DNA from: Rhodanobacter sp. 7MK24
GTDB lineage: Bacteria; Pseudomonadota; Gammaproteobacteria; Xanthomonadales; Rhodanobacteraceae
DNA length: 64,000 nt
Direction of reading: 5' to 3'
Assembly (NCBI RefSeq): GCF_014842995.1
Contig: NZ_JACYXL010000005.1
Location: 1-64,000, forward strand
Shown: piece after piece, positions 1 through 64,000 of the stretch
Layout of the letters: each line of letters begins with the position of its first letter
Numbering within the stretch: position 1 is the first letter of the stretch
Notes under the pieces: generated by a model
Databases searched by the model: none
The model's input: only the letters and a program-made list of their open reading frames with translations
What the model was told of the DNA's origin: nothing
Made by a program: the position numbers and the translations under genes

Positions 1-95
1 AGATCGAACGCTGGCGCCGGGAGTACAACGAGGAGCGACCGAAGAAGGCGTTGGGCGGGCTGACACCGGCCGCCTACGCGAAGCAGTTAAAGTAA
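1..95 (+). CDS. IS3-family transposase OrfB, C-terminal fragment (cut by window edge)
   Basis: An open frame entering from the left edge (codons from base 3) encodes about 30 residues and stops at TAA 93-95. It reads IERWRREYNEERPKKALG, then GLTPAAYAKQLK. A YN..RP...L...TP..Y pattern closes the rve/DDE integrase domain of IS3-family OrfB proteins, best matching the IS407-like subgroup. The catalytic residues lie outside the window. It is the 3' end of an insertion sequence whose body is to the left. It abuts a second, differently oriented IS3 transposase remnant, so this is probably a nested or adjacent IS insertion at the outer part of the accessory region. Confidence 0.75.
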   Translation, partial: IERWRREYNEERPKKALGGLTPAAYAKQLK

Positions 96-136
96 CTCCG
101 GACTCTAAACCGACCCGCTACTCAAAGCGGGGGGAC
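96..136 (+). mobile_element. probable right terminus of the left-edge insertion sequence
   Basis: The bases after the OrfB stop have no reading frame of their own until the antisense transposase remnant loses homology near base 135. They contain a small inverted repeat (CCCGCT, six-base loop, AGCGGG). The transposase remnant on the other strand diverges from the family consensus right after its GVQY motif, that is where this segment begins. That is what an IS end inserted into another IS would look like. The exact terminal inverted repeat and target duplication cannot be fixed from one side. Confidence 0.35.
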
Positions 137-653
137 GTCGGTATTGCACGCCCTGATCGGAGTGAATCACCACGCCGGCTTCGGGACGTCGCCGCCAAAT
201 CGCCATCAACAACGCATCCATGGCCAACTCGCGCGCCAGGCTCGATTTCATCGACCAACCGATGACTGCGCGCGAATACAAGTCGATGACCACGGCCAGA
301 TACAGCCAACCTTCGGCCGTTCGTAGGTACGTGATGTCGGTGACCCATGCTCGATCAGGATGCGCCACGTTGAACTGGCGTTGCAGCCGACTGGGCGCGA
401 CGACTGCCGGCTTGCCGCCCTTGTAACGACGACGAAGCGGAGAACGTACGGAACGAAGACCATGTTTGCGCATCAATCGCTCCACACGCTTGCGACTGAT
501 GTGTTCACCGACCTCGGTCAAGTCACAATGCACGTTGCGGCTGCCGTACACACCGCCTGACGCAAGGTAAGACTCTTCGATGTGCACCATCAGGCGAGCA
601 TCTTCCTTGGCGCGTGCTGACAGCGGTTGCTTCAACCATCGGGGGCGTACCAC
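105..653 (-). pseudogene. IS3-family transposase OrfB remnant, truncated at both ends
   Basis: The 182-residue frame carries the HTH_21-like region ([13 protein letters not shown]) and the start of the rve integrase core: the first catalytic Asp in [10 protein letters not shown] and the second in [11 protein letters not shown]. The third catalytic residue (Glu) and the rest of the domain are missing. The frame runs into unrelated residues ([11 protein letters not shown]) where the neighbouring IS end begins. The apparent GTG start is not a natural OrfB start, since the frame opens in the middle of the usual N-terminal region and no OrfA lies upstream. It cannot be catalytically active. It marks past IS activity at the edge of the defence genes. 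Confidence 0.75.
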
Positions 654-689
654 GGAGGAGGGAATTAAGCGACGTCGTATTCACATCGG

Positions 690-1517
690 TTACTCATTGA
701 CAGCCCACCCGGCGTCTTGAAGTAAAAAGGCAAGCGCACTGATCGCCAGCTCTGCATCAAGGCGGGAGACAGGTCGGGTGCCATGACTGGCGGCAGCATT
801 GGCTTTAGCGCGACTATGCAGCTTATTGATCAGATCACCCGCATCGGCAAGTGCATCCTTTTTTTCGGTGCCTAGATACTTCACTAACTTGCCAAGATCG
901 TTCTTACCGCTCTGGATTGAAGCGGGATACATGGCGCTGATTACATGGGAGGCGGCATTCCGGCAGGCATCGATCACGGACTGAGAGGCTTGCACCGATG
1001 CTGCCTCAACCACGACATTGAGCGAACTCACGACATCATGCCTATTGGACTCTGGTATCCCTTCAAGTATTAGCTCGGGAAGCACACCGAACAGTGTCTT
1101 CGACTTGAGCGTGAGAAAGTGCCCTTCGAGGCCGATCCGTTCCGATAGAACAACAATCCAGCGGGAACCGCTACCTTTCTCCCCAAGCTCGATTTCCGTT
1201 CCCGGTGGAATTTGAGTGTCCGCAGTCTTGTAAGCGCGATTCACATTGAAGACATTCGCGGGGTTGCTCAATTCTCGGTTGGGGAAACGCGCTACGCAAT
1301 TCGCATCCCAACCATTACGTAGGTCTCTTTGGAATACTCGGCCACGTCGAATTCGCGTCGCTGAATTGAAATAGTCTTCGTGAAACAATAATTCTTGACC
1401 GGGCGCTCCTTCAGCTACGGAAAGAGGAAGAATCATGGGATTGCCCTGGATTCGTCGCAGCCACGATTCGCTCCCTTCATACCAAAGCCCCTGTGCCTCG
1501 GCAATGAACTGAATCAT
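690..1517 (-). CDS. hypothetical protein with Abi_C/HEPN-like C-terminal domain, putative defence partner
   Basis: This 275-aa protein lies 49 bp downstream of the SIR2 gene on the same strand and is probably cotranscribed with it. The first ~150 residues are not recognised. The C-terminal ~110 residues (VIDACRNAASHVISA, DLGKLVKYL, KANAAASHGTRP, LDAELAISALAFLL) follow the pattern of the abortive-infection C-terminal domain (Abi_C), an all-helical HEPN-related module. The canonical HEPN Rx4-6H motif is not clear: the Arg-to-His spacing here is longer, so nuclease activity is not claimed. Base composition looks less GC-rich than the core genes to the right, in keeping with transfer. Linking it to defence rests on its neighbour and this weak domain resemblance. 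Confidence 0.6.
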   Translation of the reverse strand: MIQFIAEAQGLWYEGSESWLRRIQGNPMILPLSVAEGAPGQELLFHEDYFNSATRIRRGRVFQRDLRNGWDANCVARFPNRELSNPANVFNVNRAYKTADTQIPPGTEIELGEKGSGSRWIVVLSERIGLEGHFLTLKSKTLFGVLPELILEGIPESNRHDVVSSLNVVVEAASVQASQSVIDACRNAASHVISAMYPASIQSGKNDLGKLVKYLGTEKKDALADAGDLINKLHSRAKANAAASHGTRPVSRLDAELAISALAFLLQDAGWAVNE

Positions 1518-1566
1518 ATTGACTCCTTCTCGCCTTTAAGTGCACGTGAAATTGAGTTCATTCATA

Positions 1567-4500
1567 TCACTGTATTTTGCGACGCTCGAGATATTCCAAC
1601 AGAGATCGATAGCGGAAATCAGTATTAGCGCTTGGCCAAGCGTTACCGATGGCAGACAGACAACTCTGCAAATTCATCGGAGCCCATTGCTTCTCCTCAA
1701 TTATCGCATGCAACAAAATTAGAGCATCGCGCGGATACTGATCGCATAAATTCGATTGACTCAGAAGCAGAACAACGTGATCGGGATGATCTAAAGGTTT
1801 TAGCCACGCCTGAACCACACTTAGAACGTCGGGGAAGGCATTCCCTGCTGTAATTGCAAGCTGTGCCAATTGATCAGCAATGGCGGGGGACTCATAGGCA
1901 ACAGATTTCGGCCAGACTCCCTGCCAATATGGCTTAATTCTGTTTGCCCAAAAGATCTCGCGCTGCTCTCCCGCGCCACTTAGCGCGCCGACAAGCGCCC
2001 GTGCTGCTTGTATCAAACCTTCTGGAGGCAACTTTTCAGTGGCGCTCTGAAGCTCGGAATAGGTGAACGTATCAGCAGAATCGAACGCGGCATAAGTGAG
2101 AATGTTGGCGTATTGCCGGCCCCGCTCGCCCAGTTCCGCGTAATGGTTGGCGGTGTCGAGAAATTCTGACTTGAATTTGGCTAAAAGTGGTCTATAGAGC
2201 CTTGGTGACCAGAGAAATCCCTCCCATGCGGCTGCTGCTTCAACTTTGGAGCTTTCCCAAGAAAAGTTAGGTAGCAGATACTGCTCAGTCCACGCTTGAT
2301 CTACGCGGAAGAGTGCGACGACATTCGAGGCCAGAAGTACCCTGGCGCTTAGATATTGCTTGATCGTGATATCACACAAGCTTGAAAAAATTCCCTTTAG
2401 TGACGCCGAAAGGCCTTGGCCATCCTCAAGTGTGTCGCGGAACCAGCAATTTAAAAGTGCCTGCGTGACACGGCCAACAGGATGGTTTATTGCATAAGTC
2501 ATTACTTCCTCTTCAGGAGGCATATCAGGGTAATTCAATGAAAGGACTTGTCGATTTAGACTGAAAAATATTTCGTCTTGACCCAGAAAAACTTTCGATT
2601 GTGCCTCAAGCCACCAGGTGAATTCGCCAGAAATTCCAAGCAATACCTCGTCAGGAACCTTTTGCAACACCCTCGCTAAGTAACGCCAGGATCGGCGCAA
2701 GAAGATCTCAGCACTCCACACCTGCAACGCATCTCGCCAATAATCAGTAGGCCAACTGTCTTCTTTTCCGAGGGCGCCCAGGGCGCAGGCTGCCAGGGGG
2801 AAGTTCTCGCGACAAATATCGCCCCAGTCCGACCGATTAAAAGGCCCCTCAGGGCGAGGGCTCATGAGCCATGTCATAAGCTCGCGACGTCGGCGTGGTG
2901 CTCTTTCCAAAACAAACGGAGACTTGAAGTCTGGGTCCCCGGTTCCGCTCATCCAATGCGAGAATTCGTCCCTATCATCTTCCAACTTCCACGTTGGGTG
3001 GATGGAACTAATTTCTTGAAAACGCTCGGATGCTGTTTGCCCTAACTCCACACCGCCAGAAATGAGTTTCGCCAGATGTAGCCATATGGTGTGCTCCAAA
3101 AGCGCTTGCCATTCTTGCGATTGCAGATCGCTCCTAAACATGTCACGGGGCGGCCCAGCCAAAATGGACGATTCCACTCGAGCTAACTCGGCTGAAGGCA
3201 AGTTTGCTGCAAGAAGCACAAGAGCCCGCATTGTTTCGCGCTGCGTTTCGACTGACCATAGCCACCAACTGTTGTCGCTTAACAACCAGTCAACCCATGT
3301 GTTAGCTAGGTACTCTTTACACTGTGTCGACGCGAAAAGAGCGAGCCGCTTAAACGCTGGATACGGCTGTAACCACCAATCATGTGCAATTCCTGCGGCC
3401 CTAATTGGATTCGTCGCCGCAATTGCCAGCCACGCATCTCTTAGAAGCTCAATAGGTACAACCCAATCACGGAAGCCACGATTTTGCCAATGGGGGCTGA
3501 TGGATGGTAAGTCCCAATGACTGCGGCTACTCTGTTTATCGGCTTCCCCAAGTTCCTGCATCAGATCGAGTGCGTCGCGCAGTGCGATCTTAAAGTCATC
3601 AATGAAATCCGGGAGCACTTCTTGCCAAGCCGGCAATTGCGCCAATTCTTTCGTGACGAGATCGGCATAGTTTGCAGATAGCACGACGTCCCATCCGATG
3701 AAATCTTTCAGCTTCCTTGATGCTTCTTCTACGGTCGATTCTCCCCTCCATCTAAATGGTTCACGCAGTAAAAGCTTTGGCGACAAAAGCGTACGCAATT
3801 CGTAACGCACGCTGGAAGTTGCACCGTCACGTAAAAAAAGATTTTTCCATCGATAGAAATCAGGTTCGTTTTGTTGTGCCCTCACTCGGTCAGAGAGAAC
3901 AAGTCGCCACAAAGTACGCATTTCTTTACTTGGGATTGCATTTGCTGCATTTGATCTTATGTTTTCGAGCTCGGTACTATTACCCCCGGTTTCCAGCTTA
4001 GAGATGTGATCGAGTTGATGCTCCAGAATTGCTTTCAAGTGACTATGAAGGTGTGCGCCGCGCTTAACGAACCACCACAAAAGGGCGGGGTCATTCAAGT
4101 GGCGTGACAGCCACCGCGCGAGGTGGAGCATTACGTCATCCCAAACGCCATCCCTCCTAAAACTCACAACCAGGCTCATCCACGGAGCATGTGTATATGG
4201 CGATGGTCTGCTGATGAGGCTAAATGCAAGCTTCTCATCTAATTGTTGTTTGGGAACGACACCGAAGCGTTCCAAATCAGAGTGGCGATATCGCTCGTCG
4301 CAAAATGGCTCCAGCCACTCGAGTGAAGGTACCGGATTAAGTTCTGCGAAATGCTTTGCGGGAAGGCCTTTGTTGTCACTTAATGCCCATATTAGGCGCC
4401 CTACAAAATCGTCTTGCTTCGTACTAGATAGCGGACGAGCCATTGCATACTGCGCAACAATTTGTTGCTTACCTCGTATTCCGTCACGATACGTTTCTGA

Positions 4501-5370
4501 CCAAGCTTTCAGAGTTTGATGCAGAATCAAATGCTTCTTGTCGTCTGGTGCCACCTCATACAGAATTGGCGTTACGCCCTTGGCCTCCCACTCGATTCGC
4601 TTCTCGGCTTGTTCTCCTGGCTTCGTGTCGCCGAAAGCAAAAGCCTGTGGCGTGACTTCGCCAAGCATCCTGTCGGCAGCTAAAGCATCCATCATGTAAC
4701 GAAGCACGGGATCGTTGATGCTGTAACCCACAAAGCAAACGATGTAGTTTCGGAATAGCTCGCTAACAAATCGCGATGCCCATCGCTCAGTAAGATATGC
4801 GAGACCAAAGTCCCCGCTTGATAGCACCAGGCGATTTAATTGGCTTTCCTCAGACGTCTCCGGTAGCAAGCCATGTAAATAGACAACTCCATTCCAACGA
4901 CTGTTCTTGGGGATTGGAAGAAATGGTGCGGGATAAAGTGGCACCTTGGGCGCTGATTTGCCCATCAAACGAAGGAAGATGCGATCGAAATTCGTTGTCA
5001 CTAGGCGTACAGCATTGTGTCGATCGTGTGCTAGCTCAAGCAACGCTTTGTGAGTATCAGTTGCGCGCTTGAGTCGAAGGTTTGGTTTCAGAACCCTCAT
5101 GAGAGCAGTTCTAACTGCATGCCTGCGACCAGGGTATCGTCGCTCAAGTAGATCCAGAGCTGCGTCGTATTGATATTTACCGAACGCCTCCCGTTCGATA
5201 GGAAGAAATTCTGTATTGAGCTCTTTATATAGCTTTTCAACTAACCCTTTAAAGTCCGGGAGCCCTGCGGGATATGAGATACCAGCGCCGCAGAAGAAAA
5301 TAACGCGCCCCTCTTCATGCGCGAGCAAAAGGGCCTCGGGAATGTCAGGACCGTCCTTGATGAACTGCAT
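1567..5370 (-). CDS. SIR2-domain anti-phage defence protein (Dsr1/DUF4020-like)
   Basis: This is a 1267-aa protein. Residues ~20-230 are a SIR2-type NAD-binding domain: GAGIS at 28-32, AGLPDF at 35-40, TTNFD at 125-129, YLHG with the putative catalytic His166, and VGYSINDP near 214-221. These conserved positions are intact, so NAD hydrolysis is plausible. The other ~1000 residues are long, helical and Trp-rich, with no enzymatic motif I recognise. A SIR2 head on a very long helical tail is the architecture of defence-associated sirtuins; the DUF4020-containing Dsr1 group fits the length best, assigned from memory and not searched. In that family the C-terminal region senses phage and NAD depletion aborts infection. 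The gene sits between IS remnants and an integrase, has lower-GC codon use than the core genes, and leads a probable operon with the Abi_C-like gene. The ATG start places the SIR2 core near the N-terminus as usual. Confidence 0.75.
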   Translation of the reverse strand: MQFIKDGPDIPEALLLAHEEGRVIFFCGAGISYPAGLPDFKGLVEKLYKELNTEFLPIEREAFGKYQYDAALDLLERRYPGRRHAVRTALMRVLKPNLRLKRATDTHKALLELAHDRHNAVRLVTTNFDRIFLRLMGKSAPKVPLYPAPFLPIPKNSRWNGVVYLHGLLPETSEESQLNRLVLSSGDFGLAYLTERWASRFVSELFRNYIVCFVGYSINDPVLRYMMDALAADRMLGEVTPQAFAFGDTKPGEQAEKRIEWEAKGVTPILYEVAPDDKKHLILHQTLKAWSETYRDGIRGKQQIVAQYAMARPLSSTKQDDFVGRLIWALSDNKGLPAKHFAELNPVPSLEWLEPFCDERYRHSDLERFGVVPKQQLDEKLAFSLISRPSPYTHAPWMSLVVSFRRDGVWDDVMLHLARWLSRHLNDPALLWWFVKRGAHLHSHLKAILEHQLDHISKLETGGNSTELENIRSNAANAIPSKEMRTLWRLVLSDRVRAQQNEPDFYRWKNLFLRDGATSSVRYELRTLLSPKLLLREPFRWRGESTVEEASRKLKDFIGWDVVLSANYADLVTKELAQLPAWQEVLPDFIDDFKIALRDALDLMQELGEADKQSSRSHWDLPSISPHWQNRGFRDWVVPIELLRDAWLAIAATNPIRAAGIAHDWWLQPYPAFKRLALFASTQCKEYLANTWVDWLLSDNSWWLWSVETQRETMRALVLLAANLPSAELARVESSILAGPPRDMFRSDLQSQEWQALLEHTIWLHLAKLISGGVELGQTASERFQEISSIHPTWKLEDDRDEFSHWMSGTGDPDFKSPFVLERAPRRRRELMTWLMSPRPEGPFNRSDWGDICRENFPLAACALGALGKEDSWPTDYWRDALQVWSAEIFLRRSWRYLARVLQKVPDEVLLGISGEFTWWLEAQSKVFLGQDEIFFSLNRQVLSLNYPDMPPEEEVMTYAINHPVGRVTQALLNCWFRDTLEDGQGLSASLKGIFSSLCDITIKQYLSARVLLASNVVALFRVDQAWTEQYLLPNFSWESSKVEAAAAWEGFLWSPRLYRPLLAKFKSEFLDTANHYAELGERGRQYANILTYAAFDSADTFTYSELQSATEKLPPEGLIQAARALVGALSGAGEQREIFWANRIKPYWQGVWPKSVAYESPAIADQLAQLAITAGNAFPDVLSVVQAWLKPLDHPDHVVLLLSQSNLCDQYPRDALILLHAIIEEKQWAPMNLQSCLSAIGNAWPSANTDFRYRSLLEYLERRKIQ

Positions 5371-5417
5371 AGGTTTTGCACGTTCCTTTACGCCACGAGG
5401 GCATTGGACACTGAAAT

Positions 5418-5483
5418 GACGGAAGTTAGTCAGTTACGTACAGAACTTGATGGCTCTTGGTGATGTTCAGACGGATTAGTCAG
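5418..5483. repeat. short direct repeats between the SIR2 gene and the integrase 3' end
   Basis: GACGGAAGTTAGTCAG (5418-5433) and GACGGATTAGTCAG (5470-5483) are near-identical direct repeats 52 bp apart. The second overlaps the stop codon of the integrase. They lie in the presumed promoter region of the SIR2 gene, so they could be operator half sites or recombinase arm sites. No function is established. Confidence 0.45.
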
Positions 5484-6565
5484 TCCTCAAGCAGTCGTGC
5501 CGCTGGATTCTCATCCGCCTGTCCAGACTGAAAATACCCGATCACGCTGGATACGGCGCGGTGCTCGGTCATCGCCATGATCGCCGGCAGCGACACCCCT
5601 TGGCGACTTGCCTCGGTCACAAACCCCGAACGCAGGCTGTGTCCACCGAAGTCCCCCTCTAGCGCCGCAAGACGCGCCCGCCGTTGCACGATCTCGCCCA
5701 CAGCAGCCGGGGACAAAGCCGGACCGACTTTGTGTTTCCACAGCCGCCGAAAGATCGCCCCTTCGGAAATCTCGCTGGCGGCCAGCCACGCCTCAAGCGC
5801 GTGAGCGGCGCGCTCGAGAATGGGTTTGTCCGGTGTGGAGGAGGCGGTCACGCCGGCCTGTTGAGTTTTACTGTGCTCCAGCCGATAGATGTAGCCCTGT
5901 GGGCCGATGCGACGCAAGTCACGCAGATCCGCGGCAGCGATCTCGCTGCGCCGGCGGCCGCCGCTCGCAAAGCCGAAGCAGAGCAGGGCGCGGTCACGCA
6001 CCCCTTCGAGCGTGTCATCGCAGGTAGCGAGCATCGCCTCCAGCTCCGCCAACGTAACGGCCGTTTTCTTGTGCGGCCGCTCACCGCGCTTGACCGCCGC
6101 GCGTGCAGCGCGGCTTAGGACGGTACGGATGGCCGGCTGTTCACACGGATTGGTTGCATGTTTGAGGCGATGGGCTGTCGACAGCACAGCCACCCGGTGG
6201 CGAACCGTGGCCAGTGTCCACGGACCCAGCTTGGCTTTCAGTCCTGCAGCAACCAACGCCTGGTCGACAGCGGGTGGCAATTCCCACGCTAATTCACGTT
6301 CGGCCGAGCGCCGCGCCACATGATCGACGACGAACTGCAGCACCGTGGCTTCCGCCACCGGCAGCGTCATGTCAATGCCATAGCGCGCCGCGTGCCATCC
6401 CGCCCAGTAACGCAAGGCGCTGGCGTAGCTCCGTGTGGTGTTCGCGGCAGCCGCTTCGGCAAGCAGTTCGTGCACGGCATGGGCGGCTTGCTCGGCCAGC
6501 TGGATCGGCAGCGCCAAAGCGGAGGCAGGTTGGGCAAGGACAGGGATAGTGGAATTATCATTCAT
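5480..6565 (-). CDS. tyrosine recombinase / integrase
   Basis: This 361-aa protein has the two-domain layout of phage-type integrases. A core-binding N-terminal half (NTTRSYASALRYWAGWHAARYG) precedes a catalytic half with the Arg box (ASGGRRRSEIAA), a conserved Lys region (RLEHSKTQ), the HxxR box (GGHSLRSGF) and the final His...Tyr (MTEHRAVSSVIGYFQ). All catalytic residues appear present. It is divergent from the KfrA-like gene with 104 bp between. Its start codon touches a dif-like sequence (6563-6589), which suggests that it acts on, or sits beside, its own recombination site. It may have mobilised the SIR2 unit that follows it on the same strand. The ATG start at 6565 is supported by the N-terminal length. 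It is neither XerC nor XerD by sequence feel, but works within the same family. Confidence 0.9.
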   Translation of the reverse strand: MNDNSTIPVLAQPASALALPIQLAEQAAHAVHELLAEAAAANTTRSYASALRYWAGWHAARYGIDMTLPVAEATVLQFVVDHVARRSAERELAWELPPAVDQALVAAGLKAKLGPWTLATVRHRVAVLSTAHRLKHATNPCEQPAIRTVLSRAARAAVKRGERPHKKTAVTLAELEAMLATCDDTLEGVRDRALLCFGFASGGRRRSEIAAADLRDLRRIGPQGYIYRLEHSKTQQAGVTASSTPDKPILERAAHALEAWLAASEISEGAIFRRLWKHKVGPALSPAAVGEIVQRRARLAALEGDFGGHSLRSGFVTEASRQGVSLPAIMAMTEHRAVSSVIGYFQSGQADENPAARLLED

Positions 6566-6589
6566 AATATGTAATATACATTACGAAAT
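6563..6589 (-). other. dif-like recombination site overlapping the integrase start (inverted to the dif at 8721)
   Basis: Read on the minus strand from 6589 this begins ATTTCG and continues TAATGTATATTA. It matches the dif site at 8721 over the XerC-side arm and centre, apart from a 2-base gap. The XerD-side arm has diverged. The segment ends at the ATG of the tyrosine recombinase. Its orientation is opposite to that of dif. A half-conserved dif copy is typical of attachment sites of elements that exploit Xer recombination, but it could also serve as a promoter/operator for the divergent genes. Confidence 0.55.
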
Positions 6590-6603
6590 AGGGTGTATAG
6601 CCA

Positions 6604-6622
6604 CGATAATCATCACTTATCG
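6604..6622. promoter_or_regulatory. inverted repeat upstream of kfrA-like gene, possible operator
   Basis: CGATAA and TTATCG are separated by seven bases in the 104-bp divergent region between the integrase and the KfrA-like gene, 48 bp upstream of the latter's ATG. KfrA proteins are known to bind repeats in their own promoter region, so an autoregulatory operator is plausible. No footprinting evidence exists here. Confidence 0.35.
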
Positions 6623-6669
6623 CGAGTACAAAGCCAAGCGGGCAGGGCGCCGATCGAGGAGACCATTCC

Positions 6670-7554
6670 ATGCGCACAGGCATCACCCAGGACCAGGTCA
6701 ACGCGGCCGCGGACACGCTGGTCGCCGCCGGCGACAAACCGACCGTGGAAAAAGTGCGCTCGGCCTTGGGCACCGGCTCGCCGAACACGATCACGCGCAT
6801 GCTGGACACGTGGCGCAATGGGTTGGCGGAGCGCCTGCAGAACGTCCTGCAGCTCCCGGAGCTCCCACCGGAGGCGGGGCAGGCGATGACCGCACTCTGG
6901 CAACTGGCCGTCGAGCACGCTGACCGCCTCCTCCAGAGCCGGATGGCCACGGATCGGGCCACGCTCGCGACGAACGAGGCCCGTCTCGCCGAGGAACGGA
7001 CGCGCTGGGCGGCGACGCTCGCGGAGGCCGAGACGGCCATCGCCCAAGCACGAACACGGCAGGAGCTGGCGGAACACGCCTGCGCCAATCTGGACAGCCA
7101 GCTCCGCGATAGCCACGCTCTTCGGGAGGATTTGATCCAGCAGCGGGATCGGTTGCAGGCACTGGTCGATCGGGTAACCAGTGAGTTCGAGGCCCTCCAA
7201 GCCGATAAAGCCGCCCGCCTCGCCGCCGCAGAGCAGGAACGGGAGCGCACCATGGCGCACGTCCGTGCCGTCGAGGATCGAGCCCATCAGGAAATCGACC
7301 GCGCCCGGCAAGAGACCAAACAATGGCAGCAGCGCCTCGAAGCGGCCGAACGGAGCTATCGTGATGCGGTGCAGGCCCTGGAGGTGCGCTGCGAGGCGCT
7401 ACAGGAACAGTCGCGAAACGCCGAGAAGGAGGTCGCGCGTCTCTCGGGGCACGTCGCGGCGCTCGAAACGTCGCTGGCCAATGCCAGCGCCCGCCCGAAG
7501 GCTAAGCGAGCTCCGCGATCGGCCAGGTCTCCGAAGACCGCCAAGGCCAAGTAA
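6670..7554 (+). CDS. KfrA-like DNA-binding coiled-coil protein
   Basis: This is a 294-aa protein. Residues 1-~110 match the KfrA N-terminal DNA-binding domain (ITQDQVNAAADTLVAAGDKPTVEKVRSALG, then SPNTITRMLDTWR), a helix-turn-helix module of plasmid and island proteins. Residues ~90-270 are a long Ala/Glu/Arg-rich coiled coil, and the tail is strongly basic (RPKAKRAPRSARSPKTAKAK). KfrA of broad-host-range plasmids is a non-specifically condensing, autorepressing DNA-binding protein linked to segregation. On integrated elements KfrA-like genes commonly sit beside a tyrosine recombinase, as here, and may act as an element-specific regulator or accessory recombination factor (inference). A GGAGA Shine-Dalgarno element precedes the ATG by about eight bases. 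It is followed after 48 bp by a small gene on the same strand. Confidence 0.85.
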   Translation: MRTGITQDQVNAAADTLVAAGDKPTVEKVRSALGTGSPNTITRMLDTWRNGLAERLQNVLQLPELPPEAGQAMTALWQLAVEHADRLLQSRMATDRATLATNEARLAEERTRWAATLAEAETAIAQARTRQELAEHACANLDSQLRDSHALREDLIQQRDRLQALVDRVTSEFEALQADKAARLAAAEQERERTMAHVRAVEDRAHQEIDRARQETKQWQQRLEAAERSYRDAVQALEVRCEALQEQSRNAEKEVARLSGHVAALETSLANASARPKAKRAPRSARSPKTAKAK

Positions 7555-7602
7555 CAGACGTGAGGATCATCCACGATCATGAGCGACCGTGAGGGGTACC
7601 GT

Positions 7603-8124
7603 ATGGCTGCCGCGACACCCACGCTTGAGGCAATCGCAGCGCGGCTCGCCGGAGGCTTCATCCATCGTCTGACGCCCTTGTTAGGGACGCCGGCGCGCTT
7701 AATCTGTCCCTCGGACGGGGCGGAGCAGGCGATTGTCGTCGCGATGACGCGAGCTGCAGCCGTACAGGCGATTCCGGCGGAGGTCATCGACTTGCGGCCG
7801 GCGCCTGCCGAGCGATTGGACGCCGTTACGGCGCGACTCGACGGCTGGCAAAGCGAAGCGGCCGATAGTGGTGACCATGTGGTGCAATCACTGCTGATCT
7901 TGCTTGGGTTCGACGCCTTCGGCGACGACACGCAGGATGGGCCCACCTATCCGTTCCGATCCAAATTTCAATTCGACCGGAAATTCCTATGGCTATTCGT
8001 CGGTCGAGACGCCTCCCGTATGCGGTTCCTGTTCGACAGCTACCGGCGTCCGCTGTACCGCGCAGCAGGCGATATCACCCCTGACGACTGGCAACCAAAC
8101 GAGTGCAAAGAACCAGTGGTTTGA
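7603..8124 (+). CDS. hypothetical protein in the KfrA operon
   Basis: The product is 173 aa from the ATG at 7603, which has GAGGGG six bases upstream; an in-frame ATG at 7579 would add eight residues. It is not recognised. The N-terminal half is Ala/Arg-rich with a possible pair of helices. The C-terminal half has a distinctive aromatic run (QSLLILLGFDAFGDD, FQFDRKFLWLFVG, LFDSYRRPLY). There is no signal peptide or membrane span. It follows kfrA closely on the same strand, so the two are probably cotranscribed and the product probably serves the integrated element. Codon use is GC-rich, unlike the SIR2 gene, which suggests the KfrA pair and the SIR2 pair have different histories. Confidence 0.6.
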   Translation: MAAATPTLEAIAARLAGGFIHRLTPLLGTPARLICPSDGAEQAIVVAMTRAAAVQAIPAEVIDLRPAPAERLDAVTARLDGWQSEAADSGDHVVQSLLILLGFDAFGDDTQDGPTYPFRSKFQFDRKFLWLFVGRDASRMRFLFDSYRRPLYRAAGDITPDDWQPNECKEPVV

Positions 8125-8146
8125 GTGCACTAACCCTATCTCCTCT

Positions 8147-8446
8147 TCAGAAGATTGGCGACACGGCTCGACAGATGGAGAGGTGGAGCGCCCTGTACTG
8201 CGCCCGGCTCGGCTGATCCACTAGCTCTATTCCTGGGATCTTCGGAAGAGCAAGGGTTTTCCAAGCCTCCTCGTCTGGCGGCCGACTAGTCAGCACGTTA
8301 GGTGCTAGACATAACTCGTAGTCGACCGCTTGCCCCTCGTCGTCGAATTTGAGTCGGAACCAGATGCGTAAATAGCCTCCGCTTTTACGCTTCACGATAA
8401 TCGAAAAGGGAAATGCGGACGATTCCGTCGAAATCGCTTTGTACAC
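8147..8446 (-). CDS. small hypothetical protein between the KfrA operon and dif
   Basis: A 99-aa frame starting with GTG, convergent with the preceding gene and ending 22 bp from it. The composition looks protein-like (SSAFPFSIIVKRKSGGYLRI, then WFRLKFDDEGQAVDYELCLAP): alternating hydrophobic and charged segments suggesting a beta-rich fold. I do not recognise a family. No strong Shine-Dalgarno sequence is visible. It may be a cargo gene of the dif-associated element, or a decayed gene. Confidence 0.45.
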   Translation of the reverse strand: MYKAISTESSAFPFSIIVKRKSGGYLRIWFRLKFDDEGQAVDYELCLAPNVLTSRPPDEEAWKTLALPKIPGIELVDQPSRAQYRALHLSICRAVSPIF

Positions 8447-8548
8447 TGACCATCTATGAGCGCAGCGGTTGCAACATGAGGACAGTTATCCTCACCAATT
8501 GTGGAGAGTTAGCGCGTTGGCTGGGGACACATCAGGGCGTGCAACAAT

Positions 8549-8678
8549 AGGTTTCACTGCGCTGCATTCTCCAGTTAGAGGTTTGTCTGCGCTGCATTCC
8601 CCGGTGCAGAACTTCATCTGCGCCATTTGCAGAGGTTAACCGCCGCGGAAGTAGAGGTTTCTCTGCGGAGAACAGTGG
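8549..8678 (+). repeat. four imperfect ~30-bp direct repeats next to dif
   Basis: The units begin near 8549, 8579, 8610 and 8653. They share AGGTTT followed by (C/T)CTGCG; the first two also share CTGCGCTGCATTC. The period between the first three is 30-31 bp. The third contains the inverted repeat CTGC/GCAG around GCCATTT. Regularly spaced, degenerate repeats of this size near an element boundary resemble transposase or recombinase binding arrays (as at Tn7-like, Tn5053-like or IS21-like ends) or integrase arm sites. No matching transposase gene is in the window. Confidence 0.55.
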
Positions 8679-8720
8679 TGTCGGCTGCGACGCTTGGCTG
8701 GCTTGGGCGGGCCATCTTTG

Positions 8721-8748
8721 ATTTCGCATAATGTATATTATGTAAAAT
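8721..8748 (+). other. dif: dif chromosome-dimer resolution site (XerC/XerD)
   Basis: The 28-mer consists of a XerC arm ATTTCGCATAA, a centre TGTATA and a XerD arm TTATGTAAAAT. Compared with the E. coli dif site it differs only at positions 1, 2, 4 and 24; the whole central block CGCATAATGTATATTATGT is identical. XerCD act here to resolve chromosome dimers, and dif marks the replication terminus. It is also the insertion site of filamentous phages and other Xer-exploiting elements, which fits the accessory region directly to its left. Without the rest of the genome I cannot tell whether this is the native dif or a copy carried by an element. Confidence 0.9.
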
Positions 8749-8838
8749 AATGAAACTACCACCAGAGGCTCATCTGCCAGCAGGTCCACTGGCACGCGTG
8801 GCCTATCATCGCGGCACCCCTCCGTTTCCGGACCCGCT

Positions 8839-9915
8839 ATGCATGACTCCACCGCTCCGCTGCGTGTGGCCTTGGTCGGTTACGGTTTCGCCGGCAAGAC
8901 TTTCCACGCACCGCTGATCTGTAGTGTCCCTGGTTTGGTACTGGATACGGTGGTCTCGCGCGATGCCGGCAAGGTCCATGCGGACTTGCCTTACGTCGAT
9001 GTCGTCGCCGATGCGGCGGCTGCCTTCGTCGACCCGCGGCTGGATCTGGTCGTGATCGCGTCGCCCAACGACACGCATGTGCCGCTGGCGCACGCCGCAC
9101 TGGAAGCCGGCAAGCATGTGGTGGTCGACAAGCCCTTTGCGCTCGATCTGGCTCAGGCGCGCGAACTCGTTGCCATCGCGGAACGCGAACGGCGCGTGCT
9201 GTCGGTATTCCAGAATCGTCGCTGGGATACCGGTTTCCTCGGCGTGCAACAGTTGATGGAGTCCGGCCGGCTGGGCAAGGTCACGCATTTTGAATCGCGT
9301 ATCGACCGCTTTCGCCCGCAGGTGCGTGCGCGCTGGCGCGAACAGGCGGTCGCAGGCAGTGGGCTCTGGTATGACCTGGGACCACACCTGGTGGATCAGG
9401 CGTTGTGCCTGTTTGGCGTGCCTGACCGTGTCCAGGCCAGCCTCGCCATGCAGCGGGATGGTGGCGAAGCCATTGATTGGGCGCATGTGGTCCTCGAGTA
9501 CGACCAACGACGGGTGATCCTGCATGCCAGCATGCTGGTGGCCGGTGGCAGCCCCCGTTTCATCGTGCACGGCACGCAAGGCAGCGTGGTGAAGCAGAAG
9601 ATCGATCCGCAGGAGACGCAGTTGCTCGCTGGCATGCGGCCGGGTGATGCAGGCTGGGGCGAGGACACGGACAACCTGCTGCTGTACGACGGCAACGGCC
9701 GCGCCGAGCCGCTTGCCCCGCCCCGTGGCGACCAGAGCCGTTACTACGCCGCTTTCCGTGACGCGGTACAAGGGCGCGGCCCCAACCCGGTCCCGCCACG
9801 GCAGGCCATTACCGTGATGGCGGTGATCGAAGCGGCGATGATGTCAGCCACGGAAGGGAAATCCGTCGTATTGGAGCTGAGCGCAGCGGAACGCGGTGCG
9901 TGGCCAAGCCACTGA
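8839..9915 (+). CDS. Gfo/Idh/MocA-family NAD(P)-dependent oxidoreductase (YdgJ-like)
   Basis: This 358-aa protein has an N-terminal Rossmann fold (residues ~9-125: RVALVGYGFAGKTFHAPLI with the GxGxxG variant, LDLVVIASPNDTH) and the family motif with the conserved Lys in GKHVVVDKPFALD. The C-terminal Gfo/Idh/MocA domain includes the His-containing SGLWYDLGPHLVDQALCLFG. It best resembles the YdgJ/YvaA (scyllo-inositol dehydrogenase-like) subgroup; the substrate cannot be deduced. It stands alone, beginning 91 bp after dif, and is the first core-like gene to the right of the accessory region. The ATG is close to the first Rossmann strand as expected. Confidence 0.9.
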   Translation: MHDSTAPLRVALVGYGFAGKTFHAPLICSVPGLVLDTVVSRDAGKVHADLPYVDVVADAAAAFVDPRLDLVVIASPNDTHVPLAHAALEAGKHVVVDKPFALDLAQARELVAIAERERRVLSVFQNRRWDTGFLGVQQLMESGRLGKVTHFESRIDRFRPQVRARWREQAVAGSGLWYDLGPHLVDQALCLFGVPDRVQASLAMQRDGGEAIDWAHVVLEYDQRRVILHASMLVAGGSPRFIVHGTQGSVVKQKIDPQETQLLAGMRPGDAGWGEDTDNLLLYDGNGRAEPLAPPRGDQSRYYAAFRDAVQGRGPNPVPPRQAITVMAVIEAAMMSATEGKSVVLELSAAERGAWPSH

Positions 9916-10044
9916 GCCTGCGATGCCGTGCCGTACCGCAAGGCGTGGTGCTGCCAGTGCAAACCCTTGTAAGCACCCTCTCTGACTCTCGACTGGACAC
10001 TCCGTATCCACAACCTGCGCCACTCTGCAGCGTCATTGGGCACG

Positions 10045-12336
10045 TCATTCGTCTGGACGGATGAGTCCGCTCTGCCCTGTTGCCCAGAGCGCGAAGTCGT
10101 CCGGCGACAGTGGCGGTGAAAACAGGTAACCCTGGTACAGGTCACAATTGTGTCGGCGCAAAAAATCTCTTTGTGCTTGCGTCTCTATGCCTTCGGCAAC
10201 GACCGTCAGTTTCAAGGTCTTGCCGATGTTGATGATGGTTTGCGCGAGGGATTCGGACTTGGCGTTGTCACCGATGCCTTGGACGAAGCTCTTGTCGATC
10301 TTGAGCTCCTTGATGGGAAACCGGTGCAGGTAGTTCAGCGACGAATAGCCCGTGCCGAAGTCGTCGATGGCGAGCATGACACCCATCGCGTGGATTTCGT
10401 CGATGGATGTCCGGATATCGTCGGTTGCCTCGTCGAACATCACGCGTTCGGTCATCTCCAGGATGAGGTCCCCCGGAGCAAGGCCGTGAGCTTCCAGCGT
10501 CCGGGCGACAAAGTCAGGATAGCCCTGCCGTTTGAGATCCATGGCGCATACGTTCACCGAGATGCTTGGCACCTCCAAACCCCCTGCCCGCCACGCGGCA
10601 AGCTGGCGGCAGGCCTCGCCAAGCACCCAGGCGTCCAGCTCCGCAATCAGTCCGCTCTCTTCCGCGATGGGGATGAAATAATCCGGCGGAACGAAATCCA
10701 TCTTGTCGTTGCGCCAGCGGACCAGGGCTTCCGCTCCGTACAGAATGCCCATCGCGTCGACCTTGGGCTGGTAGGCAACGCTGAGCGCCTGTGCCTTGAG
10801 GTCATGTTGCAGGGCGATCTCCAGGTCGAGGTGTTCCCTCGCCTTGCGCTCGTATTCCGGCGCATAGAAATGGATCCTGTTGCGGCCGCTGCTTTTGGCC
10901 TGGTACATCGCGAGGTCCGCGTTGCGCAGCAGGACATCGGTGTTCTGCCCGTCGTACGGATACATCGCGATGCCGATGCTGGCACTGATCGTGATGCTGG
11001 TGTCCTGTTCCGAATCGAGGACAACGGGCTGGCGGATCGTCTGCAGGATGCGTCCGGCGGCATGCATGGCCTTCAGCACGTCGCAGTCCTGCAGAAAGGC
11101 CAGGAATTCGTCGCCACCGAGGCGACTGATCGAATCCCCGGTATGGAAATGTTCGCGAAGGCGCTCCGCGATCTTGCGCAGCACTTCATCGCCGACGGCG
11201 TGACCTTGGGTGTCGTTCACGCGCTTGAAACGGTCCAGGTCGATGAACAGCGTGGCGAAATTCGAGGCATTCTGTTTCGCGTGCGCGAGTACGCGGCTTG
11301 CCTCCCGTTGCAGCTGTATCCGGTTGGGCAGGCCCGTCAACGAATCAAACCTGGCCAGTTGCTGCAGTTGGCGTTCCATTCCAAGCCTTCGATGCAGCAG
11401 GCTGGCGAACATCAGCGACAACCAGATGGAAAGCACGTCGATCACCACCGTGACGGCGCCGATGGTGATGGCACGTCTGTGCCACCCAGCGTAGATGTCC
11501 TCGGTCGCGAAGCCGACCACGACGATCAGCGGGTATTTGCCGATGTGCTTGAAGCTGTACAACCGTTCCACGTGGTCGAGCACGGCGATATCGACGTAGC
11601 TCCCCTGAGCTGACTGGACCAGTGGCGGAAACGAGTGGCCCCCTGCCAGCGTGCTGCCTACGTCGCCTGGATGGTACGGCTGACGCATCAGGACCGTGCC
11701 GTCGGTGCGCAACAGCGTGATGGTGCCGTGCTCGCCAAGGATCGCGTCCTTGAACATTTCATGGAAGTAATTGAGGCGAAGCGTGCCGGCGACAATGCCG
11801 GCGAACTGCCCATCTTCCTTGTCGAGCCGGAGGCTCAGCGCAATGGTCGGCTGCCTGGAATCCCTGGACCTCGAGATGAAAGGCTTGCTCAGATAGAGGC
11901 CAACGTCCTTGTTCTGTTGCTGGACCTGAAAATAGTCCCGGTCGCCTACATTCAATTTCCGCGGCACAGGCGAGCGTGAGTCGAGAATGAAGTTGCCGGC
12001 CGCATCGGTCGCGAACAGCGTGCCGAGTTGCTTGGCGTCCCTGATCGTGCCGAACGCCGCGAGTTGCCGGACATCCGGAGGGAGACCGTCGAGCGCAGGC
12101 GTCTCGATGCAGGTCTCCACTTCGCGCATGGCAAGTCTGAAGATGTCGAGGTTGCGCTCGGTTTCTTTCTCCAGAGAACTGGCCAGGTTCCCGGTGGCAT
12201 CGCGTGCTTGTGACATCGCGTCCCGTCGCATCTGATAAAGCGACAAGGCCATCACACTCGTGGTGGCGAGCGTGATGGCGATTCCCGAGATGATGAAAAG
12301 GGCCGGTGTCTTCAGAAATGAACCCGGGACTCGCAC
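10045..12336 (-). CDS. membrane-bound GGDEF-EAL c-di-GMP protein with Cache sensor
   Basis: This is a 763-aa protein. A membrane helix (~12-32) is followed by a periplasmic dCache-like sensor (~35-275) and a second helix (~285-312). Then come a GGDEF domain with an intact SRLGGDEF motif, and an EAL domain with EALVRW, EMTERV, IDDFGTGYSS, KIDKSF, AEGIE and QGYLFSPP, all catalytic positions retained. The inhibitory I-site RxxD five residues before GGDEF is absent (HTGD there). It may synthesise and/or degrade c-di-GMP in response to a periplasmic ligand; which activity dominates cannot be told. The start is GTG with GGGGGAAG upstream. It lies downstream of, and on the same strand as, the chemosensory operon, but 449 bp away, so it probably has its own promoter. 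Confidence 0.9.
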   Translation of the reverse strand: MRVPGSFLKTPALFIISGIAITLATTSVMALSLYQMRRDAMSQARDATGNLASSLEKETERNLDIFRLAMREVETCIETPALDGLPPDVRQLAAFGTIRDAKQLGTLFATDAAGNFILDSRSPVPRKLNVGDRDYFQVQQQNKDVGLYLSKPFISRSRDSRQPTIALSLRLDKEDGQFAGIVAGTLRLNYFHEMFKDAILGEHGTITLLRTDGTVLMRQPYHPGDVGSTLAGGHSFPPLVQSAQGSYVDIAVLDHVERLYSFKHIGKYPLIVVVGFATEDIYAGWHRRAITIGAVTVVIDVLSIWLSLMFASLLHRRLGMERQLQQLARFDSLTGLPNRIQLQREASRVLAHAKQNASNFATLFIDLDRFKRVNDTQGHAVGDEVLRKIAERLREHFHTGDSISRLGGDEFLAFLQDCDVLKAMHAAGRILQTIRQPVVLDSEQDTSITISASIGIAMYPYDGQNTDVLLRNADLAMYQAKSSGRNRIHFYAPEYERKAREHLDLEIALQHDLKAQALSVAYQPKVDAMGILYGAEALVRWRNDKMDFVPPDYFIPIAEESGLIAELDAWVLGEACRQLAAWRAGGLEVPSISVNVCAMDLKRQGYPDFVARTLEAHGLAPGDLILEMTERVMFDEATDDIRTSIDEIHAMGVMLAIDDFGTGYSSLNYLHRFPIKELKIDKSFVQGIGDNAKSESLAQTIINIGKTLKLTVVAEGIETQAQRDFLRRHNCDLYQGYLFSPPLSPDDFALWATGQSGLIRPDE

Positions 12337-12784
12337 TGCGCTTCCCCCTTATCCTGGTGTCTGACACCGCAAGGCTGGGCAGGGATTGAGGTGAGCCCGA
12401 TTCCGTTGGCGGGACAGCTAACCGGTGCCGTATTCGCGGCGGATATCCAGCACGGACGTGGATGCCTCCTCCCCTGGACCAGATTACGAGAAATCCGCAC
12501 CGCCCGCGCCTACTATTTTCAGATGACGCTACGCTCAGGACTGGCCACTTTCTTTCGGCAGCCAGCTGCGATCGAAGCCGATCGATACCTTGACGGTTGC
12601 CCATCGTCGGCCAGGAAGTGTCACTTCAGCGCTGCGGAACCGGCAAGTCGAAAGCGGCCATGCCCTGCCCTAGATGGATGAGCCGCCGGCGGTGCTGCCA
12701 GAAACAGATTCGCCACTACCCTGCCCGGCAAGACGTCCTGTCGCGCTAGCCGACGTTGCTCGGCCTCGGGCGCCAGGTCGCAGC
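12337..12784. other. intergenic region between the GGDEF-EAL gene and the chemosensory operon
   Basis: About 450 bp without a credible gene. It should hold the end of the chemosensory transcript and the promoter of the minus-strand GGDEF-EAL gene. I see no clear terminator, repeat or RNA gene in it. Confidence 0.5.
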
Positions 12785-13979
12785 CTAATGTTCTCTTGCT
12801 TCGGAAGCAGGAGGAATCAAGGTACTTCGGCGGGTTTCCCATTCGGCCAGCCAACCGTCAACCTGATCTCCACGCATCGGCTTGGCGACCAGGTAGCCCT
12901 GCACCATGTCGCAGCCAGCCGCCCGCAGGAGATCCCAGTCCTCACGGTCTTCCACGCCTTCGGCGACCGTGCGCAAGCCCATGTCGCGCGCCAGGCTAAG
13001 GCTGGCTTCGAGGATGGCACGCAAAGAAGCGTTATGGCTCGCCCCATGGACAAAGCCGCGATCTATTTTCAGTTCGTCGAACGGCAGGTCACGCAATTGG
13101 GCCAGGGAGGAGTACCCGGTGCCGAAATCGTCGATGGAAAGTTTGACCTGCTTGAGGCGCAGCCTGCTCAGCACATCCAGTTGTACCTGGGGGTCATCCA
13201 TCAACTGCGTCTCGGTGATCTCCAATACGAGATGGTGCATCGGCACCCCGGCAACGTGCGCTTGCTCAAGCAGGATTTCCGGGTAATCGAGCGACGAAAC
13301 ACTACCCAAAGGCACGTTTATAGCCAAATCGAATCGGTGGCCGGCGTCCAGCCAGTGCCGCAGATCATGCAGCGCCTTACGCGTCACCTCGACACTCAGC
13401 GGCCCCACCAGCCCGTGCTTCTCGGACATCGGAATGAAATGGCAGGGCATCACCAGGCCATCTCGCGGATGCTGCCAACGTGCGAGCACCTCCAAGCCAA
13501 CCACCTTGCCGGTCGCCAGTTCCACTTTCGGCTGATAGTGGTTGCGCAATTCCCCTTGGGAGATGGCCCGCTGGAGTTCGGCCGGTGTATAGCGTGGCGC
13601 TGGAGTAGCCGAATCCGGCGAGGGAGACGCAGGATTGCCCGTAGCCAGCACTTGAAGCAGCGACTCCGTGGTCACCGGCTTGCCCAGGGTTCCAAGCACA
13701 TGCAAGCCATGCGCACGGGCCAACTGCTCCACGGCCTGCCGCGTCCGGGGATTTTCACCACTGACCAGCACCAGACTGCCGGCGTACGCGAGGCGTACGA
13801 GATGGCGGACGAATTCCACGCCATCCATCCCGGGCATCTGCAAGTCGCAGAAGACGATCCCGATGTCCCGATCATGTTCCAGCAGATCCAGGGCGGCCTG
13901 CCCGCTGCTGTGACAGATCATCTCCACGTGCATCCCGACTGTCCGCAACTGAAGCGAAAGCAGTTTCAGGATAAAAGGG

Positions 13980-14005
<26 letters not shown>
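12785..14005 (-). CDS. response regulator with EAL phosphodiesterase output
   Basis: The product is 406 aa from the ATG at 14005. A receiver domain (residues 1-~120) has the acidic pair DDD at 7-9, phospho-Asp54 in FCDLQMPGMDG and the conserved Lys in GTLGKPV. An EAL domain (~140-395) has the EVL variant of the signature (LEVLARW), ITETQLMDD, IDDFGTGYSS, KIDRGF, AEGVED and QGYLVAKP. The metal-binding acidic residues and Lys are present, so c-di-GMP hydrolysis is expected. It overlaps the 3' end of the hybrid-kinase gene by 26 bp and is the last gene of the chemosensory operon. It occupies the place that the diguanylate cyclase WspR has in Wsp systems, so it is the likely output protein. An in-frame upstream start would extend it into the kinase gene and is less likely. 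Confidence 0.92.
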
Positions 14006-16663
<2,658 letters not shown>

Positions 16664-16667
<4 letters not shown>

Positions 16668-17725
16668 GGAAGCGCCTTGGGGTAGGAATGCGGTTGGACG
16701 ACGCGTTGCAGGGCTTCGCCGATCCTGTCGAGTGGCAGGACCTGGCTGGCCGCTCCAAGCGCCACAGCTTCGCCGGGCATGCCGTAGATCACCGAAGTGG
16801 CCTTGTCTTGCACGAGGGTGATCGCGCCCGAGTCGCGCATCGCCAGGAGGCCCTGGGCTCCATCCTTCCCCATGCCTGTCAGCAGAACGCCCACGGCGTT
16901 GGGCCCGCATTGCCTGGCGATCGAATGGAACAGGGTATCCACGGCAGGTCGAAGTCCGTGTACCGGCGACGCTTTCTCGAGCCGCAGCCGACGATGCTCG
17001 CCCACGGTCAGATGGAAGTCGTCCGGTGCGAGGTAGGCATGGCCCGGGCGCGCCTCGATGCCGTGCGCTGCGATCTGCACACGCACTGCCGTGGTTTGCC
17101 CCAGCCATTCCGACAGGCCAGGCAGGAACCCGGCGCTGATGTGCTGGACTATCACGATCGGCACGGGGAAATCCTTGTCCAGCCGCCCCAAAACCGCCTG
17201 CAAGGCCGGCGGCCCTCCGGTGGAGGCACCGATGCCCACGAACTGGATGCGACTGGACGACGATGGGGGTTGCGACGCCTGTGCCTGCGGTTTGCGGGCC
17301 CAACGCCGCACCACCTTCACCTCCGACATCAGATGCAGGGTCTGCAGCAGTTCCCTGCCCAGACGCACAGCGTCGGGATGACTGTCGCCGACCGGCTTTT
17401 CCACCAAGGCCACGGCGCCAGCATCATAGGCGTGGAAGGCGGTTGCCACGGCATAAACGTCGGTCACCGCCGAACACATCACGATCGGAACGGGCTGGGT
17501 CTCCATGATGCGGCGTGTCGCCTCAAATCCGTCCATGCCGTCCATCTGAATGTCCATCAGCACTACATCCGGCGGATTGGCCTGCACGAAGGCCACCGCC
17601 TGGTCGCCTCTCCCGACGGCCCCAGCCACGCGCAACGCAGGATCCTGTTCGATCAGGTGCACCAGCAGCATCCGGATGACTTCCGAGTCGTCTACCACGA
17701 GGACGCTGATGCGATTTCTGTTCAC
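16664..17725 (-). CDS. cheB: CheB-type chemoreceptor methylesterase
   Basis: The 353-aa protein has a receiver domain (VLVVDDSE, Asp58 in LMDIQMDGMDG, conserved EKPVG), a linker, and a CheB methylesterase domain with the catalytic triad Ser (GIGASTGG), His (VIVQHISAGF) and Asp (LTGMGKDGA). It demethylates receptor glutamates when phosphorylated by CheA. The ATG overlaps the cheA stop (ATGA, 17722-17725), and its stop overlaps the hybrid-kinase GTG, so translation of the three genes is tightly coupled. It is the counterpart of WspF in Wsp-type systems. Confidence 0.95.
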
Positions 17726-20049
17726 GAGGATTCCCGGGCACCGGCCAGCCGGCGCACTGCCTCCAGCAATTCACGTTGATCGAAGCTGCCTTTGGCGATA
17801 TAGGCATTTGCGCCCACGTCGATACCGCGCTCGCGATCCTCGCGCCGGGACAACGCGGTGACCAGCACGACCGGGAGATCGGCAAGCTTGTGGTCGGCGC
17901 GTATGCGCAAGGTCAGGTCGAAGCCGTTCAACCGCGGCATCTCGATGTCGGAAACCAACAGGTCGAACGATTCGCTGCGCAATGCCGTGAAGGCCTCGAT
18001 ACCGTCGGCCACCGCCCTCACCTTGCAGCCGGCGGACTCCAGGATGCCCTTCAATAGCAGTCTGGAGGTGATCGAATCCTCGGCAAGCAGCACGCGTTGT
18101 GCAAGCGGCCTGCCGCCTTCCTTTGCCTCCGGCCGTACCGGAGCCTGCACGGCAGTGTGCCTGGCAGACTTGAGCAGGTCGGCCACGTTGAGAATCGGTA
18201 CCGGCTTGCCCGAGGCCAGCACGGTAGCCCCGGCGATATTGCGCACACGCACCAGCGGTCGCCGCAGGCGCTTGACCAGGACCTCCCCCTCGTGCAGCAC
18301 CTCGTCAACAACCAGGGCCACACGCTGGTGCCCTGCGCCCAGAAGCACGACGGTCATGGGATCGGCTGCCGATTGAAAGGCAGGCATCTCGAGCAATTGG
18401 TGCAAACGGGCAAGTGCGACGACTTGCCCGTCGATTGTCAGCGTTTCGCGCTGGCCAACGGTTTTCGAGCTGGCACGCGGCACCTGGATCACCCGCTCGA
18501 CATGTGCGCTGGGGAGGACAAATACCTGGTTGCACGCCTCCACGAACAAGCCGCGCAGCATGGCCATGCTCTGTGGCAACAGTATCCGGAAGCGCGCACC
18601 GCAGGGCTCGCGGTTCTCCACCTCGACTCGCCCACCCAGTCGTTCGACCTGCTCGCGCACGATGGCGAGTCCCAGCCCGCGCCCGGAAATTTCGGTGATG
18701 ATCGGACTGGTGGACACGTCGGAACGGAAGGCCAGTTCCAGGGCCTGTGCGTCATTGAGCTCTCTGGCGGCATCCTCACCCAGCACGCCGGAGCGCAGCG
18801 CCGCCTTGCGCAGCCGCTGCGGATCGAGGCCGGCACCGTCATCCGCGATTTCAATGCTTATCTGATTGCCATGCAGTAGACGAGCCTGCACCTGCAAGGT
18901 CGCGCGAGGCGGTTTGCCGGCAGCCTGTCGCTTCGCCGGCAGCTCGACGCCATGGTCCAAGGCATTGCGCACCAGATGCACCAGCGGATCGCGCAGCAAC
19001 TCGACCATGCGCTTGTCCAGTTGCACATCCTCACCCGAAATCTGCAGGTCGACCTGCTTGTCCTGGTCACGCGCGAGGTCGCGCACCAGCTTGGGCAAAG
19101 CCTCGGAGAGCGCCGAAAACGGCAGCATCCGCAAGGTCTTCGAATCGTCCAGCAACTCGTCGATTTGCTTGCCGGCAAAGTGGCTGTCGCGCGCGGCCGA
19201 TCGCGCGATGGCGCGAACGTCACCTTCCAGGGAGCGCTGATGGCCGTAATTCCATTCCAGGAATTCCAGCGCCCTGGTTACCGATTCCAGCTCGATCCGG
19301 GTGCCGGGATCACTCGTGGCAACCAGACTCCGCAGCCGGCGCAGTGCCGGCTGCGCTGCCAGCCAGTGCTTGGACCATAGACCAAAGCGCAACTCCAGCA
19401 GCCGCAGTTCTTCAGTGCGCTCGGCTCCCGCCTGTTTGACCGTCAGCAGTTCTTCCGCCGCGAGCAGGACCCGATCCAGACGCGGTGTCTGGACGCGGAC
19501 AGTACTGGTCACCTCACGCACCAGCACCGGCACCGCGCCGGTATCGGCATCGGGCACGGCAGGCGGCTGATCGACGGCTTCCTCGGCAGAAGACTCGGGC
19601 TCGTGCAGGCTCTCCGGCTCGCATTCGACCGCAGCCTCGCCCCGGGCGATCGCCTCCAACTGGGTCAGCATCGCGGCAATGGCATCGGGCGAGAGGTTCG
19701 GTACCGTGCCGCCACCAGCATCCACATCGGCACTGACCATGTCGAATGCCCGGTGCAGCACATCGAAATTGCCGGCCGGCAGCACCCGACCGCGCCGCTT
19801 GCACAGCGCGAAGATTTCCTCGAGCGTCTGGCAAAGCTTTTCTATCCGCGGGAAGCCTGCAGCGCGCGCCGCCCCTTTGAGACTGTGCGTGTGCCGGAAC
19901 ACGGCTTCCACGTGCTGTCCGCGTTCGACTGGTGAACCGCCCTTTTCCAATGCCACCAGGCCGGTGCCGATAGCGAGCAGGTGGTCACGCGCCTCCGTCA
20001 GGAAGACGGCTCGCAGGCGTTGCAGGAATTCGGCGTCGCGTTCGTTCAT
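17722..20049 (-). CDS. cheA: CheA hybrid histidine kinase with C-terminal receiver
   Basis: The 775-aa protein has the following domains in order: an HPt domain with His55 in FRHTHSLKGAARAAG, a linker, a dimerisation/HATPase region (HLVRNALDHGVE, EIADDGAGLDP, SGRGLGLAIV), a CheW-like domain (~515-635) and a receiver (LLAEDSITSR, VSDIEMPRLNG, YIAKGSFD). A CheA fused to a receiver is the WspE/FrzE-type arrangement of alternative-function chemosensory systems rather than the flagellar type. It should autophosphorylate under control of the adjacent receptor and CheW proteins and signal to CheB and to the downstream hybrid kinase or REC-EAL protein. It lies 6 bp after the mcp stop and overlaps cheB by 4 bp. 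Confidence 0.95.
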   Translation of the reverse strand: MNERDAEFLQRLRAVFLTEARDHLLAIGTGLVALEKGGSPVERGQHVEAVFRHTHSLKGAARAAGFPRIEKLCQTLEEIFALCKRRGRVLPAGNFDVLHRAFDMVSADVDAGGGTVPNLSPDAIAAMLTQLEAIARGEAAVECEPESLHEPESSAEEAVDQPPAVPDADTGAVPVLVREVTSTVRVQTPRLDRVLLAAEELLTVKQAGAERTEELRLLELRFGLWSKHWLAAQPALRRLRSLVATSDPGTRIELESVTRALEFLEWNYGHQRSLEGDVRAIARSAARDSHFAGKQIDELLDDSKTLRMLPFSALSEALPKLVRDLARDQDKQVDLQISGEDVQLDKRMVELLRDPLVHLVRNALDHGVELPAKRQAAGKPPRATLQVQARLLHGNQISIEIADDGAGLDPQRLRKAALRSGVLGEDAARELNDAQALELAFRSDVSTSPIITEISGRGLGLAIVREQVERLGGRVEVENREPCGARFRILLPQSMAMLRGLFVEACNQVFVLPSAHVERVIQVPRASSKTVGQRETLTIDGQVVALARLHQLLEMPAFQSAADPMTVVLLGAGHQRVALVVDEVLHEGEVLVKRLRRPLVRVRNIAGATVLASGKPVPILNVADLLKSARHTAVQAPVRPEAKEGGRPLAQRVLLAEDSITSRLLLKGILESAGCKVRAVADGIEAFTALRSESFDLLVSDIEMPRLNGFDLTLRIRADHKLADLPVVLVTALSRREDRERGIDVGANAYIAKGSFDQRELLEAVRRLAGARESS

Positions 20050-20055
20050 TGCCGG

Positions 20056-21765
20056 CTAGAGGCGGTAGCCGGCGGCAAGTTGCTTGAGCTTCTCGCCAAG
20101 CAGTTTGATGCCGTGCGCCGCCGCTTCCATCTGCTTGGCACTGTCCACATTCTGGTTGCTCGCCAGCTTGATGCTTTCCATCGCCGTGGCTACCTGGTCT
20201 ACACCGACCAGCTGTTGCTGACTGGATGCGGCGATCTGCACGGCTGCCTGGGAAGCTTCGCTGACGCTGCCGGTGAGCGCCTGGATGGACTGACCCGCCT
20301 GCGTGGACTGGCGTACGCCTTCGGCTACGGCGTGGCTGCCCTGCTCGGTCGCCAGTACCGCCGCGCTCGTGGCCTGCTGGATGTCGCCGAGAATGCTGCG
20401 CACCTGTGCCGTGGCCTGGCGCGACTGCTCGGCCAAGCTTTTGACCTCCTGCGCAACCACGGCAAAACCCTTGCCGTGCTCGCCGGCCTTGGCCGCTTCG
20501 ATCGAGGCGTTTACGGCCAGCAGCTTGGACTGTCCGGTCAGATCATCGACGGTAGCCACGATCTGGCCGACCGCCTGGCTCTGCTCGCTGAGCCGCACCA
20601 TGCTTTCAGCGATCAGTTCCATCTGCTGCTGGATTCGCGCCATTCCGACTGCGGTGTCATCCGTAGCCTTGCGCCCTTCCTCCGAGATGGAGGCCACCCG
20701 CAAGGCGGAATCGGAGACTGCCCGGGCCTTCTCGCTGGACATCTGCGCGGTCTGCCGGACCTCCTCCACCGTAGTCGTGGTTTCGCTGACGGCGACGGCG
20801 GTCTGGGTGGCGCTGGCGGCGAGTTCGCTGGTCGAGGTCGAAATTTCACTCGCCGAGCTGCTCAGCACATTGATGCCTTCGTGGAGATCCGCCGTCAGGT
20901 TGCGCAGGTTCTGGATCATCGACGCGAACGCCTTGCCCAGTACGTCGTGCTCGGATTGCGGCTCGATGCTGACGCGAAGATCGCCCTCGGAGATGCTGTG
21001 CGCTATCCCGGCCATCTGCCGCAGCGAGCGGCTCATGCGCCCGAAGGCCTGATGCAACAGTCCGACTTCGTCGCTGCGGCCCAGCGATAGTTCTTCGGAA
21101 GGAAGATCGCCGATCGCGATCCGTTCGGCTGCCGTCGTCAGCGAACGCAGCGGGCCAGCGATCGTACGGGTCAGCAACCAGCCAATCGCTATCGCCGCCA
21201 ATAACGCCAGCACGCCCACGACGGCGAAGGTGCTGCGGGCACTCGAGGCCTGCTGCGTACCGAGAGTCAAGGCGCGGTCCGAAAGTTTTTCAGCAAGGTC
21301 CCGCATGGCGAGGTAACGGCTGTTCTGTTCCCCCAGCGAGGTAGCGCGCGCTGCCTCGACCTGGCCTTTGCGGAGCAGGTCGAGGACCTGGCCATCGCGA
21401 ACCTGCGCATATACCGCATATTGGTCGGCGAACTGGGCGATCATCGTCTCCAGTTCCGGTTCCATCTGCGTGAGGTTGCGCATGCCTTGCAGGTAGGCGG
21501 CTGCGGATCTGCCGTTTTTTCCAGCCTCGTCGAACAGATTGTTGCGCGTGGTCGCATCGCTAATGGAGAGCAGCGTCAGGACGACGGCGCGATCGTCATT
21601 GAGCGACGCCTCCAATGCGTTCGCCTCCACCGCTACATTGCGGCTTTGCGTAATTTCCTCCATGGCGTGCTGGGCCATGACGCCCAACAGCACGAGCAGC
21701 GCTACGATAAGCCCGAGGCCGAGCACCATCTTGGTGCCGGTCTTGAGGTTGTTGAACCCGTTCAT
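20056..21765 (-). CDS. methyl-accepting chemotaxis protein (WspA-like)
   Basis: The 569-aa receptor has a membrane helix at ~12-32, a ~145-residue periplasmic four-helix-bundle-type sensor, a second helix at ~180-198, a HAMP domain (GPLRSLTTAAERIAIGDL) and a long cytoplasmic signalling coil. The hairpin tip motif is AGEHGKGFAVVAQEVKSLAEQS. The ligand domain is all-helical and carries no recognised ligand motif. It lacks the C-terminal pentapeptide for tethering CheR/CheB. It lies between cheW and cheA in the operon and is the only receptor encoded in it, which suggests a dedicated array. In Wsp systems the equivalent receptor senses surface contact; whether this one does is unknown. Confidence 0.93.
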   Translation of the reverse strand: MNGFNNLKTGTKMVLGLGLIVALLVLLGVMAQHAMEEITQSRNVAVEANALEASLNDDRAVVLTLLSISDATTRNNLFDEAGKNGRSAAAYLQGMRNLTQMEPELETMIAQFADQYAVYAQVRDGQVLDLLRKGQVEAARATSLGEQNSRYLAMRDLAEKLSDRALTLGTQQASSARSTFAVVGVLALLAAIAIGWLLTRTIAGPLRSLTTAAERIAIGDLPSEELSLGRSDEVGLLHQAFGRMSRSLRQMAGIAHSISEGDLRVSIEPQSEHDVLGKAFASMIQNLRNLTADLHEGINVLSSSASEISTSTSELAASATQTAVAVSETTTTVEEVRQTAQMSSEKARAVSDSALRVASISEEGRKATDDTAVGMARIQQQMELIAESMVRLSEQSQAVGQIVATVDDLTGQSKLLAVNASIEAAKAGEHGKGFAVVAQEVKSLAEQSRQATAQVRSILGDIQQATSAAVLATEQGSHAVAEGVRQSTQAGQSIQALTGSVSEASQAAVQIAASSQQQLVGVDQVATAMESIKLASNQNVDSAKQMEAAAHGIKLLGEKLKQLAAGYRL

Positions 21766-21794
21766 GGCAACCCCCTACTGATGCCTATGGTTGT

Positions 21795-22331
21795 TTACGA
21801 ACTCACGTCCTCATCTATGACAAGACGCGGATCGTTGAGGATGGCGTCTGTGTCCAGTATCACCAGCCGTTCCGGCGTGACTCCCACGATATATTCCGCT
21901 GCGACTCCCCCCACGGTCGACGGCGCCGGCTGGATGCGGCTCTTGCCGATGGCCGAGACACCTTCGACCGTGTCAGCCAGCAGCCCGATTTCCACCTCGT
22001 CCCTGCGCAGCAGCACAATCCTGTGCAGGTCGGTGATGCCTGGTTCGGGCAGACCGAAAAACTGCTTCAGGTCGATCACCGCCACCAGCCGCCCTCGCAG
22101 GTTGACCAGGCCGCGAAGGAACGATGGCGTGCAAGGCAGCGGCGTGAGATCCCTGAGCGGCTGCACGTCGTTCACCTGACTGGCCAGGAGGGCGTAACGC
22201 TCGTGGGCAAGAGTGAACTCGAGCACCTCGATCTGCTCCTCGAGCGGCTTGTCGGAGGGCCGTTGCGCCAGCCGTCGCGCACGTTCGCGCAAGATGACAT
22301 GAGAGGCGTCGAGGCCATCGGACGAGTTCAT
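21795..22331 (-). CDS. cheW: CheW-type coupling protein (first copy)
   Basis: The 178-aa protein has a CheW domain at residues ~35-175 (VLEFTLAHERYALLASQVNDV, RGLVNLRGRLVAVIDLKQFF, VGLLADTVEGV-like segment). The ~30-residue N-terminal extension is basic and helical. CheW proteins bridge receptor and CheA. Its ATG overlaps the cheR stop as ATGA (22328-22331), and mcp follows after 29 bp. Two CheW proteins flanking a CheR-TPR gene reproduce the WspB-WspC-WspD order. Confidence 0.93.
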   Translation of the reverse strand: MNSSDGLDASHVILRERARRLAQRPSDKPLEEQIEVLEFTLAHERYALLASQVNDVQPLRDLTPLPCTPSFLRGLVNLRGRLVAVIDLKQFFGLPEPGITDLHRIVLLRRDEVEIGLLADTVEGVSAIGKSRIQPAPSTVGGVAAEYIVGVTPERLVILDTDAILNDPRLVIDEDVSS

Positions 22332-23770
22332 GCATGGTCTCCCACGACCATCAAGTCCCTGACCAGGGCGGTCAGTTGCCGCACGCTAATGCCCTCGGCA
22401 TGTTCGGGGTAGGCGTCCGGGGGCAGCCGTTCAAGCAAGGCCAGGACATTGCGATAGTGGCGTGCCGCATGCTTCTCCCGTCCGCGGGTGCGCTCCAGAT
22501 TGGCAAGCGCCAGGCCGGCCATTACGCCATCGGGTGCCAGGTACAGGCTGCGCTCGAATGCGGCGCCGGCCTCGGGCACGTTGCCCGTCTCGGCAAGAAT
22601 CATCCCTCTCAGATAATGGGCCGCCGGGTCCAGTTTTTCGGCGGCTATCCAGCGATCGCACCAGACCAGCGCTTCGTCCATGCGGCGCTGGTCGGCCAAC
22701 GTCCTTGCCCATGCGGCGGTTGCCTCCGCGGAAAGTACCGTTTCCTTCGCCTTTGGGGGAGGCGGCCGCCGCTTGGGAGCAGATGGCGGCGTCGCTGGTT
22801 TAGGAAAACCGGACGACACTTCATGCGTTGCGTAAACCCGTGCCGGAAGCGTCTTGGCCGGTGTCACCTCCGTTGCGCCCTCGTCTTTTGGAGCAACTCC
22901 GCGGCGATACTGCACTTGGCCTTTCTGGTAAAAGATCGCGCCGTCGCAATGGACTGCACGAAAGCCGGCAAACAGGGTCTGCGAGGCCTCGCACGGCGCG
23001 ACTGCCAGCCAGCCATCCTCGCGCAAGGCCCCATGCAGTGCCTCGACTACCTTCGATGCCTGCGCCGGCGTGAAGTACATGAGGACGTTGCGGCAGAGAA
23101 TCAGGTCGAAGCCGCCATCACGCATGCTGGCCAGCGCGGCCTCGTCAGCGAGGTTCAAGGGTGCAAAGCGGACGATGCGCCGGATCGCAGGCGACAGTAT
23201 GTAGCGCCCCCCTGCCAGCTGACGGAAATGCCGGGCGCGGAAATCCGGCGATGTTCCACGAAACGACCACTGGCCATACACCCCTTCCGCAGCCTTGCGC
23301 AGGAAGCGCGGATTGACGTCGGTACCAAGGAGATTGATTTGCCAGCTGCCGATGTCCGGCAACAGTTGACGCAGCAGGATGCCGATCGAATAGGTTTCTT
23401 CACCGGTACAGCAGGCGGCGCTCCAGATACGCAGCTGCCGGCTGTCCATGCGGCGCCGCTCCTCAATGAGCGCAGGCAGGACATGGGTCGAAAGTGCGGC
23501 GAACGCTTCCTGGTCGCGGAAGAAATAGGTCTCCCCGATGGTGAGGTGACTGGCCAGGGTTTCCACGCCTGCGGCGTCGAGCTTTTCCGACAGCAGCAGC
23601 TGTGCGCATGCCTCCACATCGGAAAGGCCGAGTTCGCTTGCCGCTCCCCTGAGCGAGCGCTTCAGATCCGACAATTTCTCGCCCTGCAGGTGCAGCCCGA
23701 AGAGCCGCTCCACGACCGAGCCGACCCTTTCCCAAAGAACGGTTGACTCACTGCCCGGCACGTCGGGCAT
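22328..23770 (-). CDS. cheR: CheR methyltransferase with C-terminal TPR region (WspC-like)
   Basis: The product is 480 aa from the ATG at 23770; an in-frame GTG three codons earlier is possible. A CheR N-terminal helical domain precedes the SAM-dependent methyltransferase domain with TIGETYFFRD, WSAACCTGEETYSIG, NLLGTDVN and DLILCRNVLMYF. A Pro/Lys-rich linker near 310-350 leads to a C-terminal region with tetratricopeptide-like helices (HYLRGMILAETGNVPEAGAA, then ALANLERTRGREKHAARHY). CheR-TPR fusions are characteristic of Wsp-type and other non-flagellar chemosensory systems. It methylates receptor glutamates opposite to CheB. Its start overlaps the 3' end of the upstream cheW by 23 bp. Confidence 0.93.
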   Translation of the reverse strand: MPDVPGSESTVLWERVGSVVERLFGLHLQGEKLSDLKRSLRGAASELGLSDVEACAQLLLSEKLDAAGVETLASHLTIGETYFFRDQEAFAALSTHVLPALIEERRRMDSRQLRIWSAACCTGEETYSIGILLRQLLPDIGSWQINLLGTDVNPRFLRKAAEGVYGQWSFRGTSPDFRARHFRQLAGGRYILSPAIRRIVRFAPLNLADEAALASMRDGGFDLILCRNVLMYFTPAQASKVVEALHGALREDGWLAVAPCEASQTLFAGFRAVHCDGAIFYQKGQVQYRRGVAPKDEGATEVTPAKTLPARVYATHEVSSGFPKPATPPSAPKRRPPPPKAKETVLSAEATAAWARTLADQRRMDEALVWCDRWIAAEKLDPAAHYLRGMILAETGNVPEAGAAFERSLYLAPDGVMAGLALANLERTRGREKHAARHYRNVLALLERLPPDAYPEHAEGISVRQLTALVRDLMVVGDHA

Positions 23771-24218
23771 CCAAGGCACTGGCCAGCGCCTTCATGTCGT
23801 GGACATCGAGGAATTGCTGTGGGTCGTCGATCAGCAACAGGCCGTCCGGCGTTTTCACCAGGCCCCGCACCTGGGCAACGCCCTGGATCAGTGCCTCCCC
23901 CGGCACGAAATCCCCGCTATCGACCGCGGTCACGCCTTCTGCTTCGCTGACCGGAAGTACGAACAACTGCTGCGGTAACGCCAGTACCACGAAGGCGTCC
24001 GCAGGACTGATTGGACGCGGTGGCAAACCCAGCCGCAGCCTCAGGTCGATCACCACGGCCACGTGGCCGTGCAGGTTGACCACGCCCAACACGGCCATCG
24101 GCGCCCCGGGCAAGGGAGTGACCTCACAGGCGTGTTCCACGCGCTCGACCGCGGCCAGCGACACGCCCAGTCGCAGCAGGTCCAGTTTGAACACAAGCAG
24201 GGAAACCGGTGCCGTCAT
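23748..24218 (-). CDS. cheW: CheW-type coupling protein (second copy, first gene of operon)
   Basis: The product is 156 aa from the ATG at 24218 (MTAPVSLLVFKLDLLRLGV). Longer in-frame starts exist, but CheW domains start close to this point. The CheW fold is recognisable from LLVFKLDLLRLGVSLAAVER, AVLGVVNLHGHVAVVIDLR and VSEAEGVTAV. It is the first gene of the chemosensory operon, so the operon promoter should lie in the 395 bp upstream. Divergence from the other CheW suggests the two have different partners, as WspB and WspD do. Confidence 0.92.
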   Translation of the reverse strand: MTAPVSLLVFKLDLLRLGVSLAAVERVEHACEVTPLPGAPMAVLGVVNLHGHVAVVIDLRLRLGLPPRPISPADAFVVLALPQQLFVLPVSEAEGVTAVDSGDFVPGEALIQGVAQVRGLVKTPDGLLLIDDPQQFLDVHDMKALASALDARRAGQ

Positions 24219-24613
24219 ATCGGATGGCCACCACGTTTGCAGAATGATTCCGACCTGCGGCGGTCCATGCACGTTGATTCGCTGCAAGCGACTGCCATAC
24301 CCCTAGAGCCCGGCAACCATAGCGCGATTAAACGCCGTTTGCCATTACGCATCTTGGCCATTATCGGCAGCACAGTGAGCGGGCTTGAATCGATCGGCTT
24401 GAATAGCGATGCACAGGCAAGCCTGATTGCTGCCTACATCACTCGCACGTCACCTGTGCCTGGCCGCTCTTCGAACGGCAATGACCGGGCCGTCGAGGAA
24501 CTGGATCTCTCCCATATCGGACGCGGCCACAATCCAGCCGTCGATGGCCTACTCGCCTTGATCGACAGCGCCGAAAGCTTCCGGCGGTGCACGATTGTGA
24601 AAGCCGCGGACGC
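24219..24613. other. intergenic region upstream of the chemosensory operon
   Basis: About 395 bp without a credible gene. It lies between zipA (ending at 24614) and the first cheW on the same strand. It should contain the operon promoter. I could not identify convincing -35/-10 boxes or an operator. ligA, which often follows zipA in related bacteria, is not here. Confidence 0.5.
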
Positions 24614-25621
24614 TCAGCGTCTGAAATGGATTTCCTCGCCTTGGCGGTCGCGGTCCCAGCCACGCAGCTCGTCGCGGATGTGGGCGATGCGCTGGCGACC
24701 GAGCGCGTTGCGTTCTTCGTCCAGCACCTGCCCGTCCAGCAACTCGGCAAGGCGCTGCGCGGTGGGCAGCATGGTGTCCCATGCGTCGAGCGCGGGCAGC
24801 GGCGCGGGCAAGGTCATAAAGAAGCTGAGGCCGGGCGTGCGCAGTACGTCGAGTCTGGACAGATCGAAGCTGCCCGGCTTGAGCATGTTGGCGACGCTGA
24901 AGATCGGACCAAGCTCGCGCTTGCCGTCGGCGAGCCGATGGTAGATGCCCATGTCGCCAAACTCGAGGCCTGCCTTCTCGGCGGCCACGATCAGATCGGG
25001 GCCGTGGAAACTGGAGCCTTCGCGCGCCACCACGAACAGGGTGACGATGCGTTCCACCGGCATCTGCGCAGGACGACGACCGAGGTCGGAGCGCGGCGGC
25101 GGCCGGTTCGGCTGTGGCGCGGAAACGGGCGCAGCGCCCGCGGGAGCCGACGCCGGCGTCGCCGGAGCGCTGCCGGCCGGCGCGGCGGCCGGTTCGGCCG
25201 AGGCCGACGGCGCACGCAATGCATCCACGATGGCGGCAGCCTGCCCGGCCAGCTTGCTGCGCGACACACCGGTGCTGCGTTCGCCCGAAAGCGTGGCGCC
25301 GAGGCGTTCCAGTTCTTCGCGCAGACCTACATCGAGCTCGCCCTGCTTCGGCGGCACCGCGTTTTCGTCGAAACGCAGTTCATCGGTGGCGCTGAAGGAA
25401 AGCCCGTCGGCGTCGCCGCGCTCGCCCAGCGTGGGTTCGCGGCGTTCGCCGCCCGTGTTGTTCGGCACCGGTCCTGGCGGCATGCGCCGCTTGCCCTGCT
25501 GTTCCTTCTTCGGCTGGCCAAACAGCCAGACCAGGGCGAGCACGACCAGGCCAACGATGAACATCGGTATGCCGACAGCCGGGTTCCAGCCAAGGGCAAG
25601 CACGGGTTGCAGCGTCATCAT
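24614..25621 (-). CDS. zipA: cell division protein ZipA
   Basis: The 335-aa protein has an N-terminal membrane anchor (~17-36, FIVGLVVLALVWLFG) and a basic and then Pro/Ala-rich flexible linker (to ~195). The C-terminal ZipA domain that binds FtsZ is recognisable by RIVTLFVVAREGSSFHGPDL, FGDMGIYHRL, FSVANMLKPGSFDL and PGLSFFMTLP. It tethers FtsZ to the inner membrane at midcell. It follows smc after 78 bp on the same strand, a pairing conserved in xanthomonads. Tandem ATG codons (25621 and 25618) leave the start uncertain by one residue. Confidence 0.93.
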   Translation of the reverse strand: MMTLQPVLALGWNPAVGIPMFIVGLVVLALVWLFGQPKKEQQGKRRMPPGPVPNNTGGERREPTLGERGDADGLSFSATDELRFDENAVPPKQGELDVGLREELERLGATLSGERSTGVSRSKLAGQAAAIVDALRAPSASAEPAAAPAGSAPATPASAPAGAAPVSAPQPNRPPPRSDLGRRPAQMPVERIVTLFVVAREGSSFHGPDLIVAAEKAGLEFGDMGIYHRLADGKRELGPIFSVANMLKPGSFDLSRLDVLRTPGLSFFMTLPAPLPALDAWDTMLPTAQRLAELLDGQVLDEERNALGRQRIAHIRDELRGWDRDRQGEEIHFRR

Positions 25622-25699
25622 CGGTTCCTCATCGGTTCGTTCGCCGCGGGTGGCGAACGCACTTCCTCAGTTCAATCACGCGGGCATCGCAGGCGGCAC

Positions 25700-28600
25700 T
25701 CACGCGGTGCCCGCCAGTTTAGCCGCTTCGGCCAGGTCCACCTGCACCAGGCGCGATACGCCGGGCTCGCGCATGGTCACGCCGCAGAGCTGGCTGGCGG
25801 CTTCCATGGTGGCCTTGTTGTGGCTGATGAAGATGAACTGCACCCGCTCGCTCATCTCGCGCACCATGCTGGAGAAGCGGCCCACGTTGGCTTCGTCCAG
25901 CGGCGCATCCACCTCGTCGAGCAGGCAGAATGGCGCGGGGTTGAGGTTGAAGATGGCGAATACGAGGGCCACCGCGGTGAGCGCCTTCTCGCCGCCGGAG
26001 AGCAGCGAGATGTTGGACGGGCGCTTGCCGGGTGGCCGCGCCATGATCGCCACGCCGGTGTCGAGCAGGTCGTCGCCGGTGAGTTCGAGGTAGGCATGGC
26101 CACCGCCGAACAGGCGCGGGAACAACTCCTGCACGCCGGCGTTGACCTTGTCGAAGGTCTCCTTGAAGCGCGCACGCGTCTCGCGGTCGATCTTCTTGAT
26201 CGCGCCTTCCAGCGTCTCCATCGCGCTGGTGAGGTCGCTGAGCTGGTTGTCGAGATAGGTCTTGCGCTCGCTCTGTTCGGCGTGCTGCTGGATCGCGGCG
26301 AGGTTCACCGGTTCGAGGCGAACGATCTTCTGTGCGAGCTCGGCCAGTTGCTGTTTCCACTCCGAGGCATCCACGTTCTCCGCCAGTTCGGCGAGCAGGG
26401 TTTCCAGCTCCAGGCCGGAAGCCGCGATGGCTTCGGCCAGCTGCTCGGCGCGCAACTGCAAGGCCTGCGCGGCGAGGCGCTTTTCGGAAAGGTTTTCGCG
26501 CAGGTTGGCGAGGCTCTGTTCGGCAAGGTGCCGGCGCTGTTCCAACTGGCGGAAAGCGATATCGCATTCCTCCAGCGAACGGCGCGCCTCCACCAACTGC
26601 TTGTCCACCAGCAGACGCTGGTCGAGATAGGTCTGCCGCTCGGCTTCGAGCTCGGCGATGGGGTCGGATCCCGCGGCGAGCTGTTCGGCGATCTCGCCTC
26701 GACGCGCTTCGATCTGGCGCAACTGGTTCTCCATGCGCGCCAGTGCCTGTTCCAGCGAGGCCAGCGAGGAACGCTTGGATTCCAGCGACAGCGCCAGCGC
26801 GTGAGCCTGGTCGGCGGCCTCGCGCGCGTTCATGCGCGCTTCCTCGCGGGCCTCCAGCAGGGCACGGCGTTCGTTCTCCAGTTCGCGGCGCTGGTCCTCG
26901 AGGTCGCCCATATGGCCGACCGACTCGTCCAGCCGCGCGCGTGCCTCGCGGGTCTGCGTCTGCAGCTCGTCAAGCTGCTCTATCAACGTTGCCAGTTCAC
27001 CGGCCACTTTCTCGCCGCGGGCGCGGGCGGTTTCCAGCTTGCCGCGATGGCTTTGCAGCTGACCGGCGAGTTCCGACTGGCGGCGATGCGCGTTGTACAG
27101 CTCGCGCTGGGTGTCGTCGCGGGCGCGTTCGGCCTCGAATTTGCGGGTGCGCTGGTCGTCGAGCTGGGCGGTGCATTCCTCGATGCGCGCTTCCAGCGCG
27201 GCGACCTGTTCGGCCAGCGTGCGGATCTCGCGCTCGCGCGCCAGCACGCCCACCTGGTTGCCTTGCGCGCGGCGTACGCGTGCCCAACCCGGGCCCAGCC
27301 ACTCGCCACCACGGGTGATCACCGACTGGTACGGCGCCAGCGCGGACAGGCCGGCAACGCGCTGGTGCGCCTCGTCCAGCGTCTCGGCAATAAGCACGTG
27401 ACCGAGGATGGCGATGGCCGCCGCCGGGCCTCGCACGTGCGCGGCCAACGTGCCGGCAGTGTTGGCACTGCCCTCGGCGGCATCGAGCAGTGCGACATCG
27501 GCGTTTTCCAGCGCACTGAAGTCCGCGGCCAACGCGTGTGCGCCTTCGACCAGCACGCTGTCGATGAAGCCGGAGAGCACGGTTTCCACCGCGGTTTCCC
27601 AGCCGGCTTCCACCTGCAGCGTCTCGCCGAGGCGTGGCGACTTGTCCAGGCCCAGCCGCGTCAGCCATTGGCTGGCTGCGTTTTCTTCCTGGCCCAGCGC
27701 AGCGTGCTGCAGGGCTTCCAGCGAGGAGTGCCGGCCACGCGCCGTCTGCAGCTGAGAGCGCGACTCGTTGAGCGCCGACTGCAGCTGGAGTTCCTCTTCC
27801 AGCACCTTCTCGTGATTGCTCTTGTGCTGGTCGAGCAGGCTGCCCAGCGATTCCACCTTCTCGCGCTGGGTGTCGTGCTCCAGATACATCTGCTCGGCGG
27901 CAGCGTCCAGCGCGACGAGGTCGGTGGCCTTCTGTTCGGCTTCCAGCGCTTCACGGCGCCTGGCGAGATCGATGGCCTGGCGATCGAGATAGTTGAGCTT
28001 GGTGCGCTCCACTTCGGCCGCACGGTTGGATTCGCCGGCGGTACGGGTGTGTGTGTCCCAGCGCTGCTGCCAGTCGGCAAGCTTGGTTTCGGCGCTGCGT
28101 TGGGCCTCGGCAGTGTCGTCCTGCATCTGCTGCAGGGCTTCGAGCCTGGGTTCGCCTTCGGCCAGCGCCATGCGCAGCGTTTCGACCTGTGCACGGTCGC
28201 CGGCGATGTGCTCGGCCAGCTCGTTGTGTTCGCGCTCGGCCTCGCCCTGCGCGCGCTGCAGGCGCTCCGCGGTTTCGCGGTTGTGGCGTACCTGCTGTTC
28301 GACGCGGGCGATTTCGGCGCCGACCTTGTAGACCTCGGCCTGCACCGAGCCCAGGTGCTCGCCGGCATCGGTGTGGCGTTCGCGCACGGCCTCGATCTGC
28401 GCCTCGATTTCGCGCTGGCCGGCCAGCTGCTTCTCGATCTCGATTTCGGCGGCGGACAGCCCGGCCCCTTCGCCATCGTGCTGGCCCTTCAGCGCGCGGT
28501 ATTCCAGCGCGCGCAGCTCGGCCTGCTTGCGGGTTTCCTCTTCCTTGTAGGCCTTCCAGCGCTCGGCGGCGCGAGCCTGGCGGTTGAGTTGTTCGAGCTG

Positions 28601-29209
28601 CTTGTCCACCTCGTCGCGTACGTCCTTCACGCGATCGAGGTTCTCGCGGGTGGCTTTGATGCGGCTCTCGGTTTCCTTGCGGCGTTCCTTGTACTTGGAG
28701 ATGCCGGCGGCTTCCTCCAGGTGCGTGCGTAGTTCCTCCGGGTGCGCCTCGATGATCTGCGAGATCATGCCCTGCTCGATGATCGAGTAGCTGCGCGGAC
28801 CCAGGCCGGTGCCGAGGAACAGGTCGGTGATGTCGCGGCGGCGGCAGCGCGCACCGTTGAGGAAATAGGCGGACTGGCCGTCGCGCGTCACCTGGCGCTT
28901 CACCGAGATCTCGGCGTACTGGCCGTACTCCCCCTGCACCGTACCGTCCGCGTTGTCGAAGATCAGCTCGACGGTTGCCTGACCCACCGGCTTGCGCGAG
29001 GTGGAGCCGGAGAAGATCACGTCGGTGAGCGAATCGCCGCGCAGGCGGCTGGCCGCGCTCTCGCCCATCACCCAGCGGATCGCGTCGATGATGTTGGACT
29101 TGCCGCAGCCGTTCGGTCCCACCACGCCGGTCATGTTGGCCGGAAGATGCAGGGTGGTCGGATCGACGAAGGATTTGAAGCCGGCGAGTTTGATCGTGGT
29201 CAGGCGCAT
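25700..29209 (-). CDS. smc: chromosome segregation ATPase SMC
   Basis: The product is 1169 aa from the ATG at 29209 (MRLTTIKLAGFKSF), the usual SMC N-terminus; an in-frame start 33 bp upstream adds residues not found in the family. The N-terminal ATPase half has Walker A in VVGPNGCGKSNIIDAIRWV. Long coiled coils flank a hinge near 500-650 (GFIDSVLVEGAHALAADFSA). The C-terminal half has the signature LLSGGEKALTAVALVFAIF and Walker B with FCLLDEVDAPLDEANV. SMC condenses and aligns replicated chromosomes. No scpA/scpB are in the window. A small palindrome or promoter was not evident upstream. Confidence 0.97.
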   Translation of the reverse strand: MRLTTIKLAGFKSFVDPTTLHLPANMTGVVGPNGCGKSNIIDAIRWVMGESAASRLRGDSLTDVIFSGSTSRKPVGQATVELIFDNADGTVQGEYGQYAEISVKRQVTRDGQSAYFLNGARCRRRDITDLFLGTGLGPRSYSIIEQGMISQIIEAHPEELRTHLEEAAGISKYKERRKETESRIKATRENLDRVKDVRDEVDKQLEQLNRQARAAERWKAYKEEETRKQAELRALEYRALKGQHDGEGAGLSAAEIEIEKQLAGQREIEAQIEAVRERHTDAGEHLGSVQAEVYKVGAEIARVEQQVRHNRETAERLQRAQGEAEREHNELAEHIAGDRAQVETLRMALAEGEPRLEALQQMQDDTAEAQRSAETKLADWQQRWDTHTRTAGESNRAAEVERTKLNYLDRQAIDLARRREALEAEQKATDLVALDAAAEQMYLEHDTQREKVESLGSLLDQHKSNHEKVLEEELQLQSALNESRSQLQTARGRHSSLEALQHAALGQEENAASQWLTRLGLDKSPRLGETLQVEAGWETAVETVLSGFIDSVLVEGAHALAADFSALENADVALLDAAEGSANTAGTLAAHVRGPAAAIAILGHVLIAETLDEAHQRVAGLSALAPYQSVITRGGEWLGPGWARVRRAQGNQVGVLAREREIRTLAEQVAALEARIEECTAQLDDQRTRKFEAERARDDTQRELYNAHRRQSELAGQLQSHRGKLETARARGEKVAGELATLIEQLDELQTQTREARARLDESVGHMGDLEDQRRELENERRALLEAREEARMNAREAADQAHALALSLESKRSSLASLEQALARMENQLRQIEARRGEIAEQLAAGSDPIAELEAERQTYLDQRLLVDKQLVEARRSLEECDIAFRQLEQRRHLAEQSLANLRENLSEKRLAAQALQLRAEQLAEAIAASGLELETLLAELAENVDASEWKQQLAELAQKIVRLEPVNLAAIQQHAEQSERKTYLDNQLSDLTSAMETLEGAIKKIDRETRARFKETFDKVNAGVQELFPRLFGGGHAYLELTGDDLLDTGVAIMARPPGKRPSNISLLSGGEKALTAVALVFAIFNLNPAPFCLLDEVDAPLDEANVGRFSSMVREMSERVQFIFISHNKATMEAASQLCGVTMREPGVSRLVQVDLAEAAKLAGTA

Positions 29210-29352
29210 GCGGTCATCGCAGGGAAATCGGAGGGCGCCCAAAGGGCTGGGCGACAGGGCACTGTGCCAAAGGAGGGGCGGTGCCGCAACGCATTTCTAC
29301 ATGATGTTTCACTGAAGAAATGTGTTGTATCGTATTGTTTATTAATTATTTT

Positions 29353-29604
29353 CTACTTAGCATCTATAGACAGTGCGTGGATGCCGCGGTTCATCAGGTC
29401 ATCGAGCGTGGCATAGATCATCCGATGGCGCTTGATCGGCAGCACGCCGGCGAATGCGGAGCTGACGATGCGCACGTGGAAATGCCCCTTGCCTTCCCCT
29501 GCGTGGCCGCGGTGCAGATGGCTCTCGTCCACCACCTCCAGCTCGGTGGGCGAGAACGCGGCCGCAAGGCGGACGCGGATCTGCTCGGCCATCGCTTCGC
29601 TCAT
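29353..29604 (-). CDS. BolA-family protein
   Basis: The 83-aa protein has the BolA class-II-like KH fold: [22 protein letters not shown] with the conserved His-containing loop, [30 protein letters not shown], where SSAFAG..PI.RHRMIY is diagnostic. BolA proteins work with monothiol glutaredoxins in Fe-S handling and can bind DNA. Its ATG overlaps the stop of the yciI-like gene (29601-29604), indicating coupling. The fifth codon is an alternative ATG. Confidence 0.92.
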
Positions 29605-29900
29605 GGCAGGGTCTTGCGGAACGGCTTGACGCTCACTTCGGCGTAGACACCGGCAGCCACGTAGGGATCAGCGCCCGCCCAGGCCTCGGCGTCCGCCAGC
29701 GAGGCGAACTCAGCCACGATCATGCTGCCGGTGAAGCCGGCCGGACCGGGATTCTCCGACTCGATCGCCGGGAACGGACCGGCCAGCAACAGGCGCCCTT
29801 CTTCCTGCATCTTGTTCAGCCGTTCCAGGTGCTCGGGGCGGGCGGCGAGGCGCTTGTCCAGCGAACCGGGATGATCCTGGGCGATGATCGCGAACCACAT
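29601..29900 (-). CDS. yciI: YciI-family protein
   Basis: The product is 99 aa from the ATG at 29900, which has GGAG eight bases upstream; a TTG two codons earlier is less likely. The YCII fold is indicated by [17 protein letters not shown], the RPEHLERL segment with the conserved His, LLLAGPF and [18 protein letters not shown]. The family is related to ferredoxin-like chlorodienelactone dehydrohalogenases; the physiological role of YciI is not settled. It is translationally coupled to bolA. Confidence 0.92.
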
Positions 29901-30037
29901 GGGCAAGGCTCCGTTGCAAGTCGAAACCGCAATTTTACCCGACTGTGCCGCCAGTCATGTGCATTGCCCGCTTGAAGCGGACGTGGCGATGCCCACTTTG
30001 CGTGTCGTCATCAACGACGTGTTGGGGAGAGCGTTAC

Positions 30038-30673
30038 ATGTGGACGATGTTCGTGAACGGGATCGTCGCGCTGCTGGGCCATCTGGCGGCAGGGCTAGAC
30101 GGCAGCTATGGCCTTGCGGTGATCGCACTCGCGCTGGCCGTACGGCTTGCGCTGCTGCCGATGACCCTGCATGCCGCCGAACAGGGCTGGTTGCGCCAGC
30201 GCAGACTGGCCACGTTGAAGCCCCAGTTGGAACGCCTGCGCGAGCACCATGCGAAGAACCCCGCGGCGCATGCAGCCGCCATGCAATCGCTTTACCGCGA
30301 ACACGGTATAACCAGCGGACTCGGCAGCGGCTTGCTCACCGCGCTGGTGCAGGCGCCGATGAGCGCGGGCATCTATGCGGCGATCCGCCAGGGCATGACC
30401 AGCATGGGTTCCTTCCTCTGGATACCGAAACTGGCGCGGCCCGACCTGTGGCTGGCGCTGTCGGTGGCAATGCTGGGCATGGCCGCGATGCTGCTCAATC
30501 CCATGCTGCCCGAGCAGGCACGCACCCTGCTGCACTGGCTGCCGGTGGCGATCTCGTTCTTCATGGTGTGGCACGTGGCCGCCGGGCTGGGCCTGTACTG
30601 GCTGGGCTCGGGCAGCGTGACCGTGCTGCAGAACCTGCTGCTGCGGCAACGCGTCCGACGCCTGCCAGCCTGA
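30038..30673 (+). CDS. short YidC/Oxa1-family membrane protein (paralogue)
   Basis: The product is 211 aa from the ATG at 30038, preceded by GGGGAG eight bases upstream. The YidC/Oxa1 core is recognisable by SYGLAVIALALAVRLALLPM, LEKLREHHAKN-like cytoplasmic hairpin (LERLREHHAKNPAAHAAAMQ), YREHGI, ALVQAPMSAGIYAAIRQGM and LPVAISFFMVWHVAAGLGLYW. It has about five membrane segments and a basic C-terminus (RQRVRRLPA). It lacks the large periplasmic domain of Gram-negative YidC, so it is a second insertase-like protein and not the housekeeping copy, which is normally beside rnpA and mnmE. An Arg occurs in the first membrane segment (AVRLALLP), matching the conserved groove Arg. It is convergent with lysS. 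Confidence 0.85.
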   Translation: MWTMFVNGIVALLGHLAAGLDGSYGLAVIALALAVRLALLPMTLHAAEQGWLRQRRLATLKPQLERLREHHAKNPAAHAAAMQSLYREHGITSGLGSGLLTALVQAPMSAGIYAAIRQGMTSMGSFLWIPKLARPDLWLALSVAMLGMAAMLLNPMLPEQARTLLHWLPVAISFFMVWHVAAGLGLYWLGSGSVTVLQNLLLRQRVRRLPA

Positions 30674-30679
30674 AACGCA

Positions 30680-30709
30680 CAAGGCCCGCGAGGCGACTCG
30701 CGGGCCTTG
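30680..30709. terminator. bidirectional intrinsic terminator between the yidC-like gene and lysS
   Basis: A 13-bp perfect stem CAAGGCCCGCGAG / CTCGCGGGCCTTG closes a four-base loop between the two convergent genes. T tracts are short on both sides, so efficiency may depend on the strong stem. Confidence 0.8.
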
Positions 30710-30732
30710 TTGCCATATCCCGGCGGAGAGCT

Positions 30733-32238
<1,506 letters not shown>

Positions 32239-32292
32239 GAGGCTTCCGTGATGGCCGGTGCTGGCAGCGGTGGCTGCATATCTGAAATAGAA

Positions 32293-32392
32293 CCGTTCGT
32301 CCCGAGCGCAGGTCCGCAGGATCGAAGTCGAAGGAACTGCGCGAGACGCTTCGACTTCGCTTGCTTACGCAAGCAATGCTCAGCGCGAACGG
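32293..32392. repeat. REP/BIME-like inverted repeat pair
   Basis: The segment starts CCGTTCGTCCCGAGCGCAG and ends CAGCGCGAACGG, with GAAGTCGAAGGA and CTTCGACTTCG as inner inverted arms and a small hairpin CTTGCTTACGCAAGC. Mirror-image REP-like units with a CCGTTCG head are common between genes in this bacterial group. It lies between lysS and the repeat-protein gene. Confidence 0.7.
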
Positions 32393-32403
32393 TCAGAAGG
32401 CGG

Positions 32404-32751
32404 TCAATTGCCCTTGCCGAACACTTTCTTGGTCGCGTCCTTGGTGGCGTCCCAGCCTTCCTTAGCACCGTGGCCGATGGCGGTACCGGCGCTCTTGGCG
32501 CCATGACCGACGGCGACGCCAGCTTTCTTGGCACCGTGGCCAATACCCGTGCCGGCTTCCTTCGCGCCGTGGCCGACCTTGGTGGCGACGTTCTTGGTGG
32601 CGTGCCCCACCGCACGTGCACCGGTGGCGACACCGTGGCCTACGTCCTTTGCGCCCTGCTTGATGTCCTGGCCTGCGCTCTGCGCACTCGCGCCAAACGC
32701 CGTGAATGCGGCGCAGGCAAACAGGATGCTGCAAATCTTCTTGGCATTCAT
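32404..32751 (-). CDS. exported LEA-like repeat protein
   Basis: The 115-aa protein has a signal peptide (residues 1-~23, ending FGASAQSA) and then a low-complexity Ala/Gly/Lys/His region. A unit of about 11-12 residues recurs: GHGAKEAGTGI, GHGAKKAGVAV, GHGAKSAGTAI, GHGAKEGWDAT, with earlier degenerate copies (GHGVATGARAV, GHATKNVATKV). Lys/Ala-rich 11-mers with Gly resemble LEA group 3 and apolipoprotein-like amphipathic repeats. It may be a periplasmic desiccation- or stress-protective, or membrane-binding, protein (inference). The His in every unit could also bind metal. It has its own ATG and lies between prfB and lysS on the same strand. Confidence 0.75.
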   Translation of the reverse strand: MNAKKICSILFACAAFTAFGASAQSAGQDIKQGAKDVGHGVATGARAVGHATKNVATKVGHGAKEAGTGIGHGAKKAGVAVGHGAKSAGTAIGHGAKEGWDATKDATKKVFGKGN

Positions 32752-32838
32752 GCTGGCTACCTCAGTCTGTGTTGGGAACCGGGAAAGCTCTATACAGGCG
32801 ACCTTCCGTATCGCGGCTGAAGCCGCGATACGGATTCC

Positions 32839-33964
32839 TCAGGCATCGATGCGCTTGGCGCCCGCATCCAGGCCGGACTTCAGGCTGGCCTCGATGAACT
32901 CGTCGAGATCGCCGTCCAGCACCTTCTGCGTGTCGGAACGCTCCACGCCGGTGCGCAGGTCCTTGATGCGGCTCTGGTCGAGCACGTAGTTGCGGATCTG
33001 GCTGCCCCAGCCGATGTCGGACTTGGTCGCTTCCAGCGCATCCTTCTCGGCATTGCGCTTCTGCACTTCCAGCTCGTACAGCTTGGCAGCCAGCATCTTC
33101 ATCGCACGGTCGCGGTTGGCGTGCTGGCTGCGCTCGGTCTGGCAGGCCACCACCACGCCGCTGGGCACGTGGGTGATGCGCACCGCGGACTCGGTTTTGT
33201 TCACGTGCTGGCCACCGGCGCCGGACGAACGGTAGACGTCGGTCTTCAGGTCGGCCGGATTGATCTCGATGTCGATGTCGTCGTCGACTTCGGGCGAGAC
33301 GAACACGCTGGTGAAGCTGGTGTGGCGTCGGTTGTCGGAATCGAACGGCGACTTGCGCACCAGGCGGTGCACGCCGATCTCGGTCTTCAGCCAGCCGTAG
33401 GCATAGTCGCCTTCGACGCGGAACGTGGCCGACTTGATGCCAGCCACTTCGCCGCCGGAGGCTTCCAGCAGCTCGGTCTTCCAGCCGCGCGATTCGGCCC
33501 AGCGCAGGTACATGCGCAGCAGCATTTCGGCCCAGTCCTGCGCCTCGGTGCCGCCGGCGCCGGCCTGGATGTCGACGAAGGCGTTCGCGGAATCCATCTT
33601 GCCGGAGAACATGCGCTGGAATTCCAGCTTGCCGACACGGGCTTCGAGCTTGCCGACGTCGTCCGTGACCGAAGCGACGGTTTCCTCGTCGCCGTCGGCG
33701 GCGGCCATTTCCACCAGCTCACCCGCGTCGGAGAGGCCGGCGGTGAGTTCGTCGATGCCGGTCACCACCGTGTCCAGGCGCGCGCGTTCGCGGCCCAGTT
33801 CCTGCGCGCGCGGCGGATCGTCCCACACGGTGGGGCTTTCCAGTTCGCGGCTTACTTCTTCGAGGCGCTCACGCTTGGTGGCGTAGTCAAAGATACCCCC
33901 TAAGCGACTCGACGCGGGCCGTGAGGTCCGCGATCTGCGCGAGGATCGGATTGGTCTCGATCAT
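32839..33964 (-). CDS. prfB: peptide chain release factor 2, made by programmed +1 frameshift
   Basis: Two frames are joined. Codons 1-25 run from the ATG at 33964 ([14 protein letters not shown]) and end SLRGYL before an in-frame UGA at 33889-33887. The main frame resumes at 33888 ([16 protein letters not shown]-type start) and ends at 32839. Together they give 374 aa. The specificity motif SPF ([13 protein letters not shown]) recognises UGA/UAA, and GGQ ([10 protein letters not shown]) triggers hydrolysis. RF2 levels thus autoregulate through the UGA. The gene sits upstream of lysS as in many Proteobacteria, and close to recJ and rpfE as in Xanthomonas. Confidence 0.97.
33886..33901 (-). 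promoter_or_regulatory. prfB programmed +1 frameshift signal
   Basis: On the minus strand an internal Shine-Dalgarno AGGGGG (33901-33896) is followed three bases later by CTT TGA C. The peptidyl tRNA on CTT slips to TTT when the UGA is read slowly, so the next codon is GAC. The spacing and bases are those of the classical E. coli prfB site. Confidence 0.95.
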
Positions 33965-34062
33965 GGATGGTGAAAACGGTGGAGAAAGGCCGTCCATGTT
34001 AACAGAGCGCCCCATGACATGGCCCTGTCCACCAACCCGGATTTGCCGCGTTGGCGTTCGGA

Positions 34063-35376
34063 ATGCCATCGATCCGGGAAATCTTCGTGCGCCTTCGCCC
34101 TGTTTTCGCCCTGCTGGCCATGCTTGCCGCCACCGTGGCCGCGATGCCGGTGGCTGCGGCAGACAATCCGCCAGCCGCCACGCCGGCGGATACCGTGCAA
34201 GTCATCAACACCGCCCTGGTCAAGGTGGATACCGATGCCTTGGACAAACTCCTCCGACAAAACGATCCGCTGACGCGGGTGCTGGCCGCGATGGCGCTGG
34301 ACCGCGTGCATGGCCGCCTGGCCCAGTCCAGCACCGAGGCCGCAACCTGCAAAAATGGCCTGATCAACAACCAGCCACAGGTAGCGCTGTATTGCGCGCT
34401 GTTCGCATTGGGCAACCTGCGCCTGTCCGGTCAGGACCATGCCGCCAGCACAGCGATGCAGCAACTGCCGCAACAATTCCAGGGCAAGCTGCCGGCCGCG
34501 CAATGGGACCAGCTGAACCACTTTGTAGCGCTGCAGACCGGGCAGGCGGTGACTGAAGCGGAGCTGCCGAGCACGGGCTTCGACATCCCGGTACATGCCG
34601 GCAGGCATCATGGCGGTCGCGAAAGTGACGACGGTACCATCGACGCGCAAATCAACGGCAAGCCAGTCGCGCTACGTGTCGGCACCAGCAGCGCCTATGT
34701 CGTACTGGATCAGGACACTGCCCAAGGCCTGGGCATCCAGGTCGCAGCTGAAAGCGCCGACAAGGACCACCCGGCATCGCCAACCTTCGCCACTTTGGAC
34801 AGCCTGAGTTTCGCCGGCGCCACCTTCCGGCATGTGCCGGTGCAGGTCGTGCCTGGCGCGCACATCCATGCCATCGGCATGGGCCTCTTCAAGTATCTGC
34901 GCACATTCCGCATGGCGCGCGACAACATCCAGATCTACGGCCCGACCGACGCCCGCCCGGCCTGCGATGACGCGATGCTGCTCGCCAGCGATGCAGGCGG
35001 AAGCACCGGCCTGCGCCTGGCTGTGCAGCTGGGCATAGACGATGCGCAAAGCGTGGCGATGCTGAGCCTCGACAGCCCGTTCTATCTCTATGGCAACAAG
35101 GATGCGCCGGCAGCACCAAGCCATGGAGGCGGACATCGCATGGGTGGGATGGGCGGCATGGGCGGCGGAGGCATGGGGAGCATGGGCGGCGGCCGTGGCG
35201 GCAGCGCGCGCAGCACGCTGGAGGTCACGCTCGATGGCAAGACCCTGCGGATGCCCTATGTCGCCGCGCGCAGTCCGAACCTGCCATGGGACTACGCGCT
35301 GGGCCATGCCATGCTCGACGACATGGACCTCTACGTGGACTTCAACAGCCAGCACACCTGTCTGCTGAAACATTGA
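34063..35376 (+). CDS. exported retropepsin-like protein with degenerate active site
   Basis: The product is 437 aa from the ATG at 34063; a TTG four codons earlier is possible. It has a signal peptide (LRPVFALLAMLAATVAAMPVAAA) and a helical N-terminal part (~30-170). Two repeats then look like aspartyl-protease (gag-pol-related/retropepsin) halves: INGKPVALRVGTSSAYVVLD followed by FAGATFRHVPVQVV and IGMGLFKYLRTF, and later STLEVTLDGKTLRMPYVAAR with ALGHAMLDDMDLYVDF. Where active enzymes have DTG, this protein has VGT, so the first catalytic Asp seems lost. A Gly/Met-rich stretch (GGMGGMGGGGMGSMGGG) and a nearby His-rich segment could bind metal. It is divergent from prfB. Function is unknown. 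Confidence 0.7.
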   Translation: MPSIREIFVRLRPVFALLAMLAATVAAMPVAAADNPPAATPADTVQVINTALVKVDTDALDKLLRQNDPLTRVLAAMALDRVHGRLAQSSTEAATCKNGLINNQPQVALYCALFALGNLRLSGQDHAASTAMQQLPQQFQGKLPAAQWDQLNHFVALQTGQAVTEAELPSTGFDIPVHAGRHHGGRESDDGTIDAQINGKPVALRVGTSSAYVVLDQDTAQGLGIQVAAESADKDHPASPTFATLDSLSFAGATFRHVPVQVVPGAHIHAIGMGLFKYLRTFRMARDNIQIYGPTDARPACDDAMLLASDAGGSTGLRLAVQLGIDDAQSVAMLSLDSPFYLYGNKDAPAAPSHGGGHRMGGMGGMGGGGMGSMGGGRGGSARSTLEVTLDGKTLRMPYVAARSPNLPWDYALGHAMLDDMDLYVDFNSQHTCLLKH

Positions 35377-35715
35377 GGCCCGTCGACGCCAGACGGAGTG
35401 CACATCCCGGTGTGCATCCATTGCTGCCCGGAATATTTCGCAGTCGCTCTTCTCCCCTTTCCTACCCGGGAGAGAGCCGGGGGAGAGGGGCCGTATCTGC
35501 CAAGGCATCTCGCTCTGCCCGAACCTTCTCCCGGCTGCCGCCACCCTCTCCCGGAGGGAGAGAGATTCACTATCCGGCGTTCGCGCGAATTCAAGTCGCC
35601 CGGCTTCACTGTTTGGAGCACGGGTCCGCGGTGCCAGGAGTCTGGACACAGGAGTTCGGATATCCCGAACAGCAATGGGCGTGCCCTGGAATAACCGCTT
35701 GAACCTTCGGCGTCG
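35377..35715. repeat. intergenic region with GGGAGAG-type inverted repeats
   Basis: There is no gene in these 339 bp. Near 35449-35570 lies a repetitive sequence built from CTCTCCC and GGGAGAG. CTCTCCC (35546-35552) pairs with GGGAGAG (35556-35562), and matching blocks occur at 35467-35490 (CCCGGGAGAGAG, GGGGGAGAGGGG) and CTTCTCCCGG at 35525-35534. Such elements are dispersed in xanthomonad-type genomes. It separates the convergent retropepsin-like and asnB genes and may act in termination. Confidence 0.6.
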
Positions 35716-37380
35716 TTACAACGCCTTTTCGTGCACTCCGCGCACCGCGCGCCCCGACGGATCGGCCATGCCGGCAAAGCTCGCATCCCATTCGATCGCA
35801 ACCGGCGAGGAGCACGCGATGGACTTGCCGCCCGGCACGGTGGCCGCGCTGGCTTCGCCCGGATAATGCTGTTCGAAGATTCGGCGGTAGAAGTACGCCT
35901 CCTTGGTGGCGGGAGTGTTGAACGGAAAGCGGGCCGCGGCGGCGGCGAATTCGCGGTCGCTCACCATCTGCTCGGCGTTCGCCTTCAGTCCGTCGATCCA
36001 GCCGTAGCCCACGCCGTCGCTGAACTGCTCCTTCTGGCGCCAGAGGATTTCCTTCGGCAAGGCACCGTCGAATGCGGCACGCAGCACATGCTTTTCGATC
36101 CTGCCGTTGCCGGCCATCTTGTAGGTGGCGTCCATGCCCATTGCCACGTCGATGAACTCGAGGTCGAGGAACGGCACGCGCGCCTCCACGCCCCAGGCCA
36201 TCATCGCCTTGTTCGCACGCAGGCAGTCGTAGCTGTGCAGTGCGTCGAGCTTGCGTACGGTTTCCTCGTGGAAAGCCTCCGCCGAGGGCGCCTTGTGGAA
36301 GTACAGGTAGCCGCCGAAGATCTCGTCCGAACCCTCGCCCGACAGCACCATCTTCACTCCCATCGCCTTGATGCGGCGAGCCAGCAGGTACATCGGCGTG
36401 GCGGCACGAATGGTGGTGACGTCGTAGGTCTCCAGATGCCGGATCACCTCTGGCAACGCGTCCAGCCCTTCCCAGAAGGTGTAGACGAAACCGTGGTGCA
36501 CCGTACCCAGCGCATCGGCAGCAATCTGCGCGGCGGCAAGATCGGGCGAACCTTCCAGCCCGATGGCGAAGGAATGCAGGCGCGGCCACCACGCCTCGCT
36601 CCTGTCGTTGTCTTCGATACGCTCGCGGGCGAACTTCGCGGCGCAGGCGGCCACCAGCGAGGAATCCAACCCGCCGGAAAGCAGTACGCCATAGGGCACG
36701 TCCGTCATCAGCTGGCGATGCACGGCCTGCTCGAACGCTTCGCGCAGCTCGGCCGCAGGCACTTCGTGACCGCGCGTGGCGGCATGGTCGCGCCAGCCCT
36801 TCTCGTAGTAGCGGCGCAACTCGCCGGTGGCGCTGTCGTACAGGTGGCCGGGCGGGAACGTGGCCACGTCGGCGCACACGCCGGACAGCGCCTTCATCTC
36901 CGAAGCCACGCAAAGGCGCCCCTGCTCGTCATGCCCCCAGTACAGAGGGCATACGCCGATGGGATCGCGCGCGATCAGGTAACGCTGCGCGGCGCCGTCC
37001 CACAGGGCAAACGCGAAGATGCCGTTGAGCTTGTGCAGGAAGTCCGCGCCGTATTCGCGGTAAAGCGCGTTGATGACTTCGCAATCCGATCCTGTGGTGA
37101 AGTCATAGCCGCTGGTATCGCGCAATTCGCGGTGGTTGTAGATCTCCCCGTTGACCGCCAGCGCCAGCGCGCCGTCGCGCGAGCGCAGCGGCTGCGCGCC
37201 GGAGGCCGGATCGACGATGGCGAGGCGCTCGTGCACCAGGATGACGCCAGCATCCACGAACACGCCGCTCCAGTCCGGGCCGCGATGGCGCTGGCGCTGC
37301 GACAGTTCCAGCGCCTGCCGGCGCAGGGCGGCTAGATCGTCGCCCGGTTGCAGGTCGAACATTCCGAAAATCGAACACAT
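35716..37380 (-). CDS. asnB: glutamine-hydrolysing asparagine synthetase B
   Basis: The product is 554 aa, the same length as E. coli AsnB. The start at 37380 gives Cys2 as the glutaminase nucleophile after Met removal (MCSIFGMFD); longer in-frame starts would bury it. A class-II glutamine amidotransferase domain (1-~200: RHRGPDWSGV, HERLAIVDP, NGEIYNH) is followed by the synthetase domain with the pyrophosphatase loop LLSGGLDSSLVA and SGEGSDEIFGGYLYF. It makes Asn from Asp, ATP and Gln. It is preceded by 164 bp of hairpin-rich leader, an intrinsic terminator and an Asn-rich leader frame, so expression is probably controlled by attenuation. GAGGA lies upstream of the ATG. Confidence 0.97.
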   Translation of the reverse strand: MCSIFGMFDLQPGDDLAALRRQALELSQRQRHRGPDWSGVFVDAGVILVHERLAIVDPASGAQPLRSRDGALALAVNGEIYNHRELRDTSGYDFTTGSDCEVINALYREYGADFLHKLNGIFAFALWDGAAQRYLIARDPIGVCPLYWGHDEQGRLCVASEMKALSGVCADVATFPPGHLYDSATGELRRYYEKGWRDHAATRGHEVPAAELREAFEQAVHRQLMTDVPYGVLLSGGLDSSLVAACAAKFARERIEDNDRSEAWWPRLHSFAIGLEGSPDLAAAQIAADALGTVHHGFVYTFWEGLDALPEVIRHLETYDVTTIRAATPMYLLARRIKAMGVKMVLSGEGSDEIFGGYLYFHKAPSAEAFHEETVRKLDALHSYDCLRANKAMMAWGVEARVPFLDLEFIDVAMGMDATYKMAGNGRIEKHVLRAAFDGALPKEILWRQKEQFSDGVGYGWIDGLKANAEQMVSDREFAAAAARFPFNTPATKEAYFYRRIFEQHYPGEASAATVPGGKSIACSSPVAIEWDASFAGMADPSGRAVRGVHEKAL

Positions 37381-37426
37381 GGTGGGCGTTCCTCGTTTGC
37401 TGGTGATGAAAGCTCTATTTGAAAGT

Positions 37427-37528
37427 CGGCCACGGATGGCCGGTTTTGCTTTGCGTGGATGGAGCCACGCAATGGTCGATGCACGGCCATGGAGAGCCGG
37501 TCTTGCCTTCGCGCGGATGGATCCGCGC
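37427..37528 (-). repeat. tandem pair of two-hairpin repeat units in the asnB leader
   Basis: Four hairpins at 37427-37443, 37453-37470, 37484-37500 and 37511-37528 form two tandem units of about 57 bp. Each unit has a CGGCCA...GCCGG hairpin, then TTTTGCTTT or TCTTGCCTTC, then a GCG(T/C)GGATGGA..C..CGC hairpin. They lie between the attenuator terminator and the asnB start and will be in its mRNA, where they could affect stability or translation. They resemble the GGCCATGGATGGCC-type repeats found elsewhere in such genomes. Confidence 0.75.
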
Positions 37529-37543
37529 ACAAATCAGACCCAC

Positions 37544-37577
37544 AAAAAAACCAAGGCCCGCACTGGGCGGGCCTTGG
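37544..37577 (-). terminator. attenuator terminator of asnB
   Basis: Read on the minus strand: stem CCAAGGCCCGC / GCGGGCCTTGG (11 bp perfect), five-base loop, then seven T. It lies 27 bp after the stop of the Asn-rich leader frame and 164 bp before asnB. The 5' arm GGCCCGCC (37573-37566) is exactly complementary to GGCGGGCC (37621-37614), inside the end of the leader frame, so a competing antiterminator hairpin can form. Confidence 0.85.
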
Positions 37578-37604
37578 TCGCGTGTCTGGTGGTGTTGCTT
37601 TCAG

Positions 37605-37724
37605 CTACGCGCGGGCCCGCCAACGATTGGCGTTATTGTTCGCGCGATTATTGTTGGCGACCGCCACGATGCCCGGCGCGGCAAGCGCGGTGGCGTTCGG
37701 GAACATGGCGGACGTGAAGGTCAT
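37605..37724 (-). CDS. asnB leader peptide (Asn-rich attenuation peptide)
   Basis: A 39-codon frame from the ATG at 37724 (33 codons from the ATG at 37706) ends VANNNRANNNANRWRARA-stop. Seven Asn codons fall within ten codons at 37626-37655. A run of codons for the product amino acid just upstream of mutually exclusive hairpins is the hallmark of ribosome-mediated attenuation. A 1:2-type hairpin (GCCAA/TTGGC around TCG, 37631-37619) and the antiterminator segment (37621-37614) follow the Asn codons, and the stop codon is seven bases past that segment, so a ribosome at the stop would mask it and let the terminator form. Neither ATG has a strong Shine-Dalgarno sequence. Start choice is uncertain; the regulatory reading is inference. 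Confidence 0.75.
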   Translation of the reverse strand: MTFTSAMFPNATALAAPGIVAVANNNRANNNANRWRARA

Positions 37725-37730
37725 GGAACG

Positions 37731-37759
37731 ACTAGAACAGAAGGCCGGCGTTTGCGCAA
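37731..37759 (-). promoter_or_regulatory. candidate promoter of the asnB leader transcript
   Basis: TTGCGC (37759-37754), a 17-bp spacer and TCTAGT (37736-37731) give a weak sigma70-like match just upstream of the leader frame. Transcription would start near 37724, which leaves the 37706 ATG with a short untranslated leader. Similarity is modest and an upstream promoter is equally possible. Confidence 0.3.
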
Positions 37760-37844
37760 GTGACGATTGGGCATGAAGGCATTTGGCCGTCCATGTACTC
37801 ACCATGCACTGACCCGGTGACCCAGTGACCCGGCGCGGCATGCA

Positions 37845-38216
37845 CTATTCCGCTGGTTCTGCGATCCAGCGCGTCGCTTCCTCAAGCCCGGCCAGCGCGA
37901 ACAGGCGAAAATCGGCGGGCACCAGGAAACGCGTCGCCTTGGTCGCCGTGCGCAGCCACCGCACGTCCGTCACCAGCGCTACGCGGTCCCAGCCGCTGAG
38001 GTGGCGCATGCCGAGCATGGCGTCGTCCCACATCGCGCCGGCGTCGAAGCCGGTGAAGTCGGGGTCCACCACGAACAGCATGCGCAGTTTGCGATTGAGC
38101 GCGAACACTGCTTCCACGTCCGGCACCAGCACCTGCTCGTAGTCCGCCGCGGTCACCTGGCCGTGCGCACGAAAGCCCACTGTACCGGGCGGCAATCCAT
38201 CGATCTGTTCAAGCAT
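37845..38216 (-). CDS. STAS/SEC14-like (SpoIIAA-like) domain protein
   Basis: The 123-aa protein has the pattern of the SpoIIAA-like family: PPGTVGFRAHGQVTAADYEQ, VLVPDVEAVFALNRKLRMLFVVDPDFTGFD split over two strands, then MWDDAMLGMRHLSGWDRVALVTD and ATRFLVPADFRLFALAGLEEATRWI. This single-domain alpha/beta family is often found as orphan genes and binds lipids or acts in signalling; no specific role is known. Its 3' end is 85 bp from the asnB leader -35 region and it is transcribed in the same direction. Confidence 0.8.
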   Translation of the reverse strand: MLEQIDGLPPGTVGFRAHGQVTAADYEQVLVPDVEAVFALNRKLRMLFVVDPDFTGFDAGAMWDDAMLGMRHLSGWDRVALVTDVRWLRTATKATRFLVPADFRLFALAGLEEATRWIAEPAE

Positions 38217-38567
38217 GAGGGTCTCCGTGGCGAGCAGGTGACCAGTGTGGGACGTATGTCGTGAACGCCGCGCGAGCTCAAAGTCTGTTCACGATCTCCA
38301 GGTGCCGCGCACGCAGAGCTCGTGTATGCGCAGGCGAAAGAAGGCCGAAGGCACGCAGGGGAATCCATGGATGGACTCGGCCTTGAGAAGCGAGGAGTAG
38401 ACGCCTGTCCAATATCGAATGATGAGACCAGCCTATGGGCAAACAAACTCGGCTCATTAGGCTCCCATCGAGTGGCCGCCACGCGGCGCACGGTTGCTAG
38501 ACAGGCGCTAGGCCACGCGCTGCCACTCGATGGCAACGCCCGGCACTTGGAGATCGCGAACAGACTC
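38217..38567. other. intergenic region between recJ and the STAS-domain gene
   Basis: About 350 bp with no credible reading frame. It lies between the recJ stop and the start of the STAS-domain gene on the same strand and should hold the latter's promoter. No terminator hairpin with a T tract or RNA gene was recognised. Confidence 0.5.
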
Positions 38568-40376
38568 TCAGGCCGGCTCGATGTGGCGCAGCAGCAAGCG
38601 CGGTGACTCGCGGCCCTGCCAGTCGTTGACCACGAGTTCGTAGGCGGCGCGCAGACGCAAGGGTGGAGAGACGCTGCCGACGTTGAACATCACCGCGTCG
38701 TGCATGCTGCCGTCGCGCGGATCGCGCAGTCCCAGCCGCCAGTGGCCCTCGCCCATCGGCTTCCAGTTCGCGCATTCGAACACGTTGTCGAACAGGGGCT
38801 CGGGAAAGGCCTGCCCCCAGGGACCGGCGCTGCGCAGCTGCAAGGCCAGCTGCAGCGACAGGCTGCCTGCAGGAAGTTCGCCATCGGTGTAAAGAGCGGC
38901 TTGCAGGCGTTCCGGCGCAATCAGCTCCCGTGCGGCCTCGTCGAAAGCGGCGGCGAAGCGCGGGAAATCCGCCGTGCGCAGGCTCAGGCCGGCCGCCATC
39001 GCATGGCCGCCGAAACGTTCGATCAGGCCGGGCTGGCGGGCATCGATCATCGCCAACGCATCGCGCAGGTGGAAACCGGGAATCGAACGCCCCGAGCCGC
39101 GAAGGTGTTCGGTGTCGGAGCGATTGATGCGCACTTCCTGTGCGGAAGAATCAAGAAGCGGCGATCCGTCGCCGCACTCTTCCAGGGTGGCCGGCGCAAA
39201 GGCAATCACCGGCCGGTGCAGGCGCTCCTTCAGCTTGGAGGCCACCAGGCCCACCACACCCGCGTGCCACGAGGGTTCGTACAGCGCCACGCCCACCGCG
39301 TCGATATCGCTCAGGCCGGCCGTCATCGCCTCGGCTTCGGCCACCATCGAAGCTTGCAGGTCGCGGCGCTCGCGGTTGATCGCGTCGAGCTCCCCGGCGT
39401 AGCGGCGTGCCTGTGCGATGTCGTCGGTGAGCAGGCATTCCACGCCCAGCTGCATGTCTTCCAGCCTGCCGGCGGCATTGAGACGTGGCCCCACCGCAAA
39501 GCCGAGATCGCTGGCGCACAGCGTGGCCGCACTGCGCTTGCCGCACTCGATGAGCGCAGCGATGCCGGCACAGGCATGGCCATTGCGGATGCGCCGCAAG
39601 CCCGCATCCACCAGTACGCGATTGTTGAAATCCAGCGGCACCAGGTCGGCCACGGTGCCGAGCGCCACCAAGTCGAGCAAGGTGGAGAGGTCGGGCCTGC
39701 CCTTTTCGGGAGTGCGGCCGCGGATGGGCTCTTCTCGACCTTGGCGATCCGGACGATCGCCCGGGTAAAGCCGCGCGCGCAGTGCGAGCAGGAGATAAAA
39801 CATCACGCCCACGCCGGCAAGCGCCTTGCTCGGGAAGCCGTCCCCGGCAAGGTTGGGATTCACCATCGCATCGCAACCCGGCAGCTGCTCGCCCGGCAGG
39901 TGGTGGTCGGTGACGATCACGCGCATGCCGAGTTCGCGCGCCCGCGCCACGCCGGCCACGCTGGCCACGCCGTTGTCCACAGTGACGATCAGTTGCGGCC
40001 GCGGTTGCAGCGAATCGACCAGCGCGGGCGTGAGCCCGTAACCGTGCACGAAGCGGTTGGGCACGGCATAGGCCACGCGCTTGGCGCCCAGCATGCGTAG
40101 GCCGCGCACGGCCACGGCGGTGCCGGTGGCGCCATCGCAGTCGTAGTCGCCGGCGATCAGGATGGCCCAATCGTCGCGGATGGCCTCGGCCAGCAGCTCG
40201 GTGGCGGCCTCCAGGCCGCCCAGCGACTGCGGCGGCAGCAGATGCTGCAGGCGATGCGCCACGCCTTCGGGTCGCAGCACGCCTCGCGCGGCATAGACCC
40301 GCTGCAACACCGGGTGCACGGCGGTGTCCCAGCCGGACGGTTCGCCCTGCGATTCGCGCCGCCGCAGTTCCAGCAC
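38568..40376 (-). CDS. recJ: single-stranded-DNA exonuclease RecJ
   Basis: The product is 602 aa from a GTG at 40376, two bases after the rpfE stop (a TTG at 40382 would overlap it). The DHH phosphoesterase core has motif I GDYDCDGATGTAV, motif II VDNGVAS and motif III VTDHHLPGE. The DHHA1 domain ends in GGHAMAAGLSLR, and the C-terminal OB domain follows. RecJ is a 5'-3' ssDNA exonuclease in mismatch repair and the RecF pathway. Tight coupling to rpfE is conserved in Xanthomonas. Confidence 0.95.
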   Translation of the reverse strand: MLELRRRESQGEPSGWDTAVHPVLQRVYAARGVLRPEGVAHRLQHLLPPQSLGGLEAATELLAEAIRDDWAILIAGDYDCDGATGTAVAVRGLRMLGAKRVAYAVPNRFVHGYGLTPALVDSLQPRPQLIVTVDNGVASVAGVARARELGMRVIVTDHHLPGEQLPGCDAMVNPNLAGDGFPSKALAGVGVMFYLLLALRARLYPGDRPDRQGREEPIRGRTPEKGRPDLSTLLDLVALGTVADLVPLDFNNRVLVDAGLRRIRNGHACAGIAALIECGKRSAATLCASDLGFAVGPRLNAAGRLEDMQLGVECLLTDDIAQARRYAGELDAINRERRDLQASMVAEAEAMTAGLSDIDAVGVALYEPSWHAGVVGLVASKLKERLHRPVIAFAPATLEECGDGSPLLDSSAQEVRINRSDTEHLRGSGRSIPGFHLRDALAMIDARQPGLIERFGGHAMAAGLSLRTADFPRFAAAFDEAARELIAPERLQAALYTDGELPAGSLSLQLALQLRSAGPWGQAFPEPLFDNVFECANWKPMGEGHWRLGLRDPRDGSMHDAVMFNVGSVSPPLRLRAAYELVVNDWQGRESPRLLLRHIEPA

Positions 40377-40378
40377 GC

Positions 40379-41290
40379 TCAACGCGGCACTCCACGCCAG
40401 AAGCGCCAGCGGTGCAGCGGCCGCCACGACCAGCGTTCGCCGCTGGCGAATGCGATGTGCAAAGGCTGTCGTTGCGCCAGCGCCTGGATGGCCAAGCACC
40501 ATACCTCGTCAAACTCCGCCGCAGGCAGGTCCTGCAGGTCGACCAGCCAGCCGGCTGGCACCGACGCCACGGCATCCTGCGTGCGTCCTGCGAACGGAAT
40601 GCCTGCGCGCGCGGCCAGCGCAAGCAGCAACGCATCGCTGCCGACCACGCCAGCAGATCGGCCTTGCAGCGACGCAGGCAGCCGCCCTGCTCCCCAAAAC
40701 CACACGCTGTTGACAGGCGGCAGGCCACGCGACTGGCGCGCGACGTTCAAGGGATGCTGGTGCAGCGACACCTGCACTTCATTGAGCAGCATGCGCCACA
40801 TGCGGCCTTCCGCGCCCTGCGGCAAGTGCTGGTACAAGTCCTCGCCCAACGCCTGCTCGGGCGTGGCGAAATCCGGCAGCCGCACCTCGTGCGCCAAGCG
40901 CAATTGCCAATGGTTGGGCGCGCCGGCCTCCAGTTGCAGGCCAACTTCGGCGAAGGCCGGTTGCAGCACCTGTAAGAAGGCTTGCGCCTCGTCCATTTCC
41001 AGCGGCATCGAGCCGCAGGCAAGCATGCGCACGCCGGCCATGTCCGGCTGTACCCAGGCGGGATCGGCATTGAGCCAGATGGCGTCGCCCGCATCGCCGG
41101 CCAGATGCTGGCGCAGCAGCGCCGCCGCCGGCAGCGTCGCTGCGCCGGCCTGGAAGGCATCGGCTAGCGCCGCGAGCCGGTCATGCCCGCAGTCAGCCTC
41201 GCGATCCGCACGTACCAGCAGGCGACGCAGCGGATGTGTGCGATCAAAGCGATCCAGCGCCGGCAGCCACAACTGCGTCGGTTGCGCGCT
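40379..41290 (-). CDS. rpfE: RpfE-like conserved protein
   Basis: The product is 303 aa from the ATG at 41290 (MSAQPTQLWLPALDRFD). It matches the RpfE / phosphoglycerate-mutase-like regulatory protein of xanthomonads: IWLNADPAWVQPDMAGVRML, EMDEAQAFLQVLQPAFAEVG, LYQHLPQGAEGRMWRMLLNEVQ, HPLNVARQSRGLPPVNSVWFWGAG (the NSVWFWG..P motif is typical). The alpha/beta fold is related to cofactor-independent phosphoglycerate mutases but catalytic metal ligands are not obvious. Its role in Xanthomonas is minor and undefined. Identification rests on sequence feel plus its place just upstream of recJ near prfB-lysS, as in the rpf region. Confidence 0.75.
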   Translation of the reverse strand, partial: SAQPTQLWLPALDRFDRTHPLRRLLVRADREADCGHDRLAALADAFQAGAATLPAAALLRQHLAGDAGDAIWLNADPAWVQPDMAGVRMLACGSMPLEMDEAQAFLQVLQPAFAEVGLQLEAGAPNHWQLRLAHEVRLPDFATPEQALGEDLYQHLPQGAEGRMWRMLLNEVQVSLHQHPLNVARQSRGLPPVNSVWFWGAGRLPASLQGRSAGVVGSDALLLALAARAGIPFAGRTQDAVASVPAGWLVDLQDLPAAEFDEVWCLAIQALAQRQPLHIAFASGERWSWRPLHRWRFWRGVPR

Positions 41291-41299
41291 CATCGGCAA

Positions 41300-43246
41300 T
41301 CAGGCTTCCAGTTCTTCGTAGAGGGCCATCCATTCTGTCTCCAGCGTTTCCTTCTCGCGGCGCAGTTCGGTCTGCTGCTGGCCGAGCTTCATCAACGCAG
41401 CGGTGGGGCCGTTGTAGGTTTCCGGGTCGGCCAGCTTGGCTTCCAGCGCAACCAGCTCGGCGTCGATGGCGGCCACGCGCGTCTCGATTTTCTTCACGCG
41501 CTGGCGCGAGGCCTTTTCGCTGTCGCGCTGCTGGGCCGCATTGCGGCGGCGTTCTTCCGGCGATTCGACGGGTGCCGCAGGTTTCGCCTCGACCTTGGCG
41601 GATTTCCTGTTCGCTGAACCGCGCGCCCGCAGCCAGCGTGCGTAGTCGTCGAGATCGCCATCGAACGGCTCCACCACGCCGTCGGCCACGCGCCAGAAGC
41701 TGTCGCTGACCATGCCGAGCAGGTGACGGTCGTGCGACACCAGCACCAGCGCGCCGTCGAAGTCGGCCAGCGCATCGGCCAGCGCCTCGCGCATGTCGAG
41801 GTCGAGATGGTTGGTGGGTTCGTCGAGCAGCAGCAGGTTGGGCTTGTCCCAGGCGATCAAGGCCAGCGCGAGGCGTGCGCGTTCGCCACCGGAGAAGCCG
41901 TCCACCGACTCGAAGGCGCGGTCGCCGGCAAAGTTCCACGTGCCGAGGAAATCGCGCAGTGCCTGCGCGGCCACGCCGGGCGCCTTGTCCTGCAGATGGT
42001 CGAACGGGCTGGCGCCTTCGCGCAGGCTCTCCACCGTGTGCTGGGCGAAGTAGCCGATCTTCAGGTCCTTGTGCGCCTTGCGCTCGCCCGCCAGCGGCGT
42101 GAGCTCGCCCACCAGCGTTTTCACCAGCGTGGATTTGCCTGCGCCGTTGGGGCCGAGCAGACCGATACGTTCGCCGGCTTCGAGGCGGAAACGCACGTCG
42201 CTCAGGATGATCGTAGCCTCGCGACTGGGCGCGTCGTGACCGGGCAGATGATCGTTGCCTTCCTCGCGCGAACCGGCCGGATAGCCGGCGTTCACCTCTT
42301 CCAGCTGCAGCATGGAATCGGGCACGCGATCAGGCCTGGCAAACTGGAAATGGAAGGCGCGTTCGGCGCGCACCGCCTCGGTGCCGGCCATCTTCTCCAG
42401 TCGCTTCATGCGCGACTGCGCCTGCTTGGCCTTGCTGGCCTTGGCCTTGAAACGGTCGATGAAACTCTGCAGGTGCGCACGCTCGGCCTGCTCGCGTTCG
42501 TGCGCGATCTGCTGCTGGCGCAGCTGTTCGGCGCGCAGACGCTCGAACGCGCTGTAGTTGCCGGTATAGAGGCGCGCGCCGCCGTCGACCAGGTGCAAGG
42601 TGTGGTCGATCACTCCGTCGAGAAATTCGCGGTCGTGCGAAATGATCAGCAAGGTGCCCTGGTAGCGCCGCAGCCACTCTTCCAGCCACAGTACGGCGTC
42701 GAGGTCCAAGTGGTTGGTCGGCTCGTCGAGCAGCAGCAGTTCGGACGGCGCCATCAGCGCGCGCGCCAGGTTCAGGCGCACACGCCAGCCGCCGGAGAAC
42801 TCCTTGACCGCGCGTTCGTGCGTTTCCGGCGCGAAGCCGAGGCCGTGCAGCAGGCGGCCAGCACGGGCGCGGGCGTCGTAGCCGTGCAGTTCCTCGATGC
42901 GGTGATGCGCGCGCGCCATCGCCTCACTGTCGCCGCGCGCCTCGGCGTCGGCTTCGTCGCGCAGTGCGGTAGCCAGCTCGATGTCGCCACCCAGCACATA
43001 GTCGATCGCCGGATCGGGCAGCGCGGGCGTTTCCTGCGCGACGGAGGCCAGGCGCAGCCTGGCCGGCAGGTCGATGTCCCCGGCGTCGGCCTCCACCTGC
43101 CCCTGCAACGCGGCGAACAGGCTGGACTTGCCGCAGCCGTTGCGCCCGATCACGCCCAGCCGCCAGCCACTCTGGATCACCAGGTCGATGTCGGACAGCA
43201 GCAGGCGGCTGCCGCGGCGCAGGGCAAAATGGCGGAACGCGATCAT
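41300..43246 (-). CDS. yheS: ABC-F family ATPase YheS
   Basis: The 648-aa protein has two ABC cassettes without membrane segments. The first has GVIGRNGCGKSS, signature FSGGWRVRLNLARAL and LLLDEPTNHLD; the second has LLGPNGAGKST, FSGGERARLALALIAW and LLLDEPTNHLD. An interdomain helical linker rich in Gln/Arg (the P-site tRNA-interacting motif in ABC-F proteins) lies between. The C-terminal coiled coil (~555-648) also fits YheS. ABC-F proteins act on stalled ribosomes. It is followed by rpfE after 9 bp. Confidence 0.93.
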   Translation of the reverse strand: MIAFRHFALRRGSRLLLSDIDLVIQSGWRLGVIGRNGCGKSSLFAALQGQVEADAGDIDLPARLRLASVAQETPALPDPAIDYVLGGDIELATALRDEADAEARGDSEAMARAHHRIEELHGYDARARAGRLLHGLGFAPETHERAVKEFSGGWRVRLNLARALMAPSELLLLDEPTNHLDLDAVLWLEEWLRRYQGTLLIISHDREFLDGVIDHTLHLVDGGARLYTGNYSAFERLRAEQLRQQQIAHEREQAERAHLQSFIDRFKAKASKAKQAQSRMKRLEKMAGTEAVRAERAFHFQFARPDRVPDSMLQLEEVNAGYPAGSREEGNDHLPGHDAPSREATIILSDVRFRLEAGERIGLLGPNGAGKSTLVKTLVGELTPLAGERKAHKDLKIGYFAQHTVESLREGASPFDHLQDKAPGVAAQALRDFLGTWNFAGDRAFESVDGFSGGERARLALALIAWDKPNLLLLDEPTNHLDLDMREALADALADFDGALVLVSHDRHLLGMVSDSFWRVADGVVEPFDGDLDDYARWLRARGSANRKSAKVEAKPAAPVESPEERRRNAAQQRDSEKASRQRVKKIETRVAAIDAELVALEAKLADPETYNGPTAALMKLGQQQTELRREKETLETEWMALYEELEA

Positions 43247-43381
43247 GGGAACACTTCAATCGGGGCGAATCGGCCGCACATCATAACGGCTATGGGGATC
43301 ACACCCGGCGCCACCAACCGTGGATAGTCGTCGGCAGTTCTGCTACAACGGCGCGGCAACGCCACGTGCGGAGAGGGGATC

Positions 43382-43729
43382 ATGTCCAAGCATCGCTACA
43401 ACCTGCCCTTGCTGGCAGCCATCGCTATCGGATTCAGCGGCTTCGCCGCACCGCAAATGGCCCACGCCGACAACCTGCTGATCCATCGCGTGCAGCAGGA
43501 GAACACCATGAACCTGCCGACGCGCGGCATGAGCATGGCGCAGGTCGAACAGCGCTACGGCGCACCGCAGCGCAAACTCGCGCCGCGCGGCGGTGACAGC
43601 AGCAAGCATCCGGTCATCAACCGCTGGGAATACGCGGACTTCATCGTGTATTTCCAGGGCAGTCACGTGATCCATTCGGTGCTCAACACGCCGGCCGGCA
43701 ACAACACCAATCCGGCCGCCACGAACTGA
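43382..43729 (+). CDS. exported conserved hypothetical protein
   Basis: The 115-aa protein has a signal peptide (residues 1-~30, cleavage after MAHA) and a short mature domain: LPTRGMSMAQVEQRYGAPQR, then HPVINRWEYADFIVYFQGSHVIHSV. The arrangement MxxVExxxGxP...IxRWxYxxfxVyFxxxxVxhsv resembles small outer-membrane SmpA/BamE-like folds. There is no lipobox Cys, so it is probably periplasmic. GGAGAGGGG lies upstream of the ATG. It is monocistronic, ended by a strong terminator. Confidence 0.8.
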   Translation: MSKHRYNLPLLAAIAIGFSGFAAPQMAHADNLLIHRVQQENTMNLPTRGMSMAQVEQRYGAPQRKLAPRGGDSSKHPVINRWEYADFIVYFQGSHVIHSVLNTPAGNNTNPAATN

Positions 43730-43745
43730 TTGCCGGTTCCCAACC

Positions 43746-43775
43746 GCGGCCCGCGGCAATGCGGGCCGCTTTTTT
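43746..43775 (+). terminator. intrinsic terminator after the exported hypothetical gene
   Basis: Stem GCGGCCCGC / GCGGGCCGC (9 bp) with a six-base loop is followed by six T. Confidence 0.9.
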
Positions 43776-43917
43776 CATGCCGCACACTTCTGTGCTGCCC
43801 TTGCGGCGCCGTTCGGGCTCGCAAAGCGGCGCCCCGCCGTTTTGCGCTGCGCGTATCGCTTAAAATCAGCGGCCCTGCGCCCCGGTGGCGCCGTCCGACC
43901 CGCACGAGTATCTCCTC

Positions 43918-44955
43918 ATGACCGAACCCCGCTGGCGCCTGCCCGCCGAATGGGAACCGCAAGCCGCGGTGTTGATCGCCTGGCCACATGCGGGCACCGA
44001 CTGGGCCGAACGCCTTGCGGAGGTGGAAACCACCTACGTGGCGCTGGCCGCAGCGGTCACGCGCTTCCAGCGCCTGATCGTGGTGGTGGCTGATGCCGAT
44101 GTGCGTACCCATGCCGAAACCCTGTTGCGCGCGGCGGGTGTCGAACTTGCCCGCATCCGTTTCATCGAGCTTCCCTACGACGACACCTGGTTGCGCGACT
44201 CCGGTCCGATCACCCTCGCCGACGGCGACGGCAACTTCCAGCTCGCCGATTTCCGTTTCACCGGCTGGGGCGGCAAGTTCGGCGCCGAACAGGACGACGC
44301 GCTGATCGCGGGCCTCGTCGATGCCGGGGTGTTCGGCAAGGCCGGCCACCACCGCATCGACTGGGCGCTGGAAGGCGGCGGCATCGAGAGCGATGGCGTC
44401 GGCAGCGTGCTCACCACCTGGAAGTGCCTCAGCCAACGCCACCCCGAACAGAGTCGTGCGGCGATGGACGCCGTCCTGATGGACAGCCTGCACGCCCATC
44501 GCATCCTGTGGCTGGATCACGGCTACCTGGAAGGCGACGACACCGATGCGCACATCGACACCCTTGCCCGCTTCGCGCCCGGCGAACGCATCGTGTACCA
44601 GGCCTGCGACGACGCCGGCGACAAACACCACGACGAGCTCGCGCGCATGGGCGACGAACTCGCCGCATTGCGCACAAACGATGGCCGCCCCTATCGGCTG
44701 CATCCGCTGCCCTGGGCCCAGCCCATCATCGACCAAGGCCGTCGCCTCGCCGCCTCGTACGCGAACTATCTGATCGTCAACGGCGCCGTACTGGTGCCCG
44801 CCTATGGCGACGCGGTCGACGACGAGGCCGCGCGCATCATCGCCACTGCGCATCCCGACCGCGAAGTGGTGCAGGTGCCCTGCCGTCCGCTGATCTGGCA
44901 GAACGGTAGCCTGCACTGCATCACCATGCAGTTGCCTGCCGGGCTGGTCGATTAA
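43918..44955 (+). CDS. aguA: agmatine deiminase
   Basis: The product is 345 aa from the ATG at 43918; an in-frame start 33 bp upstream is unlikely. It is a member of the Porphyromonas-type peptidyl-arginine/agmatine deiminase family: WEPQAAVLIAWPHAGTDWAE, LPYDDTWLRDSGPI, GWGGKF, LEGGGIESDG, WLDHGYLEGDDTDAHIDTLA with the catalytic His/Asp, and NGSLHCITMQ with the catalytic Cys. It converts agmatine to N-carbamoylputrescine. The enzyme for the next step, aguB, is on the same strand 3.4 kb downstream. An AraC regulator follows after only 8 bp. Confidence 0.93.
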   Translation: MTEPRWRLPAEWEPQAAVLIAWPHAGTDWAERLAEVETTYVALAAAVTRFQRLIVVVADADVRTHAETLLRAAGVELARIRFIELPYDDTWLRDSGPITLADGDGNFQLADFRFTGWGGKFGAEQDDALIAGLVDAGVFGKAGHHRIDWALEGGGIESDGVGSVLTTWKCLSQRHPEQSRAAMDAVLMDSLHAHRILWLDHGYLEGDDTDAHIDTLARFAPGERIVYQACDDAGDKHHDELARMGDELAALRTNDGRPYRLHPLPWAQPIIDQGRRLAASYANYLIVNGAVLVPAYGDAVDDEAARIIATAHPDREVVQVPCRPLIWQNGSLHCITMQLPAGLVD

Positions 44956-44963
44956 GTTCACGC

Positions 44964-45713
44964 GTGACCATCGCGCGCCTGGAGATATTCGCAAGGCGGC
45001 GCCAGCGCATCGCTGCCGCGCCCTTCGCCGAGTTCTCGATCTTCCAGGTGCGCGCGGGCCGCAAGCGCATAGGCAACGGACAACGCCAGGACGAAATCCC
45101 TGCCGGCGGCTTTGCCGCGGTGGCGCCTGGACAGTTGCTGCATGTGGAGAACCTGCCGCCGGACGATGGCGCGTATCGCGCCGTCTGCCTGTGCCTGCCG
45201 CAGGCGATGCTGACGACTGCCGACCTGGCGTCCGCCGATGCACCGCCCTGGGCGGCACTGCCTGTCCAGCGCGCCTTGGAACAGGCGTTTGCCCACGTCG
45301 AGCAAGGCATCTCCGAACAGCTCCCGGAAAACCTGCTGCGCCACCGTGTCGCCGAACTGGTGGCCGCCGTGGCGCTGGCCGGTTACCGAGCGCCGATGCC
45401 GCGCGACCGCGGGCTGGGCGAGCGCATTCGCCTGCTGCTCAACACACAGCCCGCACGCGAGTGGCGCGCAGAAGCCGTGGCCGCGCAACTCGCGCTCAGC
45501 ACCGCCACGCTGCGCCGTAGGCTGGCCGAAGAGGCGACAAGCTTCCGCGGGATCCTGGAAGAGGTGCGGCTCACCCACGGGCTGGCCTTGGTGCAGGGCT
45601 CGCACAAGCCGCTCAAGCAAGTAGCCGCCGAGTGCGGCTATGCCTCGCCTTCGCGCTTCACCGCGCGTTTCCGCGAACGCTTCGGCAGCTTGCCCTCCGA
45701 GCTGCGCGATTGA
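44964..45713 (+). CDS. AraC-family transcriptional regulator
   Basis: The 249-aa protein starts with GTG 8 bp after aguA. An N-terminal cupin-like ligand domain (FAEFSIFQVRAGRKRI, PAGGFAAVAPGQLLHVENLP) is followed by a C-terminal double helix-turn-helix (~160-249: AVAAQLALSTATLRRRLAEE, LKQVAAECGYASPSRFTARF, FGSLPSELRD) of the AraC/XylS type. It is likely cotranscribed with aguA and could control the polyamine genes, but the inducer is unknown. Confidence 0.9.
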   Translation: MTIARLEIFARRRQRIAAAPFAEFSIFQVRAGRKRIGNGQRQDEIPAGGFAAVAPGQLLHVENLPPDDGAYRAVCLCLPQAMLTTADLASADAPPWAALPVQRALEQAFAHVEQGISEQLPENLLRHRVAELVAAVALAGYRAPMPRDRGLGERIRLLLNTQPAREWRAEAVAAQLALSTATLRRRLAEEATSFRGILEEVRLTHGLALVQGSHKPLKQVAAECGYASPSRFTARFRERFGSLPSELRD

Positions 45714-45803
45714 GCGGATCGAGCGAGCGCTTGCGCGTTTGGAGCCACCGCGACGATGCGATGCCACGCACCATGCGTGCACTCCATCCCCGCGAGGTTC
45801 CCC

Positions 45804-46328
45804 ATGCGCCGCCTGATTGCCACACTGTTTGCATCCGCCTTTGCGCTGGGTGCCCATGCCGCCGACTTCCGGGTGCAGGTCGATGGCGAACACGGCCACC
45901 TGCCCCAGAGCAGCAGCTTCCATGGTTTTGGCTGCACCGGCGGCAACCGCGCACCCGCCGTGCACTGGCAGCACGCACCGGCCGGCACGCGCAGCTATGC
46001 GCTGACCGTTTACGACCCGGATGCTCCCACGGGTAGCGGCTGGTGGCACTGGGTGGTGATCAACCTGCCGGCCTCGAACACTGCGCTGCCGGCTGGCGGC
46101 GACTTGCCGACCGGCGCACTTGCGGTGCGCAACGACTACGGCCAGGCAGCCTGGGGCGGCCCTTGCCCACCCAAGGGCGATGCGCCGCACCACTACATCT
46201 TCACCGTGTATGCGCTGGACGTGCCTTCCATGGAGCTGCCGGAAGGCGCTTCGCCGGCACTGGCCGGCTTCATGATCCACGGCCATACGCTTGGCAAAGC
46301 CCAAGTCACGTTGACCTACGGCCGTTGA
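45804..46328 (+). CDS. exported PEBP family (YbhB/YbcL Raf-kinase-inhibitor-like) protein
   Basis: The product is 174 aa from the ATG at 45804, with a signal peptide (MRRLIATLFASAFALGAHA). The PEBP fold is indicated by GNRAPAVHWQHAPAGTRSYA, the ligand-pocket motif DPDAPTGSGWWHWVVINLP, YGQAAWGGPCPPKGDAPHHY and the terminal HGHTLGKAQVTLTYGR. Bacterial members bind small anionic groups, with no confirmed role. It lies between the AraC gene and the convergent ClC gene. Confidence 0.9.
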   Translation: MRRLIATLFASAFALGAHAADFRVQVDGEHGHLPQSSSFHGFGCTGGNRAPAVHWQHAPAGTRSYALTVYDPDAPTGSGWWHWVVINLPASNTALPAGGDLPTGALAVRNDYGQAAWGGPCPPKGDAPHHYIFTVYALDVPSMELPEGASPALAGFMIHGHTLGKAQVTLTYGR

Positions 46329-46396
46329 ATGATCGGCGGGAGCGCATGTGGCCCGGGCTTTCCGTGCCCTGCGTTTTCGCGCTCTCGACGCCGCCG

Positions 46397-48196
46397 TCAC
46401 GGCTTGCCGTTGCGGAAAAAGCGTTCGCGCACCTTCTCTTCGTCGTGGTAGTGCGTGTAAGGCTTGAGCAGGTCATAGCGAGTGACCATGCCGACCAGGG
46501 TGCGACGGTCCGGGCCGACCACCGGGATGCGATCGAGCTTTTCCACCGCGGCGCGCACGGCCACGCTCTGGCAGCTCTCGTCGGGCAAGGCGACCACCGG
46601 TTCCTTGTCCACCACTTCGGCCAGCCGCGCGCTGCCTGCAGGATCGTCCCGCAGCCAGCGCTGCACGTCCTGCCGGTTGACCACGTTGAGCAGGCCGCCT
46701 TCGGCATCCACCACGGGAAATGCGCGGTATCGCTGGTCTGGGCCGAAATAACGTTCGGACAGCTCACGCACGCTGACATCACCAGGTACGGTGATCATTG
46801 TGGTGGTCATCACCTCGCGCACGGGGATGTGCTCGAGCCGGTCCACCGTGTATTCGCGGAAGATGTCCAGGCCACGGCGCGCGATCTTCTCGGTGAGGAT
46901 CGAGCGCTTCATCAGGAATACGCTCACGCCGTAGGCCATGGTGCAGGACACCAGCAGCACTGGCAGTGCGCTGGCGTTGTGGGTGAGCTCCAGCGCGAAC
47001 ATGATCGAGGTAAACGGCAGGCGCATCACCCCGGCCAGCATCGCGCCCATGCTGAGCAACGGCCACAGCAACGGATCCTGGCCGGGAAACACCATCGACT
47101 CCAGGCCGCCCAGGCCGGCACCCAGCGACAACAGCGGTGCCAGCACGCCGCCGGACGTGCCCGAACCGAGATAGATCACCCACATCGCGGACTTCACCAG
47201 CATGAACACCAGGATCGCCATGCCTACCAACTGGCCGTTAAGCAACCTGTCGATCACTCCGTAGCCCACGCCCAGCGCCTGCGGCTCGATCACGCCGCCG
47301 ACGCTTACCGCCACCGCGCCGATCAGCGGCCACCACATCCAATGCACCGGCAAGCGGTGGAACAGATCCTCCGCGCGATACACCAATGCAGTGAGCGCCG
47401 TGGCAAGCAAGCCGGCGAGGAAGCCGCACACTGCGGCCAGGCCGAAGGTCGGCAGGCTTACCTCGAATGCCGTCGCCAACGGAAACAACGCGCCGGGGCC
47501 GAGCAACCACATGCGCAGCGCGTCGGCCACGAAGCAAGCGATCGCCACCGGAATCGTGCTGCGCGGGCGCAGCTCGAACAGCAGCAGTTCCACCGCCAGC
47601 AGGGTCGCCGCGATCGGCGTGCCGAAGGTCGCCGCCATGCCGGCGCACGCACCGGCCACCAGCAAGGTGCGGCGTTCCATCGAGGTGAGATAGAACATCT
47701 GGCCGAACAGCGAGCCCACCGCGCCGCCGGTCATGATGATCGGCCCTTCCGCGCCGAACGGGCCGCCGGTGCCGATTGCGACCGCCGCGGACAGCGGCTT
47801 CAGGATCGCCACTTTCGCCATCATCTTGCTGCGGCGGAACAGGATCGCCTCCAGTGCCTCGGGGATGCCGTGCCCGCGGATGCGGTCGCTGCCATAGCGC
47901 GCCATCAGCCCCACCAGCAGGCCGCCTACCAGCGGCGCCAGCACGATCGCCCACAACGGAGCATGCAGGGCCGGCGCGATGAAATCGAAGGAGAACTGCT
48001 GGCGGAACGCCAGGTTGGTGACCAGGCCGATCATCCGGTACAGCACGTACGCGACGAAGGCCGCGGCGATACCCACGAACACGGCCATCAGCGAGAGCTT
48101 GAGGATGCTGACACTGGGGCGGAAATCGCTCTGACTCAGCGTGTCCTGCTTCCAGCGTTCGTACTTGCGCAGCAGCCAGTTGGCGACAGCGTTCAT
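46397..48196 (-). CDS. ClC-type chloride channel/transporter with CBS domains
   Basis: The product is 599 aa from the ATG at 48196 (MNAVANWLLRKYERW). The ClC membrane domain has about ten helices with the selectivity-filter motif GTGGPFGAEGP (gating Glu present), the helix-N-like GSGTSGGVLAPLLSLGA and MAATFGTPIAATLLAVELL. A tandem CBS pair follows (VREVMTTTMITVPGD, YRAFPVVDAEGGLLNVV; VDKEPVVALPDES, DRIPVVGPDRRTLVGMVT). ClC proteins move chloride as channels or as H+ antiporters; which applies here is not resolved. It is divergent from aguB. Confidence 0.92.
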   Translation of the reverse strand: MNAVANWLLRKYERWKQDTLSQSDFRPSVSILKLSLMAVFVGIAAAFVAYVLYRMIGLVTNLAFRQQFSFDFIAPALHAPLWAIVLAPLVGGLLVGLMARYGSDRIRGHGIPEALEAILFRRSKMMAKVAILKPLSAAVAIGTGGPFGAEGPIIMTGGAVGSLFGQMFYLTSMERRTLLVAGACAGMAATFGTPIAATLLAVELLLFELRPRSTIPVAIACFVADALRMWLLGPGALFPLATAFEVSLPTFGLAAVCGFLAGLLATALTALVYRAEDLFHRLPVHWMWWPLIGAVAVSVGGVIEPQALGVGYGVIDRLLNGQLVGMAILVFMLVKSAMWVIYLGSGTSGGVLAPLLSLGAGLGGLESMVFPGQDPLLWPLLSMGAMLAGVMRLPFTSIMFALELTHNASALPVLLVSCTMAYGVSVFLMKRSILTEKIARRGLDIFREYTVDRLEHIPVREVMTTTMITVPGDVSVRELSERYFGPDQRYRAFPVVDAEGGLLNVVNRQDVQRWLRDDPAGSARLAEVVDKEPVVALPDESCQSVAVRAAVEKLDRIPVVGPDRRTLVGMVTRYDLLKPYTHYHDEEKVRERFFRNGKP

Positions 48197-48364
48197 GCGG
48201 CACACCCGCCGCCGATGCCGCAGCACCGGATCATGCGTCCGTCTGCACCAACCATCGGCCACCTCCGTCAGGGAAGCATCGCTGCGATCCAGAGTAGCCC
48301 AAACGGCAGTCATGGCGGACGGCCTTGTTACACTATGCGGCGCAAACTCTCACGCCGAATCGCC

Positions 48365-49255
48365 ATGACCCGCAAAATCCTGAAAGCCGCCTTGTTGCAG
48401 GAAACCGACCGCGGCAGCCGCGACGCCAACCTCGATGCGATCGAGGCCGGCCTGCGCGAAGCCGCCAAGGCCGGTGCCGAACTGGTGTTGCTGCAGGAGC
48501 TGCACAACGGCCCGTATTTCTGCCAGCACGAGTCGGTCGACCTGTTCGATCTCGCGGAAAGCATCCCCGGCCCCAGTACCGCCCGCATCGGCAAGCTGGC
48601 CGAGGAGCTGAAGCTGGTGGTGGTGGCCTCGCTGTTCGAGAAGCGCGCGGCGGGGCTCTACCACAACACGGCCGTGGTATTCGACCGCTCGACGGCGATC
48701 GCGGGCAAGTACCGCAAGATGCACATTCCCGACGACCCGGCGTTCTACGAGAAGTTCTACTTCACGCCAGGCGACCTTGGTTTCGATCCGGTCCAGACCT
48801 CGGTAGGCAAGCTTGGCGTACTGGTGTGCTGGGACCAGTGGTATCCCGAAGCCGCGCGCCTGATGGCGCTGGCCGGCGCGGAGCTGCTGCTCTACCCCAC
48901 CGCGATCGGCTGGGACCCCAACGACGCACAGGAAGAGAAGGATCGCCAGCGCGAAGCCTGGGTCACCGTACAGCGTGGCCACGCGGTGGCGAACGGCCTG
49001 CCGCTGCTGGCCTGCAACCGCACCGGCCACGAGGCCGACCCTTCGGGCACGGGCGCGGGCATCCAGTTCTGGGGCACCAGCTTCGTCGCCGGACCGCAAG
49101 GCGAATTCCTCGCCAGGTCCGGCACCGATCAGCGCGAGCTGCTGCTGGTCGAGATCGACATGCAGCGCAGCGAGCACGTGCGTCGCATCTGGCCGTTTCT
49201 GCGTGACCGTCGCATCGACTCCTACGGCGACCTGCTCAAGCGTTTCCGGGACTGA
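48365..49255 (+). CDS. aguB: N-carbamoylputrescine amidohydrolase
   Basis: The product is 296 aa from the ATG at 48365. It is a nitrilase-superfamily enzyme with the catalytic triad Glu (LVLLQELHNGPYFCQ), Lys (GKYRKMHIPDDPAFYEKFYF) and Cys (LGVLVCWDQWYPEAARLMAL). The PYFCQ and FYEKFYFTPGD segments are typical of AguB. It hydrolyses N-carbamoylputrescine to putrescine, CO2 and ammonia, completing the agmatine pathway begun by aguA. A much longer open frame extends upstream, antisense to the ClC gene, and is not part of it. Confidence 0.94.
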   Translation: MTRKILKAALLQETDRGSRDANLDAIEAGLREAAKAGAELVLLQELHNGPYFCQHESVDLFDLAESIPGPSTARIGKLAEELKLVVVASLFEKRAAGLYHNTAVVFDRSTAIAGKYRKMHIPDDPAFYEKFYFTPGDLGFDPVQTSVGKLGVLVCWDQWYPEAARLMALAGAELLLYPTAIGWDPNDAQEEKDRQREAWVTVQRGHAVANGLPLLACNRTGHEADPSGTGAGIQFWGTSFVAGPQGEFLARSGTDQRELLLVEIDMQRSEHVRRIWPFLRDRRIDSYGDLLKRFRD

Positions 49256-49280
49256 ATTTTGCCTTTGCGGTGATCGCTGA

Positions 49281-49450
49281 TCGCGAAAACCACATGAGCG
49301 GCCACCCATAACCGTACTCTTCGATTCCATGGCGATCATCCCTATCGCGAAAATCACACGGGCGGCCATTCATGGCCGCACTCTTCAATTTCATGGCGAC
49401 TATTCCCAGCGACGAAAATCACATGCGTGGCTCCCGTGGCCACACTTCTG
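49281..49450 (+). repeat. three tandem copies of a 64-bp hairpin-containing repeat
   Basis: Units start at about 49281, 49345 and 49409, each opening CGCGAAAA(T/C)CACA or its variant and containing (G/C)GGCCA...TGGCC(G/A)CACTCTTC and TTTCATGGCGA-type blocks. The third copy is truncated near 49450. The GGCGGCCATTCATGGCCGC core of the second copy is a perfect small hairpin. They lie between aguB and the TraB-family gene. Confidence 0.8.
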
Positions 49451-49514
49451 ACTTGCTTCGCGCGGGGCGCGTCCCCATGCTTGGGGACTTCCCAGTGACC
49501 GATATGCCTTACGC

Positions 49515-50747
49515 ATGAGTGTTCCCGAATCCACTTCTCCCCTGCCAGCCGTGCTGCAGGACCAGCCCATCGAACGCGTGACGCGCGACGGTGTGGAGTA
49601 CGTGGTGCTGGGCACGGCGCACGTCTCGCGCACCAGCATGGAGGCGGTGGAGGCACTGCTGGACCACGAGCACTTCGACGCGGTCGCGGTGGAGTTGTGC
49701 GATAGCCGCGCACAGGGCATGCGCGATCCCGAGGCGTTCAAGCGCATGGACCTGTTCCAGGTGATACGCCAGGGCAAGGCAGGCATGGTGGCTGCCAGCC
49801 TGGTCCTTTCCACCTTCCAGAAACGCCTCGCCGAGCAATCCGGCATCCAGCCCGGTGCCGAGATGAAGGCGGCGATGGAAGGCGCCGCCGCGCGCAACCT
49901 GCCGCTGTGGCTGATCGACCGCGAGGTTGGCACTACGCTCAAGCGCGCTTGGCACAACGTAGGTTTCTGGCAGCGCTTCGGCCTGCTCGGCGGCCTGCTC
50001 GCCAGCGTGTTCGAGCGCGAGGAAATCGAGCCCGGCGAGATCGAGAAGCTCAAGCAGGGCGACATGCTGGAAAGCGCCTTCAGCGAGTTCGCCAGCGAGT
50101 CCAAGCCGCTGTACCAGAGCCTGATCGGCGAGCGCGACGCCTACATGGCCGCGCGCTTGCGCGAGGAAGCCGCGCGCAAGCCTTCTGCCGAACCGCGCCG
50201 CGTACTGGTGGTGATCGGCGCAGGGCACCTGAAGGGCATGTGCGAACTGTTGCGCGAACAGCGCGACGACCCGGCGACGATCGCCGCCGATCTGGCGCGG
50301 TCGCCGCCGAAGGCACGGTGGCCGAAATGGCTGGCCGTGGGCCTCGTGTTGGCGGTATTCGCAGCCATCGCCTTCGCCTTCCATCGCAACGCAGCGCTGG
50401 GCACGCAGGTGCTCACCGCGTGGGTGCTGTTCACCGGCGGCTTCGCCGCGCTGGGCGCGGTCGCTGCGGGCGCACATCCGCTTAGCATCCTCGCCGCCTT
50501 CATCGCCGCGCCGATCAAGCCGTTTCGTCCAGGCATCCCGGCCGGCGGCATCAGCGCCATGGCCGAAGCCTGGGTGCGTCGCCCGCGTGTGGCCGACTTC
50601 GACACGCTGCGCGACGACATCGTGCACTGGAGCGGCTGGTGGAAAAACCGCGTGGCGCGCACCCTGCTGAACTTCTTCCTGGTCAGCCTCGGCACCATCG
50701 TGGGCGAGTACAGCGCGGGCATCCACATTGTCCGCAGCCTGTTCTGA
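49515..50747 (+). CDS. TraB-family membrane protein
   Basis: The 410-aa protein has an N-terminal TraB/PrgY-like domain: VEYVVLGTAHVSRTSMEAVE, FDAVAVELCDSRAQ, LPLWLIDREVGTTLKRAW, EREDAYMAARL-type region and VLVVIGAGHLKGM. The GTAHVS and GAGHL motifs are the conserved putative metal or catalytic sites of the Tiki/TraB/EreA fold. The C-terminal half has about four membrane segments (~275-400). Enterococcal relatives shut down pheromone signalling; in other bacteria the role is unknown, possibly a membrane metalloprotease. The start follows the tandem repeats. Confidence 0.88.
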   Translation: MSVPESTSPLPAVLQDQPIERVTRDGVEYVVLGTAHVSRTSMEAVEALLDHEHFDAVAVELCDSRAQGMRDPEAFKRMDLFQVIRQGKAGMVAASLVLSTFQKRLAEQSGIQPGAEMKAAMEGAAARNLPLWLIDREVGTTLKRAWHNVGFWQRFGLLGGLLASVFEREEIEPGEIEKLKQGDMLESAFSEFASESKPLYQSLIGERDAYMAARLREEAARKPSAEPRRVLVVIGAGHLKGMCELLREQRDDPATIAADLARSPPKARWPKWLAVGLVLAVFAAIAFAFHRNAALGTQVLTAWVLFTGGFAALGAVAAGAHPLSILAAFIAAPIKPFRPGIPAGGISAMAEAWVRRPRVADFDTLRDDIVHWSGWWKNRVARTLLNFFLVSLGTIVGEYSAGIHIVRSLF

Positions 50748-51150
50748 GCGGCAAAACTTGTTCGAAATCTCCGCATAGCCCGCGTTGCGCAGTCGTCAGG
50801 TCGTAGTGCGTGGCGCAGTGCTTGTCTGGCCGGCTGGTCGAGTCGCGCACCGTCGCATGGCGGCCGCTGCTAGGCAGTCCACGGGACGGGGCCCGTTTGC
50901 GCAGATGCCCATGTCATCACCGCGTCGCGAATGGGCCACTGCCTGCCCCACAAAGCCGTGCGTCCGTAGACTCTCCCCGCGTGCCCTCGTTCTTCCTTGG
51001 CCTGTGCGCAAACAGCTCCCGGCGCGATCCGTGGGGAGGCTTTGAGCAGGCTCTAGCCACCGCAGGTTGTCCATGCCCGGAGCTGCTGTCTATACTGCGA
51101 CGATTGTTGCATTCATTCGCATCTGCCGCCGCACCTGGGGAACGATCTCG
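50748..51150. other. intergenic region upstream of the cytochrome c pair
   Basis: About 400 bp without a credible gene. It should contain the promoter of the cytochrome operon. No terminator after the TraB gene, RNA gene or repeat was recognised. Confidence 0.5.
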
Positions 51151-51483
51151 ATGATTCGACTGCACACACTTGGCCTGGCGGGCGCTCTTGCCTTGCTGGC
51201 CACCGTCAGCGCGCACGCCGAAGGCGGCGACAAGGCCGCTGGGCGCACACTGGTCTACACCTGTGCCGGCTGCCACGGCGTGCCGGGCTATGCCAACGCC
51301 TACCCGGATTACCCCGTGCCGAAAATCGCCGGGCAGAACGAGCAGTACATCATCACTGCATTGAATGAATACAAGAGTGGCGACCGCACCTATCCGACGA
51401 TGGTGGCCCAGGCGCAAAGCCTGACCGACCAGAACATCAAGGACATCGCCGCCTACCTGTCCAGTATCACGCCGACCAAGTAA
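51151..51483 (+). CDS. small monohaem c-type cytochrome
   Basis: The product is 110 aa from the ATG at 51151 (GGGGAA upstream). A signal peptide ([22 protein letters not shown]) precedes a class I cytochrome c domain with the haem motif CAGCH (YTCAGCHGVPGY), PKIAGQNEQYI and a distal Met candidate in YPTMVAQAQSLTDQNI. It is periplasmic. It resembles single domains of cytochrome c4/c553. It is followed after 13 bp by a homologous gene, a likely tandem duplication. Confidence 0.92.
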   Translation: MIRLHTLGLAGALALLATVSAHAEGGDKAAGRTLVYTCAGCHGVPGYANAYPDYPVPKIAGQNEQYIITALNEYKSGDRTYPTMVAQAQSLTDQNIKDIAAYLSSITPTK

Positions 51484-51496
51484 CCAAGGACCCCGC

Positions 51497-51847
51497 ATGC
51501 AACGCGCACTTGCCCTGCTTTCGTTCGGCGCCGTTTTGGCGATCGCCTCCACTCCGCTGCTTGCCAGCGGCAACCCTGCGGATGGCAAGACCAAGGCCAC
51601 CGCCTGTTTCGCCTGCCACGGCGCCGACGGCAACGCGGTCGATCCGCAGTACCCGCGCCTCGCCGGCCAGTACAACGAATACCTGCAACAGGTGCTGCAC
51701 GAGTACAAGGACGGCCGTCGCAACAACCCGATCATGAAGGGTATGGTGGCTACGCTGTCGGATCAGGACATCGAGGACATCGCCGCTTATTTCTCCAGCC
51801 AGTCGACCAAGCTCGACACGCTGAAGGGACACGTCCAGGGCGATTGA
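51497..51847 (+). CDS. small monohaem c-type cytochrome (tandem copy)
   Basis: The 116-aa protein has a signal peptide (LALLSFGAVLAIASTPLLAS) and a class I cytochrome c domain with CFACH (ATACFACHGADGN), PRLAGQYNEYLQQ and the distal Met region NNPIMKGMVATLSDQDIEDI. The pattern matches that of the preceding cytochrome (IAGQ/LAGQ, TDQ/SDQ), supporting duplication. Together the two resemble the halves of a dihaem cytochrome c4 encoded as separate genes. A strong terminator follows. Partners such as an oxidase are not encoded nearby. Confidence 0.92.
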   Translation: MQRALALLSFGAVLAIASTPLLASGNPADGKTKATACFACHGADGNAVDPQYPRLAGQYNEYLQQVLHEYKDGRRNNPIMKGMVATLSDQDIEDIAAYFSSQSTKLDTLKGHVQGD

Positions 51848-51866
51848 CGCGCTCCTCTCACCGAAA

Positions 51867-51896
51867 CAGAAAGCCCGCCTCACGGCGGGCTTTCTG
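51867..51896 (+). terminator. intrinsic terminator after the cytochrome pair
   Basis: A 13-bp perfect stem CAGAAAGCCCGCC / GGCGGGCTTTCTG encloses a four-base loop and is followed by TTTG. It lies between the cytochrome genes and the convergent nfuA. Confidence 0.88.
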
Positions 51897-51965
51897 TTTG
51901 AGGAGTTCAGCCGCGGACGGCCACTTGCCGGGTTATCGCGATCGGGACGCCTGCGAATGCCTGCC

Positions 51966-52574
51966 TCAGCCCAAGGCCGATTTGCCTTCGTGCTTGCTGT
52001 AGTACGGCTGCTTGCCGCCACTGTGATCGGTGGCGTCGCGTACTGCGCTCACTTCGGGCACGCGCTCGCGCAAGGTTTTCTCCACACCCTGCTTCAGAGT
52101 GACATCCACCATCCCGCAGCCATGGCAGCCACCGCCGAACTGCAGCAGCACCACGCCTTCGGCATCGACCTCCAGCAAGGTGACGCGGCCACCGTGCGAG
52201 GCCAGCCGTGGGTTGATCTCGGCATCGAGCACATAGCGCACGCGCTCGATCACGCCAGCTTCCAGCCCCGGCACGTCGCCCTTGATCTTCGGGGCACGGA
52301 TGTTGAGCAGGCCGCCGGTGGTGTTCGGTTCGAAGTCGATGCTGGCGCCATCCAGCCACGGCGCGCTGCTCCCTTCGACGTGGAAATCAAAGCCTGCGCA
52401 TTCGACCGTCCACTCGTTGCCTATCAACTCGACCGGCTCACAGAACTCCAGCTCGCAGTTCGCCGCAGCCGTTCCCGGTGCGGTCACATGCAGGCGGATG
52501 CTCATGCCTTCGTTGCCCTGTTGCGCCAACAGGCGGCGGAAATGCTGCTGGGCGCGTTCGGAAATTTCGATCAT
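51966..52574 (-). CDS. nfuA: Fe-S cluster carrier protein NfuA
   Basis: The 202-aa protein has an N-terminal degenerate A-type (IscA/HesB-like) domain (MIEISERAQQHFRRLLAQQ, IRLHVTAPGTAAANCELEF) lacking the full set of ligand cysteines. A C-terminal NifU-like domain has the cluster-binding CxxC in FGGGCHGCGMVDVTLK. The same two-domain order and length as E. coli NfuA support the call. It delivers 4Fe-4S clusters, especially under oxidative stress or iron limitation. It is divergent from phhB. Confidence 0.95.
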   Translation of the reverse strand: MIEISERAQQHFRRLLAQQGNEGMSIRLHVTAPGTAAANCELEFCEPVELIGNEWTVECAGFDFHVEGSSAPWLDGASIDFEPNTTGGLLNIRAPKIKGDVPGLEAGVIERVRYVLDAEINPRLASHGGRVTLLEVDAEGVVLLQFGGGCHGCGMVDVTLKQGVEKTLRERVPEVSAVRDATDHSGGKQPYYSKHEGKSALG

Positions 52575-52729
52575 GTCTCACCTGTGGCAACTGTTGCGAC
52601 AGCCGCGCCAGCGCGGCCCGTCGAATCAGCACCATTTTAGTACTGTTTTCCTGCGCTGCGGGCTTTGACATTTGCACGCACAACTTCGACGCTGCGCAGC
52701 CTCGCCTTTGTGCATCCGATGGAGCTGCC

Positions 52730-53071
52730 ATGAACATCCACGATTTCGCCAGCCAGCATTGCCAGCCGCGCAAGGGCAAGGAACATGCGCTGAGTGCGGA
52801 CAAGATCACCCAGTTGTTGCAGCTGTTGCCCGGCTGGACGCTCGCTGCAGATGGCCACGCCATCGTCAAGGATTTCCGCTTCCCCGATTTCCACCGCACG
52901 CTGGGCTTCATCAACGCGGTCGGCTTCATGGCCAACCACGAGGACCACCACCCGGACATCGAAGCCGGCTACGGCCATTGCCAGTTGCTGTGGTCCACCC
53001 ACGACGTGGGCGGGCTGTCGCTCAACGACATCATCTGTGCAGCCAAGGTCGAGGCACTGCTGGCACGTTGA
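52730..53071 (+). CDS. phhB: 4a-hydroxytetrahydrobiopterin dehydratase (pterin carbinolamine dehydratase)
   Basis: The product is 113 aa from the ATG at 52730 (GGAG upstream). The PCD fold motif is clear: LLPGWTLAADGHAIVKDFRF, FINAVGFMANHEDHHPDI with the catalytic His triplet, and GHCQLLWSTHDVGGLSLNDI. It recycles the pterin cofactor of phenylalanine hydroxylase. No phhA is in the window. The next gene starts within a few bases. Confidence 0.94.
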   Translation: MNIHDFASQHCQPRKGKEHALSADKITQLLQLLPGWTLAADGHAIVKDFRFPDFHRTLGFINAVGFMANHEDHHPDIEAGYGHCQLLWSTHDVGGLSLNDIICAAKVEALLAR

Positions 53072-53073
53072 GC

Positions 53074-54576
53074 GTGCGCCCCATCGTGCGCCGATGGCTT
53101 GCCGGCACGGCTTTCGCGCTGCTGGTGGTCCTGCTGCTGCTCGGCCTGCGCACCCTGGCCGAGCACATAGTCGCCTCGCACCTGCATGAGGTGGCGAACC
53201 GCCGGCTTGCGCTGATCGAGCATGGCCAGCCGCTGTGGCGTTGGCCATTGCGCGAACCGCACGATCTCGTTGCCGGGCGTGCCTTCGGTGCCGCCGATGT
53301 TGAATCCGCCGGCGGCGCCCTGCGCATCACCAGCCGCGACGGCTCGCCGTTCGAAATCGGCCTGCCTGTGCACGGCATGCTCGATGTGGAGCATTGGCCC
53401 CGGCTGTCGTTGCACGGCGTGGCGGATGCGCCGTTCAAATTGGGTATTGCCTGGCAGCCACGACTGGACCAGCCCGGTTGCCTGGGTTGGCAGGATGCTC
53501 CCGTCGCCGCCGGCCCGCTGCAACTTGCGGTCGATCTGCGCCACCTGCATTGGCAAACCGCTGGCGGCAGCGACTGCTCCGCACCGAAGCGGATCGACGT
53601 GCTGCGCCTGAGACTGCTACTTCCTGCACACGTCTCCTTGCGACTGGACGAGCTGGCGCTGCACTCCGATGCGTCCCTGCCCGCCCCCGCGCTGCCCACA
53701 CTGCTGCTGTCGCCCGATCCGTCGACGGCGGCACGTCAGCTCGCCGATCCCATGTTGCCGGCAGCGCCCTGGATCGCCCTGCCCGCAGGCGCCTCGGCGG
53801 AAACCCAATTGACGCTGCGCGAATTGACGTGGCGGCAACGACCGGGCGCGCTGATCCTGCCGCATGGCGACGCACCGGCAACCATGCGGGAATCCAATGG
53901 TCATGGCTGGCTGCCATGGATCGGTGCCGGTGGTTACCTGCTGGGACTGCTCATGCTGGCATCGTGGTGGCCACGCCTGCCTGGGCGCCTATGGCTGGAG
54001 TTGCTCGCCTGCCTCGCCGGCCCGCTGTGGCTGATTGCCGGTCTTCAACTCGGGCTGCGGTTGACCGTACCCAGCGTGCTGGTCTTCGTCGGCGCCGTAT
54101 TGTTCGCGGCGCAAACCGAACGGCAGCGTCGCCCGGCGAACTGGTGCTGGTGGGGAAATCCCCGTGCGTGGCTGTTGCCATTCGCGCTGCTGCCGCTGGC
54201 GCTGCTGCTGGTCATCCGTTTCGGTGGCCAGCTCGCGGTGCCGGCATTGAGCCATGCGCTTATGTATCTGTCGTGGGCGTTGTTGCAGCAATGGCTGATG
54301 CTGGTCGTGGTGATGCGTCGCCTCGAAAGCAAACAGGTGCACGGCACTTTTGCCGTGCTGCTCACCGCCCTCGTGTTCGCCTTGATGCACACGCCGAACG
54401 GCGCGCTGATGCAGCTCTGCCTGCTGGCCGAATTGTGGTGGGCCTGGTGTTTCCAGCGGTCGCGCGCACTGCTGCCGGTGGCCGCGGCACATGCCACCTG
54501 CGCGTTGCTGGTAGAAGCCGGGCTGGAGGGTGGCTTGTTGCGTTCGCTGGAGGTCAGCGCCCGTTTCTTTCTCTAG
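53074..54576 (+). CDS. membrane protein with CPBP-like C-terminal domain
   Basis: The product is 500 aa from a GTG at 53074, just after phhB (a TTG at 53068 would overlap its stop). A membrane anchor (~8-25) precedes a ~250-residue periplasmic beta-rich region with no recognised family. About seven membrane helices (~275-490) follow. The last part resembles CPBP intramembrane metalloproteases: LQQWLMLVVVMRRLE in place of the EExxxR motif, FALMHTPNG for FxxxH, and AAAHATCALL for the HxxxB motif. The Glu pair is Gln-Gln here, so protease activity is doubtful. It overlaps the convergent rluC by 23 bp. Confidence 0.65.
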   Translation: MRPIVRRWLAGTAFALLVVLLLLGLRTLAEHIVASHLHEVANRRLALIEHGQPLWRWPLREPHDLVAGRAFGAADVESAGGALRITSRDGSPFEIGLPVHGMLDVEHWPRLSLHGVADAPFKLGIAWQPRLDQPGCLGWQDAPVAAGPLQLAVDLRHLHWQTAGGSDCSAPKRIDVLRLRLLLPAHVSLRLDELALHSDASLPAPALPTLLLSPDPSTAARQLADPMLPAAPWIALPAGASAETQLTLRELTWRQRPGALILPHGDAPATMRESNGHGWLPWIGAGGYLLGLLMLASWWPRLPGRLWLELLACLAGPLWLIAGLQLGLRLTVPSVLVFVGAVLFAAQTERQRRPANWCWWGNPRAWLLPFALLPLALLLVIRFGGQLAVPALSHALMYLSWALLQQWLMLVVVMRRLESKQVHGTFAVLLTALVFALMHTPNGALMQLCLLAELWWAWCFQRSRALLPVAAAHATCALLVEAGLEGGLLRSLEVSARFFL

Positions 54577-55558
54577 CGGCAGCCTGGATGTACGGCAGGT
54601 GCTTGCCCTTCACGGCCAGGACATCAAGAAAGGTCTTCAGGTCGTCCGGCAGCGGCGCGGAGAAGCTGTAAAGGCGCCCATCCAGCTCGAAGCTGAGGTG
54701 CGAGGCGTGCAGGAACAGCCGTTGCAACCCCATCTCGCGGAGGCGCTTGTTCATCTCGCGATCGCCATATTTCGGGTCGCCGGCCAATGGGTGACCGACG
54801 TGGGCGGCGTGCACGCGGATCTGGTGGGTGCGTCCCGTGCCAAGCGTGGCCTGCATCAGGCGGGCGCCCGGATACTGCTCCATCTCGCGGAAGAAGGTCA
54901 GTGCGGGCTTGCCGTCCTCGCTGACCCGCACCATGCGCTCACCACCTTGCAGGGCGAACTTGCGCAGCGGCGCGTTGACGTCGAACTTGGCCTTGGGCGG
55001 ATGGCCGACCATCAGGCACAGGTACTGCTTGGTGACTTCGCCGGCGCGGATCGCCGCCTGCAGGCCGGTCAGGCCGGCCCGGGACTTGGCCAGCACCAGC
55101 ACGCCGCTGGTATCGCGGTCGAGCCGGTGCACCAGCTCCAGGGATTCGTGGGGGCGCGCCGCGCGCAGCAGCTCGATGGCGCCGTGGCTGACTCCGCTGC
55201 CGCCATGGCTGGCGATGCCCGAGGGCTTGTCGATCACCAGGAAGTGCTTGTCCTCGAAGATCACCGCCCCGGCTACCGAGGCGATCATTGTCTCTGGCGC
55301 CGCACGCTCTTCGGGGCGTTCTGCCTGCCGTATCGGCGGAATTCGCAGCATATCGCCGTCGGTTAGCCGCGTATCCGGCTTGGCACGCTTGCCGTTCACG
55401 CGCACCTGGCCGGTGCGCAGCAGCCGGTAGATCATGCTTTTCGGCACACCCTTGAGCAGGGTCGCCAGCGCATTGTCGATACGCTGGCCGTCCCGCTCGG
55501 GTCCGATCGCGACTTGACGCACACCTTGAGGTACGTCGCGGGAAGTTGCCGTCTGCAT
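54554..55558 (-). CDS. rluC: 23S rRNA pseudouridine synthase RluC
   Basis: The product is 334 aa from the ATG at 55558. An N-terminal S4 domain (QRIDNALATLLKGVPKSMIYRLLRTGQVRVNGKRA-type, here split as QRIDNALATLL and MIYRLLRTGQVRVNGKR) precedes the RluA-family catalytic domain with Asp in HRLDRDTSGVLVLAKS, then TGRTHQIRVHAAHVGHPLAGDPKYG and LFLHASHL. It modifies U955/2504/2580-type positions in E. coli. It is divergent from rne, as in most gammaproteobacteria. Confidence 0.95.
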   Translation of the reverse strand: MQTATSRDVPQGVRQVAIGPERDGQRIDNALATLLKGVPKSMIYRLLRTGQVRVNGKRAKPDTRLTDGDMLRIPPIRQAERPEERAAPETMIASVAGAVIFEDKHFLVIDKPSGIASHGGSGVSHGAIELLRAARPHESLELVHRLDRDTSGVLVLAKSRAGLTGLQAAIRAGEVTKQYLCLMVGHPPKAKFDVNAPLRKFALQGGERMVRVSEDGKPALTFFREMEQYPGARLMQATLGTGRTHQIRVHAAHVGHPLAGDPKYGDREMNKRLREMGLQRLFLHASHLSFELDGRLYSFSAPLPDDLKTFLDVLAVKGKHLPYIQAAARERNGR

Positions 55559-55586
55559 TGAAAAAAACCTGTCGAAATAGGATACT
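55558..55586 (+). promoter_or_regulatory. candidate sigma70 promoter of rne
   Basis: TTGAAA (55558-55563), a 17-bp spacer and GATACT (55581-55586) overlap the rluC start codon. Transcription from near 55593 gives rne an untranslated leader of about 310 nt, close to the 361 nt of E. coli rne, where the leader mediates RNase E autoregulation. The remaining 55587-55903 has no gene and is GC-rich with hairpin potential. Confidence 0.55.
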
Positions 55587-55903
55587 CGGCGAGCGCCATT
55601 CCCTGCCCGCCGAGACCGGTTCGGGCCGGGGCCCCGCCCGTCACGCCGGCGAGGATTGCGCCGACTGCCCAAGGATTGATTCCCAAGCAGCGGTCGCGAC
55701 TCCCTTTCATCGTAACGGTTCGGGCCGTCGTTTGCCCGAAGCCCGTTTGGCTTGGGCGCGGCTGGTGCAGCAACCCGAACATCCGGGCGCCGGGAACGGC
55801 GCCGTCACATGAGCCGCTCCACCGCAGCGGCGCGATCCCCGGCAGGCCGCCATCCCGGCGCCACCGCGGCACGCGACGCGCGGGCGAGCTGAGGAAAACT
55901 ACA

Positions 55904-58900
55904 ATGAAGCGCATGTTGATCAACGCAACTCAGCGTGAAGAGTTGCGTGTGGCCATCGTCGATGGCCAGAACCTTTACGATCTCGACATCGAAATCCCCT
56001 CCCGCGAACAGAAAAAGGCCAATATCTACAAGGGCCGCATCACCCGTGTGGAGCAATCCCTGGAAGCCTGCTTCGTGGAGTACGGCGCCGAGCGCCACGG
56101 CTTCCTGCCGCTGAAGGAAATCGCCGAGCAGTACTTCACCCCTGGCCTGAACCCGCACAAGTCGGGCATCCGCGACCTGCTGAAGGAAGGCCAGGAAGTC
56201 GTCGTCCAGGTCGAGAAAGAAGAGCGTGGCAACAAAGGCGCCGCGCTGACCACCTTCATCTCGCTGGCTGGCCGCTACATGGTGCTGATGCCGAACAACC
56301 CGAAGGCCGGCGGCGTCTCGCGCCGGATCGAGGGCGAGGATCGGCAGGCGCTGAAGGAAGCACTGGAACACGTCACCGTACCCGACGACGTCGGTCTGAT
56401 CGTGCGTACCGCCGGTCTGGGCCGCGACGCCGAAGAGCTGCAATGGGATCTCGACTACCTGCTGACCCTTTGGCGCTCGATCTCCGACGCCGCCAGCAAG
56501 CGCAAGGCGCCGTTCCTGATCTACCAGGAATCCAAGCTGTTCATCCGCGCCCTGCGCGACTACCTGCGCAGCGACATCGGTGAGATCCTGATCGATGAGG
56601 AATCGCTGTACGAGGACGCCCGCGAGTTCATGCAGCAGGTGATGCCCACCTCGCTGCGCAAACTCAAGCTGTACAAGGACGACACCCCGCTGTTCAGCCG
56701 CTACCAGATCGAGACGCAGATCGAGAGCGCGTTCGACCGCCAGGTGCGCCTGCCCTCCGGCGGCTCGATCGTGATCGACCAGACCGAGGCGCTCACCGCG
56801 ATCGACATCAACTCGGCCAAGGCCACCAAGGGCTCGGACATCGAGGAAACGGCGTTCAACACCAACCTCGAAGCCGCGGTGGAGATCGCCCGTCAGTGCC
56901 GCATCCGCGACGCCGGCGGCCTGATCGTGATCGACTTCATCGACATGGACAGCCCGCGTCATCAGCGCGAGGTCGAGGACAAGCTCAAGGACGCCCTGAA
57001 GCTCGACCGTGCCCGCGTGCAGGTGGGCCGCATCTCGCGTTTCGGGTTGCTGGAGCTTTCCCGCCAGCGCCTGCGCCCCAGCCTCGGCGAAGCTACCCAG
57101 ATCGTCTGCCCGCGTTGCGAAGGCCACGGCCACATCCGCAGCGTGGAGTCGCTGGGCCTGTCCACCCTGCGCCTGATCGAAGAGCATGCGATGAAGGACA
57201 ACACCGGCCAGGTGCTGGTGCAGGCTCCGTCCGCGGTGGCCAACTTCCTGCTCAACGAGAAGCGCGCCAGCGTGGTCGAGATCGAGCTGCGCCACAAGGC
57301 GCACGTGGTGATCGTGGCCGACGACAAACTGGAAACGCCGCATATCCAGATCCAGCGGATCAAGGAAGCGGACATGGGCGAGCACAGCAAGCCCAGTTAC
57401 GAGCGCCTCACCGCGGTCGACGCCACGCCGATCCCGAAGATGGGCCAGGCGTTGGGCAGCAACGAGCAGCCCGCCGTCAGCGGCATCGTGCCCGCCACCC
57501 CCGCACCCGTGCGCGAGGAGACTGCAGCACCTGTGCAGCAACAACAGGCGCCACGTCGTCAGGCGGCGGCACCTGCCCCTGCTTCCGCTCCGAGCGGCGG
57601 CATCATTTCCCGCCTGTTCGGTTGGTTCCGCAACGGCGCCGCAGCGACGGACACGACTGCGCCCGCCGCACAGCCGAACGCCAACGACCGCGGCAGCGCG
57701 CGCGGCAACAACCGCCAGCAGCAACAACCCCGTCGCGACGAGCGCAGCCGCAACGCACAGGGCAGCAGCGGCAACCGCCAGCAGCAGCGTCGCGATGAAC
57801 GTCGCGATAGCGGTACGCAGCAGGCCAAGCCGAACGCGCAGCAGCAGAACAGCCGCAACAAGGGCAACGAGGGCGCGCAGCGCCAGCAGCAGGCCAGCCA
57901 GGCACCAAAGCAAGAGCGCCAGCAAGACCGCCAACAGCAGCCGCGCAACAACAATCTGGAGAGCAACAAGGCTCCCCAGCCTGAGCGCAAGCCTGCGGCT
58001 CCGGCCCCCGTCGCCGCCGTGCCCGCAGCACCGAAACCGGAAGCACCGGCTGTACGTCCCACTGTCGCTCCTGCTGAAGCAATGGATGAAGCCAAACTGG
58101 CCGTCGCCCCGGTGACTGATGGCCAGGAAGTGGCGGCCGGCGCCACCGAGGGCGACGCCGAAGGTTCCTCGCGTCGCCGTCGTGGTCGCCGTGGCGGGCG
58201 TCGCCGCCGCCGTCACGACGAGGCCACCGCAGGCCTGCCCGGCGCCGAGCAGGCTGGCGAACTGGACGACGAGGATCGCGACGAGGCGGACGTCGCCGCT
58301 GGAGAAGCCAGACCTGCAGATGCCGCTTCGCCCGCCGTGGCGGCACCTGCTGCCGTTGCCGATGAGGCTGTCGCCGAAGCCGTTTCGCCCAGCCCGGCCA
58401 CTTCCCCGGCTCCTCGTCCGGCCCCCGCTCCACGTGTCGCGCCTCCGCAAGCCGAACGCCACGAACCCGTGCGCGTAGTACTGACCGAAGCGCCGCTGGC
58501 CGCGGCCGTTGCCACTGCCTTCAGTCTGCCGACACTGCCGCCGATTCCCGAAAAGCCCATGGCACCCGCCACCGCGGAAACAGAAGTGTCGTCCTCCGCT
58601 GAAACAGAGGCTGCCACTGTTGAAACGGAGCAGTCGCGTGAGCCCGTAACGAAGAATCCGGCCGCGGAGCAGGAGAAGCCTACGGAAACCGCTGTGCCGG
58701 CTGCTCCGGCTCCGGTTGCCGTCGTGGAAACGCACGCGGAGCCTTCCGGGAACGAGCACGCCGCACCGCCGGCTGCCACGCAACCGCAACAGGGCGATTT
58801 GCTTGGCCTCGTGGCCGAAACCACGAGTGCTCCTGCCTCGCCCGTGCGGCCTGCCACGACCGAACCTTCCGACGATGTGGCCACGGAGTCCCCGGAAAAG

Positions 58901-58924
58901 CCTCGACACGACGCGGCGCCCTAA
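55904..58924 (+). CDS. rne: ribonuclease E
   Basis: The product is 1006 aa from the ATG at 55904 with GAGG nine bases upstream (a Met at codon 4 is an alternative). The N-terminal catalytic half holds an S1 domain ([23 protein letters not shown]), the DNase-I-like domain with metal ligands in [13 protein letters not shown] and [11 protein letters not shown], and the Zn-link [12 protein letters not shown]. The C-terminal ~480 residues are disordered and low complexity. A membrane-amphipathic segment ([14 protein letters not shown]) comes first, then Gln/Arg-rich stretches, an Arg-rich RNA-binding block ([19 protein letters not shown]) and Ala/Pro/Glu-rich tails, a scaffold for the degradosome. 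It initiates mRNA decay and processes rRNA. A terminator follows at once. Confidence 0.97.
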
Positions 58925-58944
58925 GCGCCACCCGTCATCAAAAC

Positions 58945-58977
58945 AAAAAAGCCGAACCCTAGGGGTTCGGCTTTTTT
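58945..58977. terminator. bidirectional intrinsic terminator after rne
   Basis: Stem GCCGAACCC / GGGTTCGGC with a three-base loop, flanked by six A on the left and six T on the right, serves rne and the convergent response-regulator gene. Confidence 0.92.
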
Positions 58978-59001
58978 GTCAGCCCATACCGTGCCGGTTG
59001 C

Positions 59002-59655
59002 TCAGGTTCCCACTCGATGATTCGGGGCGTCGATCAAACCGTGCGTCGTCATCAGGTGCGCAAGCTCCAGCACGTGCTCCACGCGCAACTTTTCCATCAA
59101 TCGTTGCTTGTAGGTGGATACGGTCTTGGGACTGAGGTTGAGTTGCTCACCGATCATCGTCAGGGGCTTGCCTCGCACCAGCATCATTGCCACTTCCAGC
59201 TCACGGCTGGACAGGGAGTCAAACGGCGAGGCTTTGCCATCCAGCGTGGCCAGTGCCAATTGCTGAGCCACTGCCGGCGCGAGGTAACGCCGGCCGCCAG
59301 CCACTTGCCGCACGGCAGTCACCAGCTCGTCGGCATTGCAACCCTTGGTCAGGTAGCCCGAGGCACCCGCATCGAGCAGGCGTTTGGGGAAGCGGCCATC
59401 GTCCACCACGGTGACCACCACGATACGCGTGGCCAAGTCGGCACGACTAACCCGTTCCGTCAACTCGATACCACTCATGCCCGGCATGTGTACGTCCACC
59501 AGAGCGATCTCCGGTTTCAGGCTGCGGATCAAGCGCAAGCCATCTTCCGCACTCGTCGCCTCGCCACAAATGTGCATGTCCGGCTGCTGCTGCAGGATCA
59601 TCCGGAAGCCCGTGCGAACAAGCTCGTGGTCGTCGATCAGAACAATCTGGATCAT
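59002..59655 (-). CDS. GacA/UvrY-type response regulator
   Basis: The product is 217 aa from the ATG at 59655, which has a strong Shine-Dalgarno (AAGGAGGAGAGGG) upstream; the longer in-frame start is unlikely. The receiver domain has VLIDDHELVRTGF, the phospho-Asp in ALVDVHMPGMSG and GYLTKGC. The LuxR-type helix-turn-helix has SSRELEVAMMLVRGKPLTMI and LNLSPKTVSTYKQRLMEKL. Length and order match GacA/UvrY/SirA, which drive small-RNA control of CsrA/RsmA together with the BarA/GacS kinase, not encoded here. Whether the gene is the true orthologue is not certain, since uvrC does not follow. Confidence 0.88.
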   Translation of the reverse strand: MIQIVLIDDHELVRTGFRMILQQQPDMHICGEATSAEDGLRLIRSLKPEIALVDVHMPGMSGIELTERVSRADLATRIVVVTVVDDGRFPKRLLDAGASGYLTKGCNADELVTAVRQVAGGRRYLAPAVAQQLALATLDGKASPFDSLSSRELEVAMMLVRGKPLTMIGEQLNLSPKTVSTYKQRLMEKLRVEHVLELAHLMTTHGLIDAPNHRVGT

Positions 59656-60170
59656 GCCCTCTCCTCCTTGATGGATATCTCGGTTGCCGATGCACCATGT
59701 CATCGCGCCCACGGGGACACTCCTGCCTGCAAGCTAGGCAGCCCCGCCGCCAGATGCAAGCGTGGGGTGTACATCGAACAACGCAAGCCGTCACAAAATT
59801 GCCAATCACCAAGTGTTTCTTCACGTGTGAATCACGGTGCGAGGCGGCGTCGAACACCGCCGATCCCATGCACTGTGCCATGCCATGTCCATTGGATGCG
59901 TCAGCCGATGCCCACATCTCGTGTCCGCTAAACAGGCAGGAATTGGCCATTCCCCGACAAAGGCCGGACTGCGATGAATGCCCGAGGCGGCTTCGAGCAA
60001 GAAAAGCCCGTAGCCTCGATGTTGCCGAGCTTACCGGCCTTTTACGGATATCCCTACAGAGTCGGCCAAGGTCGACCCGCGACACTGCACGTACCTGGCG
60101 AATCACGTTTCACCCAGCAGTAGCCAGCTGGCATAGACGAATCGCACGCTGCGTGGACAGATCAGGTGCG
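59656..60170. other. intergenic region between the response regulator and the diguanylate cyclase
   Basis: About 515 bp. No reading frame with convincing composition, no tRNA and no clear intrinsic terminator. It should contain the promoter of the response-regulator gene. I searched by eye for an rsmY-like sRNA (repeated GGA in loops plus terminator) and did not find one. Confidence 0.5.
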
Positions 60171-61670
60171 CTACGCGTTGCTGGCGCCGTACAGAGCCGA
60201 AGATGGATCGGCATCGCCTGTCGCAGCCTCGAAACGGTTGCGGCCATTGCGCTTGGCGCGATATAGCGCATGATCGGCTTGATCCAGCATAGCCACAGGA
60301 TCTATCGGCGTCTGCTCTGTCTGGGTAGCCACTCCGATGCTGATCGAAAGGCGTCCAAGAGGACAGGCCGGATGGGCGATCTGCAGGTGCTCGATCGCGG
60401 TGACCAGGCGGCGCGCCACTTCCAGCGCCACCTCCGCATTGGTATCGACCAGCACGATGGCGAACTCTTCGCCGCCGTAACGCGCCACCAGATCGCGTGC
60501 ACGCACCTGGCTGCGACTCAGGGCACCGGCCACCTGTATCAGGCAAGCGTCGCCGGCGATATGTCCGAGGCTGTCGTTGTATTGCTTGAAGTAATCGATA
60601 TCGATCATCAGCAGCGAGCCGAAGCAGCCGGTGCTGCGCCCCTCTTCCAGTACTTCGCGCAGGCGCGTGTCCAGCGTGGCCCGGTTGGCGATGCCAGTAA
60701 GCGGGTCGCGCCCCACCTGTTGTTCCAATCGCCAGGTACTCAGATCGATGGCACGCTGCTGGTCGATATGGCGGCTCTGGATGAATGCGACACGCAAGCC
60801 ATAGAACAGCACCGCCGCCGCCCCGACCAGCAAGCTGAGCACGAAGTTGATGCGCGAAGTGCTGATGCCGAGCATCACCACCATCATTGCCAGCAGGATC
60901 GGCGCAAACGAGCCGATCGTCTGGGAAACCCCCAGCGACGGACGGTAAGTGCGCAACCAGCGCGGTGGCTGGCGCAAGGCCACCACCAGCAGCAAGGCAT
61001 GCGGAACATCGATCAATGAACCCGCCCACCACGGCAGGCCGTGCATTTCGACGCGGTTGTAGATGCAGGCCACTGATGCATTGACCAGCAGATAGGCACT
61101 GGCCACGTAGTAGAAGAAACGCCAGCGGAAGCTGCGCGCACCAAACAGGCGCAGTATCGCCATCGCAGCCAGCGAAAAGTCGATGGCGTCGGCAAGGTAG
61201 ACCACCACGTAGATGCTGGCCGGATCGGAAGCCAGCGGGCCGCTCAACAGCGTGATGAAGAACTGGTAGACCAGCGCCGCCACCATGCACAGCAGCACCA
61301 GATCCAGCGCCGCCACGGTGCGCGGCTCATGCTGCGTAAACAAGCGCGTCGACATGAACATGCACGGGATCACGTACAAGGCCGACAACACCGTTGCCAA
61401 CGCAGCCAGGTAGCCGCCCTTGTCGCCCAGCACTGTTGCCAGCACATTGGTACTGTCCCATAGCATCTGCATCAGCACAGCCAGCGCCAACAGCAGCCAT
61501 GGCAGCCGTATCAGAGACGGGCTGCGCCGATAGCGTGTAAATACCGCCCACACCGCCATGCCCTGCACGGCCAACATGGCCAACTGGGGCAGCACTGCCT
61601 CCGCATGCCCGTACCAGTGCGCTAGTGCCAAGTGGGCCGTCAGCAATACGATGAGCAAGACAACTTGCAA
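60171..61670 (-). CDS. membrane diguanylate cyclase (GGDEF)
   Basis: The 499-aa protein has about nine membrane helices in the first ~310 residues (MQVVLLIVLLTAHLALAHW, PWLLLALAVLMQMLW, YLAALATVLSALYVIPCMFM and others), with no recognised sensor family. A GGDEF domain follows with RDPLTGIANRATLD, DIDYFKQYNDSLGH, the active motif RYGGEEF and an intact inhibitory I-site (RARD, five residues before GGEEF). It should make c-di-GMP with product inhibition. It is monocistronic; ssrA lies upstream on the same strand. Confidence 0.93.
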   Translation of the reverse strand: MQVVLLIVLLTAHLALAHWYGHAEAVLPQLAMLAVQGMAVWAVFTRYRRSPSLIRLPWLLLALAVLMQMLWDSTNVLATVLGDKGGYLAALATVLSALYVIPCMFMSTRLFTQHEPRTVAALDLVLLCMVAALVYQFFITLLSGPLASDPASIYVVVYLADAIDFSLAAMAILRLFGARSFRWRFFYYVASAYLLVNASVACIYNRVEMHGLPWWAGSLIDVPHALLLVVALRQPPRWLRTYRPSLGVSQTIGSFAPILLAMMVVMLGISTSRINFVLSLLVGAAAVLFYGLRVAFIQSRHIDQQRAIDLSTWRLEQQVGRDPLTGIANRATLDTRLREVLEEGRSTGCFGSLLMIDIDYFKQYNDSLGHIAGDACLIQVAGALSRSQVRARDLVARYGGEEFAIVLVDTNAEVALEVARRLVTAIEHLQIAHPACPLGRLSISIGVATQTEQTPIDPVAMLDQADHALYRAKRNGRNRFEAATGDADPSSALYGASNA

Positions 61671-61924
61671 GCGTATGGTTCCTCTAGATCAGCGCAGGGG
61701 CGATGGCCCAACGTCTACGGACAAAACGCGTCGCGTTAATAGGGAAAGTGCTCCGCCAGCGCCGTCGTGCAGGCATATGCATGGAAATGTAGGCAACGCC
61801 CCAGGTCCTACTCATTCTGCCCTGACGCTGGCAAACATCCTACGTAACCGCCCTTAAGCAAATCATATGCTTATTCCCGCCATCATCGTCGACACCAAGT
61901 CCAGACCCAACCACCACCAAAATG

Positions 61925-61960
61925 AAAAAGCCACCTGAGCGAATCATTCGCTTAGGTGGC
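61925..61960 (-). terminator. intrinsic terminator of ssrA
   Basis: On the minus strand GCCACCTAAGCGAAT pairs with ATTCGCTCAGGTGGC, with one A-C mismatch and a one-base apex, then TTTTT. It begins 6 bp past the tmRNA 3' end. Confidence 0.9.
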
Positions 61961-61965
61961 TGTAT

Positions 61966-62317
<352 letters not shown>

Positions 62318-62674
62318 GGGGAAACGGTATGGCCGCTCAAGTATATGGGTCGCGACGTATTGCATCAATGCGATCGCATTGCTGGGGCTCTGCAAAGCCG
62401 CCCCCACCTGGGCTAGGGCACAACTACGTTGAAATGTGCCCCTCCCATCCGCCGCAGGCGTCCGATGCGTGACCGCCTCGCTGCGAACTAAATCCAGACC
62501 AACTGAACCGAAGCCGGCTTTCACCTCCCGTCCACGCTTTTATTCAGACCACCGTCTGGAATGCGATGGTCTCATTTGTTCTGTCAGAGCCGACAGACGA
62601 TCTATCCATCGCAAACACCGAACCGTGAGCTTTCCCTGCCGGCACGACCCTGCCCCATCATCAAGGAGTGCATC
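62318..62674. other. intergenic region between ssrA and the PepSY-like gene
   Basis: About 357 bp without a credible gene. The two flanking genes are divergent, so it contains the ssrA promoter (minus) and the PepSY-like gene promoter (plus). I could not assign consensus boxes with confidence. Confidence 0.5.
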
Positions 62675-63199
62675 ATGAGCAAACGCCTGCTTCCCCTGTT
62701 GATTGGACTGTCGATTGGCGGTGTCGCCTTCGCGCAAACCCAGCCTTCGCCAACCTCGCCGCCTACGCCAATGGCCGCGTCGTCCATGACCCACACCACC
62801 ACGACCACCACCACAAGCACTTGGTCTACGCAGCCGCCCAATGGGGCCATGAGCGAGAACGCTATCAAGACCGCGATCGCCGATGCCGGCTACAAGGAAG
62901 TGAAAGACCTGGAATTCAAGGACGGTGTGTGGCGCAGCAAGGCTCGTGGCGGCAACAAGAAGTGGGTCAAGCTTGCGGTCGGCCCCGTTTCCGGCCGGGT
63001 CTATCCTACCGATGCACCGTCCAAGCTCGACGAAGACGAGGTCAGCGCCAAGCTGACTGCCACCGGCTACCAGAACGTCAAGGACGTGAAGTTCGATCAC
63101 GGCTTGTGGAGTGCAAAGGCGAAGTCCAATGATGGACATAGCGTCGAATTGCTGGCCGATCCCAATGACGGCAGCGTGGTCGCTCAGTCACACGGATGA
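62675..63199 (+). CDS. exported protein with two PepSY-like repeats
   Basis: The product is 174 aa from the ATG at 62675 (AAGGAG upstream), with a signal peptide (KRLLPLLIGLSIGGVAFAQ). A Thr/Ser/Pro-rich linker includes a run of seven Thr. Two related ~50-residue units follow: MSENAIKTAIADAGYKEVKD, with FKDGVWRSKARG; then LDEDEVSAKLTATGYQNVKD, with FDHGLWSAKAKS. The alternation xxxGYxxVKDxxFxxGxWxxKA is PepSY/BLIP-like. It is periplasmic; PepSY domains are thought to inhibit proteases, but single small proteins are uncharacterised. Confidence 0.82.
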   Translation: MSKRLLPLLIGLSIGGVAFAQTQPSPTSPPTPMAASSMTHTTTTTTTSTWSTQPPNGAMSENAIKTAIADAGYKEVKDLEFKDGVWRSKARGGNKKWVKLAVGPVSGRVYPTDAPSKLDEDEVSAKLTATGYQNVKDVKFDHGLWSAKAKSNDGHSVELLADPNDGSVVAQSHG

Positions 63200-63251
63200 T
63201 CCGACACTTCGCACCTGACAGCGTTATGTCGGGCCGATAATTCCGGCGCAC

Positions 63252-63279
63252 AAAAAAGCCCCGCTGTGCGGGGCTTTTT
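63252..63279. terminator. bidirectional intrinsic terminator
   Basis: Stem GCCCCGC / GCGGGGC with a three-base loop, flanked by six A and five T, lies between the convergent PepSY-like and fabV genes. Confidence 0.9.
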
Positions 63280-63298
63280 CATGAAGCGGAGCGGGCTC

Positions 63299-64000
63299 TT
63301 ACATTTCCACGCAGTCGAAGCGGCGATCGGCATCCACCTCGGCGCCATAGTCCACGTCGTTGCGGTCGAAGCCGAAAAGCTTGAGAAACTCGTGCTTGTA
63401 GCCGTCGTAGTCCGTGACCTCGCGCAGCGTCTCGGTGGTAACGGTGGGCCAGAGCGCTTTGCAGGCATCCTGCACGTCCTCGCGCAGTTCCCAGTCGTCG
63501 AGGCGTACGCGACCATCGTCGTCAGTAGGCACCGCAGCCCCGTCGGCCCGGTAGAGACGATCATGGAACAGGCGGTTGATCTGCTCGATGCAACCTTCGT
63601 GGATACCCTTGCTCTTCATCACGCGGAAGGCGATGGAGACGTACAGCGGGATCACCGGGATCGCGGCGCTGGCCTGGGTGACCACTGACTTCATCACGCC
63701 CACGCGGGCATCCAGCCCGGCATGGCTCCCGCGCAACGCCTTGGCGGTGTTGTCGAGGTGCTGCTTGGCCTGGCCCAGCGTGCCGTGCCAGTACATCGGC
63801 CAGGTGATCTCGGTGCCGATGTAGCTGTAGGCGATGGTCTTTGCATTCGGCGCCAGCACGCCAGCGTTGCCCAGCGCCTCGATCCACAGCGCCCAATCCT
63901 CGCCCCCCATCACGGTGACGGTGTCCTTGATCTCCTGCTCGGTGGCTGGCTCAACGCTGGCCTGGATCACCGTGTCCTTGTTGGTATCGACGGAGCTCGC
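63299..64000 (-). CDS. fabV: trans-2-enoyl-ACP/CoA reductase FabV, C-terminal part (cut by window edge)
   Basis: The frame enters from the right edge and encodes the last ~233 residues of a ~400-aa Fab[26 protein letters not shown] split over two segments ([14 protein letters not shown]), [18 protein letters not shown] with the Y-x8-K catalytic signature ([10 protein letters not shown]), [15 protein letters not shown], and the terminal [18 protein letters not shown]. FabV is an NADH-dependent enoyl-ACP reductase that is insensitive to triclosan and replaces FabI in xanthomonads. The NAD-binding N-terminal half is outside the window. Confidence 0.95.

Follow-up and report, generated by a model that had tools for sequence, protein, structure and literature searches.

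A conserved asparagine-codon leader and putative transcription attenuator upstream of asnB in Rhodanobacter and related bacteria

Organization of the asnB locus

The window (the whole analysed stretch of 64 kb from Rhodanobacter sp. 7MK24) carries on its minus strand a gene for asparagine synthase B, preceded by a short open reading frame with a run of asparagine (Asn) codons and by an intrinsic terminator. The main elements of the region, together with a tmRNA gene seen elsewhere in the window, are the following:

35716..37380, minus strand: asnB, glutamine-hydrolysing asparagine synthase B (NF006949, 867.1 bits against a cut-off of 499)
37544..37578, minus strand: intrinsic terminator, 12-bp stem, loop CCAGT, seven T
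37605..37724, minus strand: leader peptide frame, 39 codons and a stop, probably on a leaderless mRNA
37626..37655, minus strand: control region, seven Asn codons in ten
37845-38216, minus strand: SpoIIAA-like gene, upstream of the leader on the same strand
61966-62317, minus strand: tmRNA gene

The leader frame reads MTFTSAMFPNATALAAPGIVAVANNNRANNNANRWRARA, and its Asn block (minus strand, 37626-37655) consists of the codons AAC AAT AAT CGC GCG AAC AAT AAC GCC AAT. The initial annotation had described seven Asn codons in ten followed by a stop; the seven codons are present, but on reading the frame the stop, a TAG at 37605-37607, follows RWRARA and not RW, so that the antiterminator strand GGCGGGCC (see below) lies inside the leader frame. 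At least six Asn codons in 12 occur only once in the six frames of the 64-kb window, at the leader, and every such stretch in 80 related loci (586,794 bases) is likewise found at the leader position. Neither Pfam nor NCBIfam returned a family match for the leader peptide.

The product of the downstream gene makes asparagine, as expected for an attenuator read through Asn codons. In silico analysis of the Rhodanobacter genome (99.9% complete) revealed an asparaginyl-tRNA synthetase (AsnRS) above the cut-off; GatB was not found by a search that was positive in 12 of 14 controls, nor AsnA by one positive in two of 14. The charging of tRNA-Asn should therefore depend on free asparagine. No dedicated asparagine synthetase other than AsnB was identified in this genome, which also encodes two distant AsnB paralogues with 35-41% identity over parts.

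Other features of the region include a 34-nt inverted repeat (38277-38310 and 38538-38571, 85% complementary), whose arms enclose 227 nt in the interval that separates recJ from the SpoIIAA-like gene. Between 37381 and 37549 two palindrome-like pieces, GCGTGGATGGAGCCACGC and GCGCGGATGGATCCGCGC, were seen by eye, and a repeat search (minimum 14) listed no repeats in this segment.

Terminator, antiterminator and additional hairpins

The terminator is formed by CCAAGGCCCGC-CCAGT-GCGGGCCTTGG, a GC-rich and perfect hairpin with seven T at 37544-37550. It had been reported initially as a perfect stem of 11 bp with seven T, 27 bp further on, and it was found as such, 27 nt behind the leader stop, the stem reaching 12 bp when the outer A-T pair is counted. 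An intrinsic terminator thus stands between the gene and a leader with a run of codons for the amino acid that the gene product makes. The elements that may compete with the terminator or modulate it are:

37614..37621, minus strand: antiterminator 5' strand GGCGGGCC, within the leader frame
37566..37573, minus strand: shared strand GGCCCGCC, the antiterminator 3' strand and terminator 5' arm
37607..37611, minus strand: inner antiterminator strand CGCGT, with its partner ACGCG at 37579-37583
37619..37631, minus strand: possible protector hairpin GCCAA-TCG-TTGGC

The initial annotation had stated that the 5' arm of the terminator is exactly complementary to a segment past the Asn codons, and GGCGGGCC and GGCCCGCC do match exactly, the last C of GGCCCGCC being located in the terminator loop. 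The assignment of GGCGGGCC rests on pairing in 97.2% of cells within the window's own family, on covariation across families and on a swap test, and that of GGCCCGCC on pairing and covariation. The inner strands CGCGT and ACGCG are paired in 88.6% of cells of 44 sequences, with zero two-sided changes. It had also been suggested that a hairpin GCCAA/TTGGC can sequester the antiterminator segment; the sequence is present at 37619-37631, but its conservation is not clear, with 63.6% of cells paired and a slid version outscoring it in covariation.

A pause hairpin of the CCGCGC/GCGCGG type, located in the 5' half of the leader, was considered as a further candidate and rejected, being paired in only 65.8% of cells of 38 leaders from the window's family. 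Its covariation in these leaders (0.174, compared with 0.118 +/- 0.017 in shuffles, none of 500 reaching it) and its small gain over codon shuffles (16.1 against 14.4, top 5% in nine of 81 loci) are suggestive only.

Taken by itself, the complete leader RNA has an unexceptional folding energy (z -1.94, eight of 200 shuffles as low), so that the case for an attenuator rests on conservation.

Distribution of the leader

The alignment of asnB upstream regions from relatives, the check proposed with the initial annotation, revealed a conserved Asn run, terminator and antiterminator. In 75 of 80 relatives fetched by AsnB similarity, including Rhodanobacter, Dyella, Frateuria, Fulvimonas, Dokdonella and metagenome-assembled genomes, asnB is preceded by a leader containing three or more Asn codons in 12; of the five others, three end at a contig edge and two are Rhodococcus records. 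Among 60 genomes of the order, the leader occurs in 19 of 20 from the window's own family, Rhodanobacteraceae, in 22 of 23 from a second family (perhaps Xanthomonadaceae, which is a guess), in three of three from a third, and in one of 14 from other families. Part of these 60 genomes are the same records as the named loci, and identical elements were removed except in the swap test.

In total, a leader and a terminator precede asnB in 119 loci, 114 of them distinct, from three families of one order. This set combines 76 loci with 43 of the 46 loci L086-L131; L101 and L129 (AsnB 64% identical) have no leader, and L127, in which the leader is present and the stem mismatched, was dropped. Two hand-picked alignments were used, one of 44 of the 76 loci and one of 32 loci chosen for variety, and a covariance model was built on 44 sequences (the window and 43 relatives). 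In the 4.15-Mb Rhodanobacter genome the model gives one strong full-length match (E 1.2e-36), the next full-length match having an E-value of 1e-4; two weak full-length matches there each resemble the end of another reading frame followed by a terminator. Ten full-length matches in genomes outside those already read (E 1e-14 to 4e-8) were chosen and opened, and asnB lies directly downstream in all ten. The overall tally of 326/398 contains many terminator-only matches and is not counted as support. At the asnS locus of the same genome nothing leader-like was present among the frames listed (at most the first ten).

Inspection by eye of 41 asnB upstream regions from Gammaproteobacteria outside the order gave no Asn leader with a terminator (0/41). 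Of these regions, 40 were scanned, with an unrecognized asnB start approximated in seven, and L187 was scanned for frames only. The densest windows held six Asn codons in 12 (L220, beside the asnB start) and five (L191 and L225). Frames with three to five Asn codons are listed ahead of a terminator-like hairpin in L201, L208, L218 and L225, and may be the ends of upstream genes. Separately, L224 and L225 contain four consecutive Asn codons upstream of asnB with no terminator between.

Within the order, but outside the three families, a candidate leader was seen in one of 34 genomes (G082); the 34 comprise the 14 mentioned above and 20 further genomes of family f8, all without a leader, and one of the 34 has only 325 nt of upstream DNA. 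In G082 (L139 / L188, family f8) MFAIYNTINTTNNRLLRSAGSF and then a terminator stand before asnB, an arrangement seen in none of 22 other f8 genomes; it may reflect a remnant, an independent origin or chance, and the search returned no second genome of its genus.

Three records deserve separate mention. The two Rhodococcus loci (L083 and L084; NZ_CVQP01000004.1 and NZ_BCXA01000018.1) encode an AsnB 81-83% identical to that of the window and have no Asn leader, possibly reflecting horizontal transfer of the gene without the switch. The third, L040, is labelled Candidatus Eremiobacteraeota, carries a Dyella-like asnB with a leader and is probably mis-binned.

At the lower end of the range, 3-4 Asn codons in 12 occur in seven of 114 leaders. 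In four genomes of genus g4 (L176-L178, L185) the Asn run has shrunk to a few codons with the terminator and asnB kept, and these leaders may be eroding. As a separate observation, AAT makes up 349 of 800 Asn codons in leaders and 77 of 548 in asnB genes.

Covariation and exchange of pairing strands

Both the terminator and the antiterminator, for which a covariation test had been proposed with the initial annotation, covary across families. In the 32 sequences from three families the terminator scores 0.394 against 0.181 in shuffles, with two-sided changes in six of 11 pairs. In the 44 aligned sequences of the window's family its core GGCCCGC/GCGGGCC is invariant and the lower stem covaries. 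The antiterminator scores 0.216 in the 32 sequences; shuffles give 0.109 +/- 0.014, none of 500 reaching the observed value, and slid pairings do not exceed 0.092. In all, 79.7% of cells are paired, and four of ten pairs show two-sided changes (30 cells against 15.5 in shuffles). The shuffle controls ignore relatedness, the sliding controls do not. Among 73 distinct strand/arm combinations 87.1% of cells are paired, compared with 83.5 +/- 0.75% (maximum 86.0%) in shuffles, and the same antiterminator pair changes from G-C in the window's family to T-A in the second family. Within the window's family alone there are zero two-sided antiterminator changes, because the strands hardly vary there.

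In many of the genomes read from the second family the terminator is CCCGCATC/GATGCGGG; the leader tail ends there in ...RPMRVCD-like residues instead of ...RWRARA, and thereby carries GATGCGGG. A swap test was performed on all 119 loci, near-duplicates included. Tail and terminator arm of the same locus pair with a mean of -20.8 kcal/mol in the window's family and -21.3 kcal/mol in the second; the values with other loci of the same family are -21.1 and -19.4 kcal/mol, respectively. Crossed combinations pair less strongly, at -13.9 kcal/mol for tails of the window's family with terminators of the second and -16.4 kcal/mol for the reverse, and shuffled tails reach -12.3 kcal/mol. The own-locus pairing is in the best 5% of shuffles for 100 of the 119 loci.

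Promoter and start of the leader

Directly before the leader a promoter has been identified, composed of two hexamers:

37754..37759, minus strand: -35 hexamer TTGCGC, 17 nt before the -10 hexamer
37731..37736, minus strand: -10 hexamer TCTAGT, 6 nt before the leader ATG

In 55 of 113 loci a strict -10-like hexamer ends 6-7 nt short of the leader ATG, compared with 1.5% when the upstream DNA is shuffled; by family, these are 51 of 89, three of 21 and one of three loci of the first, second and third family, respectively. For the choice at each locus the -10 was sought 5-9 nt from an ATG picked jointly with it; a wider profile, run separately over 0-29 nt, peaks at 6 and 7. TTGC or TTGA hexamers separated by 17-18 nt from the -10 selected were counted 103 times over the 114 distinct loci. 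A Shine-Dalgarno-like 4-mer precedes the leader ATG in 4/114 loci, compared with 109/113 for asnB by the same pattern. The promoter appears to place the transcript start at the leader ATG, clearly in the window's family and more weakly in the second, and its proximity to the ATG, together with the mostly absent Shine-Dalgarno sequence, indicates that the leader peptide is probably translated from a leaderless mRNA.

The distance from the terminator stem to asnB ranges from 29 to 385 nt (113 loci). In 45 of these loci it is only 29-45 nt, 42 of them with a Shine-Dalgarno-like 4-mer, which leaves little room for a separate asnB promoter; for this reason asnB is probably reached by read-through of the terminator.

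Ribosome position and folding of stalled states

A ribosome with the codon in its A site at least 13 nt upstream of a strand is taken, from its footprint, to leave that strand uncovered. The 114 distinct loci contain 753 Asn codons no more than 60 nt from the antiterminator strand; 696 of these are at least 13 nt upstream of it, and they number three or more in every locus (114/114). Between the end of the strand and the leader stop there is a median of 7 nt (range 3-16), so that a ribosome at the stop would cover the strand.

The antiterminator is exclusive with the terminator and would be left free by a stalled ribosome; folding supports this more weakly than the geometry. In simulated stall states, arm and leader form at least eight pairs for 78% of the loci; the corresponding figures are 36% for shuffles and 58% and 36% for the cross-family chimeras. 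At least five pairs are formed in 114/114 loci but also in 69% of shuffles, which discriminates poorly. Once the RNA has its full length, folding favours the terminator form (median -40.9, compared with -29.3), and antitermination must therefore be kinetic, as it is in the classical attenuators.

Comparison with known systems

Like the trp, his, leu, thr, ilv and phe attenuators, the element combines a leader frame rich in codons for the product with a biosynthetic gene, and an intrinsic terminator with an antiterminator that shares the terminator 5' arm. In contrast to them, it concerns asparagine and asnB, and the antiterminator strand is located within the leader frame. The T-box riboswitches of asparagine genes in Firmicutes also sense the charging of tRNA-Asn; here, however, the translating ribosome would be the sensor.

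No Rfam family reaches its gathering score at the element. Trp_leader (22.8 against 41 bits), Thr_leader (17 against 55) and Leu_leader (15.8 against 50) remain below it, no T-box model is among the matches listed, and His_leader, sought as a positive example of the class, gave no match at E 0.001 in the Rhodanobacter genome.

Leaderless leaders have been described from RNA data, in the sections available, for trpL of Sinorhizobium meliloti (PMC7298713) and for leuL, trpL, ilvL, metL and thrL of Streptomyces lividans (PMC8079986). The asnB leader resembles these in transcription from the leader start codon, which here is deduced from sequence; in the available text they differ in concerning other amino acids and genes.

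No earlier asparagine attenuator is among the open-access matches listed, a scope outside which the likeliest comparative surveys lie. By term search, the available parts of PMC8079986 and PMC7298713 contain neither asparagine nor asn, those of PMC2965389, PMC4833913, PMC1262725 and PMC1183508 do not mention asparagine, and PMC5009743 (first part) and the available text of PMC10989985 mention it in other contexts only. In the available parts of the Xanthomonas small RNA papers PMC7694677, PMC3039613 and PMC2996969 the same kind of search gave neither asnB nor asparagine; in that of PMC3771888, AsnB2 appears solely as a gene tested for sX13 dependence.

Alternative explanations

The Asn leader could regulate by another route, namely Rho, decay of the RNA or coupling of its translation to that of asnB, and candidate Cys leaders of Mycobacterium with no obvious terminators, described in the part of PMC1262725 available, offer a precedent. 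This is nevertheless improbable, as neither the perfect, covarying intrinsic terminator and its U-tract nor the covarying antiterminator that excludes it would be accounted for, and the variable distance of 29-385 nt to asnB and the Shine-Dalgarno-like 4-mer of asnB itself in 109/113 loci also speak against it.

Still less credit is given to a main role in trans for the leader RNA or peptide after its release, comparable to that of rnTrpL and peTrpL of S. meliloti according to the available sections of PMC7298713. A leaderless leader and a terminated small RNA would be expected in that case, and such action could coexist with attenuation. The leaders, however, vary greatly in sequence outside the Asn block and are 20-45 aa long among distinct loci (L015, for which the script mispicked a far-upstream ATG and gave 153 aa, is excluded), and a different terminator is accompanied by a different tail, suggesting a function in cis.

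The least credible alternative takes the hairpin as nothing more than the end of the SpoIIAA-like transcript, that is, as the terminator of the gene upstream, with a fortuitous Asn frame and an asnB promoter further down. This gene does lie upstream in 53 of the 67 loci with full 3 kb of upstream DNA. Against this reading, a conserved promoter separates the gene from the leader, 13 of the 66 loci that bear a leader lack it as a neighbour (L084, the remaining one of the 67, is without a leader), the antiterminator shows covariation, and in 45 of 113 loci there is scarcely space for a further promoter.

Proposed mechanism and significance

The element very probably controls asnB by ribosome-mediated transcription attenuation, with charged tRNA-Asn as the signal sensed. 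The logic of ribosome-mediated attenuation, for asparagine, had been proposed in the initial annotation, and it is supported, the protector hairpin excepted, by the conservation of leader and terminator and by covariation across families. The anatomy, conservation, covariation and geometry of the attenuator can be read in the compared sequences; translation of the leader, stalling, termination and the response to asparagine would then act in the following sequential order. Transcription would start at the leader ATG or a few bases from it. With ample Asn-tRNA, the ribosome would pass the Asn block and reach the stop, covering GGCGGGCC just upstream of it; the terminator would form, and transcription would end before asnB. 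With scarce Asn-tRNA, the ribosome would stall in the Asn block, where most Asn codons are far enough upstream to leave GGCGGGCC free. The free strand would pair with the terminator 5' arm once that is made, thereby blocking the terminator and allowing transcription of asnB.

This is likely the first ribosome-mediated asparagine attenuator: an old, leaderless asnL-asnB switch, present in at least three families of one order with differing terminators, through which the charging state of tRNA-Asn would govern the one dedicated asparagine synthetase identified. The natural pairs of terminator and antiterminator would provide ready-made compensatory variants for studying the evolution of attenuators. 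In some lineages the leader is short (20-23 codons), and such leaders may serve as compact test cases for the coupling of ribosome and polymerase. If the reading as an attenuator is true, asparagine joins the amino acids sensed by translating ribosomes, and asnB gains a named regulator in a large bacterial group comprising Rhodanobacter, Dyella and their relatives.
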